Made by a program: the position numbers and the translations under genes
NCBI GenBank assembly: GCA_020724265.1
Contig: DYHH01000027.1
Location: 1-52,196 of the forward strand
Reading direction: 5' to 3'
DNA: 52,196 nt
DNA from: Melioribacter roseus
Lineage (GTDB): Bacteria > Bacteroidota > Ignavibacteria > Ignavibacteriales > Melioribacteraceae
Shown here: positions 1-52,196 of the stretch, one piece after another
How positions within the stretch are numbered: the first letter of the stretch is position 1
Layout of the letters: each line of letters opens with the position of its first letter
Notes under the pieces: model-generated
Database searches by the model: none
What the model was told of the DNA's origin: nothing
The model's input: the letters and a program-made list of their open reading frames with translations, nothing else

Positions 1-43
1 TGTTTCTTTACAATAAGTTAGACCTTCCTGTGGTCATTTGATA

Positions 44-1528
44 CTATTTGATTAATAACATTTTACGCGAGCTATAATATTCATTAGCTCTTAGTGTATA
101 GAAATAAATTCCACTAGAAAGATTCGCTGCATCAAAATCAACTTTATATGAACCGGTGGACATTTCTTCATTTACTAATTCCGCGACCTCTTTTCCAAGC
201 ACATCATAAACTTTCAATGAAACATGTGTTTGTTTCGGGATTGAATAACTTATTGTAGTACTTGGGTTGAAAGGATTAGGGTAGTTTTGTGAAAGATTAA
301 AATCATAATTCTTGATTTCATTATTAATGCTTGTAACAGAACTCAAATCAAAAACTGACAGATAATTATATGCTTTAAATTCAGTACCGGTTTCATGGTT
401 ATAAACCCAAGCCACTAACGCAATTCTATTACCTTTTGTTACCGCACCATTTTTTATGTTAATACTAAAATCATTTGAAACACCGAAATTATATTCCATA
501 TCGAACAATTTATTCCCATTTTCTGTATTGAAACCATATAAGTATCCATTTGAGTTTGTGTTTTCGCTGTTATCATCATAACCCCAACCGATTATTACAG
601 AAATATTCATTTCGTCAATTACCAATAGATCCGAAATACTTAATTCCTTGTTCGTGTTCTTTTTCCAAATTAATCCACCATTGTTATTGTATTTCATAAT
701 AATTATAGAATCCTCAAATCGTTTTCGAGCTGCAATTAGAATATTGCCTTCTATATCAAAATCCAAATATGCTTCATACAAATTATCATAAACCTCCGCT
801 TCCCATAAAATGGAATTGCTTATTAAATCATATTTAACAAACAAATTACTGGGGAGAGAAGTATCGGATTGGGCGGCAGGATTATCACATAAGAGGTATG
901 CTGCATCACCTTTTACTGCAATTTGCGTTGATGTTAAATATCTTGCAGGAGCATATTCAAACGATGATAATAATTCCCCGGAATTATCAATCACATTTAT
1001 TCTTGCCGAAACCAATTCAAAGCTTTCAATACTATCTTTCGTGGTAACAAACTTATCATACCAAATTCCATATTTTGATCTATAATCCAAATCGGCTAAG
1101 AATTGCGTTTCGCCATTATCCGCATCTACTTTAAATAAATTAAACCGCTGAGGATTTTCGACATCAAACGAATTTTTATCGGTAATCCACCTTATTGAAT
1201 TATCAGCCTCGGAATAAAAAATAGAACCCCAAATGGGACTTGTGTGTTGGAATTCAGTCGGATCATCAATTTTCCACTGTAATGTACGATTTTGCCCGGA
1301 ATACTTATGTAAACTTACGGTCATTTTACTATCTGGGTGGTGATTTACACTTTCAAATGAAACATAAAACTCATTAACATCTGAACCAGCAGCAATATCA
1401 TTTATATAAATTTGATCCCAATCCTCATCTATCAATTCTTGTTGGAAGATTAGCTCCGGTTGATTCTGGGCAAAAATTAAAGAATATAATAATAGGTATA
1501 TAAATAGATTTGTAAATTTATTTTTCAT
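44..1528 (-). CDS. T9SS-exported protein with C-terminal sorting domain, function unknown
   Basis: 494 aa. An N-terminal signal peptide (hydrophobic run to about residue 20, ending LIFAQ) and a C-terminal type A sorting domain (about residues 415-494, starting NYPNPFNPSTTISYSIP and ending RKMLLIK) show export through the Sec system and then T9SS, with attachment to or release from the cell surface. The middle has short repeated beta-strand motifs such as NGGLIWKKN and GYLYGFNTENG that resemble PQQ/WD-like propeller blades; no catalytic motif is visible. The ATG start is preceded by GAGGGTG and by a good sigma-70-like promoter, so the gene is probably transcribed alone even though it lies downstream of the response regulator on the same strand. 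Export is well supported; the role is unknown. Confidence 0.85.
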   Translation of the reverse strand: MKNKFTNLFIYLLLYSLIFAQNQPELIFQQELIDEDWDQIYINDIAAGSDVNEFYVSFESVNHHPDSKMTVSLHKYSGQNRTLQWKIDDPTEFQHTSPIWGSIFYSEADNSIRWITDKNSFDVENPQRFNLFKVDADNGETQFLADLDYRSKYGIWYDKFVTTKDSIESFELVSARINVIDNSGELLSSFEYAPARYLTSTQIAVKGDAAYLLCDNPAAQSDTSLPSNLFVKYDLISNSILWEAEVYDNLYEAYLDFDIEGNILIAARKRFEDSIIIMKYNNNGGLIWKKNTNKELSISDLLVIDEMNISVIIGWGYDDNSENTNSNGYLYGFNTENGNKLFDMEYNFGVSNDFSINIKNGAVTKGNRIALVAWVYNHETGTEFKAYNYLSVFDLSSVTSINNEIKNYDFNLSQNYPNPFNPSTTISYSIPKQTHVSLKVYDVLGKEVAELVNEEMSTGSYKVDFDAANLSSGIYFYTLRANEYYSSRKMLLIK

Positions 1529-1569
1529 GACTGCACCCTCATTTTGTTGTTTGTAGAAATTTACACGAC

Positions 1570-1598
1570 ATTATATCCTATTAACAAATCCGTTTCAA
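1570..1598 (-). promoter_or_regulatory. Sigma-70-like promoter of the T9SS protein gene
   Basis: On the minus strand TTGAAA (1593-1598) and TATAAT (1570-1575) are separated by exactly 17 bp, about 40 bp ahead of the ATG at 1528. This is the best consensus promoter match I found in the window. Confidence 0.6.
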
Positions 1599-1637
1599 TA
1601 GCATATTAATGCGATATGGGGTCTTTTTGTGTGAAGC

Positions 1638-2261
1638 TTAAATTTCGCCGCGGAGTTTTTTTGTTATTACTTCGGCTTTGGAATTTACGTTTAATTTGCG
1701 GTAAACATTTCTAATATGCTGCCGGACCGTATCGAGGGAAATATCATATTTATTGGCTATCATTTTATAGCTTAACCCTTCCACAAGACCAACTACAATA
1801 TCATATTCTCTTTCAGTAAGTTGTTTTTCTAGTTTTTGTTTTGGCTGGAAGTATTCAATAACTTTCCGTGCAATGCGCGGAGACATCGGTGAACCGCCAT
1901 CTGCTAATATTGTTAAATATTTTTTTATTTCTTCGAGCGGAGAATTTTTTAAAAGATAACCGGATGCACCCCCTTGCAAACACTTAAAAATTCTATCGGG
2001 ATCATCATGTACTGTAAGCATTACAATCTCTGTATCAGGTAATTTTTCTTTAATCTCCCTTAGAGATTCGTCACCTTGTTTACCGGGTAAACCAATATCG
2101 GATAAAATTATATCGGGTTTATTTTCATCGGAAAGTTCCGAGAAAAAATCTTCCATTGAATTAACACTAATAGTGCACTTGAAATCATTTTGATGACTTA
2201 AATACCTATATAATAATTCTCTTAATTCAACATCATCTTCTATAATTGCTATGTTTTTCAT
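1638..2261 (-). CDS. LuxR/NarL-family response regulator
   Basis: 207 aa from the ATG at 2261; a longer reading would need a TTG nine bases upstream. An N-terminal receiver domain has the acidic pair EDD (8-10), the phosphoacceptor Asp55 in LSDIGLPG, and the Lys of LLKNSP. A LuxR-type helix-turn-helix fills the C-terminus (about 145-203, LTEREYDIVVGLVEGLS then DTVRQHIRNVYRKL). It lies 64 bp downstream of the propeller sensor kinase on the same strand and is very likely its partner: the kinase should phosphorylate Asp55 and drive DNA binding. Targets are not shown by the sequence; the flanking exported-protein genes are candidates by position only. Confidence 0.93.
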   Translation of the reverse strand: MKNIAIIEDDVELRELLYRYLSHQNDFKCTISVNSMEDFFSELSDENKPDIILSDIGLPGKQGDESLREIKEKLPDTEIVMLTVHDDPDRIFKCLQGGASGYLLKNSPLEEIKKYLTILADGGSPMSPRIARKVIEYFQPKQKLEKQLTEREYDIVVGLVEGLSYKMIANKYDISLDTVRQHIRNVYRKLNVNSKAEVITKKLRGEI

Positions 2262-2325
2262 TGTGGTCAAAATTGTCTTTTCTGTAATTAAAATACAATC
2301 GCATGAAAATGCGATGCGTTATCTT

Positions 2326-5300
2326 TTATAAAATAGGAGGGGTTTTAACTATTACGGTAAAACCGTTATCGTGTTTAAACTCGCATTCAGCATTAATTTT
2401 TTTCGCTCTCATTTCAATATTTCGAAGCCCTTGACCGGTATGATATTCGCTTTGGTCAAATGTTTTTCCGTTATCGGATATTATCATAGAAAGGGATTCT
2501 TTAGTACTGACTAATGAAATATCAACTTCTGTTGCGTTCGAATGTTTCATAATATTATGAACAGACTCTTTTAAGATTAGGTAAAGATTTTGTCTAATCT
2601 CCAAATTAAGTTTCTCATCCGAATCAATACCGGATATTGAAAAATTTACCTTAATGTTCTTTTCCGCTAAAATTGAATATGCCGTATCATTCATTTTATT
2701 GATCAGATTTTCAAAATCATCATTGCGAGCATCAATAGCCCAAACAATATCCTGCATAGTTGATACAGCTTCACGAGCTTGTTCCGAAATTCTTTTCAGA
2801 TTTTTTGATTCTTTTTCACCATTAATTTGCATCTCAAGCATTTGAGCACGCATTGAAACTTTTGTTAACGTTGAACCGACCTCATCATGTAAATCGCTTG
2901 CTATTTTTACCCGGAGCCTCTCAAGTTCTAGAATTCTATTAATTCTGTATTTGTAAACCGAGTAAAGAATAAACACAATCAAACTTGCAGCTATCATAAA
3001 AAACCACCAGGTTAGCCAAAAAGGAGGGTTAATAATTATTACCAATGAAACTCCTGACTCATTCCAAAGATTGTTGTTGTTGGAACCTTTCACGGTTAAA
3101 ACATATTCACCCGGGTTGAGATTGGTGTAGGTTACAAATCTATTTGTTGTTGGAATTGAGTATTCTTCATTAAAACCTTCAAGTTTATGTGAATACAAAT
3201 TCTTTCCCGGTGCTGAAAAATCTAATGATGAAAAATAGATTGTGAAAACATTTTCGCGATAATTTAATTCTAATGTATCTAAAGCAGTTATCGGTCTTTC
3301 TAATATTATTCGATCATTAAACATTTCGCCAACATCTACTTTTTTATTGAATAAATACAAATCAGTAAAAACAATATTGGGAACCTTGGTATTGAATTCA
3401 ATTGAAGACGGGTTGAAATAATTAAATCCGCTAATACCCCCAAAATAAAGTGTTCCCGATTTCGATTTCATATATGCATTGGTATTAAATTCATTACTTT
3501 GCAACCCATCTTGGTAATCGTAGTTTGTAAATGTCTTCTCGATTGGGTTAAACATTGAAATGCCGAAGTTGGTGCTTAACCATAAATTTCCGTTATCATC
3601 TTCAAGTATTCCGTAAATCACGTTATTAGGAAGACCGTTATTTACCGTATATGAAATTTCTGTTTTACCGACGTCATCAATCTTGAAAAGTCCTTCAGTT
3701 GTACCGACCCAAAGCTCACCGATACTCGATTCATAAATACATTTTATAAATTTCCCGAGATTATGAATCCCTTGTTCATCGTTCTGATTTGATTGTAAGG
3801 AACTAATAGAAATTAATTTCTCATTTTTACAATCCATTAATAGCAAACCATGTTGTGAAGTACCAACCCAAAAATTATCTTTAGTATCTTTGAACAATGA
3901 CGTAATATTCTGAGGTTCAACTTCACTTGAATCATTCTTTTGATAAAGAAATTTTTTATGCGCACCTGATTTTTTATTTATTTGAAACAGACCGTTGTAA
4001 GTACCCGCCCACAAGTTATTTCCATCATCAAGTAAAGATAGAATCAAATTATCGCCATAAGATGAACCGGAAAGGAAAAATTTTGAAAATCTTTCCGAAG
4101 ATATATCGTATTTAAAAATCCCTTTACCTTCCGTTCCGAGATACAAATACTTTTCTGGCTGCAGCTTATCTTCAATTATTGAATAGACTATACTGTTTAT
4201 TGTCTTCCCGTTTGATTCTGATTCATCATAAAAATGCTTGTATTGATTTGTTTGCGGATTATACTTATCCAATCCTTTATAACCGGAAATCCAAATATTT
4301 CCATATTTGTCTTCAAAAAAAGTTCTGACACTTCTGAAGGATAGACCGCCTTCACTCTGCTGAATCAAAGCAAAATGATTCAAATACGGACTCATTTTAT
4401 CAACACCGCCGCCATCTGTTCCAATCCAAATTATTCCCGAGCGGTCTTTATAAACTTTGTGCGCAACATCTATACTGATAGATTTTTCATTTAACAGATC
4501 ATTTTTAAAAACAATAAACTCTTCCGATTTTTTATTTAAATAAATTATTCCATATCCGCTTGTTGCAATCCAGAGGTCTCCAAAATCATCTTCGATTATT
4601 GAGTTGATAATATTTGTTGTTATGGTTTCATTTACTAATCTTTCTATTTCTTCTTTATATATAATGTGCTTGCCTGTTTCATTATCAAATCTATTTAGTC
4701 CTGCGCTTGATCCAAACCAGAATATACCTTCATTATCTTCATAAATTTCGTTTAATTGAAGTAAAGGATAATTTGGGGTTTGATCAAATTTTATCTCTTC
4801 AAAAATGTCAGATTGGTAATCGTAACGATAAATTCCGAACATATTTGTAATTGCCCAAAGATTACCACTTCTAGCTCTAAATAGGGATACTTTAACATCA
4901 GAGCGAATATTATCTTCAATAGAAAATAACTTATATTTAATAACAGAGTTTTCTTCGATATTGTATTTATAAACTCCATCTTTGGTTGAAAACCAAATAT
5001 TATTTTGATGAGTATTAATAGATAAAACACTGTTCGATAAACTCTTATCCGGCAAAAATTTATTCAAGTCAATCCGTTTAAATTTTGCGGTAAAGTGATC
5101 GAATCTATTTAATCCGTTATCCGTTGCTACCCATATAAATCCATTTAAATCTTCTTTTAAGTCATATATAAAATTATTACTGATACTTGTTGAGTCACTT
5201 GTAATATTTTTAAAAACTTTAAAATCGTAACCATCGTAAAGATTCAACCCATCTTGAGTTCCAAACCACATAAATCCATAAGAATCCTGTAATATCGATC

Positions 5301-5436
5301 TAACCGAGGATTGAGAAAGTCCATCGTTTATAGTTAGGTGTTCAAAAAGGGTTTGCGGAGACGTTCCTAATAATGAAATTTGGATCAATAATATGATCAT
5401 AATCGCTATATTATGAAAATTAATTTTATGCCCCAT
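2326..5436 (-). CDS. Propeller-type sensor histidine kinase (Reg_prop, Y_Y_Y, HisKA_3/HATPase)
   Basis: 1036 aa. After a signal peptide come many two-component-regulator propeller repeats (FGTQDGLNLYDG, IWVATDNGLNRFD, LWIATSGYGIIYL, IWIGTDGGGVDKM and others). These form the periplasmic sensor, followed by a Y_Y_Y-type beta-sandwich (about 720-795) and one membrane segment (about 800-825). The cytoplasmic part has the NarL-type phosphoacceptor motif DLHDEVGSTL with His850, the N-box ESVHNIMKHSNA near 955, and the G-boxes SDNGKTF and GQGLRNIEMR. There is no attached receiver or AraC domain, so unlike Bacteroides hybrid systems it acts through the separate LuxR regulator just downstream. In the family, such sensors often detect extracellular polysaccharide fragments; the ligand here is unknown. 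Confidence 0.93.
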   Translation of the reverse strand: MGHKINFHNIAIMIILLIQISLLGTSPQTLFEHLTINDGLSQSSVRSILQDSYGFMWFGTQDGLNLYDGYDFKVFKNITSDSTSISNNFIYDLKEDLNGFIWVATDNGLNRFDHFTAKFKRIDLNKFLPDKSLSNSVLSINTHQNNIWFSTKDGVYKYNIEENSVIKYKLFSIEDNIRSDVKVSLFRARSGNLWAITNMFGIYRYDYQSDIFEEIKFDQTPNYPLLQLNEIYEDNEGIFWFGSSAGLNRFDNETGKHIIYKEEIERLVNETITTNIINSIIEDDFGDLWIATSGYGIIYLNKKSEEFIVFKNDLLNEKSISIDVAHKVYKDRSGIIWIGTDGGGVDKMSPYLNHFALIQQSEGGLSFRSVRTFFEDKYGNIWISGYKGLDKYNPQTNQYKHFYDESESNGKTINSIVYSIIEDKLQPEKYLYLGTEGKGIFKYDISSERFSKFFLSGSSYGDNLILSLLDDGNNLWAGTYNGLFQINKKSGAHKKFLYQKNDSSEVEPQNITSLFKDTKDNFWVGTSQHGLLLMDCKNEKLISISSLQSNQNDEQGIHNLGKFIKCIYESSIGELWVGTTEGLFKIDDVGKTEISYTVNNGLPNNVIYGILEDDNGNLWLSTNFGISMFNPIEKTFTNYDYQDGLQSNEFNTNAYMKSKSGTLYFGGISGFNYFNPSSIEFNTKVPNIVFTDLYLFNKKVDVGEMFNDRIILERPITALDTLELNYRENVFTIYFSSLDFSAPGKNLYSHKLEGFNEEYSIPTTNRFVTYTNLNPGEYVLTVKGSNNNNLWNESGVSLVIIINPPFWLTWWFFMIAASLIVFILYSVYKYRINRILELERLRVKIASDLHDEVGSTLTKVSMRAQMLEMQINGEKESKNLKRISEQAREAVSTMQDIVWAIDARNDDFENLINKMNDTAYSILAEKNIKVNFSISGIDSDEKLNLEIRQNLYLILKESVHNIMKHSNATEVDISLVSTKESLSMIISDNGKTFDQSEYHTGQGLRNIEMRAKKINAECEFKHDNGFTVIVKTPPIL

Positions 5437-5870
5437 TTTGTATAGATAAGATTTGTCAATCTACCAGGAAAGTGAAAACTCTTTCACCTTGATCTTTTGT
5501 TGAATAACAAAATTTCAACAAGACCGACAAAAAAGTTTTCATCGACTTTAATTAAGATACGTTAACTATTATGAAATGTGAAATGATTTTATTAAGACCT
5601 ACAATGCTGATAGTCTTATTATAATTGTATTGAAGCTGCGTAAGAACAATATGGGGAAGTGATGACCTTTTGACCAATTTCTTATTTTGCTGATAGAAGC
5701 AGATTAATTTTACTACTTTTAACCTATGCCACTCAATAATTAATGAAAATTACTTATTAAAGAAATTGATATACTCTATTCAATAGTATATCTCCCGAGT
5801 AATATTGCCTAATTAAACCTTATACCATGTTCCAATGTCAAATACATAAATTCACAAAACCGAAGGAACA
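5437..5870. other. 434-bp divergent intergenic region
   Basis: No gene seen between the sensor kinase (minus) and the DUF1566 gene (plus). Next to the kinase start are two small inverted repeats: GTGAAA/TTTCAC (5472-5487, 4-nt loop) and TTGTTGAA/TTCAACAA (5497-5521). Nearer the plus-strand gene is an 8-bp inverted repeat, GATATACT/AGTATATC (5768-5792). The region presumably carries both promoters, but no strong consensus pair stands out. Confidence 0.5.
5768..5792. promoter_or_regulatory. Candidate operator: 8-bp inverted repeat
   Basis: GATATACT (5768-5775) and its exact complement AGTATATC (5785-5792) are separated by 9 bp, about 80 bp upstream of the DUF1566 gene start. The size and spacing suit a dimeric regulator such as the nearby LuxR-type protein, but this is inference; 8-bp repeats also arise by chance in AT-rich DNA. 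Confidence 0.3.
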
Positions 5871-7346
5871 ATGAAACCCTTTTTGATTCTGGCAGCTACA
5901 GCTGCAATTTCAATATATTCACAATCAATAAAGTATCCAATTGTGGATACGGATCAAACAAGATTTTATAACAACTTTTCAGAAATCTCTGAACCCGATG
6001 AAGCTTCCAGCTTTTACGGTCAAGATGCTCATCACAACGGCAATCTTCCTTCATATACCGACAACGGGGACGGCACAATTACTGATAATATAACAGGTTT
6101 AATGTGGCAGCAAAGTCTCCCAAATTCAAAATATTCTTTTAATGAAGCATTTGAATATGCAGAATCTTCTACTCTGGCCGGTTATAATGATTGGAGAATT
6201 CCAACAATTAAAGAATTATACTCTCTTATTCTTTTTTCCGGATTGACAGGTAATCAAGGAATTGGCGGAGTACCATATATTGATACCGACTATTTCGAGT
6301 TCAGATACGGTAATGAATACGATCCTTTTTCAAGACCGATTGACGCACAATATGTTTCCGGCAATGCTTATGTAGAAACCGTCATGAATGGGCAGGAAGG
6401 AGTATTCGGCTTAAATCTAGCTGACGGCAGAATTAAATGTTATCCACAGAATAAAGAATTTGAAGTTAAACTTGTCCGCGGAACAACCGACTATGGCGTA
6501 AATAATTTTAAAGATAACGGCAATGGAACTGTAACGGATTTAGCAACTGGGTTAATGTGGGTTAAGGAAGGAGACAGTATAGGGATGAATTGGGAAGACG
6601 CGTTGAATTATATCCAGGAATTAAACTCTCACAATTATTTGGGTTACAGCGACTGGAGACTGCCTAATGCTAAGGAGTTACATAGTATAGTAGATTATTC
6701 TAGATCACCGGGTACTACAAACAGCGCAGCTATTGATTCTGTCTTTTCTGTACCTTCAATTTTTAATGAAAAAGGGAATAAAGATTATCCTTTCTATTGG
6801 ACAAGTACAACGCACGATGACGGACCTTACCCGGATCATGCGGTTTATATTGCTTTCGGAAGAGCACTCGGTTTTATGCAATTCTTTGGCGATAGCAATC
6901 CTCAATTATATGATGTACACGGTGCCGGGGCTCAAAGAAGTGATCCTAAAACCGGCGATCCTTCTGATTATCCTTACGGTTTCGGGCCGCAGGGTGATGT
7001 GATAAGAATTTTTAATTATATAAGACCTGTAAGAGATGCTGACGTTGCAACAGACCTCGATGAAGAAACGGTCAGTAAACCTACTTCTTTTTATTTAGAG
7101 CAAAATTATCCTAACCCTTTTAATCCTAGTACAACCATAACTTTTTCTATAGAGACACAACATGTTGTGTCTCTTCTCGTTTATGATATTCTCGGAAAAG
7201 AAATTATGACCTTAGTTAATGAAACAAAAAATCCCGGTAGTTATAGCGTTAATTTTGATGCGTCCGAGTTAGCTGGTGGCGTTTACTTTTATAAATTAAA
7301 GTCCGGGAATAATGTTCAAACAAGAAAAATGTTATTAATTAAATAA
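5871..7346 (+). CDS. Exported tandem DUF1566 (Lcl C-terminal-like) protein with T9SS sorting domain
   Basis: 491 aa. After a signal peptide (about residues 1-18) come two copies of a DUF1566/Lcl_C-type domain. Each opens with the same motif, TDNGDGTITDNITGLMW (63-79) and KDNGNGTVTDLATGLMW (214-230), and each has a later DWR(I/L)P..KEL motif (107-116 and 261-270). This fold is related to C-lectin/formylglycine-type domains found in surface adhesins and lipoproteins. A type A sorting domain (412-491, NYPNPFNPSTTITFSI to RKMLLIK) indicates T9SS export. The gene is 11 bp upstream of the Spy-like gene and likely cotranscribed with it. A perfect 24-bp DNA palindrome lies inside the sorting-domain coding region. 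Surface adhesion or glycan binding is a guess. Confidence 0.88.
   Translation: MKPFLILAATAAISIYSQSIKYPIVDTDQTRFYNNFSEISEPDEASSFYGQDAHHNGNLPSYTDNGDGTITDNITGLMWQQSLPNSKYSFNEAFEYAESSTLAGYNDWRIPTIKELYSLILFSGLTGNQGIGGVPYIDTDYFEFRYGNEYDPFSRPIDAQYVSGNAYVETVMNGQEGVFGLNLADGRIKCYPQNKEFEVKLVRGTTDYGVNNFKDNGNGTVTDLATGLMWVKEGDSIGMNWEDALNYIQELNSHNYLGYSDWRLPNAKELHSIVDYSRSPGTTNSAAIDSVFSVPSIFNEKGNKDYPFYWTSTTHDDGPYPDHAVYIAFGRALGFMQFFGDSNPQLYDVHGAGAQRSDPKTGDPSDYPYGFGPQGDVIRIFNYIRPVRDADVATDLDEETVSKPTSFYLEQNYPNPFNPSTTITFSIETQHVVSLLVYDILGKEIMTLVNETKNPGSYSVNFDASELAGGVYFYKLKSGNNVQTRKMLLIK
7151..7174. repeat. Perfect 24-bp palindrome inside coding sequence
   Basis: AGAGACACAACA is followed directly by its exact reverse complement, with no spacer, inside codons for the IETQHVVSL stretch of the T9SS sorting domain. 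It would form a 12-bp DNA cruciform or a stable mRNA hairpin. Confidence 0.9.
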
Positions 7347-7357
7347 AGGTATGTCGA

Positions 7358-7747
7358 ATGCAACCAAAATTGATTTCCTCTTTCATATTAATTTTTGCTA
7401 TCTCACTTTTTGCTCAGCCTCAAAGACCGAGATATGGACTAGAGCAATTTGATTTATATGAAATGGTAAAACATTTGTCCGTTGAATTAGAACTAACAGA
7501 CGAACAGGTTGAGAAAATCGAACCAATACTTCTGCAAACACAAGTAAAGTTAAATGAACTTAAAGAAAAAAGTTACAACAGCAATCAAGAAATGATGGAA
7601 GAACATCGTGCCATGATGGATGAAAATGCTATGCTAATTGAGGAACATTTAACGGTTGACCAAGTCGAAATCTTCCGGGAGATGCGAAGTCAGACTCCGA
7701 GAATGTTAAAGAAAGACAGACAAATGCGGGGTAAGCGTTTTAATTAA
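7358..7747 (+). CDS. Small exported Spy/CpxP-like protein (LTxxQ-type)
   Basis: 129 aa. A signal peptide (about 1-19, ending LFAQP) leads into a charged, all-helical protein. It holds two Spy/CpxP-like LTxxQ elements: ELTDEQVEKIEPILLQTQ (about 46-63) and the degenerate HLTVDQVEIFREM (about 100-112). It is rich in Met and Glu in the middle (EMMEEHRAMMDENAMLIEE). Known relatives are periplasmic chaperones or heavy-metal/envelope-stress sensors. It starts 11 bp after the DUF1566 gene stop, so the pair is probably one transcript. The fold assignment rests on the motifs; a chaperone role for the upstream surface protein is inference. Confidence 0.75.
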   Translation: MQPKLISSFILIFAISLFAQPQRPRYGLEQFDLYEMVKHLSVELELTDEQVEKIEPILLQTQVKLNELKEKSYNSNQEMMEEHRAMMDENAMLIEEHLTVDQVEIFREMRSQTPRMLKKDRQMRGKRFN

Positions 7748-7831
7748 GAATTAGACCGGGATGCTGCGATAATGTAACCGGCTCCCCTCCGTGTTTCAAT
7801 CTGCGGTATCACCGGTCACCGATTATATTTT

Positions 7832-7934
7832 TCTTAATCGTAATCGTAATCTTACTCTTAATCTTAATCACTTTTTAATTTGAAAACCAAAAATTGGAGG
7901 TGAGATTAAGATTATGATTAAGAGTGAGATTATG
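7832..7934. repeat. Imperfect inverted repeat made of degenerate TTAATC/TAATCT units
   Basis: The left arm (7832-7870) is a run of TAATCGTAATC, TTACTC and TTAATC units. The right arm (7900-7934) is largely its reverse complement (GATTAAGATTATGATTAAGA). About 29 bp lie between the arms. It sits between the 3' ends of two convergent genes, where it could act as a transcript-end hairpin or be a dispersed low-complexity element. Confidence 0.7.
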
Positions 7935-7969
7935 AATAGCAGTAAAATGGGGGCAAAGGTTAAGAAATT

Positions 7970-8833
7970 TTATTTCATCCATTTATTAAAAACTTCTGCG
8001 AAAAATTGTTGCGATTGGGGGTCCATATTGAAATACAAAGAAGGTTCTATCAACTCTAATTCCATCAATGCAAAATCATTTTCATTGGTACGAACAAAAT
8101 CAATCCGCGCATAAAGAAGATTCGTTTGAATTTCTTTCAATATTTTCTCTGCCGACTTTTTCATTTCTTCTTCGGGTTGAACTAATTTTAGTATTCCGCC
8201 ATGTTCTTCTTGGACTCTAAAATCATTTTGTTTTGGTGTTTTTAAAATTGCATGGCTGAATTCACCACCGAAATAAAATAATGAATACTCCCCTTCTTTA
8301 ATTATATTGTTGATGAAGGGTTGTAAGATAAACGGAGTGTTACTGAAGATAGTATCAAGTATAGAGATGTGAGTATCAAGATTACTGCGATTAATTCTAA
8401 ACGTATTGAATGCACTTGCGCTTACGGTTGGTTTAATTATTATTTCATCAGCATTAAGTAAATCGAAATAATGTTTCACTTCAGTATCATTAAATTTTTC
8501 TTTCCAAATTGAAGTAACAATCTTTACGCCTTTTTCTTCCAAATCTATGAGGTATTTTTTATCCATATTCCATTTTAAAATCTCGATATTGTTTTCAAGC
8601 CGGGTTTGAGTTTTAATATTTTCCAAAACTTCAATGAATTCTTTTGGCGAGTCTTGATAATCCCAGGTTGATCTAACTATTACGCAATCATAGTCTTTCC
8701 AGTTCGTGTTTTTAGATTTCCAAGAAACCGTATCAGCCTGCCAATTTAGATTTTTTAACGGATCAATTAATAAATCATCATAACAACTATAGCCCTCAAG
8801 AGAATCCATTGATAAAAACGCAACTTTACGCAT
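7970..8833 (-). CDS. ATP-grasp domain protein (RimK/glutathione-synthetase-like)
   Basis: 287 aa. The sequence has an N-terminal pre-ATP-grasp part (VAFLSMDSLEGYSCYDDLL, then DYDCVIVRSTWDYQ) and an ATP-grasp core with EIIIKPTVSASAFNTF, PFILQPFI and the metal/ATP-binding end FALMELELIEPSLYF. Similar stand-alone proteins are annotated as glutathione-synthase-like or DcsG-type (cycloserine) ligases; they join a carboxylate to an amine or thiol using ATP. The substrate cannot be read from the sequence. It lies 3 bp downstream of the HAD phosphatase gene, which suggests one transcript. Family confident, function unknown. Confidence 0.8.
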   Translation of the reverse strand: MRKVAFLSMDSLEGYSCYDDLLIDPLKNLNWQADTVSWKSKNTNWKDYDCVIVRSTWDYQDSPKEFIEVLENIKTQTRLENNIEILKWNMDKKYLIDLEEKGVKIVTSIWKEKFNDTEVKHYFDLLNADEIIIKPTVSASAFNTFRINRSNLDTHISILDTIFSNTPFILQPFINNIIKEGEYSLFYFGGEFSHAILKTPKQNDFRVQEEHGGILKLVQPEEEMKKSAEKILKEIQTNLLYARIDFVRTNENDFALMELELIEPSLYFNMDPQSQQFFAEVFNKWMK

Positions 8834-8836
8834 CAG

Positions 8837-9541
8837 TTAACTCTTCAACAAAATTGATTTAAGTTCTTGAAATGATTTTACTTCATAAGTGGGTTTTATT
8901 TCGGAATGATTTTCTTTATTAATAATGTTAAACCAGCAAGTATTCACGCCGTGTATTTGACCGAGCTTAATATCCGTGTCAATATTATCACCAACAATCA
9001 AGGTCGTGTCATTATCAAAACCAATTTTTGCTTTTGCATAATCGAAATATTCTTTACGCGGTTTTGCAAATCCAACTTCTTCTGAAATAATAATCTGATC
9101 AAAATATTTTGCCGTACCGGATAGTTTTAATCTTGAAAGCTGGTTTCTTCTTATACCGTTTGTAATTACCGAAGGTTTGAAATCATTATCAACGAGAAAT
9201 TCTAAGAATTCAACTGCGCCGTCTAATAGAATTGTTGACTCGCTTAAGTAATCAATAAATCTTTCGCTTAAGATTTTTGGATCTACTTTTATACCCGGAA
9301 AGTTTACATCTGATAATTCTTTGAATCTGCCGACTTTTACATCGTCAATTTTTAATTCATCTTTTTGAAATGCAGTCCAATATTTTCTATTTATCAAGCT
9401 ATAGCTTTTATAAATCTCCTCATTGAACTTTCCAAAAAACTCAACACATAAGCTTTGCAGCGAGTTATATTCGGTTTGGGAATAATCAAAAAGTGTATCG
9501 TCTAAGTCTAGTAAAATCCATTTATATTTTTTATTAATCAT
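8837..9541 (-). CDS. YjjG-type HAD-superfamily hydrolase (noncanonical pyrimidine nucleotidase family)
   Basis: 234 aa from the ATG at 9541; a TTG 21 bp upstream would add seven residues with no family support. HAD motif I is LLDLDDTLFDY with the nucleophilic Asp and acid/base Asp, motif II is the TNG of SVITNGIRRNQ, motif III the Lys of GFAKPRKEYF, and motif IV VGDNIDTDI. The helical cap between motifs I and II fits the YjjG subfamily, whose known members dephosphorylate nucleoside monophosphates, including damaged ones. It sits between the ATP-grasp gene and the RNA helicase gene on one strand. The exact substrate is uncertain. Confidence 0.85.
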   Translation of the reverse strand: MINKKYKWILLDLDDTLFDYSQTEYNSLQSLCVEFFGKFNEEIYKSYSLINRKYWTAFQKDELKIDDVKVGRFKELSDVNFPGIKVDPKILSERFIDYLSESTILLDGAVEFLEFLVDNDFKPSVITNGIRRNQLSRLKLSGTAKYFDQIIISEEVGFAKPRKEYFDYAKAKIGFDNDTTLIVGDNIDTDIKLGQIHGVNTCWFNIINKENHSEIKPTYEVKSFQELKSILLKS

Positions 9542-9565
9542 AAACGTTAAGATAAGAAACAATGA

Positions 9566-11299
9566 TTAATTTTTTCTTTTCCTTCTGTTTGATTTATTTG
9601 ATCTATCAAATTTTTCGAAGTTACGCTTTCTGTCACGTTTTCCCTTAAAACCTTCTCTTTTACTTTCTCTTCTACCGTCTGATTTTTTCTTCTCGGCAAC
9701 TTCAACATTTATTTCTCTTCCTTTAATTACTTGGTTTTTAAATCCGGCAAGTAATTCTTTTTCATAGCTCCCGTCAGCTTCAAAGAAAGAAAAGTTTTTC
9801 ATTATTTCTATATCGCCGATATCAATTGATTTAACACCTGAAAAATCTTTTATCATGCCGATGATTGTTGTCGGAGTCAATCCGTCGCGCGTACCTAAAT
9901 TAAGAAAGAAACGAGTATAATTACTTGCTTTACGAATTGCATCTTTACCATCTCGTCTGCTTCTTTCATTTGGAGAACTAAGTTCGGGTAGATTTTTGTA
10001 ATAATCCAGAAACCTATTGAATTCAATAGAAACAAATCTTTGAATCAACTCAGTTCGGTCCATCCATTCCAATTTTTTATAAATAGCCGGAAGAAACCCC
10101 TCGACATTTGTGTGATCGACTTCAACTTTTTCTACCCTGTCAATTAAATTAAAGAGCTGCTTCTCACAAATTTCTTTACCGGATGGAATCGGCATAGTTT
10201 GAAATTTTTTATTCAACTTTTCTTCAATCAACCTGATTTTATTTTTCTCTTTTAAGTTGGCAATGATTATCGAAGTACCATATTTACCTGCTCTCCCGGT
10301 TCTTCCGCTCCTGTGTGTATATACTTCCAATTCATCCGGCAAATTATAATTAATGATATGAGAAAGATTTTCAACATCAAGTCCGCGAGCAGCAACGTCT
10401 GTAGCAACGAGTAAGGTTGTATGTCTAAATCTAAATTTATTCATAACTACTTCTCTTTGAATTTGCGAAAGATCGCCATGCAATGCTTCAGTATCATAGC
10501 CGTCCTGCAAAAGTTTTTCCGCAACTTCTTTAGTTTCCTGGCGAGTTCTGCAAAAGATAATTCCATAGATGTCGGGATAGTAATCAACAATTCTTTTCAA
10601 TGCTGAATAACGGTCTTTGGCTTGAACAAAATAACTGATATGCTGAACATTCTCCGCACCCGAATTCTTTTTACCGATAGTAATTTCAACGGGTTTGTTC
10701 ATATACTTATTAGCAATTTTCAATAATTGATCGGGCATTGTTGCAGAGAACATATATGTATTTCTTTGCTTTGGTGTCGCTTGAAGAATTGCTTCAAGAT
10801 CTTCTTTGAATCCCATGTTAAGCATTTCATCAGCTTCATCTAAAATTACAGCTTTAACATCGGTAAGATCTATTACATTTCTTCTAATCAAATCATATAA
10901 TCTTCCCGGGGTAGCAGAAACAATTTGTGCACCTCGTTTTAATTTATCGATTTGTCTTTCCATACTTGACCCACCGAATACCGCCGCTATATTTATCTTT
11001 TCGCTTTTTACCGAGTAGTCACTTAAATCATCTGCAATTTGTAAACACAACTCTCGAGTAGGACAAATAATTAAATACTGGACATTTCTTTTTCTTGTAT
11101 CTGTTTTATGAATGATCGGTAACCCGAATGCAGCAGTTTTACCGGTGCCTGTTTGTGCCAGTGCAATTATATCTTTTGGTTTATCTTCCAACATCAAGGG
11201 AATTACTTCCGCCTGTATCGGCATTGGATTAACAAAACCTAACTCTTCTACGGCACTGATAATTTTCGAATCAATACCAAGTTCTTTAAATGAAAACAT
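9566..11299 (-). CDS. deaD: DEAD-box ATP-dependent RNA helicase, DeaD/CsdA type
   Basis: 577 aa. All core motifs are present: Q-motif MPIQAEVIP, motif I AQTGTGKT, motif II DEAD, motif III SAT, and motif VI HRSGRTGRAG. A DbpA/CsdA-type RNA-binding domain follows (about 470-545, TRFFLNLGTRDGLTPTTIIGMI). A Lys/Arg-rich tail (about 545-577) should add nonspecific RNA affinity. Known relatives unwind structured RNA during ribosome assembly and mRNA decay in the cold. A 214-bp leader-sized gap with an inverted repeat lies upstream, as is common for cold-regulated helicase genes, though regulation here is inference. Confidence 0.95.
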   Translation of the reverse strand: MFSFKELGIDSKIISAVEELGFVNPMPIQAEVIPLMLEDKPKDIIALAQTGTGKTAAFGLPIIHKTDTRKRNVQYLIICPTRELCLQIADDLSDYSVKSEKINIAAVFGGSSMERQIDKLKRGAQIVSATPGRLYDLIRRNVIDLTDVKAVILDEADEMLNMGFKEDLEAILQATPKQRNTYMFSATMPDQLLKIANKYMNKPVEITIGKKNSGAENVQHISYFVQAKDRYSALKRIVDYYPDIYGIIFCRTRQETKEVAEKLLQDGYDTEALHGDLSQIQREVVMNKFRFRHTTLLVATDVAARGLDVENLSHIINYNLPDELEVYTHRSGRTGRAGKYGTSIIIANLKEKNKIRLIEEKLNKKFQTMPIPSGKEICEKQLFNLIDRVEKVEVDHTNVEGFLPAIYKKLEWMDRTELIQRFVSIEFNRFLDYYKNLPELSSPNERSRRDGKDAIRKASNYTRFFLNLGTRDGLTPTTIIGMIKDFSGVKSIDIGDIEIMKNFSFFEADGSYEKELLAGFKNQVIKGREINVEVAEKKKSDGRRESKREGFKGKRDRKRNFEKFDRSNKSNRRKRKN

Positions 11300-11435
11300 T
11301 TTCTTCCTTCTTAATAAATTTATAGAACTACATACTTATAAATTTTCGGGTGATTTTAATTTAGTAAGATTCAACAGGCTGGGATAAATCGGCGAAATCA
11401 GGCAAGTCTAACATTTACTAACGGCATAAGTTATA

Positions 11436-11473
11436 GTTAAAAAATCATCCGTTACATATTAGTATTTTTTAAC
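11436..11473. repeat. 10-bp perfect inverted repeat upstream of the helicase gene
   Basis: GTTAAAAAAT (11436-11445) and ATTTTTTAAC (11464-11473) are exact complements, 18 bp apart. It lies 40 bp past the DinB-like stop and about 135 bp before the helicase start, both minus strand. It may be a weak terminator or part of a structured helicase leader. Confidence 0.45.
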
Positions 11474-11513
11474 GGTGTAAAGATAAGTAAAATTAATCGA
11501 TAAACAGCATTAA

Positions 11514-12002
11514 TTATTTTGGATTGTACAACCTTTTCAAAAGTATAATTTGCCCTGTATGATAAATATTATGTGTCAGCACTCCCATGAGTAAATCGGC
11601 ATAAGTCCATTTAGTACTTTTCGGCACTCTCTCGTCCAACTTTTTTGAATTGAAGTTTTGGATAGCTTCTAAAAGTAAATTATGTTCTGTTAACAAAAGT
11701 TTTTTATCGGCGCTCCATTCTTTTTCCCCGGCTTTTAAATCAATCATTGGCCAATTAGAAGGATTTCTCGGGAACTTACCCGATTCACCTTCGATCAATT
11801 TATTTCTAACCGCATAATTCCAATATGCAATATGTAATGCTAACTCCCATATTGAATGACGTTTTTTATCAGGTTTCCAAAGTGCTTGTTTATAATTGAC
11901 TCCTTTTAGACTTCCAATTGTTGTTGGACCTCCATACCAAAGTCCTTTGCCGGGCGGCGGATTTAACGTTTGAAGAATGTATTCAATTCTCGAATCTTTC
12001 AT
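11514..12002 (-). CDS. DinB-superfamily protein
   Basis: 162 aa, with the four-helix DinB/YfiT-like pattern. The first His is in ELALHIAYWNYAVRNKL; the second pair is in GVLTHNIYHTGQIILLKR near the C-terminus. These make the usual three-His metal site of the family. Members include thiol-dependent metalloenzymes (bacillithiol or mycothiol S-transferases) and many of unknown role. The N-terminus is slightly unusual, with a Gly-rich stretch (PPPGKGLWYGGPTTIGSLKG) before the first helix. It is followed by the helicase gene and preceded by the esterase gene on the same strand. Function unknown beyond the fold. Confidence 0.8.
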   Translation of the reverse strand: MKDSRIEYILQTLNPPPGKGLWYGGPTTIGSLKGVNYKQALWKPDKKRHSIWELALHIAYWNYAVRNKLIEGESGKFPRNPSNWPMIDLKAGEKEWSADKKLLLTEHNLLLEAIQNFNSKKLDERVPKSTKWTYADLLMGVLTHNIYHTGQIILLKRLYNPK

Positions 12003-12032
12003 ATATTATTTCCCCAAATAAATTAGTGATTA

Positions 12033-12896
12033 TTAATAAGGTTTGTTTCCGAAACCAAGTTCTCTCAAGAAGTTATCAATTTCAGAATAGGCTTCTTCTT
12101 TTATTTTCTGGTCGGGATTAGGCCAACCCTTATCTGATTCTGTTGACGGAGTGAACATGTGCCCTACTCCATCGTAAACATAAAGTTGACAAACATTTCC
12201 TGCATCGACCATCCTTTGAGTGAATAATTCAACTCCGCTTAAAGGCGTTACTGTATCATCTCTACCATGAACAATTATTGTTGGAGATAAATTCGGTTTT
12301 ACATGATGCGCAGGTGATATATCGGTTGGTTCTGATTTGTCTAACAATAACTGCTTTACCCAGCTATCATTTGTTAACTCTAATGCCGGTGAAACCAATA
12401 AAACAGCATTTGGTTTAGAACTGATCTTATTTGTGTTGTTATTAAAAATAGCAGTAGAAACTGCGAGATGACCTCCCGCCGACCAACCGTAAACTGCAAC
12501 CTTTGAAGTATCAATTGAAAATTCATCAGCCAATGATCTCAACCAGCGTATTGCATCTTTTGCATCATCCATTGCTTCTATTGGAGTTATCATTTCTTTG
12601 TCGGACAATCTATATTGAACCGCAACAGCAACCATACCTTGTTGAACAAAATGCCTTCCTCTACTGAATGCCCACATGGGAGTTCCCTCGTTCCAACCGC
12701 CACCATGAAAAATTAAAACAGCAGATCGCAACTCTTCATCAACATTTTTAGGGGAGAAGACAAATGCGCTTAGTTTGGTTGTATCGATTGTTTTATAGAT
12801 GTACTCTACAGGAGTTAATATTGCATTTTCTTCTTGAGCAATGTTGCTTGCTAAGAAAAGTTGAATAAAAAACAGAAATATGAATATTTTTTTCAT
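12033..12896 (-). CDS. Exported alpha/beta-hydrolase, esterase/BD-FAE-like
   Basis: 287 aa with an N-terminal signal peptide (about 1-20, LFLASNIAQ). The oxyanion motif HGGGW (64-68), the nucleophile elbow GWSAGG with Ser139, the acid Asp213/214 in GRDDTVTP, and the catalytic His246 in GVGHMF make a complete triad. The arrangement fits the hormone-sensitive-lipase/BD-FAE type of carboxylesterase that removes acetyl or acyl groups from small esters or xylan side chains. Export suggests action in the periplasm. It is 16 bp downstream of the lipoprotein gene and probably in one transcript with it. The natural substrate is not shown. Confidence 0.87.
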   Translation of the reverse strand: MKKIFIFLFFIQLFLASNIAQEENAILTPVEYIYKTIDTTKLSAFVFSPKNVDEELRSAVLIFHGGGWNEGTPMWAFSRGRHFVQQGMVAVAVQYRLSDKEMITPIEAMDDAKDAIRWLRSLADEFSIDTSKVAVYGWSAGGHLAVSTAIFNNNTNKISSKPNAVLLVSPALELTNDSWVKQLLLDKSEPTDISPAHHVKPNLSPTIIVHGRDDTVTPLSGVELFTQRMVDAGNVCQLYVYDGVGHMFTPSTESDKGWPNPDQKIKEEAYSEIDNFLRELGFGNKPY

Positions 12897-12912
12897 TTAA
12901 TAACTTTCTCTT

Positions 12913-13686
12913 CTATTGTTCAAAGAAATAGTAATTAGCGATGCTTGCAGTAGAATCAAAACAATGATGCCAATCAAGTTTAGTTAAATCAACCGGAATA
13001 AAATTATGGTCGAGAATCTTTTGATTATCCTCTTCAAGTTTTATCACCATATCCGCGGGTACTTCTACCAGGAATGCACCGCAAGAATATTGGAAAAACT
13101 TATACCATAACGAATCAACCATAATATTGTCTCGAATAACCGATATGATCAATGAGTCTATCTTTCGATGAATTTTCGAAACTAATGTCGGTGATTCATT
13201 AAACGCTATAGCCCAAGATCTGTCATTCCTAAATACGATTGGATCAAGTTGATAATAATATCCGTTGCTTTCCGGTTCGGTGGGGAATTCATCAACAGGT
13301 ATATAATTATAGGGATACCGGTTACGCTGAAGTTTTACCGGGTCTTTCATTTTTAATGTGTCTTTAACATTAACTAATATTGTTCTGCAAACATAACCCT
13401 TTGTGTTGATCTCCAAGTAATACTCCTGCTCAAAAATATTCCCGATTTCAAACTTTCCCAATTGGTTTGTTTTAACAGTATCGGCAAAATCGGAGTTCGC
13501 AAAAATTTCCGTAATAATTATTTTAACATTTGTTATAGGCTCGCGAGAAGTTGAATCGATTATGGTTCCTATTATAAATCCCGATTTAGTTCTTTCCTTA
13601 TCGCCGACATAAGAAACAGGATTACTTTTGCATGAATAAAAAAATACTAATAAAAGAATACTGAGAATAACCGATAACTTTTTCAT
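12913..13686 (-). CDS. Lipoprotein with carboxypeptidase-regulatory-like (CarboxypepD_reg) domain
   Basis: 257 aa. The lipobox FYSC with Cys19 follows a hydrophobic signal, so the protein should be lipid-anchored after SPase II cleavage. Residues about 36-115 form a beta-sandwich of the carboxypeptidase-regulatory type (GFIIGTIIDSTSREPITNVKI, then LGKFEIGNIFEQEYYLEI and LQRNRYPYNYIP). The remaining C-terminal half has no recognised domain. It lies directly upstream of the exported esterase. The reg-like domain is a binding or structural module in many Bacteroidota envelope proteins; no enzymatic residues are visible. Specific role unknown. Confidence 0.75.
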   Translation of the reverse strand: MKKLSVILSILLLVFFYSCKSNPVSYVGDKERTKSGFIIGTIIDSTSREPITNVKIIITEIFANSDFADTVKTNQLGKFEIGNIFEQEYYLEINTKGYVCRTILVNVKDTLKMKDPVKLQRNRYPYNYIPVDEFPTEPESNGYYYQLDPIVFRNDRSWAIAFNESPTLVSKIHRKIDSLIISVIRDNIMVDSLWYKFFQYSCGAFLVEVPADMVIKLEEDNQKILDHNFIPVDLTKLDWHHCFDSTASIANYYFFEQ

Positions 13687-13929
13687 TTTATATCCTCTAC
13701 ATTTTCGATTTCATCTTCTTAACCGAAAGAAAACTCAATTATTCAAAAAAATGACATTGCGTCAAAGAGTCGATATAATAAATTATCCGGATTTTCGTAT
13801 GAGTTAGTTTGATTTTAAAAATTAGTAACGAAAAATTTCTTTTACAAATCTTTTACATTATTCAACAAGGTTTATTTCGCTTTTAAATTTGAATAAGGTA
13901 TCTTGTCCTATTAAAAAAATAATATAAAA

Positions 13930-14922
13930 ATGACGATAATTAATCCAATACAAAATGATCATAAAGAAACTGAAAGCAAAGCTGAAGTACTTTCTTCACT
14001 TGAAGAAAAAGTGAAAGTTTGGATGGAGTCACACGTTTCAAAAAGAAAACTCTGGTTTTCAAGTGATTTTCTTCCGGCAGATGAAAAGAATGATGATAAC
14101 CATGAGAATATTATTTTAAATCTTCGCGAACGTGTTAGAGGAATTACTGATTCAGCACGTGTAGCAATTGGTTTAAACTTGATAACGGAAGAAGGTCTTC
14201 CTCACTTCCATAGAATTATAGCAAAATATTTAGGAGACGATAGTTTTTGGTCTAAATGGAATAACATGTGGACCGCCGAAGAAGATCGGCATGGCGGTGT
14301 TTTAAGAGATTATGCACGAGACAGCAGACTGTTCAATTTTTCCAGACTTGAGCAGATGCAATATGTGTATCAAGAGCGTGGTTTTAATCCTGACTGGGAT
14401 AAAGATCCATATAAAGTATTTGTGTATACAACACTGCAGGAGAGGGCAACACAATTTTCACACAAAAATACCGGCAATTATATTGGAGAGGATGAACCAC
14501 TCATTAATGGAATTCTGAATAATATTGCAGCAGACGAAGCAAAACATTACACTTTTTACAGGAATGTTTTCAAATCAATTTTAGAGATTGATCCTAATCG
14601 TGCGTTACAATCCGCAGCAGCCATATTACCAGCGATCGATATGCCAGGTATTTCAATGCCAAACTTTAGAGAAATGGCTGATGTAATAAGACGTGCCGGT
14701 ATATATGGACCACGTGATTATAAAAAAATTGTAGAAGAGGCAATATCATTTTGGAAAATCGAAACTCTTGAAGGCTTGAACGAGATGGGAAGAAAAGCTC
14801 AAGATAAAATTTTGGAGATTCCGAAGCGATTACAAAAGGTTGCCGAGTATATAGAAAAACGAACCGAGAAAAAATCTTTCTCATTCGATTTGATTTATGA
14901 TCGTATAATTATAATGGAGTAA
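13930..14922 (+). CDS. Acyl-[acyl-carrier-protein] desaturase (soluble diiron, FA_desaturase_2)
   Basis: 330 aa. The diiron ligands of the stearoyl-ACP desaturase family are all visible: Glu88 in TEEGLP, Glu118 and His121 in EEDRHG, Glu171 in LQERATQ, and Glu203 with His206 in DEAKH. Spacing within each half agrees with plant and mycobacterial members. The enzyme puts a cis double bond into an acyl chain while it is bound to ACP, using O2 and reduced ferredoxin, so the host presumably meets oxygen at least at times. It stands alone on the plus strand. Its stop codon is 2 bp from the stop of the convergent deaminase gene. Double-bond position cannot be told. Confidence 0.93.
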   Translation: MTIINPIQNDHKETESKAEVLSSLEEKVKVWMESHVSKRKLWFSSDFLPADEKNDDNHENIILNLRERVRGITDSARVAIGLNLITEEGLPHFHRIIAKYLGDDSFWSKWNNMWTAEEDRHGGVLRDYARDSRLFNFSRLEQMQYVYQERGFNPDWDKDPYKVFVYTTLQERATQFSHKNTGNYIGEDEPLINGILNNIAADEAKHYTFYRNVFKSILEIDPNRALQSAAAILPAIDMPGISMPNFREMADVIRRAGIYGPRDYKKIVEEAISFWKIETLEGLNEMGRKAQDKILEIPKRLQKVAEYIEKRTEKKSFSFDLIYDRIIIME

Positions 14923-14924
14923 TT

Positions 14925-15476
14925 TTAATAAAGAATTCCTTCATTGTCTTTATATAATTGAAGTACTTCTCGAGATCTTTCATTTAATAAATTAGGAATA
15001 ACATTTATACCGCGAATTTTGAATTCATCAATCCAATTAGGATGAAGCGGCCCTTCGTCAAAACCAACAATTTCTTCAACATCGTCTTTTGTTGCACCAA
15101 AAACTAAAGTAGTAATTCCGGACCAAAGCACGGCACCGTTGCACATTACACATGGCTGTGCACTTGATATTAGTATATATTCTGTATCATCGAGTCTATA
15201 GTTTTGTAATTTTTCCTCTGCATTGATGATTGCCACAACTTCTGCATGAGCAACAGAACAATTATTTTCAATAACAACATTTAATCCAATAGAAACAAGC
15301 TCATTTGTACTTTTATTAAAAACTGCAGCGGCAAAAGGACCACCGGTTTTCATTTTGATGTTCTTGATGGCTAATTCCAATACAAAATTCAATTTATCTT
15401 CATCAGAGATTAATTTAATCCTTTTATCAATATCGTTTACCCATTTAGGAAGTATTATTGTTTTTGAAGTAATCAT
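14925..15476 (-). CDS. guaD: Cytidine/deoxycytidylate-family nucleoside deaminase, guanine-deaminase-like
   Basis: 183 aa from the ATG at 15476; another in-frame ATG at 15509 would add 11 residues. The zinc site is complete: His77-Ala-Glu79 in VAHAEV and PCVMC with Cys109 and Cys112. GGPFAAAVF just upstream and the short C-terminal helix ending LYKDNEGILY fit the guanine deaminase/tRNA-adenosine-deaminase fold, with the GuaD branch closest. GuaD turns guanine into xanthine plus ammonia. An extra N-terminal segment (about 35 aa, containing LPKWVNDIDKRI) is seen in some relatives. It converges with the acyl-ACP desaturase gene with almost no gap. The symbol is tentative. Confidence 0.82.
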   Translation of the reverse strand: MITSKTIILPKWVNDIDKRIKLISDEDKLNFVLELAIKNIKMKTGGPFAAAVFNKSTNELVSIGLNVVIENNCSVAHAEVVAIINAEEKLQNYRLDDTEYILISSAQPCVMCNGAVLWSGITTLVFGATKDDVEEIVGFDEGPLHPNWIDEFKIRGINVIPNLLNERSREVLQLYKDNEGILY

Positions 15477-15628
15477 TAGATACCTGTTATTATTGAAAGT
15501 GAAATACATTGTTATTACAAAGGTTCAAAAAAAAGAAACAAATATCTATTATGAATTCAATAGCTAATTCTTGATAGAGAATATAAATTTGTCAAATAAA
15601 TATCAACAAATTCAAACTTGGTAAGATA

Positions 15629-16411
15629 ATGTCAGAAAAAACAAATCAATCAATAGCTGATTCCTTAGAAACGAACACTCAAATGCTAAAATATATTCCT
15701 TATTTAATTCAGGATTTATGGGCTTTGGGATGTTCTCTTGATCAAATAATTTCTGTGGTTAGGTCACTAAACTTGCCCGCTCAAACCACAAGTGCACTCG
15801 ATCTTGGCTGCGGTAAAGGTGCCGTATCGGTAAATCTTGCTAAAGAATTTGGTTTTCATATGACAGGTATAGATGCAATGGAGCAATTTCTAGAATATGC
15901 AAATGAAAAAGCAATTGAATATAATGTTTCTCACTTATGTAACTTCCTAAAAGCAGATATAAATGATTTTATAAAATCTTCGAATAATTTTTCTATTATT
16001 ATTTTTGCCTCACTCGGTGGATTATTGGGAACGTATAAAGAAACAATTGGCAAACTTAGAACACAAGTAAAATCCGGAGGTTATATAATTATTGATGATG
16101 GTTATCTTAAAACTGAAGCTAAAATTACCAGAAAAGGCTATGAACATTATAAAACACACGATGAAGTAATCAAAGAACTGACAACATTTGGAGATGAGCT
16201 TATTACAGAAATAGATACAACCCAAAATATTTTTGCAATCAATAATGAGTACTCAATGTTAATTAAGAAACGAGGTGAAGAACTAATTAAAGAAAAACCC
16301 GAGATTACTGATTTGATCCGAACCTATGTAGAGAATCAATTTGAAGAATGTGAAGTAATAGAAAATTATATTGAGGGTGCATTGTGGCTTATTCGAAAGA
16401 ATAAAAATTGA
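15629..16411 (+). CDS. Class I SAM-dependent methyltransferase
   Basis: 260 aa. The SAM-binding motif I is ALDLGCGKGAVS (57-68), with the acidic motif II residue in MTGIDAMEQFLEYA. LKADINDF and FSIIIFASLGGLLG follow as motifs III/IV. The rest of the fold fits the methyltransferase-11/25 type, and no substrate-specific motif is recognised. It starts after an intergenic gap of about 150 bp and is followed by a hairpin terminator. It is transcribed alone between the divergent deaminase and the convergent cspA. Small-molecule methylation is likely, but the target is unknown. Confidence 0.85.
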   Translation: MSEKTNQSIADSLETNTQMLKYIPYLIQDLWALGCSLDQIISVVRSLNLPAQTTSALDLGCGKGAVSVNLAKEFGFHMTGIDAMEQFLEYANEKAIEYNVSHLCNFLKADINDFIKSSNNFSIIIFASLGGLLGTYKETIGKLRTQVKSGGYIIIDDGYLKTEAKITRKGYEHYKTHDEVIKELTTFGDELITEIDTTQNIFAINNEYSMLIKKRGEELIKEKPEITDLIRTYVENQFEECEVIENYIEGALWLIRKNKN

Positions 16412-16469
16412 ATTTGTCTCTTCATTAATCTGTAAATTATCTTAAACGAGATTGCTGTATTTAAAAACA

Positions 16470-16497
16470 AAAAAGTCCGCCAAATGACGGACTTTTT
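16470..16497. terminator. Bidirectional intrinsic terminator
   Basis: AAAAAGTCCG (16470-16479) pairs perfectly with CGGACTTTTT (16488-16497) around an 8-nt loop. A T-run ends the stem in both directions. It lies between the convergent methyltransferase and cspA genes and can serve both. Confidence 0.9.
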
Positions 16498-16515
16498 AAA
16501 AAGATAATGCCAAAC

Positions 16516-16725
16516 TTAAGCTTTAGTTACTTCTTGAGCTTGCAAACCTTTTTGGCCTTGTGCAACCGTAAATTCAACTTTTTGGCCTTCATCTAAAGAT
16601 TTATATCCATCACCTTGAATTGATTGAAAATGTACAAATACATCTTCACCATTTTCACGAGTAATGAATCCGTAACCTTTAGAATTGTTAAACCATTTTA
16701 CGGTTCCTTTTTCGCGCTCTGCCAT
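16516..16725 (-). CDS. cspA: Cold-shock domain protein CspA family
   Basis: 69 aa from the ATG at 16725. The upstream extension of the frame is not conserved in this family and its codons run through leader DNA. The single OB-fold domain has both nucleic-acid-binding motifs: RNP1 as KGYGFITRE and RNP2 as DVFVHFQSI. It also has [11 protein letters not shown] at the start and [20 protein letters not shown] at the end, as in CspA-type RNA chaperones. It binds single-stranded RNA or DNA and melts secondary structure in the cold. The gene lies downstream of tRNA-Asn but the tRNA has its own terminator; a TATAAT at 16760-16765 probably belongs to a cspA promoter. Confidence 0.96.
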
Positions 16726-16759
16726 TTTACATCCCGCTTTTTTGTTACAAAATAATTTA

Positions 16760-16765
16760 ATTATA
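16760..16765 (-). promoter_or_regulatory. Candidate -10 element of cspA
   Basis: A perfect minus-strand TATAAT lies about 35 bp ahead of the cspA ATG. The -35 partner is weak (TTGTAG at 15-bp spacing), so this is tentative. Confidence 0.35.
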
Positions 16766-16833
16766 CTTCGAACAGAGCGCCTACAACTAAAAATCATATT
16801 ACAAATTTTTACAACTGCATTGCTCAAGTTCTA

Positions 16834-16853
16834 CTAAAAAGGGTTTCCCCTTT
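16834..16853 (-). terminator. Intrinsic terminator of tRNA-Asn
   Basis: On the minus strand AAAGGG, loop GAAA, CCCTTT then more T residues directly follow the tRNA 3' end. The hairpin separates the tRNA from cspA. Confidence 0.75.
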
Positions 16854-16854
16854 G

Positions 16855-16926
<72 letters not shown>

Positions 16927-16973
16927 ATAAATTTTCATACTTTTAAGAACAATCTTTAAGTAATCGAGCAGTA

Positions 16974-17002
16974 AAAATATACTTAAATTCATTTTTTGTC
17001 AA
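16974..17002 (-). promoter_or_regulatory. Promoter of tRNA-Asn
   Basis: A consensus minus-strand TTGACA (16997-17002) sits 17 bp before TATTTT (16974-16979), giving a leader of about 40 nt before the tRNA. Confidence 0.55.
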
Positions 17003-17081
17003 GAATTACTGTTAATATTATTCTTTTCATATTATAAAAATCATTCTAAATATTGAGAAATTTTTCCTTAATTCTATTGTT

Positions 17082-17110
17082 TTGTATAAATCTTACTTTC
17101 TGAATATTTT
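17082..17110 (+). promoter_or_regulatory. Candidate promoter of the methylmalonyl-CoA decarboxylase operon
   Basis: TTGTAT (17082-17087) and TATTTT (17105-17110) are 17 bp apart, about 100 bp upstream of the first ATG. The match is moderate in AT-rich DNA. Confidence 0.35.
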
Positions 17111-17123
17111 GTTTAAGTCAAGG

Positions 17124-17170
17124 ATGTGCCGTTTTTTTTATTTATGAATTTTTTTTATAAATAGGCACAT
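17124..17170 (+). promoter_or_regulatory. Inverted repeat in the leader of the decarboxylase operon
   Basis: ATGTGCC (17124-17130) and GGCACAT (17164-17170) are exact complements, and the inner TATTTAT/ATAAATA can extend the pairing. It lies between the candidate promoter and the epimerase ATG. It could be an operator or an RNA hairpin; no riboswitch class is recognised. Confidence 0.4.
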
Positions 17171-17209
17171 TAATTGCAAGAAAAATTTATTCATTGTTTT
17201 GAGGTTACT

Positions 17210-17617
17210 ATGTTAATAACTCACATCGAACATATCGGGATTGCCGTAAAGGACTTAGACTCTGCGATTACTTATTATGAAAATGTGTTAGGATTAAAAT
17301 GCTACGCAATAGAAGAGGTTGCTGACCAGAAAGTAAAGACTGCTTTTTTTAAAGTCGGTGATACAAAAATTGAATTATTAGAATCCACTGATCCCGAAGG
17401 TCCTATTGGTAAATTTATTGAAAAGAAAGGTGAAGGCATTCATCATATCGCTTTTAATGTACCCGAATTAGAAGAGGCAATTAAAGAAGTTGATGAAAGC
17501 GGTATACAATTAATAGACAAAAAACCTCGAAAAGGTGCAGAAGGAATGAATATTGCTTTCTTACATCCAAAATCTACCTTTGGCGTTTTAACGGAATTCT
17601 GTGAAAAAGCAGATTAA
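17210..17617 (+). CDS. mce: Methylmalonyl-CoA epimerase
   Basis: 135 aa from the ATG at 17210, which has GAGGT just upstream; the longer frame uses a TTG. This is a vicinal-oxygen-chelate protein made of two beta-alpha-beta3 halves. Metal ligands are expected at His8 in HIEHIGIAV, His in [11 protein letters not shown], and Glu in [13 protein letters not shown] and [18 protein letters not shown] are family hallmarks. The enzyme interconverts (2R)- and (2S)-methylmalonyl-CoA. That step links methylmalonyl-CoA mutase, which makes the R form from succinyl-CoA, to the S-specific decarboxylase encoded next. It is the first gene of a five-gene operon, 29 bp before mmdA. Confidence 0.95.
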
Positions 17618-17646
17618 TAAATAAGAATATTTTTAACGGAGTTAAA

Positions 17647-19206
17647 ATGGCGTTACAAGACAAGATACAAGAGTTGATGGAGATGCGTGCAAAAGCACGT
17701 TTAGGCGGTGGTGAAAAACGAATTGAATCTCAACATAAAAAAGGTAAGTATACTGCACGCGAAAGAATCGATCTACTTTTGGATGAAGGGAGTTTTGAAG
17801 AATTTGATATGTTTGTTTCGCATCGTACCGTTGACTTTGGTCTTGATAAGCAAAGTTACCTTTCGGATGGAGTTGTTACCGGTTATGGCACTATTGATGG
17901 CAGATTAGTCTATATATTCTCTCAGGATTTTACAGTTTTCGGCGGTTCACTTTCCGAAATGTATGCTCAGAAGATTTGTAAAGTGATGGACAAGGCGATG
18001 AAGGTTGGCGCTCCGGTTATTGGTATTAATGATAGCGGGGGTGCAAGAATTCAAGAAGGTGTAAAAAGTCTAGGAGGTTACGCTGATATTTTTCAACGAA
18101 ATATTTTGGCTTCCGGGTTGATTCCACAAATCTCCGCAATATTTGGTCCTTGTGCCGGTGGTGCTGTTTATTCACCTGCGTTGACTGACTTCACAATCAT
18201 GTCCAAAGGTACATCTTATATGTTTGTAACCGGACCGAAAGTAGTTAAGACCGTAACAGGCGAAGTTGTTACAGAAGAAGAATTAGGCGGTGCAAGTGTC
18301 CACGGTACAAAATCTGGTGTTGCACATTTTGTCGCGGAAGATGAAAACGAAGGTATTCTATTAATTAGAAAACTTTTGAGCTATCTGCCGCAAAATAACT
18401 TAGAAGATCCACCGTTAGCGCCTTGTGATGACCCAATCGATAGACTCGATGATGTTTTAAATGAAATAATTCCTGAAAATCCGAACAAACCTTACGATGT
18501 AAAAGATGTTATTCATTCTGTTGTAGATTATAATGAATTTTTAGAAGTCCAAAGAAGATATGCTCCAAACATCATAACCGGGTTTGCAAGATTCAACGGT
18601 CAATCTGTTGGTATTGTAGCAAATCAACCAAGTTATTTGGCAGGCGTGCTCGATATTAATGCTTCTAGAAAAGCTGCCAGATTTGTTAGGTTCTGCGATT
18701 CATTTAATATCCCGATAGTTACATTTGTTGATGTACCTGGCTTCCTTCCCGGAACTGCTCAAGAATATGGTGGAATAATACTTCACGGTGCAAAACTACT
18801 CTTTGCTTACGGTGAAGCAACAGTTCCTAAAGTAACGATAATATTAAGAAAAGCTTACGGCGGAGCTTACGATGTTATGAGTTCCAAACATTTGCGAGGT
18901 GATATAAACTATTCATGGCCTGCTGCAGAAATTGCTGTTATGGGTCCACGAGGAGCGATCGAAGTTCTCCATGCTAAGGAATTAAGTCAAATTGAAGATC
19001 CGCACGAAAGAGCTGTGTATGTTGCAGAGAAAGAAGAAGAATACAAACAAAAATTTGCTAATCCTTATGTAGCTGCTAAGTATGGTTTTATTGATGACGT
19101 CATTGAACCGCGTAATACACGGTTTAGAGTTATTCGTGCATTGCAAATGTTAAACACAAAGAAAGACCAAAATCCACCTAAGAAACATTCAAATATGCCA
19201 TTATAA
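17647..19206 (+). CDS. mmdA: Methylmalonyl-CoA decarboxylase alpha subunit (carboxyltransferase)
   Basis: 519 aa, the standard length for the acyl-CoA carboxyltransferase family (also the propionyl-CoA carboxylase beta subunit). Hallmarks include [20 protein letters not shown], the CoA-binding [26 protein letters not shown], and [16 protein letters not shown] and [11 protein letters not shown] in the second half. It moves the carboxyl group from (S)-methylmalonyl-CoA to the biotin on MmdC. On its own it could belong to propionyl-CoA carboxylase. The downstream gamma, biotin and membrane beta subunits, with no biotin carboxylase gene, make the sodium-pumping decarboxylase much more likely. GGAG precedes the ATG. 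Confidence 0.95.
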
Positions 19207-19215
19207 GAGAAGAAG

Positions 19216-19662
19216 ATGAATGAATTGATTCAAAACTCGGATACATTAAGTGCGGTAAAAGATACCGTTGTTTCTGCGATGGAATCAGCGAATGGCGAAA
19301 TACCAGATCTTCAGTTTAAGATATCAAACATTTCTACAGATAGTTTGGTTCTTACAGTCCTTGGTTACACAATTGTTTTCCTAGCTCTTCTCTTTTTGTT
19401 CATAACATTTGTTAATGTCACAAGACTTCTCAATTATAAAATAAAAAAGAAACTGCAATCAACAGGGAAAGAAAAAGAAGAAACAGAGACTATCGATCTT
19501 TCCGGTGAAGTTACTGCAGCTATATCAACAGCTTTAATTTTACATTTTAGAGAAATACATGATTTTGAAAGCACTATAATCACAATAAAGAAAGTTCAAA
19601 AACCTTATTCACCTTGGAGTTCAAAGATTTACGGCTTAAGACAATACCCCGGTAAAAGATAA
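19216..19662 (+). CDS. mmdD: Na+-translocating decarboxylase gamma/delta subunit (OadG/MmdD family)
   Basis: 148 aa. One membrane helix (about residues 50-75, VLTVLGYTIVFLALLFLFI) is followed by the short charged linker YKIKKKLQSTGKEKEE. A C-terminal region then carries EVTAAISTALILHF and ends WSSKIYGLRQYPGKR, as in OadG-type subunits. In known complexes this small subunit ties the soluble carboxyltransferase to the membrane beta subunit and speeds decarboxylation. It has a longer N-terminal segment before the helix than enterobacterial OadG. It begins 9 bp after mmdA and ends 12 bp before mmdC, which supports one complex. Confidence 0.9.
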   Translation: MNELIQNSDTLSAVKDTVVSAMESANGEIPDLQFKISNISTDSLVLTVLGYTIVFLALLFLFITFVNVTRLLNYKIKKKLQSTGKEKEETETIDLSGEVTAAISTALILHFREIHDFESTIITIKKVQKPYSPWSSKIYGLRQYPGKR

Positions 19663-19674
19663 ACAGGAAAGAAA

Positions 19675-20112
19675 ATGAAAAAATTTACGTTTACGATCAG
19701 AGGAAATAAATATAATGTTGAGTTACTCAACATCGAAGATAACATTGCTGAAGTTGAAGTAAACGGGTCTAAATATGAAGTTGAAATCGGTCAAGAAATA
19801 AAAACAACAAAGACTCCTAAATTAGTCAGAGAGCAAGCCTTCCCATCTCCGGAAGCCGACCGTGCAAAAACAAGCAGCCCTGCCGAAAAGAAAGGTGCCG
19901 GTCTTGTAAAAGCACCTCTACCGGGTACAATTTTAGAGATTAATATTAAAGAAGGTGACGTTGTAAAAAGCGGCGACAAGTTACTTATAATGGAAGCTAT
20001 GAAAATGGAAAACAATATTACCGCCGATAGAGAAGGAAAAATCATTTCAATTAAGGTTAAACCCGGTGATTCTGTACTTGAAGGTGATACATTAGTTGAG
20101 ATTGGGGGCTAA
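19675..20112 (+). CDS. mmdC: Biotin carboxyl carrier subunit of methylmalonyl-CoA decarboxylase
   Basis: 145 aa. The C-terminal biotinyl domain (about 76-145) contains EAMKMEN with the biotin-accepting Lys110. A Pro/Ala/Ser-rich flexible linker lies at about 48-75. The N-terminal part (1-47, KFTFTIRGNKYNVELLNIED) is the small beta domain usual in these carriers. The biotin arm shuttles CO2 from MmdA to the membrane subunit MmdB. Its start is 12 bp after mmdD and its stop is 2 bp before the mmdB start, so translation is probably coupled. Confidence 0.95.
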   Translation: MKKFTFTIRGNKYNVELLNIEDNIAEVEVNGSKYEVEIGQEIKTTKTPKLVREQAFPSPEADRAKTSSPAEKKGAGLVKAPLPGTILEINIKEGDVVKSGDKLLIMEAMKMENNITADREGKIISIKVKPGDSVLEGDTLVEIGG

Positions 20113-20114
20113 TA

Positions 20115-21284
20115 ATGGATGCTATTCTTCGTGAACTTATAGACGGTTTTAATATTTTTATTCAGTATACAGGTTTTGCTAATTTAACAATCGGTCATTT
20201 TTTGATGCTGATTGTTGGGTGTATTTTTATTTCACTCGGAATTATTAAAGAATATGAACCCCTTCTTTTAGTACCGATAGGTTTCGGAGTTCTTCTCGGC
20301 AACATTCCCTTTTTAGAAACCGCCGGAATGCAAATCGGAATTTATGAAGAAGGAAGCGTTTTAAACTATCTTTACTTCGGTGTATTAAAAGGAATATATC
20401 CGCCTCTTATCTTTTTAGGAATTGGTGCGATGACCGACTTCTCGACGTTGCTTTCAAACCCGAAACTTATGCTATTAGGTGCCGCAGCTCAAATAGGTAT
20501 TTTTCTAACATTCTTAGCTGCTTTAGCTTTAGGTTTTAGTACACAGCAAGCAGCTGCAATCGGTATAATTGGCGGTGCGGATGGACCTACTGCAATTTTC
20601 TTATCTTCTAAATTAGCGCCCGAATTAATCGGAGCTATAGCAATTGCCGCATATTCTTATATGGCATTAGTTCCGGTTCTCCAACCTCCTATTATTAAAT
20701 TGCTTACAAATAAAGAAGAAAGAAGAATAAAGATGAAACCTCCCCGCGCAGTTGGGAAAACTGAAAAGATTTTATTCCCTATTGTCGGACTACTTTTAAC
20801 AACTTTTATTTCTCCCGGAGGTTTGCCTTTACTCGGTATGCTTTTCTTCGGAAATCTTCTTAAAGAATCAGGTGTAACAAGACGATTAGCTGATACAGCT
20901 TCAAAACCACTTATTGATATTGTAACAATTCTTCTTGGTTTAACTGTTGGTGCTTCAACCCAAGCAACTACATTTTTAACTCCTCAGTCAATTTTAATTT
21001 TTGTTCTTGGTGCAATTTCATTTATGATAGCAACTGCAGGAGGAGTAATTTTTGCAAAAGCGATGAATCTTTTCTTAAAGGGAGACAATAAACTTAATCC
21101 GATGATAGGTGCAGCAGGTGTTTCTGCCGTACCTGATAGTGCTCGTGTTGTTCAGCATTTAGGATTAAAAGAAGATAAATCAAATTACTTACTTATGCAC
21201 GCTATGGCACCAAACGTATCGGGTGTAATTGGTTCGGCGGTTGCTGCCGGTATCCTGTTAAGTTTCTTAACTCACATTTTATAA
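20115..21284 (+). CDS. mmdB: Na+-translocating decarboxylase beta subunit (membrane carboxybiotin decarboxylase)
   Basis: 389 aa, a polytopic membrane protein with about nine or more helices. Family hallmarks include GAMTDFSTLLSNPKLMLLGAAAQ, GIIGGADGPTAIFLSSKLAP (the reentrant region with the conserved Asp in GGADGPT), MKPPRAVGKTEKILFPI, and the C-terminal GAAGVSAVPDSARVVQ and HAMAPNVSGVIGSAV. It removes CO2 from carboxybiotin and couples that to pumping about two Na+ out of the cell, giving a sodium-motive force from methylmalonyl-CoA decarboxylation. It is the last gene of the operon. An inverted repeat follows the stop. Confidence 0.95.
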   Translation: MDAILRELIDGFNIFIQYTGFANLTIGHFLMLIVGCIFISLGIIKEYEPLLLVPIGFGVLLGNIPFLETAGMQIGIYEEGSVLNYLYFGVLKGIYPPLIFLGIGAMTDFSTLLSNPKLMLLGAAAQIGIFLTFLAALALGFSTQQAAAIGIIGGADGPTAIFLSSKLAPELIGAIAIAAYSYMALVPVLQPPIIKLLTNKEERRIKMKPPRAVGKTEKILFPIVGLLLTTFISPGGLPLLGMLFFGNLLKESGVTRRLADTASKPLIDIVTILLGLTVGASTQATTFLTPQSILIFVLGAISFMIATAGGVIFAKAMNLFLKGDNKLNPMIGAAGVSAVPDSARVVQHLGLKEDKSNYLLMHAMAPNVSGVIGSAVAAGILLSFLTHIL

Positions 21285-21286
21285 TA

Positions 21287-21332
21287 CAAAGATAATTGCA
21301 TTAATTTTTTGTTTAGAAGAATATTATCTTTG
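21287..21332. repeat. 10-bp perfect inverted repeat between mmdB and the M1 peptidase
   Basis: CAAAGATAAT (21287-21296) and ATTATCTTTG (21323-21332) are exact complements, 26 bp apart, starting 3 bp after the mmdB stop. The right arm includes TATCTTTG, which resembles the Bacteroidetes -7 element TAnnTTTG, and lies 28 bp upstream of the peptidase ATG. No T-run follows, so it is more likely a promoter/operator than a terminator. Confidence 0.5.
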
Positions 21333-21359
21333 CACTTCAAAATTATTCCGAGGTACTTA

Positions 21360-24005
21360 ATGAAAAAACTTTCTATTCTATTTGTTGTGTTATCTTTATT
21401 ACTAGTTACACATTCACAAACTATTGAAGACCATCTTTGTTCTCACGGTAAATCTAATTATTCCTTGTTATCAAAAATGAACGATACGGTTCAATATCCC
21501 GGTGATCAAAATATTGATGTTACCTATTACAAATTGGATCTGAATATTACGTATAATAAGAATGTACAAAATCCCGTTTATTTTAACAGTGTTGTAACAA
21601 TAAACGCAAAAGCTGTAGGAAATATTAACACGGTATTTTTCGATTTGCGTAATCAACTTACTGTAACAGACGTTAAAGTAAATGGTATTGGTGCTGCGTT
21701 TAATCATGCAAATCACAAAGTACAAATAACTCTCAATTCTTCAGTAAGCGATGGTGATGAGTTTTCAACTGAAATTACATACGAAGGTGTACCAGGTTCA
21801 TCCGGTTTAGGAAGTTTTGGTTACAGTACATCGGTTGATGCAATTTGGACCTTAAGCGAACCTTACGGAGCTCCCGATTGGTGGGTTTGTAAAGATGATC
21901 CCTCAGATAAAGCCGATTCTGCTGATATTTGGATCACTATTGACAAAAATTTAATTCCTGCTTCCAACGGTTCTCTTGAAGAAATTGTTGATAACGGTGA
22001 CGGAACACATACTTATAAATGGCATTCATCTTATTCGATTGCACATTACTTGATTTCTCTTGCTATTGCACCATATCAGATTTATGAACAATATTATCAT
22101 TACACTCCTACCGATTCAATGCTGGTCATTCATTATAACTATGCACACAATCATACTCAAAACAGAATGAATATTTTAGACGAAACCATAAATATGCTGG
22201 ATGTTTTTTCTGATTTATACGGTTTATACCCTTTCATAAATGAAAAGTACGGACACGCTGAATTTATTTGGGGCGGTGCCATGGAACACCAAACTCTTTC
22301 TTCTATGGGAGGATATTATACTTCTATTATTGCACATGAACTTGCTCACCAATGGTTTGGCGATATGATTACATGCGCTGATTGGAACAGCATTTGGCTT
22401 AACGAAGGTTTTGCAACATACAGCGAATCATTATACTGGGAAAAAGCTTACGGGTATGAAGCATTTATGAGTGATGTTCTTTCAAATATGAGCCGTGCAA
22501 AATTAGCAAACGGTACAATTTATGTTCAAGACATTAGCGATGTGAATAATATTTTTAATCCAAATAGAACTTACCGTAAAGCGGCAACTGTATTGCATAT
22601 GCTCCGCGGTGTTATTGGAGACGAAGACTTTTTCCAAACAATGTATAATTATGCACATGACGAGCAGGTAAGATGGAAAGCTGCTGTAACGGAAGATTTC
22701 CAACGTGTTGCAGAATCAACATCGGGTATGGATTTAGATTGGTTTTTCCAGCAATGGATTTTTGATGAAGGATATCCAAAATATAATTTCGGCTGGTCAA
22801 GTTCGGTTTCAAATGATCATTATGTTGTTAATGGTATAATTGAACAGAAGCAAACAGTCGGACCAACATTTACAATGCCGGTTGAAATTGTAATCGAATA
22901 TATTGACGGAACAACAGAATCATTTATTGTTTGGAACACAGAGGCTTCACAAACTTTTGAATTACCCGTTTCGAAGGAACCATTCGACGTGTTGTTTGAT
23001 CCGAATAATTGGATTCTTAAAGATGTTAATTATTTATTAGTTGATCCGCCATTAAATGAAGGAATTCTATTAGTTAACGGTTTAACGTGGAATGATGATG
23101 CAATAAATTCTTATTCAAATTCTGCATATTGGGGAAGTATGCCGATAGATTTTTGGGATATATATAATCAACCCGGTTCCGGTTACCCGGAAGTTTTACC
23201 TGATGCATTAGGCAACGGATCATTGGAGTTAGCAGCATTACGCCGATATTCAACTGTCCTATGGGTCTCCGGTGGAAGTGATGCTAATAATTTTAATAAA
23301 GAGTTAATGAAAAGCTATTTGAATGCCGGTGGAAATATTGTTCTTCTAACAAATTCGGGAAGAAGTTTTTTAGATTCGGAACTTGTAAATTATTTAGGAA
23401 TTACATGGCGGGTTAGTCCACTTTCTACATTAAGAGATTTTCAAAGTACGCATCCCGGTTTATCAGATATATCGCTATTGTCCAATCAAAATTTTATAAA
23501 CATATTTGAAACCGAATTAACATCAGCTAACTCAACTCTGCTGTATCAAGCTGTTGATGGATTTGATACACCTCAAGGTGTTGGTGTAATTTCGCAGCCT
23601 GAAGGAAAAGGAAAATTTGTACTACTTGCCAGTAAACCTTATTTGTTTGATTACGATGAACTATCTGCTAACATGGAATACATTCTGTACAATTTAATCG
23701 GAGAACCAACAACAGATGTTAAAGGAGAAACTGAACTTGTAAAAGAATTCGAATTGAAATCGGTTTACCCGAATCCATTTAATCCCAGCACTACAATTCA
23801 ATTTTCTTTGCCGGTGAATGAAATGGTTACCATTTCCGTTTACAATATTATTGGACAAAAAGTTGACGATTTAGTAAGTGAAAAATTTGAATCCGGTGTT
23901 CATAAATTTAATTGGAATGCTTCATCTTTGCCAAGTGGAGTATATTTAATAAGATTAAATGCCGGTAAATATAATGCTGTTCAAAAAGCGATACTTTTAA
24001 AATAG
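21360..24005 (+). CDS. T9SS-exported M1-family metallopeptidase with extra C-terminal Rossmann-like domain
   Basis: 881 aa from the ATG at 21360, where a clean signal peptide begins (to about residue 20, LLLVTHSQ). The gluzincin site is complete: HELAHQW with zinc ligands His326 and His330 and catalytic Glu327, then WLNEGFATYSE with ligand Glu349. The exopeptidase motif, normally GAMEN, reads GAMEH (306-310). Residues about 565-780 form an added alpha/beta region (GILLVNGLTWNDD, STVLWVSGGSD, GGNIVLLTNSG) resembling a glutamine-amidotransferase-like fold. A T9SS sorting domain (about 800-881, VYPNPFNPSTTIQFSLP) ends the protein. It likely trims peptides outside the cell. Confidence 0.92.
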   Translation: MKKLSILFVVLSLLLVTHSQTIEDHLCSHGKSNYSLLSKMNDTVQYPGDQNIDVTYYKLDLNITYNKNVQNPVYFNSVVTINAKAVGNINTVFFDLRNQLTVTDVKVNGIGAAFNHANHKVQITLNSSVSDGDEFSTEITYEGVPGSSGLGSFGYSTSVDAIWTLSEPYGAPDWWVCKDDPSDKADSADIWITIDKNLIPASNGSLEEIVDNGDGTHTYKWHSSYSIAHYLISLAIAPYQIYEQYYHYTPTDSMLVIHYNYAHNHTQNRMNILDETINMLDVFSDLYGLYPFINEKYGHAEFIWGGAMEHQTLSSMGGYYTSIIAHELAHQWFGDMITCADWNSIWLNEGFATYSESLYWEKAYGYEAFMSDVLSNMSRAKLANGTIYVQDISDVNNIFNPNRTYRKAATVLHMLRGVIGDEDFFQTMYNYAHDEQVRWKAAVTEDFQRVAESTSGMDLDWFFQQWIFDEGYPKYNFGWSSSVSNDHYVVNGIIEQKQTVGPTFTMPVEIVIEYIDGTTESFIVWNTEASQTFELPVSKEPFDVLFDPNNWILKDVNYLLVDPPLNEGILLVNGLTWNDDAINSYSNSAYWGSMPIDFWDIYNQPGSGYPEVLPDALGNGSLELAALRRYSTVLWVSGGSDANNFNKELMKSYLNAGGNIVLLTNSGRSFLDSELVNYLGITWRVSPLSTLRDFQSTHPGLSDISLLSNQNFINIFETELTSANSTLLYQAVDGFDTPQGVGVISQPEGKGKFVLLASKPYLFDYDELSANMEYILYNLIGEPTTDVKGETELVKEFELKSVYPNPFNPSTTIQFSLPVNEMVTISVYNIIGQKVDDLVSEKFESGVHKFNWNASSLPSGVYLIRLNAGKYNAVQKAILLK

Positions 24006-24045
24006 TATTAAGACACAAGATGTGAGTATCAAGATTTTTTATACT

Positions 24046-24129
24046 GAGGTTGACCAACAAGTAATTATTCGCGAATATTAGCGTAATTCTAGGCTAACAT
24101 AAATAAAATATTACTTTATGGTCAACCTC
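24046..24129. repeat. Long imperfect hairpin/inverted repeat, 84 bp
   Basis: GAGGTTGACCA (24046-24056) is an exact complement of TGGTCAACCTC (24119-24129). Pairing may continue inward (CAAGTAAT with ATTACTTT, one gap), and a small ATTCGCGAAT palindrome lies in the loop. It sits between the M1 peptidase and the GH13 gene; it could be a terminator-like structure or a mobile palindromic element. Confidence 0.65.
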
Positions 24130-24244
24130 GGAATTTTCTCTCAAATAACCTTAAAACTTTTCGATAATATACTACCCTAATAATTTTCATTTTTCACATA
24201 GTTTATTTTTTTAGTAAGTTGCTAAATAATAATTCGAATGGGAA

Positions 24245-26344
24245 ATGAAATCCTTAATTAACATAATATTTTTGTCATTAATTATAATAACAATTTCAGC
24301 AGGTGATAATTTGTTCGTGCAAGAAAAATCCAATTTAGCCGTAGAAGCAAGAAAGCAGCGTGATGCCGAGCTTAATTCATATTTTTCAGATAAACAGCTT
24401 GGTTCTTTCATTATAGAAGGAAAAACTTATTTCAGATTATTCACACCAAATGCAGTTGAAGTAGAGTTAGTTACATTCGTAAATGTTAACGATACCGAAG
24501 GCAAAATCCATAAAATGAAAAGAGATAAAGATGCCGTGTGGGAAGCAATTCTTGAAGGAAAATTGAACGGGCTTTATTATGGTTTTAAAGTTTATCACGA
24601 CGGAGATGAAATCGGAAATCCCGATCAAGTTTTGTGTATTGATCCTTATTCTAAAGCTGTAGCAACATATAACACATATATGAATCCCCGTAAGTCAATC
24701 GTATATAATGAAGAGTACGATTGGGAAGACGATAGCTGGATTCAACGCGATTGGCGCGATTTAATTATTTATGAAATGCATGTTCGCGATATGACTATCC
24801 ATCCAACTTCAGGCGCAAAAAAGCCCGGTACTTATATGGGTTTAACTGAAGGTGGAATTCGCGGCGGAATTAATTACATAAAAGAACTCGGCGTAAACAC
24901 AGTTGAACTTTTGCCGGCTCAAGAATTCGGTAATATTGAAATTCCTTACAAAGACTCTCTCGCCGGAAGATTTAATACTTGGAATCCATACGAGAGAAAT
25001 CATTGGGGATATATGACAGCGGCATATTTTGCACCGGAAGCATACTATGCAGAGGAGTGGGATTCTCTTAAATGGAATACTTGGATGGGTAAAGATGCAA
25101 AACAAGTAAAAGCATTCAAAGATATGGTGAAGTCTTTTCACAAAGAAGGCATTGCAGTTATGATGGATGTTGTTTACAATCATCTTTCCGAATATGAAAT
25201 AGGCAACTTAAAGGAAATAGATAAAGAATATTACTTCCGTCTTGACGATAAAGGAAATTTTATTGCTGAAAGTTACTGCGGCAACGACTTGAAAACCGAA
25301 CTTCCAATGTTGCGTAGGTTGATTATTGATTCAATTTTATATTGGATGAAAGAATATCACATTGACGGATTTCGATTTGACTTAGGCAAACTTATCGATT
25401 GGCAGACAATAGAAGATATTATTCATGAAGCGAGAAAAATTAATCCCGATGTAGTTTTTGTCTGTGAACCTTGGGGCGGAGGTTACGACCCGCAAGGATT
25501 TTCAGTACGCCGCTGGGGTGCATGGAACGATCAAATTAGAAACGGTATTAAAGGTGAAAATCCTTTTGACGGACTCGGCTGGATCTTCGGAAAATGGTAC
25601 GGCAACAATTCACCGCAAAGAATTAAAAGTTATGTAAACGGAACACTTATTAAAGATTCACTTGGCTTATTTCAAACGAAAGAACATTCTGTTAACTATC
25701 TTGAATCTCACGATGGTTATACCTTAGGTGATTTTATTAGAATTGGTTTGGGGGATGTTGACCCTCATTCTATTATAAAGAACGTTGATGAGCATACAAA
25801 ACTTACTCCCCTTCAGTTAAAATTGAATAAACTCGGCGCACTATTCTTGTTTACTTCTCAAGGAATTACTATGATTCATTCAGGACAAGAGTATGCACGG
25901 TCGAAAGTGATTCCTAACGACATAAATATTCCGGATAAAGAAAAAGGTCACATCGATCATAATTCCTATAATAAAGATAACGGCGTAAATTACATTAACT
26001 ACAACCACGTTGATATTAACCGTGATTTGTTTGAATATTATAAAGGATTGATAGAATTAAGAAAAACTTACGAAGCATTTAGACATGCTGACTACGAGAA
26101 TATTCATTTTGTAAAAAATAACGATTCGTATTTTTCATTCGGTTATTTACTTAAGCATAATGATGATGAATTTTTTGTTTTGTTTAATGCCGATAGAAAT
26201 ATAAATACTGAATTCATATTACCCGAAGGTAAATGGGAAGTTTTAGTAAACGAGGAAAAAGCAGGTATCTCAAGTTTAGTTGAAGTCAGTAAGACCTATA
26301 AATTGCATCCAAGCACCGGAGCGGTTTTACGAAAAATAAATTAA
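24245..26344 (+). CDS. Exported glycoside hydrolase family 13 enzyme, pullulanase-like
   Basis: 699 aa with a signal peptide (about 1-19). A CBM48-type N-terminal domain (about 50-140, YFRLFTPNAVEVELVTF, GLYYGFKVY) precedes a GH13 barrel. Barrel motifs are VMMDVVYNH, DGFRFDLG with nucleophile Asp379, VFVCEPWGG with acid/base Glu408, and ESHDGYTLGD with transition-state Asp490. The layout matches type I pullulanase/isoamylase-like debranching enzymes, although the usual YNWGYDP motif appears only as the related YERNHWGYMT. A beta-sandwich closes the C-terminus. It has no T9SS domain, so action in the periplasm on imported alpha-glucans is likely. It ends 7 bp from the convergent hybrid kinase gene. 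Confidence 0.9.
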   Translation: MKSLINIIFLSLIIITISAGDNLFVQEKSNLAVEARKQRDAELNSYFSDKQLGSFIIEGKTYFRLFTPNAVEVELVTFVNVNDTEGKIHKMKRDKDAVWEAILEGKLNGLYYGFKVYHDGDEIGNPDQVLCIDPYSKAVATYNTYMNPRKSIVYNEEYDWEDDSWIQRDWRDLIIYEMHVRDMTIHPTSGAKKPGTYMGLTEGGIRGGINYIKELGVNTVELLPAQEFGNIEIPYKDSLAGRFNTWNPYERNHWGYMTAAYFAPEAYYAEEWDSLKWNTWMGKDAKQVKAFKDMVKSFHKEGIAVMMDVVYNHLSEYEIGNLKEIDKEYYFRLDDKGNFIAESYCGNDLKTELPMLRRLIIDSILYWMKEYHIDGFRFDLGKLIDWQTIEDIIHEARKINPDVVFVCEPWGGGYDPQGFSVRRWGAWNDQIRNGIKGENPFDGLGWIFGKWYGNNSPQRIKSYVNGTLIKDSLGLFQTKEHSVNYLESHDGYTLGDFIRIGLGDVDPHSIIKNVDEHTKLTPLQLKLNKLGALFLFTSQGITMIHSGQEYARSKVIPNDINIPDKEKGHIDHNSYNKDNGVNYINYNHVDINRDLFEYYKGLIELRKTYEAFRHADYENIHFVKNNDSYFSFGYLLKHNDDEFFVLFNADRNINTEFILPEGKWEVLVNEEKAGISSLVEVSKTYKLHPSTGAVLRKIN

Positions 26345-26351
26345 AGATTAG

Positions 26352-29300
26352 TTAGTAATAGATAGCTTTCTTAAGTGAGCGTTCAAGCGCTTCTTTAAAG
26401 GATTTTAGGTTTACGGGTTTTTGGAAAACAAACTCAACACCAAGCTCGGCGTATTCTTCCGAAATATCTAAAGTTATATCACTACTGAGAACAATTACCG
26501 GTGGTTTAAAACTTATTTCTAGTAATTTGATTTGCTTTGTCAAATCATAACCGCTCATACCCGTCATATAATGATCGGTAATTACAATTGCAGGCGGAGA
26601 TTTTTTAATAATATCCAAAGCTTCGGCACCTTCACCGGCTTCAACAATCTCGTAATTAGGTAAAAAGTTTTTAATCAATTTTGAATAAAGAATTCTGTCG
26701 GTTTTAGAATCATCAACTAATAAAATATTCATAGACGAAACCGGGATGGTAAAAATAAATTCTGTACCTTTTCCGTATTCGCTGTTTACGGAAATATTGC
26801 CGCCATGCTTTTGAATAATTTCTTGAACTAAAGAAAGACCTAAACCACTTCCCTTTTCGCCGGAAGTTCCGGGAGTTGTAAACTTGGAATCAACATTAAA
26901 TAATTTTTCTAAATCTTCTGCTTTAATTCCAATACCGTTATCTTTAACACTAAATTCGAAGCCTCGCTCGGCAACATTTGGTTGAGATGTAATAACAATC
27001 TCTCCGCCGGGATTAGTAAACTTAATGGCGTTGGAAATCAAATTGTTAAATACTTGCATTAGCAAAGTTGCGTCTGCATGTACAAAAACTTCATTCCCCA
27101 CTAAATTTTTCAGCGTAATATTTTTCTGCATTGCCGAACCCGATACAATGTTCAATGATTTTTGAATTATTGTATTAGCACTAATTCTATCGGGTTCAAA
27201 TCTAACTCTACCTGTTTGAATCCTCGTAAAATCCAACAATGAATTAACCAAGGAGAGCATACTCTTGGACGAATCTTGAATAAGTTTTATATAGGTTCTT
27301 TGTTTTTCGGGATCAACATCCTTTTCACTTAAGAGATAATCGGTAAAACCTAAAATCGAACTAAAAGGAGTTCTAAGATCATGAGAAATAATTGATAAAA
27401 ATCTGTCTTTTGCTTCATTCAATTTCTTTAAGTTCTCAGCGGAGTTTTTTAACTCTTCTTCGGCTTTTTTCTTAAATGAAACATCGCTTACTAATCCATA
27501 AATTTTTTGTATTCCCCCTTTTTGATCACGGATAATATTGATTTTATTCTCAATCCAAACAATATTTCCCGAGTTATTAATAATTCTATATTCAAATGCA
27601 TCGGAATGCCTTACAAAATCTGAATAGAGTCTTTTCATTTTTGACAAAACTGTTTCGGCATCGTCGGGATGAATAATTTTCATCCATTTTTTATCATCGG
27701 TTAAAAATTCTTCGGGAGAAAAACCGGTTATATTTTGAATTGCCGGTGTATAAAGCACAACTTTTAATTTACCATCCCGCTGTTCTGCCGTCCATAAACT
27801 CTCTTCAATGTTTTCGGTAATACTTCTATACCGTTCTTCGCTTTCAAGCAATGCTTCACGGTTTTGTTTTTCAATGGTTACATCCCGAAGAACGGAAACC
27901 AAAAACATGTTTTCGTCAACTCCGTACTTTGCAACCGAATCAGCAACAGAAAAAGCTGACCCGTCTTTCTTGATTAAATCAAATTCAATTCTATCAATTT
28001 CAACACCGTCATGCTCAAGATCATGAAAAGTGTTCTCTATTCTCTCCCTATCTTTGTTCGCAATAAATTCATAAAAATTACTTCCTGCTAAATCATCTTC
28101 AGATTCATAACCAAGCATTTTTACGAAGGAGTTATTTACTAAAATAATTGTACCGTTAACCGTTACGGCAATCCCGTCTTGAGATGCTTCAAAAACCGTT
28201 TTTATAAGAAGAAGATCTTTCTCTGCTTGTTTCTTTTCAGTTACATCAGTAAGTACGGCAATATAGTATTGCGGAGTACCGTCGTGTTCCGAAACAGTTG
28301 CGAAACTTGATAGAACAAATACTATTTCACCGTTACGTTTAATTAACGGAATTTCTTTTGATTGAAAGGAAACTAGTTTTTCAAAAACAATTTCAAATTT
28401 GTTGTCTTCTAAAAACTCCGGGTCAATTAAATCGGTGAAGTATTGATCGCAAAGTTCCTCTTGGGTATAACCGAAGGATTTTGCAAAATGAGGGTTTGCA
28501 TAATTAATTTTGCCGTTTAAATTAATTGTACAAATATACTCATGAGAATTTGTAACTATATTGCGAAATTGCTCTTCCGATCTTCTTAATTCTTTTTCAT
28601 TAAGATAACGTTCGGTTATGCTCGAACATAAAATAACAATCGATTTATTCTCTCCATCTCCGGTAAGCCCCATCCTAACATCAAAAATTTCCTTTTGTCC
28701 TTCGCCGGTATCAATATAAAGATCTCCTTCCCATCGCTTTTTGTCCGTCAATTCTTCTCTAAGTATCTGAAAATAATCTTCGTTAAGAGAAGGAAAAATT
28801 ATACTTATATATTTACCGTAAACCTGGCTGCGTGTAAATCCAAATACTTTTTCCGATGATTCATTCCAAAATCTTATTTCGCCATTGAAGTTAAGACCGA
28901 TAACCGCATCAACAATTGATGAAGTAATTGCCTGGTACCTTCGTAGTTCGTTTAATTCATTTTCTACTGCAATTTTATTTTCCAATTCATCGGTAACATC
29001 TTTAATAAGAACAAGTACTGTATTGGAATTTTGATTGTTGATCGGAACTAACTTAATATTTACAAGTATATCTTCGTGTATTTTACCCAGAGGAAGATTT
29101 GCTTCCTGAATTTTTGTGTTATCAACTTTAAGTTTATTATATAACTCCTTAATTGCATTTTCAGACTCGCTGGAGAATATATCCCGAATCCTTTTGATGT
29201 TTTGTTTTATTTGAATTTTTTGTGATGAAGATGAAATAATAATTTCCCCATTCATATTCGTAATCAGTACTATATCCGAAATTGGGGAGAGCGTGTTTAG

Positions 29301-29705
29301 TAGGTTATTATAATCAAATTTTTCTACTGAAGTTGAAGCTAATGATTTGAGATCCTCAATAATTACAATGCCGCCCTTAAAAATTGATCCGTCAAAAATC
29401 GAATTTGCTTTCGCAATTATTTTTAGTTCGTTTCCTTCAAATGATTTTATTTTCTTCAGCTCACACTCAAAACTTTCACCTTTTGCTAAAGATTTTATTT
29501 CTTTCGATAAAGATGTAAACCCAATTTTTTTATCCGATAATATGGATTTTCCTATAATTTCTTCTTTTGAGAAAGCAGCAGTAAGATGAAACGAAAAGAA
29601 ACTTTCATTGACGTATGTTATCATGAATTCTTCATCGAAGACAATTATTCCGATCGGAGCATAGTCTAAAAAGCTTTCAGTTAAGATTTCAGAGGTTGAT
29701 TTCAT
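26352..29705 (-). CDS. Hybrid sensor histidine kinase with six PAS domains and a C-terminal receiver
   Basis: 1117 aa, soluble; no membrane segment is visible. Six PAS-like segments run from the N-terminus to about residue 745 (for example APIGIIVFDEEFMITYVNES, SSIVDAVIGLNFNGEIRFWN, ASQDGIAVTVNGTIILVNNS, the last being PAS_3 type with FSPEEFLTDDKKWMKIIHPDD shortened). HisKA has SIISHDLRTP with His775, and HATPase_c has NNLISNAIKF, DNGIGI and GSGLGLSLV. A receiver (about 992-1115) has phosphoacceptor Asp1044 in VITDHYMTGMSG and Lys1096 in FQKPVN. With an internal receiver and no output domain, it probably passes phosphate to a phosphotransfer protein elsewhere. Redox, light or ligand sensing by PAS is possible; no cofactor residues can be assigned. 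Confidence 0.93.
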   Translation of the reverse strand: MKSTSEILTESFLDYAPIGIIVFDEEFMITYVNESFFSFHLTAAFSKEEIIGKSILSDKKIGFTSLSKEIKSLAKGESFECELKKIKSFEGNELKIIAKANSIFDGSIFKGGIVIIEDLKSLASTSVEKFDYNNLLNTLSPISDIVLITNMNGEIIISSSSQKIQIKQNIKRIRDIFSSESENAIKELYNKLKVDNTKIQEANLPLGKIHEDILVNIKLVPINNQNSNTVLVLIKDVTDELENKIAVENELNELRRYQAITSSIVDAVIGLNFNGEIRFWNESSEKVFGFTRSQVYGKYISIIFPSLNEDYFQILREELTDKKRWEGDLYIDTGEGQKEIFDVRMGLTGDGENKSIVILCSSITERYLNEKELRRSEEQFRNIVTNSHEYICTINLNGKINYANPHFAKSFGYTQEELCDQYFTDLIDPEFLEDNKFEIVFEKLVSFQSKEIPLIKRNGEIVFVLSSFATVSEHDGTPQYYIAVLTDVTEKKQAEKDLLLIKTVFEASQDGIAVTVNGTIILVNNSFVKMLGYESEDDLAGSNFYEFIANKDRERIENTFHDLEHDGVEIDRIEFDLIKKDGSAFSVADSVAKYGVDENMFLVSVLRDVTIEKQNREALLESEERYRSITENIEESLWTAEQRDGKLKVVLYTPAIQNITGFSPEEFLTDDKKWMKIIHPDDAETVLSKMKRLYSDFVRHSDAFEYRIINNSGNIVWIENKINIIRDQKGGIQKIYGLVSDVSFKKKAEEELKNSAENLKKLNEAKDRFLSIISHDLRTPFSSILGFTDYLLSEKDVDPEKQRTYIKLIQDSSKSMLSLVNSLLDFTRIQTGRVRFEPDRISANTIIQKSLNIVSGSAMQKNITLKNLVGNEVFVHADATLLMQVFNNLISNAIKFTNPGGEIVITSQPNVAERGFEFSVKDNGIGIKAEDLEKLFNVDSKFTTPGTSGEKGSGLGLSLVQEIIQKHGGNISVNSEYGKGTEFIFTIPVSSMNILLVDDSKTDRILYSKLIKNFLPNYEIVEAGEGAEALDIIKKSPPAIVITDHYMTGMSGYDLTKQIKLLEISFKPPVIVLSSDITLDISEEYAELGVEFVFQKPVNLKSFKEALERSLKKAIYY

Positions 29706-29784
29706 TTTGGTTATTATAAGAGTATTAACAAAACGAATATAGGAAATAAGAGCAACTAATTAAATATATGGCTGGTTTCAAAAA

Positions 29785-29812
29785 AGGGGGGATGTTCCAT
29801 TTCACATCCCCT
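29785..29812 (-). terminator. pckA: Intrinsic terminator of pckA
   Basis: GGGGATGT (29788-29795) and ACATCCCC (29804-29811) form an 8-bp GC-rich stem with an 8-nt loop. On the minus strand the stem is followed by a run of T residues. It begins 10 bp past the pckA stop. Confidence 0.88.
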
Positions 29813-29821
29813 AATTATTAA

Positions 29822-31423
29822 TTACTTATATGTTGGTCCCGAATTTTTAACTTTATCATTAACATAAGATTCAAAGTCTTTAAAATTATCATGAAACATT
29901 CTTGCTAATTTTTCAGCAGTCTCATCATATTTTTCTTTATCATCCCACGTGCTTTTAGGATTTAATACTTCCTTTGGTACGTTTGGAACTTCATTAGGTA
30001 CATTTAACCCGAAAATCGGATCAGTAGTATATCCAACATTATCGAGTTCCCCATTTAAAGCAGCATTCAACATTGCACGGGTATACTTAATAGAAATTCT
30101 TTTTCCTATTCCATAAGGTCCTCCGCTCCAGCCTGTGTTTACAAGCCAGCAGGTAACTTGGTGTTTTTCAATATTTTCACCTAATAATTTAGCATATACT
30201 GAGGGATGAAGTGGCATAAAGGGTGCACCGAAACATGTGCTGAAAGTAGCTTTAGGTTCGGTTACTCCTTTTTCTGTTCCGGCGACCTTTGCCGTATAGC
30301 CCGAAAGAAAGTGATACATTGCCTGTTCAGTTGTCAATTTTGCAATCGGAGGAAGCACTCCAAATGCATCGGCTGTAAGCATAACAATATTCTTCGGATG
30401 CCCGGCCATCCCGTTCTCGACAATGTTATTTATATGAGTAATAGGATAAGCCGCGCGTGTGTTTTCCGTTAGAGAACTGTCCGTCAAATCAAGCATTCTG
30501 CTTTGTGTATCGAATGCAACATTCTCTAATATTGTTCCGAACATTCTTGTTGTTTCGTAAATATCGGGTTCGGCTTCTTTAGAAAGATTAATGACTTTTG
30601 CATAGCATCCACCTTCATAATTAAAAACACCTGTATCGCTCCAACCGTGTTCATCGTCACCAATTAATCTTCTTGCAGGGTCGGCTGATAGAGTTGTTTT
30701 ACCGGTACCCGATAAACCAAATAATAAAGCAACATCATCATTTACTCCGATATTAGCCGAACAATGCATCGACATAACATTTCTTAGCGGATTTATGTAA
30801 TTAAGAATTGTAAAAACAGATTTCTTAATTTCACCTGCATAAGAAGTTCCGCCAATTAATACTAATCGTTTTTCAAAATTTACAATTACAAATACGTTAG
30901 AATTTGTTCCGTCATCAGATGGCTCTGAATGCAGACTCGGCATTTGTATTATTGTGAATTCAGGTTTAAGACTTTCTAATTCTTTTTCGTCGTTAATTTG
31001 AACAAACATATTCCGGGCAAATAAGCTGTGCCAAGCAGATTCGGTTATCACTCTTATCGGCAGTTTATATTTGGGATCGGTTCCTGCATAACAGTCTTGA
31101 ACATATATATCTTTATTCTGAATATAGGCTATCATTTTTTTGTAAAGCCCGTCAAATTTAGACTCATCTATATCTCGGTTAACTTTACCCCACCAAATAT
31201 TATTTTCACTTGATTTTTCTTTCACTATGAATTTGTCGTTGGGGCTTCTACCTGTATGCTGTCCTGTTCTAACAACTAACGGACCTAAATGAGCCATCAT
31301 GCCTTCTCTTCTGCAAATTGCCCTTTCATAAAGAGCCGGTGTTGCAAGATTATAATAAACATCCAAAATATTTTTAATACCGAGTTCTTTAAGCTCTACA
31401 ATTAATTGATCTTTTGATTTCAT
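29822..31423 (-). CDS. pckA: Phosphoenolpyruvate carboxykinase (ATP)
   Basis: 533 aa, normal for the ATP-type enzyme. It carries the substrate motif RTGQHTGRSPNDKF (52-65), the P-loop GLSGTGKTT (236-244), the metal/ATP loop LIGDDEHGW (253-261), and the later GYTAKVAGTEKG and NTGWSGGPYG motifs. The enzyme turns oxaloacetate plus ATP into PEP, CO2 and ADP, the entry to gluconeogenesis; in some anaerobes it runs in reverse to make ATP. With fbp in the same window, gluconeogenic growth on amino acids or organic acids is a reasonable inference. AGAGG precedes the ATG, and a strong hairpin terminator follows the stop. Confidence 0.98.
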   Translation of the reverse strand: MKSKDQLIVELKELGIKNILDVYYNLATPALYERAICRREGMMAHLGPLVVRTGQHTGRSPNDKFIVKEKSSENNIWWGKVNRDIDESKFDGLYKKMIAYIQNKDIYVQDCYAGTDPKYKLPIRVITESAWHSLFARNMFVQINDEKELESLKPEFTIIQMPSLHSEPSDDGTNSNVFVIVNFEKRLVLIGGTSYAGEIKKSVFTILNYINPLRNVMSMHCSANIGVNDDVALLFGLSGTGKTTLSADPARRLIGDDEHGWSDTGVFNYEGGCYAKVINLSKEAEPDIYETTRMFGTILENVAFDTQSRMLDLTDSSLTENTRAAYPITHINNIVENGMAGHPKNIVMLTADAFGVLPPIAKLTTEQAMYHFLSGYTAKVAGTEKGVTEPKATFSTCFGAPFMPLHPSVYAKLLGENIEKHQVTCWLVNTGWSGGPYGIGKRISIKYTRAMLNAALNGELDNVGYTTDPIFGLNVPNEVPNVPKEVLNPKSTWDDKEKYDETAEKLARMFHDNFKDFESYVNDKVKNSGPTYK

Positions 31424-31509
31424 ATATCCTCTTTGTTTATTTTTTTACAAATTAAATAAAATGAAGCTATTTACAAAATAGAATCAAACTAATTTACTTA
31501 TCAAAGATG

Positions 31510-32787
31510 TCAGATTACTCCAATAATTTCTTCATAAATTTTTTCAGTGGCACCAATATGAGATTTTACATATTCGTTGGAAATTTTTCCTAATTTTTCT
31601 CTATAAGTTTTATCCGAAATCAATTGTTTGATAATTTTGTAAGCATCTTTCGAATTATAAATAACTCTCCCGCTTCCTTCTTCAATTAAAGCCAATGATT
31701 CCTGACTATTCTGAATTTTTGGACCGAATAAAACAGGAAGCCCGTAAACCGCAGGTTCTAAAACATTGTGAACACTCTGCTTAAATCCTCCGCCTACAAA
31801 CGCAACATCAGCATAATAATAAAGACTGAGTAAAATTCCGATAGAGTCTATTATTATAATTCTTTGATTATGGTAATCCTTTAAATAAGAAAATCTTATC
31901 GAACCAACTTCTTTTCCAACTTGATTCTCGAGTTTTTCAAGGTGCTGAATATTTGGTTCGTGGGGTGCAATAATCAAGATCAATTCCTGATGATATTTCA
32001 TTAATTTAAAAATTGCCGGAAGTAAAACACTTTCATCAGATTCCCAAGAACTGCCCATTACAATGACTGTTTTTCCTTCAAATAAATTTTCATCTATTAA
32101 CTTTCTGTCCTTTGCAACAAGACTTTTCTGATATACTCTATCGAATCTTGTATCACCGACGGTCTTTACTTTCTCTTCGGTTAAGTTAAACTCGAGGAAA
32201 TTCTTTTTGTCGTCATCCGATACCGTTAATATTTTATGTAAGGAACCATAAATATAATTATGAAATATTTTGCTTAAACCGATCTTTCGTAAAGAGTTTC
32301 TCCTTAATGTCGCATCTACCAATAACGCCGGAATTCTTTTATTTGCCAACTCAAAAACCATATTAGGCCAAATGTCATAGCGCATAAACACGGCAACGTT
32401 AACATTTATCAATCTCAAAAAGTTGCTGCATCGTTTGGGAGTATCGAGAGGTATGTAAGTAACTAAATCAGCGTAAGGATAATTAATAGAATTCTGATAA
32501 CCGGATGGCGAAAAGAAGGATACAATTATATAAACATCATACGTTTTTTTAATTTTTTCGATTATCGGTTTTGCCTGTTCAAATTCACCCATAGAAGAAG
32601 AGTGAAACCAAATTCTTTTTTTTGATTTATCGAAATTTTCAACTGTGTTTTTAATCTTTGATTCTAAATTTTTTCTATCCTTAAACCCTTTTCTAATTTT
32701 ATTATTGAACAAAGACCCGGCAAATAAAACGCTTATAAATACCGGCAGCAGAAAATAATTATATATAAACTTAAGTATCGAAATCAT
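31510..32787 (-). CDS. waaA: 3-deoxy-D-manno-octulosonate (Kdo) transferase
   Basis: 425 aa. An N-terminal membrane anchor (about 1-25) is followed by the GT30 pattern: WFHSSSMGEFEQAKP, VSFFSPSGYQ, YIPLDTPKRCSNFL, MRYDIWPNM, and the second-half VGDTRFDRVY, VMGSSWESDESVLLP and EPAVYGLPVLFGPKIQN. It adds Kdo to the lipid A precursor on the cytoplasmic face of the inner membrane, which tells that the host makes LPS. Its ATG overlaps the upstream GT9 stop by 4 bp (ATGA), so the two are translationally coupled in one LPS-core operon. Confidence 0.96.
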   Translation of the reverse strand: MISILKFIYNYFLLPVFISVLFAGSLFNNKIRKGFKDRKNLESKIKNTVENFDKSKKRIWFHSSSMGEFEQAKPIIEKIKKTYDVYIIVSFFSPSGYQNSINYPYADLVTYIPLDTPKRCSNFLRLINVNVAVFMRYDIWPNMVFELANKRIPALLVDATLRRNSLRKIGLSKIFHNYIYGSLHKILTVSDDDKKNFLEFNLTEEKVKTVGDTRFDRVYQKSLVAKDRKLIDENLFEGKTVIVMGSSWESDESVLLPAIFKLMKYHQELILIIAPHEPNIQHLEKLENQVGKEVGSIRFSYLKDYHNQRIIIIDSIGILLSLYYYADVAFVGGGFKQSVHNVLEPAVYGLPVLFGPKIQNSQESLALIEEGSGRVIYNSKDAYKIIKQLISDKTYREKLGKISNEYVKSHIGATEKIYEEIIGVI

Positions 32788-33770
32788 AATGAATACATAA
32801 ATTCCTTTATTTCTTTATATACTATATCCGGAGTTAATTCAAGCATACACTTAAAATGTTTTTTAGGACATTTACTTTTTCCGATATGTGAACAAGGACG
32901 ACATTTTAGACCATCATTTTCGATTATCAATGAATTATTAGAATAAGGAAAGAAACCAAACTCTTTAACCGTTGATCCGAAAATTGCCGCGACCGTCGTA
33001 CCGGCAGCAACTGCAGTATGCATTAATCCAGAATCGTTACAGATTACTATTTTACATTCTTTCATATCGGCAGCGAGCTGTAAAAGATTATCATCGGTCG
33101 AAAGATCGATTGAATTGGGAAGAGATGAATGTATTTTATGGCAAATATCTTTATCGGCTTTACCACCGAACAATAAAACCGTGTAATCTTCTTCATTAAA
33201 CATTCTTCCTAATTCAATAAAGTATTCCAAAGGATACATCTTAGTAAAATGTTTTGCCCCGGGAGCAAAGCCGATAAATTTATCACCGGGCTTAACACTT
33301 GGTACTATATTATCACTAATATTTATTTCCGGTTGTTGGTTATTAAAACTAAGTTCGGACACTGTTTCAAAATACATTTGAGGAATCGACTTAATTTCTT
33401 TGTAAAAATTCCATTTGAACTGAACAAGGAGAAATTTCTTTAATGTCGGTTTTTTAAATCGCAGACACTTTACACCAAGTTTGGATGTTAATGACCGGCT
33501 CCTAAAATTATTCTGCAAATCAATTACAAAATCATATTTATTTTTATTGAGAGTCTGAATTAAAACCTTGTTGTTTTTGTTTTGTGCCAATTCATAAACC
33601 GAATTAAGATTTTCGTTTGTCTGAACAGCTTCGATAAATTGAGGTTTTACAAGAAAATCAATTTCAACATTAGGATATACTCTTTTAATTTCCTTTAACA
33701 ACGGTGTTGCAAGCAGCACGTCTCCTAATGAACTTAAACGGACAACTAATATTTTTTTGTAATCAGCCAA
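32784..33770 (-). CDS. Glycosyltransferase family 9, ADP-heptose:LPS heptosyltransferase-like
   Basis: 328 aa. Start motif KKILVVRLSSLGDVLLATPLL and later FAPGAKHFTKMYPLEYF and CNDSGLMHTAVAAGTTVAAIFG are typical of GT9. A C-terminal Cys cluster (CRPCSHIGKSKCPKKHFKCM) matches the region seen in WaaF-like members. The start codon appears to be TTG at 33770; no in-frame ATG lies between an upstream stop and the conserved N-terminus. The enzyme probably adds heptose or another sugar to the LPS inner core. It is coupled to waaA by a 4-bp overlap. Confidence 0.9.
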   Translation of the reverse strand: MADYKKILVVRLSSLGDVLLATPLLKEIKRVYPNVEIDFLVKPQFIEAVQTNENLNSVYELAQNKNNKVLIQTLNKNKYDFVIDLQNNFRSRSLTSKLGVKCLRFKKPTLKKFLLVQFKWNFYKEIKSIPQMYFETVSELSFNNQQPEINISDNIVPSVKPGDKFIGFAPGAKHFTKMYPLEYFIELGRMFNEEDYTVLLFGGKADKDICHKIHSSLPNSIDLSTDDNLLQLAADMKECKIVICNDSGLMHTAVAAGTTVAAIFGSTVKEFGFFPYSNNSLIIENDGLKCRPCSHIGKSKCPKKHFKCMLELTPDIVYKEIKEFMYSL

Positions 33771-33921
33771 TATTTGGGTTTTATTTTAGTAGCAAATTTA
33801 GTGATAATCAGACTGTTCTCAAATTTTTTATAAATGAAAGAACGGATGCAGAATTAAAAGTTTGTAGAAAAATCCCAACTTAGTTATTTTTAGCAAGTTA
33901 TTAACAAATACAAGGTTAAAA

Positions 33922-34185
33922 ATGACAACACTTCCACCTCCTAGGACAAATTTTTTTCCGGATGATTCACTTGAAAAAAAAGTATATAATGTTGTAGAAA
34001 AGTATGCCGAATTTATTCCAATTGCTAATGATAGAAACCGGTTGGGTTTCAATTTATACAGGTATTTAACCGGTGAAGGTGATCCGCCGGATATTACAGT
34101 AAAAAATTCAAAGCTGAAATTGGAAGGAATTTCCGAAAAAGAATTAGCTCAAAAACTTGAGGATGATTTAAAAGGAATTGAGTAA
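33922..34185 (+). CDS. Small protein of unknown function
   Basis: 87 aa. I do not recognise the family. The reading frame has a clean ATG in a 150-bp divergent gap after the GT9 start, and a composition rich in charged residues (ending KLEDDLKGIE). A bidirectional hairpin terminator lies about 67 bp past its stop. Pro-rich at the start (TTLPPPRTNFFPDDS), then a predicted helix (LEKKVYNVVEKYAEFI) and two short strands (DITVKNSKLKLEG) before a final helix. No signal peptide or membrane segment. A competing minus-strand frame overlaps it but lacks gene-like features. Cytosolic, role unknown. Confidence 0.65.
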   Translation: MTTLPPPRTNFFPDDSLEKKVYNVVEKYAEFIPIANDRNRLGFNLYRYLTGEGDPPDITVKNSKLKLEGISEKELAQKLEDDLKGIE

Positions 34186-34251
34186 AATAAATCCCCGTGA
34201 TTTATCAAAATAAAATCTAATCTAAATTTTTGATTAGTGGTTTCTATATTG

Positions 34252-34270
34252 AAAAATCCCGGGGATTTTT
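34252..34270. terminator. Bidirectional hairpin terminator between small ORF and fbp
   Basis: AAAAATCC (34252-34259), a 3-nt loop, and GGATTTTT (34263-34270) form a perfect 8-bp stem ending in A/T runs on both strands. A wider alternative pairs AAATCCCCG (34189-34197) with CGGGGATTT (34260-34268). The flanking genes are convergent. Confidence 0.75.
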
Positions 34271-34277
34271 CATCTAC

Positions 34278-35309
34278 CTAAGATTCAGTAACAGCAATCT
34301 CCTCTTCTTCAATAAATTTTTCTAATAAATCAATATCATCTTTACTTCCGATATAAATCGGAACACGTTGATGAAGTTCTGTCGGTTTATATTCCAGTAT
34401 TCTTTTCTTTTTTCCATCGGTAGCTTTTCCACCGGCAGCTTCTACAATAAACGCCATCGGGTTACATTCATAAACTAAACGAAGTTTACCGTTTGGATTT
34501 CTTTTATCTGCCGGGTACATAAAAATTCCCCCGTACAAAAGATTACGATGAATATCTGCAACCATTGATCCGATATAACGTGATTTATAAGGTTTCTCAT
34601 GGTTATCCCATGCCTGCAAATGCTTAATATATTTTTTTAAACCGGGATGCCAATATTTGTAATTACCTTCGTTAATACTGTAGATACCTCCGCGTGATTT
34701 CATTTTTATATCTTCGTGAGAAAGTAAAAATTCACCGAATGCCGGATCAAGTGTAAAACCGTGAACACCATGACCTGCAGTATAAACAAAAATAGTACTC
34801 GAGCCGTATACAATATATCCTGCAGCAACCTGGTTAATACCGGGCTGCAGACAATCTTCCATAGTTCCGGGATTACCATTATCCGGAGTAATTCTTTTAA
34901 AGATTGAAAAAATTGTACCGATACTGACATTCGCATCAATGTTCGACGAACCATCTAAAGGATCAAATAGAATTACATATTTACCTATTTTATGTTTAGC
35001 GGGAATGTGAATGATATCTTCTTCTTCTTCGGAAGCCATTACACAAAAATGTCCGGTATGATCTAATGCTCTGATCAAAGCATCGTGTGCAAACATATCA
35101 AGTTTTTTTACCTGTTCACCGTGAACATTTTCATCGCCGGTAAAACCAAGAATATCGGCAAGTCCGGCTTTGTTAACTTCAAGCGAAATTACTTTGGCTG
35201 CTAATCCGATTTGATTAAGAATTGCGGAAAGTTCCCCCGTTGCAGACGGATGAAGTTTCTCTCCTTCATCGATGTGGCGGGGTAAAGTCATGAAACGTGT
35301 TTTTGCCAT
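34278..35309 (-). CDS. fbp: Fructose-1,6-bisphosphatase class I
   Basis: 343 aa. Class I hallmarks are visible: the metal-binding FDPLDGSSNIDANVSIGTIF, SEEEEDIIHIP, GYIVYGSSTIFVYTAG, and the substrate-binding RYIGSMVADIHRNLLYGGIF and PNGKLRLVYECNPMAFIVEA. It removes the 1-phosphate of fructose 1,6-bisphosphate, the irreversible late step of gluconeogenesis. The ATG has an unusually strong ribosome-binding site (GGAGGAGGAG) that starts only 15 bp after the upstream ABC transporter stop, so it probably ends a long leuS-serS-ABC-ABC-fbp run. Together with pckA it supports gluconeogenic capacity. Confidence 0.97.
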   Translation of the reverse strand: MAKTRFMTLPRHIDEGEKLHPSATGELSAILNQIGLAAKVISLEVNKAGLADILGFTGDENVHGEQVKKLDMFAHDALIRALDHTGHFCVMASEEEEDIIHIPAKHKIGKYVILFDPLDGSSNIDANVSIGTIFSIFKRITPDNGNPGTMEDCLQPGINQVAAGYIVYGSSTIFVYTAGHGVHGFTLDPAFGEFLLSHEDIKMKSRGGIYSINEGNYKYWHPGLKKYIKHLQAWDNHEKPYKSRYIGSMVADIHRNLLYGGIFMYPADKRNPNGKLRLVYECNPMAFIVEAAGGKATDGKKKRILEYKPTELHQRVPIYIGSKDDIDLLEKFIEEEEIAVTES

Positions 35310-35324
35310 CTCCTCCTCCCTCGT

Positions 35325-37109
35325 TTAGGTGGCTTTAACAACCTCCTGATCTTTATACTGTAGTTGATATAATTTATAATAAATACCTTGTTTTGTAAGT
35401 AAATCTTGATGAGTACCTATTTCACGAATTTCGCCTTTATGAATAACAACAATTTTATCGGCTTTCTGAATAGTTGATAAGCGGTGAGCTACTATTATTG
35501 AAGTTCTTCCGACTAACAATTTCTCAATTGCCTTTTGAATTAAAATTTCAGATTCGGTATCAATGCTTGAAGTTGCTTCATCTAAAATAAGAACTTGCGG
35601 GTTGTAAGCCAAAGCTCTTGCAAAAGAAATTAATTGTTTTTGTCCGACACTTAATGTTGCCCCTTTTTCTTTAACTTCTTCATCATATTTATTTGGAAGT
35701 TTTTCGATGAATTTATCAGCCCCCACAATTCTTGCCGCTTCGATAATTTTTTCGTCTGTGATATCGGGTGAGTTCAAACTTATGTTCGATTTAATCGTAC
35801 CTGAAAACAAGACAACATCTTGAAGTACAATTGAAATAAACTTCCGAAGATCTCGTTTATCGATTTCGGTAATATCATAACCGTCGAACAATATTTGACC
35901 TTTTTGAATATCATAAAAACGAGTAAGAATATTTATTATACTTGTTTTGCCTGCACCTGTATGACCAACAAGCGCAACAGATTCGCCCGGATTAATTTTT
36001 AGTGATACATTTTTTAAAACATATTCTTCGGGATTATAGGCAAACCAAACATCCTTAAATTCTATTTCACCTTTTATGTTTTTAAGTTCCTTAGGATGAT
36101 CTGGATTTTTTATTACTGTTTTATTATCGAGAAGTTTAAAAATCCTTTCGGAAGAAGCCATTGCTGTTTGCATTATATTATATTTTTCCGAAAGGTCTCG
36201 AATCGGTCTGAAGAACATTTCGGTATATTGAATAAATGCAAACAATACTCCTATCGTCATTGCATTCTGAACTACTTCTCCACCACCGTACCAAATTATC
36301 AAAGCGATAGCAAGAGAACTTAATATTTCAACGACGGGGAAAAATACGGCATAATAAAAAATTGATGCAATATTTGCTTTACGATGATCAGCGTTTATAC
36401 CGGAAAATTTTTTCAGCTCATCTTTTTCTTTAGTAAAGATTTGTACAATGCTCATCCCTGTAACATGTTCCTGCATATATGAATTTAACCTGGCAAGATG
36501 AAACCGAACATCCCGGTAAGTTTCTCTAACCTTTCTCCGGAAAAGAAATGTCGCATATATCAAAATCGGTAGTACCGCCAAAGTTACAAGTGAAAGATCC
36601 CATGACATAAAGAACATAAAAATGAGAATCCAAAGTATTATGAAGATGTCACTGAAAACCATCACAATACCGGATGAAAATAATTCGTTAAGTGCTTCTA
36701 CATCGTTTGTTGTTCTTGTTACTAACCTGCCGATTGGAGTTTTATCAAAAAATCTTAAAGCCAATTTTTGTATATGAGAAAAAATTTGAACGCGCAGATC
36801 ATATATTATTTTCTGTCCCATTAATTGGGTATAATATGTAAGAAAATATTGAATACCCGATTGAAAAAGTAGAACACCGACGAGTAGTAATGATATAATA
36901 ATCAGTCCATTATAATCACTATGAGCTATAAAATCATCCACTGCAACCTTGGTAAGATATGGACGAAGCGGACCTAAAGCAGCAACAACAATGTTAAGAA
37001 TAATTGCTAGTACAACATACTTTTTATAAGGCTTAACATAAACGAGAAGCCGCTTCATTAACTTAGCGTCGTAAGCTTTACCTAATATTTCGTCGTCAAC
37101 TGTCGACAT
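35325..37109 (-). CDS. ABC exporter half-transporter, subunit with canonical Walker B
   Basis: 594 aa: a six-helix type I exporter membrane domain (about 30-310) fused to an ATPase domain. Walker A is GHTGAGKT (382-389), Q-loop VLQD, signature LSVGQ (486-490, second Gly replaced by Val), Walker B VLILDEATSS with catalytic Glu511, and switch His542. The altered signature together with the partner's altered Walker B is the pattern of heterodimeric exporters (BmrCD, TM287/288 type), where one ATP site is inactive. It starts 3 bp after the partner gene stop. Likely exports lipids, drugs or peptides; the substrate is unknown. Confidence 0.93.
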   Translation of the reverse strand: MSTVDDEILGKAYDAKLMKRLLVYVKPYKKYVVLAIILNIVVAALGPLRPYLTKVAVDDFIAHSDYNGLIIISLLLVGVLLFQSGIQYFLTYYTQLMGQKIIYDLRVQIFSHIQKLALRFFDKTPIGRLVTRTTNDVEALNELFSSGIVMVFSDIFIILWILIFMFFMSWDLSLVTLAVLPILIYATFLFRRKVRETYRDVRFHLARLNSYMQEHVTGMSIVQIFTKEKDELKKFSGINADHRKANIASIFYYAVFFPVVEILSSLAIALIIWYGGGEVVQNAMTIGVLFAFIQYTEMFFRPIRDLSEKYNIMQTAMASSERIFKLLDNKTVIKNPDHPKELKNIKGEIEFKDVWFAYNPEEYVLKNVSLKINPGESVALVGHTGAGKTSIINILTRFYDIQKGQILFDGYDITEIDKRDLRKFISIVLQDVVLFSGTIKSNISLNSPDITDEKIIEAARIVGADKFIEKLPNKYDEEVKEKGATLSVGQKQLISFARALAYNPQVLILDEATSSIDTESEILIQKAIEKLLVGRTSIIVAHRLSTIQKADKIVVIHKGEIREIGTHQDLLTKQGIYYKLYQLQYKDQEVVKAT

Positions 37110-37112
37110 ATA

Positions 37113-38861
37113 TTAATTCAATTCCTTTAATTCTTCTTCAAGTAATTGTTTATAATGCAGATCCGCATAAATACCGCCGAGTGCTACAAGTTCCTCGTGT
37201 TTACCTTGTTCAATAATTTTACCCTCGTGCAGCACAAATATTTTATCAGCTTCTTTAACGGTAGATATTCTATGACTAATAATTATACTTGTTCTTTCTT
37301 TCATAAATTCTTTTAGTCTTTTTAATATTTCTTCTTCGGTATTTGTATCTACCGACGAGAAAGAATCATCAAGTATCAGAATTTTGGGATCAACTGCTAA
37401 AGCTCTTGCCAAACATGATCTCTGTTTTTGTCCCCCGGATAAAGTTATTCCTCTTTCTCCGAGCATAGTTTCATAACCATTTGGAAAATCTTCAACATCT
37501 TTATTCAACTGGGCTATATCGGCAACCGTATTAACTAATTCATTATTATCGTTTTGTGTTCCGTAAAGAATATTATTTTTCAAAGTATCTGAAAAAAGGA
37601 AAGTTTCCTGTGGAACTAATCCCACATTTCTTCTCAATACATTTAGGGGTAATGTTTCAATTGGATTACCATCAATAAAAATTTCACCTTCGGTTCTGTC
37701 AAATAATCTCGGTATTAAGTTTATTAAAGTAGTTTTACCTGAACCTGTCTTTCCGATAACAGCAGCAGTTTCACCCGGTTCAATTACAAGATTAATGCCT
37801 TCTAATACATTTGGCAATGAGTCTTTGTAACGGAAAGAAACATTTTTAAATTCAATTTTACCTCTAATGGAATTAATAGAATAGCGCGTCAATTTTGAAT
37901 CAGTAATTTCGATTTCTTCATTTAATATTTTTATAAGGCGTTTCATACTTGCAGATGCTTGCTGAATAATATTTAGAATCCATCCGAAAGCAATCATCGG
38001 CCAAATCAGCATTCCCAAGAAAAGTACAAAAGCGGTTATATCTCCAAGCGTTAATTTATTATCAATTACCATCGAACCGCCTATCCAAACAACTATAATA
38101 ATTGAAATCCCGGCGATTGTATAAAGTATAGGCTGGAATAATGCTTGAATTTTTACTTTATCCATTGTCTTCTTAAGGTAATCTTCACTTTGTTTGGTAA
38201 ATGCTTCTATTTCCCCATCTTCTCTTATGTAAGATTTTATAACTCTAATACCTGCAAAATTCTCTTGTGCTTTTGTTGTTAAGTCGGAAAAACTTTCCTG
38301 AATAAGCATAAATTTTTTGTGAATTCTTTTACTTAGTTGATATACAAAAAATGACAGCAGAGGGAGGGGAACTAAAGTATAAAAAGTAAGCAGCGGACTA
38401 ATTGTAACCATTATTGCAATTATAATAACAAACTTTGATACCGTATCAACAGAATACATTACTGCAGGACCGACATACATTCTTACGGCGCTAATATCGT
38501 TGGTTGCGTGTGCCATTATATTACCGGTTGAAGTATTCTGAAAATATCGGTGAGATAATTTTTGAATATGAGACCAGAAATCCTGCCGAAGATCATATTC
38601 AATTTCGCGGGAAACTACAATTATTGTTTGTCGAATTAAATATCGGAAAATCCCTGCTATTATTGCCGCAATTAAAATATACAATCCGTATTCAAAAAGT
38701 TTTTCATAACTAACTTGTTTCTGAATTGCATCTATTCCATCGCGTAAAAATATAGGGATGAAAACCTGTGCAGCGTTTGAAATTAGAATAAACGCAAACC
38801 CTAAGGCAAGTTTCTTTTTGTAACGAAGGAAATATTTATTTAAATAAGATAATTTATCCAT
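37113..38861 (-). CDS. ABC exporter half-transporter, subunit with degenerate Walker B
   Basis: 582 aa, with a type I exporter membrane domain then an ATPase domain. Walker A is GKTGSGKT (370-377), Q-loop VPQE, signature LSGGQ (474-478, consensus), Walker B ILILDDSFSS with Asp499 where the catalytic Glu should be, and switch His530. Because ATP sites form between one subunit's Walker motifs and the other's signature, this subunit and its neighbour together would give one consensus site (partner Walker B with LSGGQ) and one degenerate site (Asp499 with LSVGQ). Lies 40 bp downstream of serS on the same strand. Substrate unknown. Confidence 0.93.
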   Translation of the reverse strand: MDKLSYLNKYFLRYKKKLALGFAFILISNAAQVFIPIFLRDGIDAIQKQVSYEKLFEYGLYILIAAIIAGIFRYLIRQTIIVVSREIEYDLRQDFWSHIQKLSHRYFQNTSTGNIMAHATNDISAVRMYVGPAVMYSVDTVSKFVIIIAIMVTISPLLTFYTLVPLPLLSFFVYQLSKRIHKKFMLIQESFSDLTTKAQENFAGIRVIKSYIREDGEIEAFTKQSEDYLKKTMDKVKIQALFQPILYTIAGISIIIVVWIGGSMVIDNKLTLGDITAFVLFLGMLIWPMIAFGWILNIIQQASASMKRLIKILNEEIEITDSKLTRYSINSIRGKIEFKNVSFRYKDSLPNVLEGINLVIEPGETAAVIGKTGSGKTTLINLIPRLFDRTEGEIFIDGNPIETLPLNVLRRNVGLVPQETFLFSDTLKNNILYGTQNDNNELVNTVADIAQLNKDVEDFPNGYETMLGERGITLSGGQKQRSCLARALAVDPKILILDDSFSSVDTNTEEEILKRLKEFMKERTSIIISHRISTVKEADKIFVLHEGKIIEQGKHEELVALGGIYADLHYKQLLEEELKELN

Positions 38862-38901
38862 ATAAAGTGTTTACCGGTGCACTATTTATACTGTAGCCGG
38901 A

Positions 38902-40179
38902 CTAGTCAATTATTTTGAAGCCTGTATATTTTTGAAGTACTTCCGGTACTATTATTTTACCTTCGGGAGTTTGATAATTTTCAAGAATAGAAACCATTAC
39001 CCGGCTTGTTGCTAAACCTGAACCGTTGAGAGTATGAACGAAATCCAATTTTTTATTTTCGGTTTTACGATAACGTATGTTTGCGCGTCTCGCTTGAAAA
39101 TTTTCGAAGTTACTGCATGATGATGCTTCAAGCCATTTGTTTTCTGCGGGCGACCAGGTTTCAATATCATAACACTTTGCGGCGGCAAAGCTTAAATCAC
39201 CTGAGCATAACATTAAAATTCTATACGGAATATTTAAAGCTTTCAAAATATCTTCAGCATCGTTAGTAATGCTTTCTAATTCTTCATAAGAAGTTTCAGG
39301 CTTAACCAGTTTAACCATCTCCACTTTGTTGAATTGATGAACTCGCAAAAATCCCTTAGATTCTTTACCATAAGATCCGGCTTCTCTCCTAAAGCATGCC
39401 GTATATCCAACATAATTTATCGGCAATTGGTTCTCTTCCAAAATTTCATTGCGATGTAAATTTGTAATCGGTACTTCGGCAGTTGGAATTGTAAATAGAT
39501 CATCTTTTTCTGCAAGATACATATCTTCTTCAAGTTTAGGTAATTGTCCGGTACCGAACATTGATTCTCGGTTTACTAAAAGTGGAGGAATCACTTCAGT
39601 ATATCCGTGATCTTTGATGTGATAATCAAGCATATAATTTATCAAAGCTCTTTCGAGCTGAGCACCTTTACCCATATATACCGGGAAACCTGAACCTGTA
39701 ATTTTTGCTCCTCGTTCGAAATCAAGAATTTTTAATTTCTTTCCTAATTCGATGTGATCCAAAATTTTTACTTCATTTTCAAATGTGAATCCATCGGGCA
39801 GCCACTGTCTTACTTCTACATTTTCTTCGGATGATTTACCGATTGGTACGGATTCATGCGGCAGGTTTGGAATCCAGATAAGGTTATCATAGATTCTATT
39901 CTCAACGAACTTCAGCTCTTTATTCAGGCTATCGATACTATCACCAACCTTTTTCATCCTTTCTTTTAATTCAGTTACATCTTTTCCATCTTTTATCATT
40001 ATCCCTATATCTTGCGATACACTGTTCTTTTCAGATCTCAATTTGTCAATCTGCACAATTAAATCTCTTCTCCACACATCATCTGACAAAATTTGATCAA
40101 CAGTGTCTTTTTCATTTTTATTTTTAATCCCTTTCTTAACTATTTCAGGATTTTCTCTAATAAACTTGATGTCCAACAT
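38902..40179 (-). CDS. serS: Seryl-tRNA synthetase
   Basis: 425 aa, full length. The N-terminal long coiled-coil arm (about 30-105, with VDQILSDD, LRSEKNSVSQDIG and LKERMKKVGDSIDSLNKELKFVE shortened in part) grips the tRNA-Ser variable arm. The class II catalytic core has motif 2 as CFRREAGSYGKESKGFLRVHQF shortened to FRREAGSYGKE, and motif 3 as NGSGLATSRVMVSILENYQ. It charges tRNA-Ser, and also tRNA-Sec where present. The gene follows leuS by 71 bp that hold a stable hairpin, and precedes the ABC pair. Confidence 0.98.
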   Translation of the reverse strand: MLDIKFIRENPEIVKKGIKNKNEKDTVDQILSDDVWRRDLIVQIDKLRSEKNSVSQDIGIMIKDGKDVTELKERMKKVGDSIDSLNKELKFVENRIYDNLIWIPNLPHESVPIGKSSEENVEVRQWLPDGFTFENEVKILDHIELGKKLKILDFERGAKITGSGFPVYMGKGAQLERALINYMLDYHIKDHGYTEVIPPLLVNRESMFGTGQLPKLEEDMYLAEKDDLFTIPTAEVPITNLHRNEILEENQLPINYVGYTACFRREAGSYGKESKGFLRVHQFNKVEMVKLVKPETSYEELESITNDAEDILKALNIPYRILMLCSGDLSFAAAKCYDIETWSPAENKWLEASSCSNFENFQARRANIRYRKTENKKLDFVHTLNGSGLATSRVMVSILENYQTPEGKIIVPEVLQKYTGFKIID

Positions 40180-40202
40180 TCAATTTCTCCTAAACTCTTG
40201 CA

Positions 40203-40243
40203 GGAACCTTCGAGGTCGCAATGAAGTGACCTCGAAGGTTGCC
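40203..40243. repeat. Strong hairpin between leuS and serS
   Basis: AACCTTCGAGGTC (40205-40217) is the exact complement of GACCTCGAAGGTT (40228-40240); G-T and C-G pairs extend the stem to 15 bp with loop AATGAA. No T-run follows on the minus strand. It is either an attenuator-like leader 25 bp upstream of serS, an RNA-processing site, or a REP-like dispersed element. Confidence 0.8.
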
Positions 40244-40250
40244 CTATTAA

Positions 40251-42719
40251 TTATTTTACAACTATATTATAAATTTTATTTTTTACGTAAATCTCTTTTA
40301 CTACTGTTTTGCCATCTGTGTGTTTTGTTACTTTGTCGTCTGCAGAAGCAATCTCTTTAACAAAACTCTCATCACTATCAATAGGAACATCAATTGCAGC
40401 GCGAAGTTTGCCGTTAACTTGAATAGCAATAGTAACTTTATCAACAACTAACGCTTCCTTATCAACATCAAACCAAATAGATTTTTCAAAGATAGATTCT
40501 CTATGACCCAACAAACTCCAACATTCTTCACCAAAATGCGGAGCTAAAGGTGCAAGCATTACAGATAATCTTTCAAGAGCGTAGGTCTGGAGATCACTTG
40601 AACAAGAACTAATACTCTTATGAAGTTCATTAGTTAATTCCATTAATACAGCTACAGCAGTGTTAAAACGTAGATTTTCAACCTCTTCTGAAAATTTATT
40701 AATTGATTGATTCACTTTTTGATAAATCGATTTCTCGTTTTCGTTCAATTCACTTAAATTATACTTTTCTTTTGAAGGAAATTTTTCAGCTAAACCTTCT
40801 CTATCTTTTACAAGCAAATAAACTTTTTGAACAAATCTATCTACACCGACAATTCCTTTGTCACTCCAATCACCACCGAGATCATAGGGTCCCATGAACA
40901 TCAAGTACATTCTAAATACATCTGATCCGTATTGTTCAATAAACGAATTGGGATTAACAACATTTCCCTTTGACTTAGACATCTTTGCGCCATTGTTAGT
41001 AATTGTTCCTTGATGCCGAAGTTTAGCAAAAGGTTCGTCTGTATTTACCAACTTGATATCTCTTAAAAATTTATGAACAAATCTTGCATAAAGTAAGTGC
41101 ATCGTGGAATGTTCGGCGCCGCCTACATACATATCAACCGGTTCCCATTTTTTAGCAAGTTCCGGGTCAAACATTCCTTCAGAAAACTGTGGATTAAGGT
41201 AACGGAGGTAATACCAAGATGAATCAACGAATGTATCCATTGTATCAACATCCCGCTTAGCTGGACTTCCGCATTTAGGACAAGTAGTATTTACAAAATC
41301 TTCGTTCTTTGCAAGAGGAGAACCGCCATCGGGATTAAATTCAACATTATATGGTAATTCGATAGGAAGATGATCCTCGGGAACAGGTACTTCACCGCAA
41401 TTATCACAATATACAATTGGAATCGGTGTACCCCAATATCTTTGTCTGGAAATAAGCCAATCGCGTAACTTGTAATTTACTTTTGCTCTGCCAACATTTT
41501 CGCTTTCCAAATCCTGTGTAATTTGTTTTTTACCATCTATAGAATCTCTTCCGGTATATTTACCTGAATTTATCATCATTCCCGGCTCTGTGTATGCTTC
41601 GACCAGTTCATCATTTTCATCTGTGCCGGGTTTAAGAATAACTTTACGAATAGGAAGATCAAATTTCTTTGCAAATTCAAAATCGCGTTCATCATGTCCG
41701 GGTACTGCCATCACACAACCTGTTCCGTAACTTGCAAGCACATAATCGGCAACCCAAATTGGAATTTTTTCATCATTCACCGGATTAATTGCGAATGCAC
41801 CGGTCGGCACACCGGTTTTTTCTTTTACTGTAGAAGTTCTTTCAATATCGGTCAAACTTTGAATTGACTTGATATATTCGTTTACTTTTTCTTTGTATTC
41901 ATCGGTTGTAATTTTTTCAACGAGTTCACTTTCGGGAGCGAGAACAACATAGGTAACACCGAACAAAGTATCAGGTCTTGTTGTAAAGACACTAATTTTA
42001 TCATCATGTCCGTCAATTTTAAAATCGACTTCCGTACCCGTGCTCTTGCCAATCCAATTAGTTTGCATCAATTTTGTTTTTTCAGGCCAATCGATTTTAT
42101 TTAGACCGCTTAATAATTCTTCCGCATAATCGGTTATTTTGAAGAACCACTGAGTAAGATTTTTCTTTTGAACTTCGGTGCCGCATCTTTCGCAAGTTCC
42201 ATCCTGTTGAACTTGCTCGTTCGCCAAAACGGTATTGCAGGAGGGACACCAATTTACCGGTGCATTTTTTCTATAGGCAAGTCCTTTTTTATAAAGCTGC
42301 AAAAACAACCATTGATTCCACTTGTAATATTCCGGGACACATGTCATTAACTCAGCATCCCAATCATACATACAACCCATTCGTTTTAGTTGTTCGTGGA
42401 TATCATTAATGTTTTCCAAAGTTGAATCTTGAGGATGCACACCGGTTTTAATTGCATAATTTTCCGCCGGTAAACCAAACGCATCGTATCCCATAGGTTC
42501 AAAAACATTGTAACCTTGTAATGTTTTGAAACGCGCCCAGGAATCTGTTGGTCCGTAATTATACCAATGCCCGATATGAAGTTTAGAACCGGACGGATAA
42601 ATAAACATCACAAGAGTGTAGAGTTTCTTTTCGGTATCGGTAAGATTAGTTTTGTAAACTTTGTTCTCTTCCCAATATTTCTGCCATTTAGTTTCAATTT
42701 CGGTAAAAGGATAACGCAT
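40251..42719 (-). CDS. leuS: Leucyl-tRNA synthetase
   Basis: 822 aa from the ATG at 42719, where the conserved MRYPFTEIETKWQKYWEEN begins; the longer frame adds 25 residues without family support. Class I signatures are KLHIGHWYNY (HIGH) and KMSKSKGN (KMSKS). The CP1 editing domain carries TTRPDTLFGVTYVVLAPE and the T-rich and VPGHDERD motifs. Two zinc-type Cys pairs (CPSCNTV..CERCG and CDNCG..CPKCG) are present. It charges tRNA-Leu and edits mischarged Ile or norvaline. It opens a same-strand run with serS, two ABC genes and fbp, and has a candidate promoter upstream. Confidence 0.98.
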   Translation of the reverse strand: MRYPFTEIETKWQKYWEENKVYKTNLTDTEKKLYTLVMFIYPSGSKLHIGHWYNYGPTDSWARFKTLQGYNVFEPMGYDAFGLPAENYAIKTGVHPQDSTLENINDIHEQLKRMGCMYDWDAELMTCVPEYYKWNQWLFLQLYKKGLAYRKNAPVNWCPSCNTVLANEQVQQDGTCERCGTEVQKKNLTQWFFKITDYAEELLSGLNKIDWPEKTKLMQTNWIGKSTGTEVDFKIDGHDDKISVFTTRPDTLFGVTYVVLAPESELVEKITTDEYKEKVNEYIKSIQSLTDIERTSTVKEKTGVPTGAFAINPVNDEKIPIWVADYVLASYGTGCVMAVPGHDERDFEFAKKFDLPIRKVILKPGTDENDELVEAYTEPGMMINSGKYTGRDSIDGKKQITQDLESENVGRAKVNYKLRDWLISRQRYWGTPIPIVYCDNCGEVPVPEDHLPIELPYNVEFNPDGGSPLAKNEDFVNTTCPKCGSPAKRDVDTMDTFVDSSWYYLRYLNPQFSEGMFDPELAKKWEPVDMYVGGAEHSTMHLLYARFVHKFLRDIKLVNTDEPFAKLRHQGTITNNGAKMSKSKGNVVNPNSFIEQYGSDVFRMYLMFMGPYDLGGDWSDKGIVGVDRFVQKVYLLVKDREGLAEKFPSKEKYNLSELNENEKSIYQKVNQSINKFSEEVENLRFNTAVAVLMELTNELHKSISSCSSDLQTYALERLSVMLAPLAPHFGEECWSLLGHRESIFEKSIWFDVDKEALVVDKVTIAIQVNGKLRAAIDVPIDSDESFVKEIASADDKVTKHTDGKTVVKEIYVKNKIYNIVVK

Positions 42720-42750
42720 AAAATCCATAAGTTTATTTAAAAGAAATTGA

Positions 42751-42779
42751 AAATTATCAAATAAAGGGGGGTTTAGCAA
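42751..42779 (-). promoter_or_regulatory. Candidate promoter of leuS
   Basis: Minus-strand TTGCTA (42774-42779) and TAATTT (42751-42756) are 17 bp apart and about 30 bp ahead of the leuS ATG. The match is partial. Confidence 0.4.
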
Positions 42780-42847
42780 GGAGGGAGATATCACTCAAAA
42801 ATATGCTGATTAGTAAAAAATCATATTTCATTTAATTGGTTTTTGAA

Positions 42848-42876
42848 TTGTAAATATTACCCTCTTAACCTATCTT
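42848..42876 (+). promoter_or_regulatory. Candidate promoter of the S9 peptidase gene
   Basis: TTGTAA (42848-42853) and TATCTT (42871-42876) are 17 bp apart and about 35 bp ahead of the ATG at 42912. The match is partial. Confidence 0.4.
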
Positions 42877-42911
42877 TAAAAATAAAACTAATCGAAATTT
42901 ACGAGGTAATA

Positions 42912-44951
42912 ATGCAAAAACTATTTCTAATTCTTTTTATATCGATTTTTTCATTTCTGCAATTAAACGCACAAGATAAACAACCAATTTCCATCGATGA
43001 TTTATGGGCAATGAAGAGAATCGGTTCATTCGATATTTCGCCTGATGGTAAAACCATTGCTTTCGATCATACTTCTTACAGTTTCGAAATTAATAAAGGC
43101 AATACAGACATCTATTTAATTGATGCAGATGGAAATAATTTACGTCCTTTCAAAAATTCTGAGGTAAATGAATCATCTCCAAAATTTTCTCCGGATGGCA
43201 GACTTTCGTTTCAACGCGGAGGGCAATTATGGTTTGCAGATATTGACGGAAGTAATGAAAAACAATTAACCGATATTTACACCGGTGCAAGCGGAATTGT
43301 TTGGGCAAGTGATGGTTCAAAATTTCTTTTTACTTCTTCAGTTTGGACCGAATGCGAGACACAAGACTGTAACAAACAAAAAGATGAAGAACGGGCTAAC
43401 AGAGGTTACGAAGCTGAAATTTTTGATGATCTATTGTTTCGTCATTGGAATGATTGGCGAGGACCAAAACGTTCTCATTTGTTTTTGATGGACTTAAATA
43501 GAAATGAATATTTCGATTTAACTTTAGGAATAGATACCGATATACCGACAATAGCTTTGGGAAGCATTCAAGATTATGCAATTTCACCTGACGGAAAAGA
43601 AGCTGTTTTTGTTATGAATGCAACCGGTAAACAAGCTATTAATACAAACAACGATGTGTTTATTGTAACGTTAGAAAATTTGCAAAAAGGCAAAGCTCCC
43701 GAAATTAAAAAGATTTCAGTAAGTGAAGGAAACGACAATCAACCTGTATATTCACCCGACGGTAAATATATTGCATTTCGTTCAATGGCTCGTGCAGGAT
43801 TTGAAGCCGACAAACAAACTTTGGTTCTATATGATCGTGAAACCGGAACGTTAAACGATATAAGCGAACATATTGATCTATCAATCGGGAAAATAGTTTG
43901 GGCAAATGATTCAAAATCAATTTACTTTGATTCTGCGAATAAAGTTTACAACTCTATATATAGAATCGATATTGAAACGAAAGAATTAGAACTTATAAAT
44001 GAATCGCATAGCAATTCGAGTATTACTTTATCATATAATGGATCAAAATTATTTTTCAAACAACAAAGAAATAATTTGCCGTATGAAATATTTTCAACCG
44101 ATGCCGACGGAAGCAATTTTCAACAAATTACTTATGTAAATAATGAAGTTCTTTCATACATCGAATTCGGTGAAATGGAAACATTTTGGAGTGAAGGAGC
44201 AGAAGGTGCTCAAGTTCAATCGATATTAGTTAAGCCGCCGTTCTTTGATCCGGATAAAAAATATCCGATGATATTCTTAGTTCACGGAGGTCCTCAAGGT
44301 AATTGGTCGGATGATTTTCACTTTAGATGGAATATGCAGATGTTTGCATCTCCCGGTTATGTTGTTGTTGCACCTAATCCAAGAGGCAGTACCGGTTACG
44401 GACAAAAATTCACCGATGAAATCTCACAAGATTGGGGCGGGAAAGTTTATGTTGATCTGATGAACGCATACGATTATGCAGTCGATAATTTTAACTTCAT
44501 TGATGCCGGAAATACATTCGCAGCCGGGGCTTCTTACGGCGGTTATATGATTGCTTGGATTGCCGGTCATACTGATCGTTTTAATGCTCTCGTTTGTCAT
44601 GCCGGAGTTTATAATTTGGAAAGTATGTGGGGCTCAACTGAAGAACTTTGGTTCCCTGAATGGGAATTCGGTGGTACACCTTGGCAAAACCGTGAATTAT
44701 ATCAATTATGGTCACCGCACATGTATGCAGAAAATTTCAAAACTCCGACTTTAGTTGTCCACGGTGCTTATGATTTCCGTGTTCCCGAAGCTCAGGCTTT
44801 TCAATTCTTTACAACTTTACAGCGTTTGGAAGTAGAAAGTAAATTTTTATATTTTCCTGATGAAACTCACTTTGTTGCTAAACCGCGTAATGCTCGTTTA
44901 TGGTGGAATACTCTTTACGATTGGTTTGAAAACTATAAAACGGAGAAATAA
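42912..44951 (+). CDS. Exported S9-family (prolyl oligopeptidase) serine peptidase
   Basis: 679 aa from the ATG at 42912, which has GAGG upstream and begins a signal peptide (LFISIFSFLQLNAQ); the longer frame uses a TTG. The N-terminal propeller shows TolB/PD40-like repeats (FDISPDGKTIAFDH, PKFSPDGRLSF, QPVYSPDGKYIAFRS). The C-terminal alpha/beta-hydrolase has GASYGGYM with Ser541, Asp621 in AYDFRVP and His653 in DETHF, a complete triad. This is the dipeptidyl-/acylaminoacyl-peptidase branch, which cuts short oligopeptides in the periplasm. It begins a four-gene plus-strand group and is 2 bp before the DUF1232 gene. Confidence 0.94.
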   Translation: MQKLFLILFISIFSFLQLNAQDKQPISIDDLWAMKRIGSFDISPDGKTIAFDHTSYSFEINKGNTDIYLIDADGNNLRPFKNSEVNESSPKFSPDGRLSFQRGGQLWFADIDGSNEKQLTDIYTGASGIVWASDGSKFLFTSSVWTECETQDCNKQKDEERANRGYEAEIFDDLLFRHWNDWRGPKRSHLFLMDLNRNEYFDLTLGIDTDIPTIALGSIQDYAISPDGKEAVFVMNATGKQAINTNNDVFIVTLENLQKGKAPEIKKISVSEGNDNQPVYSPDGKYIAFRSMARAGFEADKQTLVLYDRETGTLNDISEHIDLSIGKIVWANDSKSIYFDSANKVYNSIYRIDIETKELELINESHSNSSITLSYNGSKLFFKQQRNNLPYEIFSTDADGSNFQQITYVNNEVLSYIEFGEMETFWSEGAEGAQVQSILVKPPFFDPDKKYPMIFLVHGGPQGNWSDDFHFRWNMQMFASPGYVVVAPNPRGSTGYGQKFTDEISQDWGGKVYVDLMNAYDYAVDNFNFIDAGNTFAAGASYGGYMIAWIAGHTDRFNALVCHAGVYNLESMWGSTEELWFPEWEFGGTPWQNRELYQLWSPHMYAENFKTPTLVVHGAYDFRVPEAQAFQFFTTLQRLEVESKFLYFPDETHFVAKPRNARLWWNTLYDWFENYKTEK

Positions 44952-44953
44952 AT

Positions 44954-45334
44954 ATGAATGAAAAAGATGATATGTTCGATCTTGATAATTTATCGGATGA
45001 AGAAATTAGAGATGAATTTAAAAGTCAATATGACAGCGAAGTAAAAGTTGATAACGGTAAAGAATATGTTGAAGAAAGACTGTGGGAAAAAGTTGAGCGG
45101 ATCGGTAGAAAAATTTCTTTTGCCAAAGATATTAAAGCACTTTTTAATTATATGATTGATCCTTCTGTTGCATGGTACAGAAAATCAATTGTTGTAGGTG
45201 CATTGATTTATTTTATATCGCCGATTGATACTATCCCGGATATTGCTCCACTTATCGGCTATCTTGATGATTTAGGTGTAATTACAGCAGTGCTGAAGTA
45301 CATGGGAAGTGAACTTATTCCGTATTATAATTAA
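44954..45334 (+). CDS. YkvA-type DUF1232 membrane-associated protein
   Basis: 126 aa. The DUF1232 core is VVGALIYFISPIDTIPDIAP followed by IGYLDDLGVITAVLKYM, with the family motif PIDxIPD intact. One or two short hydrophobic stretches suggest membrane association. An acidic N-terminal third (DDMFDLDNLSDEEIRDEF) precedes it. The role of the family is unknown, although it is widespread in bacteria. It begins 2 bp after the S9 peptidase stop and is probably cotranscribed with it. Confidence 0.88.
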   Translation: MNEKDDMFDLDNLSDEEIRDEFKSQYDSEVKVDNGKEYVEERLWEKVERIGRKISFAKDIKALFNYMIDPSVAWYRKSIVVGALIYFISPIDTIPDIAPLIGYLDDLGVITAVLKYMGSELIPYYN

Positions 45335-45342
45335 TTTTTATT

Positions 45343-45428
45343 CACCACAAAGTACACTAAGATGCACAAAGAGAAGCTAAATAAAATTTCATATGATAAT
45401 AGGATGTGCATTAAAAGTTCTTAGTGGT
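45343..45428. repeat. Nested inverted repeat between the DUF1232 and lipocalin genes
   Basis: Three pairs of arms nest in order: ACCAC/GTGGT (45344-45348 with 45424-45428), CACTAAG/CTTAGTG (45355-45361 with 45420-45426), and ATGCACA/TGTGCAT (45362-45368 with 45405-45411). The left side reads as degenerate CACAAAG/CACTAAG units, a kind of low-complexity repeat that tends to be dispersed in genomes. Confidence 0.6.
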
Positions 45429-45440
45429 AAAAAGGATTTT

Positions 45441-45977
45441 ATGGAAAAACTAATCAGATATCTCTCCATCCTTACGGCAGGTATTTTTCTTTTTAGCTGC
45501 GGAGGTAATTATCCTCCACTTGAGACTGTTGAATCAGTTGATATACAAAGATATCTTGGTAAGTGGTACGAGATTGCTCTTCTTCCCAACAGGTTTGAAG
45601 AAGGATGTTTTTGTACAACAGCAGAATATTCTCTAATTGACGAAGAAACAATACGAGTGATAAATAGCTGTAATAAAGAAAGTGCAGACGGTAAACTTGA
45701 TCAAGCAAAGGGCAAAGCATTCGTTGTTGAAGGTAGTAATAACGCAAAACTTAAAGTGCAGTTCTTTTGGCCTTTCAAAGGTGATTATTGGATACTTGAA
45801 CTCGAAGAAGATTATCAATATGTACTTGTAGGTTCCCCTAGCAGAAAATATTTATGGATACTTGCCAGAACTCCACAACTTGATCAGGATATAATCGACA
45901 GTTTATTAACAACCGCCGAACAAAAAGGATTTGATACATCAAAAATTATTTATGCTGATCAATCTTGTTATAAATAA
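45441..45977 (+). CDS. blc: Blc-type bacterial lipocalin, lipoprotein
   Basis: 178 aa from the ATG at 45441; the longer frame includes 16 residues of repeat-derived sequence. A signal peptide ends in the lipobox FLFSC with the lipidated Cys at about 20. The lipocalin signature YLGKWYEIALLPNRFE and the C-terminal YVLVGSPSRKYLWILARTP match the Blc family, which binds fatty acids or lysophospholipids in the envelope and helps membrane repair under stress. An extra CFC motif (EEGCFCTTAEYS) and a conserved Cys near the end (QSCYK) may form a disulfide. It is followed 20 bp later by the NUDIX gene. Confidence 0.93.
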   Translation: MEKLIRYLSILTAGIFLFSCGGNYPPLETVESVDIQRYLGKWYEIALLPNRFEEGCFCTTAEYSLIDEETIRVINSCNKESADGKLDQAKGKAFVVEGSNNAKLKVQFFWPFKGDYWILELEEDYQYVLVGSPSRKYLWILARTPQLDQDIIDSLLTTAEQKGFDTSKIIYADQSCYK

Positions 45978-45997
45978 TCTATAAGAGGGAATTATAA

Positions 45998-46531
45998 ATG
46001 AATAACTTTAAAATAAAAAAGAGTGAAATCCTTTTTAAAGGAAAAGTCTTTGATATAAAATTAGATGAAATAGAATATGATTCATCAGGTAATAACGGAA
46101 GAAGAGAAGTAGTGCTCCATCCGGGTGGAGCAGTTGTCTTACCTGTTACGGATGCCGGCAAAATTATTTTTGTTCGTCAATTCCGATATCCTTTTCAAGA
46201 ATGGGTGCTGGAACTGCCTGCCGGCAAACTTGATCCGGGCGAAGATCCACAAACTTGTGCTACCCGTGAGTTAACCGAAGAAACGGGATACACTGCAGGT
46301 AAGATTACTAAACTCGGACATATTTATACAACTCCCGGTTTTTGTAATGAAATACTTCATATCTATCTTGCAGAAAATCTAACTCCCGGTAAACATGCAC
46401 GAGAAGAAGGTGAAGAAGGAATGCAGATAATTGAATTAACTATCGATGAAGTAAAAAATAAAATTAACAGCGGTGAATTAGTTGATGCAAAATCAATTAG
46501 CGGTGTTATGATGTACTTGAACAAATCCTAA
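45998..46531 (+). CDS. NUDIX hydrolase, ADP-ribose pyrophosphatase-like
   Basis: 177 aa. The Nudix box is complete: GKLDPGEDPQTCATRELTEE followed by TGY, fitting GX5EX7REUXEEXGU. Preceding GGAVVLPVTDAGKIIFVRQF and the PAG before the box are characteristic of ADP-ribose/NDP-sugar pyrophosphatases (NudF/YffH type). It splits ADP-ribose into AMP and ribose 5-phosphate with Mg2+. It is the last plus-strand gene before an intergenic repeat region and the convergent murI. Confidence 0.92.
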   Translation: MNNFKIKKSEILFKGKVFDIKLDEIEYDSSGNNGRREVVLHPGGAVVLPVTDAGKIIFVRQFRYPFQEWVLELPAGKLDPGEDPQTCATRELTEETGYTAGKITKLGHIYTTPGFCNEILHIYLAENLTPGKHAREEGEEGMQIIELTIDEVKNKINSGELVDAKSISGVMMYLNKS

Positions 46532-46534
46532 ATC

Positions 46535-46788
46535 CTAAATTCGAAATACTAAACAAATACTAAGCACAAAGCTTGAAGCACAAAACTATAAAAGCATTAC
46601 AGAAATCACCCAATTTTGAAATTATGATTTTAATATTGGAATTTGTTTAGCCTGTTAGCTAGCTGTCTAAATAAATTATATGCACAAAATTCAATATCAC
46701 AAAAAAAAACCTTTTCTATTTTTTCTCTTGTTTTGAATTTATGATTTAGTATTTGGGTTTTGTTTAGAGTTTAGGATTTCGAATTTAG
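46535..46788. repeat. Inverted-repeat-rich region between NUDIX and murI genes
   Basis: CTAAATTCGAAAT (46535-46547) is repeated as its exact reverse complement ATTTCGAATTTAG (46776-46788). The flanks are low-complexity runs of AATCCTAAA, ACTAAACAAA and their complements. A second, inner imperfect pair (46633-46644 with 46687-46697) lies between. No gene is seen. It resembles a palindromic repetitive element between two convergent genes. Confidence 0.7.
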
Positions 46789-46799
46789 AGATTACGATT

Positions 46800-47612
46800 T
46801 CAGAAAAGATCTTCCAAATCAATCTTCCGTAAATCGTTGATAGGCTTACCTAAGAATGTATTGGCGATAGTTTTAAACTTTTGCGGAAGATCGCTGACAT
46901 AATATTCTCTTTTTCCAATCTGATGCGATTCATTTCTTAAACCTCTTCCTTGCAGATAATTCTCAACAATTGAAGAAGCAGCTTTTCCTGAATCAATTAA
47001 AACTACATCATTCCCCATCACTTCTTGAATTACTTTTGATAATATAGGATAATGCGTGCATCCTAAAATTAACGTATCAACTTTTTTCTTTTTTAATTCG
47101 GACAAATATTCTTCTGCAATAAGTTTTGTAGCCGGGTGATCTATCATTCCTTCTTCAGCTAACGGTACAAATAGCGGACATGCTTTTTCAAATACTTTTA
47201 ATTTTTTATTCTGCTTTAAAAGTTCTTTCGAATATGCTTTGTTATTAATTGTTGCATGTGTTCCAATAACACCGATTTTACCATTCTTAGTTTTATTTAT
47301 AGCTGCTTTAACACCCGGTTCAATCATTCCAACTATCGGAATATCAAAACTTTTTCTTAAATCATTCAAAGCAACCGATGAAGCCGTATTGCATGCAACA
47401 ACAATCATCTTAACATTTTTATTCAGTAAAAATTTTGCGTCTTGCTTCGAATATTCAATTACCGCTTCATTTGATTTGCTGCCGTATGGAACGCGTGCAG
47501 TATCACCGAAATAAACAAGATTCTCATTAGGTAAGATTTGTTCTAATTCTTTTACAACTGTCAATCCGCCTATACCGGAATCAAATATACCAATCGGGTT
47601 CGTTCTGTTCAT
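46800..47612 (-). CDS. murI: Glutamate racemase
   Basis: 270 aa from the ATG at 47612; a TTG nine bases upstream would give a slightly longer form. The N-terminal IGIFDSGIGGLTV holds the conserved Asp11 and Ser12. The two catalytic cysteines are Cys74 in VACNTAS and Cys185 in LGCTHYP. YFGDTARVPYGSKS and VGMIEPGVKAA are further family motifs. It makes D-glutamate for peptidoglycan. It follows glnD by 17 bp on the same strand and is probably cotranscribed with it. Confidence 0.97.
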   Translation of the reverse strand: MNRTNPIGIFDSGIGGLTVVKELEQILPNENLVYFGDTARVPYGSKSNEAVIEYSKQDAKFLLNKNVKMIVVACNTASSVALNDLRKSFDIPIVGMIEPGVKAAINKTKNGKIGVIGTHATINNKAYSKELLKQNKKLKVFEKACPLFVPLAEEGMIDHPATKLIAEEYLSELKKKKVDTLILGCTHYPILSKVIQEVMGNDVVLIDSGKAASSIVENYLQGRGLRNESHQIGKREYYVSDLPQKFKTIANTFLGKPINDLRKIDLEDLF

Positions 47613-47629
47613 AAAATTCAATTCATCAC

Positions 47630-50191
47630 CTAAAGCATTTGTTCTATAGTTTCGGTTAATTCCTTTTTAATTAATTCAAAATTATTCGGAGAGATTTTTT
47701 TACCGGTTTGCGTGAGGACATAAAATGAGTCAACAACATCATCCCCCTTTGTCGAGATTTTTGCAAAATAGATACTCAAACCAAGTTCGGATAATTTTCT
47801 AGTTATTTGATAAAGCAGACCAAGTCTATCCGGAGAAAAGATATCGATTATGGTATACTTCTGATGTTTTTCAAAGAGAACTTTTACCGTTCCTTTTCTG
47901 CTGAATAACTTATCCTCTATCCTCCACCATTTTGATTTTACTCTTTTGAATTCTTTGTTAATAGATAGCTGGTTGTTAATCGAAGCAATTATATCATTTT
48001 TAATTTTCTCGTAACGTTCCGGTTCAATTTTTTTATGTGTTCTGAAATCTGTCACATTAAAATTATCGATTATCAGTCCGTCTTTACGTGTAAAGATTCG
48101 TGCATCATGAATATTAAGATCATTAATAGACATAGCTCCGCAGAGACGGGCAAGAACGGATTCATTATCTTCGGTAATTACCGTTATACTTGTGTATGTA
48201 TCTTCTTCTTTGAAAAAAACAGATGTATCTTCACCGTTTGCTATTTCTTCGGCGTGTGCATTAATTTCTTCATCGGAAAATTGCTGCAAGTAAGTCAAGT
48301 CATCAAAAGCCTCTAAGTGCTGGCGTAATGATTCATCTGCTTCTTTCACTTTACCGTTTATTGTTTCTAAAGTATCTGCGTAGATTAATTGTTCACCGGA
48401 GACTCTGTCTTCCAACATGATTTTTGTTTTGCGGTAAAGTTCAAAAAGCAAATCACTTTTCCACTGAGTCCATACTACCGGGCTGACTGCCGAAAGATCC
48501 GCAAATGTTAATAGGTATAGCATTTCCAATGCTTCAACCGAAGGTACATTTGCTGCAAATTGGTCAAGAGTAATCGGATCGTTCAAATTTCTTCTAAAGG
48601 CAACCTGCTCCATAGTTAAATGATGACGGACAAGAAATCGAACTAAATTTATTTCATCCTGTTCATAACCGAGTCGTTCCATTATGGAAGAAGCAATCTC
48701 GGCACCGATAATTTCATGTCCCGAAACACTTATCGGTTTTGCAATATCGTGGAAAAGTACGCCTAAATAAAGAAGATCACGCCTTTCGATATCGTAAAAT
48801 ATTTTGCTTAGTTTCGATTCCTCATCTTTTAATTTTTCCAGGTTTGCCAGAGCAATTATTGTGTGTTCATCTGCAGTATAACAATGATAAACACCGGGTT
48901 GAAAGAAACCGACTAAATCTCTTAATTCGGAGAGGAAAGCAGTCAACACACCGAGTTCATTCATTGTGCTAATGGTTTTCCCTACATTCTTTGGAAGGCG
49001 CAGTAACTCTCTAAAAAAAGTAGAACTGGTATTTTCCGGTTTAATTTCCTCATCGGATTGAAGTGAAAGCTCGATAATTTTTGATCGCAGATTCTCATCA
49101 AAGACCGCATCTCTTACTGCCCGGTAATAAAAAACTCTCAATACTTTGGAAAGATCTACTTCGGAATTCGGATCGGAAAGCGATAATCTATTCCCTTTCA
49201 TTATAAAATCATCATCAATTTTGATGGAAAGAAAATCGGAAATAGGATTTGAAATTTCCTCATCAAATTTTTTCATCATTGTTCTTGAAAAGAGTTTTAA
49301 GATGCTGGAACTAATAAAATATTCTTTCATAAAATTCTGCCATGCATCCGGCGGAAACTCAAGTAAGTTTGCTATTTTTTCTTGTGAAGAAAATTCCAAT
49401 CTATCTGATTTATTTGGTGAAATAATATGAAGATGATTTCTAACGGAGAGTATAAATTTATAACTATTTAATAATCTGTTGGCAATTTTGTTATTGATGC
49501 TTTTCGTCTGTTTTAACGATTCGATAAAAGCTTCTGTCTGAGTTATTTCATTTTGATTGGAGAGTATCAAATCATTCTTGAACGAATACATCCATTCGGC
49601 AGCTTGAAGATCCCGTAAACCTCCTGCCGTAAATTTTATATTCGGCTCAAGCACTTTTGACGATTCGCCGTATTTCGCATGACGAAGTTTTGTATCTGCA
49701 AAAAATTCTTTTATTAAATTTATTTTATCATCTTTAGTTAATACTGAAGTAATAAGATTATTCCAATCAAGATAAACATCATCGTTGCCTAAAATAATTC
49801 TTGTTTCAAAAAATTGTGTAAATGCATGAAGATCTTCGTTAAGGAATTTCATAATATCATCGAAGTCCCGCACTGTGTGCGACACTTCAATTCCGCAATC
49901 CCATAAATCGGTAACACATTTATTAATTATGGCTTCGTTTCCGTCAACTTTGCGGCAGATAAACATTAGGTCAATGTCGGAATGAGGTGAGAGTTCCCTT
50001 CTGCTGAAACTTCCGGCGGATGCTATTGCGAATTCAATTTTAAAGTTGTGTAGAATTCTCCTAATATATTCTTCAACAAGCAAACTGTAACGGACACAAA
50101 ACTTGAAAGAATCCTTAAGCAAAGTTTTGTCGTTGAAGAGTTTTTGTTTCTCCTCGTTGAAATGTTTTTTTATTTCAAGTTTTTTTGTCAT
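47630..50191 (-). CDS. glnD: GlnD-type [protein-PII] uridylyltransferase/uridylyl-removing enzyme
   Basis: 853 aa. Domains in order: a nucleotidyltransferase with GSFSRRELSPHSDIDLMF (Gly60-Ser61, Asp72, Asp74), a central helical region, an HD phosphohydrolase with LFHDIAKP near 480, and two C-terminal ACT domains (about 668-735 and 778-850) that sense glutamine. Known GlnD proteins add UMP to PII when nitrogen is short and remove it when glutamine is high. The usual GGYGRGEL motif is varied to AGSFSRREL, but the catalytic acids are kept. No glnB, glnA or amtB lies in the window. It precedes murI. Confidence 0.9.
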   Translation of the reverse strand: MTKKLEIKKHFNEEKQKLFNDKTLLKDSFKFCVRYSLLVEEYIRRILHNFKIEFAIASAGSFSRRELSPHSDIDLMFICRKVDGNEAIINKCVTDLWDCGIEVSHTVRDFDDIMKFLNEDLHAFTQFFETRIILGNDDVYLDWNNLITSVLTKDDKINLIKEFFADTKLRHAKYGESSKVLEPNIKFTAGGLRDLQAAEWMYSFKNDLILSNQNEITQTEAFIESLKQTKSINNKIANRLLNSYKFILSVRNHLHIISPNKSDRLEFSSQEKIANLLEFPPDAWQNFMKEYFISSSILKLFSRTMMKKFDEEISNPISDFLSIKIDDDFIMKGNRLSLSDPNSEVDLSKVLRVFYYRAVRDAVFDENLRSKIIELSLQSDEEIKPENTSSTFFRELLRLPKNVGKTISTMNELGVLTAFLSELRDLVGFFQPGVYHCYTADEHTIIALANLEKLKDEESKLSKIFYDIERRDLLYLGVLFHDIAKPISVSGHEIIGAEIASSIMERLGYEQDEINLVRFLVRHHLTMEQVAFRRNLNDPITLDQFAANVPSVEALEMLYLLTFADLSAVSPVVWTQWKSDLLFELYRKTKIMLEDRVSGEQLIYADTLETINGKVKEADESLRQHLEAFDDLTYLQQFSDEEINAHAEEIANGEDTSVFFKEEDTYTSITVITEDNESVLARLCGAMSINDLNIHDARIFTRKDGLIIDNFNVTDFRTHKKIEPERYEKIKNDIIASINNQLSINKEFKRVKSKWWRIEDKLFSRKGTVKVLFEKHQKYTIIDIFSPDRLGLLYQITRKLSELGLSIYFAKISTKGDDVVDSFYVLTQTGKKISPNNFELIKKELTETIEQML

Positions 50192-50296
50192 CTTAAACTA
50201 GGTTTATAAATAATCACCTAAAATCATATAAAAAACGGGAACACAAGTTATGTGTTCCCTATATATATTTACTAATTAACCCTTCAAAAATAATCT

Positions 50297-51685
50297 TTAG
50301 AGTCGTTCAAATCTACCTTGGAAGAATCGTAAATATTCAGGCTCGTAAACCATTTTTAAGCCTTTTATTTTCTTTCTATCTTCGAAAACCGATGCAACTG
50401 ATTCAACCGCAACATCAATATGAGCTTGTGTATAAACTCTTCTCGGGAAAGTTAAACGAACTAATTCCAATTTCGGATAACGATGTTTACCTGTTTTAGG
50501 ATCACGCCCCGAAGAAACAATGCCTCGTTCCATTCCTCTTACACCCGAATCAATAAAAATTTCTGCAGCTAACGTTTGTGCAGGAAAATCATCTTGTTTC
50601 ATGTGGCTTAAGATTTTTTTTGCATCTAAAAATATTGCATGTCCGCCGATCGGTTTAACAAAAGGAATTTTATATTTCTCAAGCTGTTTACCGAAATATT
50701 CAACTTGGCCGATACGTGCTCTAATATTATCGAAATCAACCATTTCTTCAATACCAATAGCCATCGCTTCCATATCTCTTCCTGCCAAACCGCCGTAAGT
50801 ATGAAGTCCTTCATAAACAACAACCATATTTCTTGCAGCTTCATATATCTTCTTATTTTTGGTTGCAAGGAAACCGCCTATGTTTACCATTAAATCTTTT
50901 TTGGCACTTACCCACAAACCTTCAAAGTAAGAACACATTTCTTTAAGAATATCGGCAACAGTTTTGTTTTGATAACCTTTTTCTCTCATCTTAATAAAAT
51001 ATGCGTTTTCTGTTGCACGCGTAGCATCAAACCAAAGTCTAATTTTATGTTTCTTCGCAAAGTCATAAACTTCTCTTAAGTTTTTCATTGAGAAAGGTTG
51101 ACCGCCAGCCATATTTACTGGTCCAGCCATACTTATATATGCAATGTTTTTTGCACCGACTTCTTTAACAAGTTTATCTAATTTCTTTAAGTCAATATTT
51201 CCTTTAAAAGGATGTTCGTTGTAAGGATCATGTGCTTCATCAATAATTACATCGACAAAAGTTGCACCGGCTAATTCCTGGTGAAGCCTTGTAGTTGTGA
51301 AATACATATTACCCGGCACATATTGACCGGGAGTAATCATAATTTTTGAAAGCATATGCTCGGCTGCTCGTCCTTGATGTGTAGGAACAAAATAAGGGTG
51401 CCCGTAATATTTTTTAACATTATCCCATAAGTAATAGAAATTTTTACTTCCGGCATACGCTTCATCGCCGATCATCATGCCAGCCCACTGCCTGTCGCTC
51501 ATAGCGTTTGTGCCGCTGTCGGTAAGAAGATCAATATAAACATCTTCCGATTTGAGAAGGAATGTATTATAACCGGCTTCTTTGGCAGCTTTTTCTCTGT
51601 ATTCTCTTGTAGTCATTTTAATCGGCTCAACAACCTTAATTTTGAAAGGTTCAGCCCAGCTTTTCTTAATTATTTTTTTAGCCAT
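50297..51685 (-). CDS. tpl: Tyrosine phenol-lyase (beta-eliminating lyase, PLP-dependent)
   Basis: 462 aa, close to the 456 of Citrobacter TPL. The PLP lysine is Lys263 in SAKKD. Residues that separate TPL from tryptophanase favour TPL: Thr130 in YFTTTR (Asp in tryptophanase), Arg387 in GVRGMERGI (Ile in tryptophanase), and Phe454 in LRFFQGRF (His in tryptophanase). NAMSDRQWAGMMIGDEAYAG also reads like TPL. The reaction splits tyrosine to phenol, pyruvate and ammonia. GGAG precedes the ATG. The gene stands alone between glnD and queF, with two TGATATCA palindromes upstream. General annotation would often say tryptophanase. Confidence 0.88.
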   Translation of the reverse strand: MAKKIIKKSWAEPFKIKVVEPIKMTTREYREKAAKEAGYNTFLLKSEDVYIDLLTDSGTNAMSDRQWAGMMIGDEAYAGSKNFYYLWDNVKKYYGHPYFVPTHQGRAAEHMLSKIMITPGQYVPGNMYFTTTRLHQELAGATFVDVIIDEAHDPYNEHPFKGNIDLKKLDKLVKEVGAKNIAYISMAGPVNMAGGQPFSMKNLREVYDFAKKHKIRLWFDATRATENAYFIKMREKGYQNKTVADILKEMCSYFEGLWVSAKKDLMVNIGGFLATKNKKIYEAARNMVVVYEGLHTYGGLAGRDMEAMAIGIEEMVDFDNIRARIGQVEYFGKQLEKYKIPFVKPIGGHAIFLDAKKILSHMKQDDFPAQTLAAEIFIDSGVRGMERGIVSSGRDPKTGKHRYPKLELVRLTFPRRVYTQAHIDVAVESVASVFEDRKKIKGLKMVYEPEYLRFFQGRFERL

Positions 51686-51710
51686 TTTATTTCTCCGTTT
51701 GATTTATTAA

Positions 51711-51756
51711 TGATATCAATTTATTTAAGTAGTGATTACAAATTAAACTGATATCA
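51711..51756. promoter_or_regulatory. Pair of TGATATCA palindromes upstream of tpl
   Basis: The perfect 8-bp palindrome TGATATCA occurs at 51711-51718 and again at 51749-51756, 38 bp apart, in the 240-bp gap between queF and tpl. The copies are a candidate operator pair; the regulator is unknown, and no TyrR-like gene is present in the window. Confidence 0.35.
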
Positions 51757-51923
51757 TTGCGAGGTGTTGGTAGATTAATATCGTATGAAGTCTATCGTAT
51801 GATAGATAAGGATTCTGCTGAAAATGATATGTCTCACCGGCTATTAAACTTTGCGTTAATGGAAATGATTTTTGTTTTATCACTATATCAAGTTGTTTCA
51901 GCATAGAGCCATTGTTATAAAAA

Positions 51924-52196
51924 TTAATTTTCTTTAATGTATTCAACTTCAATTACGGAAGATATTCCACCTCGTGAATTAAACTCTGCAATAACTTTCA
52001 TGTAACGCGGTTTGCAGACTCCGACTAAATCGTCAAGTATTTGATTTGTTACCGCTTCAAAATAAATTCCGTCGTTGCGGAAAGATTGCAAATAAAATTT
52101 ATACGACTTTAACTCGATACAAAGTTCATCCGGAATATACTCTAAAATAATTGTAGCAAAATCCGGTTGACCGGTTTTAGGACAAAGCGAAGTAAA
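51924..52196 (-). CDS. queF: NADPH-dependent 7-cyano-7-deazaguanine (preQ0) reductase, partial
   Basis: The 3' 90 codons of a minus-strand gene that runs off the right edge of the window; stop TAA at 51924-51926. The translated part begins [16 protein letters not shown] and contains [32 protein letters not shown] and AEFNSRGGI. These are hallmarks of the short (YkvM-type) QueF, including the conserved [10 protein letters not shown] catalytic-region motif (the nucleophilic Cys is in this stretch), ELKS and FxN substrate residues. It reduces preQ0 to preQ1 in queuosine biosynthesis. The N-terminus is missing, so integrity cannot be judged. Confidence 0.93.

Follow-up and report, generated by a model that had tools for sequence, protein, structure and literature searches.

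A T9SS-tailed M1 peptidase of the MEH branch from Melioribacter roseus carries a rare, apparently non-catalytic alpha/beta domain

Results

An M1 peptidase with an added domain

The window, meaning the whole stretch of 52,196 nucleotides of Melioribacter roseus DNA analysed here, contains an 881-aa T9SS-tailed M1 peptidase gene at positions 21360–24005, identified by ORF translation and Pfam (all features given below lie on the forward strand). Judged by sequence and predicted structure, the product is an M1 aminopeptidase of a branch whose exopeptidase motif ends in MEH, and it carries a rare, apparently non-catalytic relative of GIFT domains, at the level of fold, in front of its sorting tail. 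As an overall explanation, it is probable that an exported zinc aminopeptidase of the MEH branch has acquired a non-catalytic amidotransferase-like accessory module.

The open reading frame is free of internal stops. Residues 1–20 (21360–21419) form a probable Sec signal peptide by eye. A start at an upstream TTG in the same frame, at 21309, would lengthen the protein by 17 residues; the ATG at 21360 is preferred because it appears by eye to give the better signal peptide. The domain order is M1 N-terminal domain, zinc site, beta domain III, extra alpha/beta domain and T9SS tail. The Peptidase_M1_N beta domain (PF17900, over cut-off) covers residues 56–231 (21525–22052), and the Peptidase_M1 catalytic domain (PF01433; 22317–22757) was matched at residues 320–466 with 107.7 bits against a curated cut-off of 27.7. 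The zinc site is complete, as the initial annotation had recognized: HELAH at 326–330 (H326, E327, H330) is followed 18 residues on by E349, giving HExxH-x18-E. The zinc ligands, M308, E309, H310 and Y405 are invariant in 49/49 rows of alignment A2. Y405 lies in a TYRKA stretch and presumably corresponds to the catalytic Tyr of M1 enzymes. From these features, the protein is predicted to be an M1 zinc aminopeptidase.

The AlphaFold2 model of the whole protein had a mean pLDDT of 82.7, with residues 574–621 below 50. In this model, alpha/beta elements at about 569–780 are placed between beta domain III (about residues 474–560; 22779–23039), which is also matched in the best matches without the added domain, and the strands of the tail (810–879). 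No helical domain IV of the kind present in ERAP-type enzymes was seen in the model, and the core would thus be a three-domain M1 core without that large helical domain. Known M1 aminopeptidases (PF01433; ERAP1, IRAP, EryP, PepN and LTA4H) share with the window protein the N-terminal beta domain, HExxH-x18-E, the Glu of GxMEx and beta domain III, and IRAP and ERAP1 chains were matched by the full model over about 550–570 alignment columns. In contrast to these enzymes, the window protein has His for Asn, lacks domain IV in its model, and carries the alpha/beta domain and the T9SS tail. The best PDB sequence match, over residues 47–434, was a two-domain M1 peptidase from Deinococcus (PDB 6a8z and 6iff), which we take to be M1dr; the HMMER alignment places ALET of this enzyme where the window protein has AMEH. 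In the available text of PMC10343166, M1dr is likewise described without domain IV.

A T9SS type A sorting tail occupies residues 802–878 (23763–23993) and passed the cut-offs of both PF18962 (Por_Secre_tail, 47.8 bits) and TIGR04183 (42.7 bits). SprA, the translocon protein and the part of the T9SS that was searched for, was found in the genome of the window with 1068 bits (cut-off 200) and in 0 of 14 control genomes, although SprA alone does not establish export of the window protein. With its signal peptide and tail, the protein would be exported through Sec and the T9SS to the cell surface.

The gene is flanked by methylmalonyl-CoA epimerase and sodium-pump decarboxylase genes on one side and by a pullulanase-like gene on the other, and the same gene order was found in another genome of the genus. 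The epimerase gene and the decarboxylase subunits after it, which resemble methylmalonyl-CoA decarboxylase and include a sodium-pump beta subunit, lie at 17174–21284; the match of the alpha subunit to the methylmalonyl-CoA type was below cut-off. By eye, the product of a large ORF at 26352–29705 resembles a hybrid histidine kinase with several PAS domains and a receiver at its C-terminus.

His is the usual residue at the end of the motif in this M1 branch

The counterpart of GAMEN is GAMEH at residues 306–310 (22275–22289), located by the motif survey and alignment A2, within GGAMEHQT. The protein thus does not carry the GxMEN exopeptidase motif; the Glu is kept, and the Asn is replaced by H310. 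The initial annotation regarded this as a special change. In order to place it, every ORF of at least 150 aa with an M1 core match was collected from 128 records (127 loci and the window). After exact repeats and contained pieces were removed, 120 rows remained, namely the window protein, L038 (a copy of part of it) and 118 others. The residue at the Asn position was His in 107 of these 118 cores, Asn in 10 and neither in one (L005), in a set biased in favour of proteins close to the window protein. No row of A2 departs from M308-E309-H310-Q311-T312; since A2 consists of the window protein and its 48 most similar references, this adds little to the count of 107. In a wider sample, PF01433 was searched over 61 genomes of the phylum, 48 of which had a match. 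Thirty loci were returned, one per genome, with MEH in 7, MEN in 20, and another motif or none in 3; these loci are among the best-scoring matches, which may favour the canonical form.

Six M1 genes were found in the genome of the window by the PF01433 search. His was present in two (the window protein and L003), Asn in one (L002, GAIEN), and the others had GGMEF (L004), GGMEY (L006) or no such motif (L005). Since genes of the last three kinds still score over the cut-off, the last letter of the motif does not decide M1 membership, and GxMEN is, by these sequences, typical of the family rather than defining. The T9SS-tailed M1 proteins of Ignavibacteria and their neighbours (about 640–780 aa) share with the window protein the core, mostly G[GA]MEHQT, and the kind of tail; they differ from it in lacking the added domain.

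GAMEH is therefore common in ordinary members of the family, and the counts among other cores, A2 and the phylum sample rule it out as a novelty. His is normal at the end of the motif in the branch of the window protein, G[GA]MEH, and so does not set this protein apart; the sequence counts already refute it as an individual oddity. In the available descriptions of known M1 enzymes (PMC3244404, PMC10343166), the substrate is contacted by the main chain of the motif Gly and Ala and by the Glu side chain, and these descriptions, as far as available, give no substrate contact for the Asn side chain. In the window protein, Glu309 would hold the free amino terminus of the peptide, with His310 standing in the place of Asn. 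A literature search for GGMEH/GAMEH-type motifs and variants returned no paper on the motif among the matches listed, which is not proof of absence.

At six loci (L064, L065, L068, L069, L081 and L096), the neighbour of a GGMEH/GAMEH M1 gene is another M1 gene with a T9SS tail; L068 has two such neighbours. These neighbours show GGMENQTLTT and HEYAH and belong to a different type. Such His-type/Asn-type tandem genes could serve to compare both motifs.

The added domain has an amidotransferase-like predicted fold

The added alpha/beta domain, similar to class-1 amidotransferases in fold, spans about residues 565–783 (23052–23708), as delimited by its absence in relatives, the model, the fold search and profile A1. 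The size of about 215 aa between core and sorting domain proposed by the initial annotation agrees with the translation and the AlphaFold2 model. GILLVNG, LWVSGGSD and GGNIVLLTNSG all fall within about 568–667. No Pfam match was found for residues 480–800 at E up to 1. When the domain was predicted alone from four sequences, confidence was middling (mean pLDDT 60.9, pTM 0.69).

Foldseek matched two structures below E 0.001. One is the N-terminal domain of IFT52 (E 9.9e-05); the other, at E 1.9e-04, is a chain from a eukaryotic oligosaccharyltransferase complex, and we infer that this chain is the OST48/Wbp1 subunit. VIA-align 2 Z scores were 12.2 for the middle domain of GH42 (Glyco_hydro_42M, 181 residues), 11.3 for PelA, 10.6 for IFT52, 10.5 for oligosaccharyltransferase chains and 10.2 for ThuA (186 residues), in rows spanning 175–188 residues, and 8.5–8.9 for amidotransferases; these matches should be read as one fold class, not as a family assignment. 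A class-I glutamine amidotransferase-like fold, as had been suggested from the letters alone, is thus backed by the fold search and by a model of middling confidence. Structure prediction and fold search both gave an alpha/beta domain, and an ordinary M1 C-terminal domain is ruled out, since the models show alpha/beta structure and none of the relatives read has the domain.

Profile comparison linked the domain firmly to none of the families GldG, ThuA or GH42M and did not show membership at the sequence level. The hhalign probability was 10% for GldG, 7% for ThuA and 0.4% for GH42M, compared with 0.1–0.2% for four single-sequence controls. Against five GldG-type proteins, P was 0.003 over 35 columns, compared with 0.35–0.59 for four single-sequence controls. 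The domain shares the fold class with Glyco_hydro_42M and ThuA, but identity was 13% in both rows and there was no convincing profile match. It also shares the fold of GIFT domains (IFT52, OST48/Wbp1, GldG) through the two Foldseek matches, whereas it has no convincing GldG profile match and is fused before a sorting tail. In the nine members of the domain from which profile A1 was made, Pfam gave sub-threshold matches only, to five families, including DUF2194 in 4/9 (best E 0.0041) and OST48_N in 1/9 (E 0.032). A profile search of the PDB had uricase as its best match, at E 0.075.

A catalytic Cys had not been recognized in the domain, and residues 556–786 indeed hold no Cys at all. No conserved Cys was seen in the A1 alignment of the nine members, and neither Cys nor Ser is conserved at the nucleophile position. 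In the window protein and its same-genus orthologue L010, a Ser lies near a strand end, at a possible nucleophile place. Amidotransferase activity was judged unlikely because of the missing Cys.

The added domain is rare and occurs on unlike proteins

The window protein was matched at E 1e-20 in 58/58 genomes (its own included), where a match may be a paralogue. The best-scoring matches from 27 other genera (L011–L037) were read, and 27/27 have core then tail, with nothing matching residues 575–780; in one (L025), about 100 unmatched residues stand where the domain would be. When the domain was searched alone at E 1e-4, it was found in 8/58 genomes: that of the window, two more from its genus, and five further genomes, one of which matches weakly. 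Among 80 loci of named genomes, three contain it: L048 (same genus, cut by a contig end), L049 (Candidatus Eisenbacteria) and L052 (an uncultured bacterium). Profile A1 matched 13 of 395 phylum genomes at E 1e-4, 5 of them strongly, all sources of A1, and the other 8 partially (22–30 bits). The added domain is thus, on sequence searches, real and rare. The genus is represented by three other genomes. The domain occurs once in one of them and is absent from another, which is 80% complete; in the third, two fragments, each at a contig end, appear to derive from a single split gene. The domain would have been acquired in this genus, between the M1 core and the sorting tail.

The related domain is also found outside M1 proteins. 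L041 is the end of a 1777-aa protein (whole, L206) with CotH, lamin-tail and beta-helix matches, and has the domain before a sorting tail; in L042–L044, a PKD domain with weak Omp28-like matches stands in front of it. None of these proteins, L206 included, has a Pfam peptidase match. The tail is over the Pfam cut-off in L041–L043 and below it in L044. The tail of L049 passes TIGR04183 and FlgD_ig and does not pass PF18962, and L052 has no tail match. Other long unmatched stretches, of about 380–410 aa, follow domain III in L056, L066, L109 and L124. In L124 (Gemmatimonadota), the stretch is a different one (VDDDD...GGGNLF), amidotransferase-like by eye, and is followed by a dockerin match just below cut-off.

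A second M1 gene with the same added domain, L002 on contig 28, is present in the genome of the window and has the Asn-type core GAIEN. Its identity to the window protein is 40% over residues 48–480 and rises to 58% for domain III, 63% for the added domain and 56% for the tail. The corresponding values for L010 are 71% (core), 61% (domain III), 63% (added domain) and 72% (tail). The L002 core is 58% identical to that of L125 (Bacteroidales, without the added domain), whereas domain III is only 26% identical. Sliding-window identity places a change point at about residues 440–480. In a core-only FastTree tree (118 rows, L005 and L038 left out; local support only), L002 falls together with L125 and L124. 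On this tree, 4 changes of the label 'fused' are required, which may be gains or losses, and starred branches force 4; 1/500 label shuffles was as low, indicating that the label is also clustered on the core tree. In our reading, two M1 genes have probably exchanged their C-terminal half.

The domain lies on the Asn-type core of L002 and in proteins without a peptidase match, and so it is not tied to the His motif. The proposal that the fusion defines a surface-exported M1 subfamily is unsupported as worded: the tail-bearing branch lacks the domain in all 27 best matches from other genera, and there are at least two distinct M1 cores to which the domain is joined, a His-type and an Asn-type one.

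Discussion

The added domain would most likely act at the cell surface, as a portable module for binding, spacing or oligomerisation, and not as part of the active site. Because it accompanies the tail and is combined with heads of different kinds, a role in location or binding is likelier than one in peptide specificity. A surface, glycan or partner-binding role is our best guess; a sugar-binding role has been proposed for GIFT domains in the available text of PMC7226087. It is a more speculative idea, which we hold to be rather improbable, that a transferable surface-targeting cassette is made up of domain III, the GIFT-like domain and the sorting tail, with the GIFT-like domain binding a glycan or a glycosylated partner, either on substrate or on the cell surface, and with His- or Asn-type M1 heads being swapped onto the cassette.

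Two other roles for the domain were considered. It could replace helical domain IV, fold over the active site and gate or measure peptides, so that the fusion alters specificity. The domain follows domain III, as domain IV does in PSA and ERAP-type enzymes (a role of domain IV in PSA and ERAP1 is described in the available text of PMC10343166), and domain III and the added domain are jointly common to two unlike cores. However, it is missing from 27/27 best matches from other genera, members of its family are also present in proteins for which Pfam gives no peptidase match (L042–L044; L041/L206), and it is joined to His-type and Asn-type cores alike, which makes this replacement unlikely. That the domain is a second enzyme, amidotransferase-like or a serine-type hydrolase, in a protein of two activities would fit the fold matches, which include Pdx2, carbamoyl phosphate synthetase and imidazole glycerol phosphate synthase, and the Ser near the strand end in the window protein and L010. 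Against this, the domain of the window protein has no Cys, and the nine members conserve neither Cys nor Ser at the nucleophile place; a second activity is hardly to be expected. The third alternative concerns the motif. The textbook motif has Asn (PMC3244404 and PMC10343166, in the text available), as do 20/30 M1 loci in the sample from the phylum, and GAMEH might accordingly mark a change of specificity in this particular protein, but His is the norm among relatives, so that the protein is not special among them and such a change is very unlikely. In a weaker form, the whole His-type branch would differ kinetically from the Asn type.

The reading of an exported aminopeptidase with an accessory module overturns no known biology. 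It corrects a tempting error, since the textbook GAMEN is not universal and a bacterial M1 branch across several phyla uses MEH. It also adds a rare domain, carried by bacterial proteins with a sorting tail, that is related at the level of fold to IFT52 and oligosaccharyltransferase chains. Moreover, the indications of an exchange involving two peptidase cores of the same genome may offer a handle on the modular assembly of T9SS cargo.
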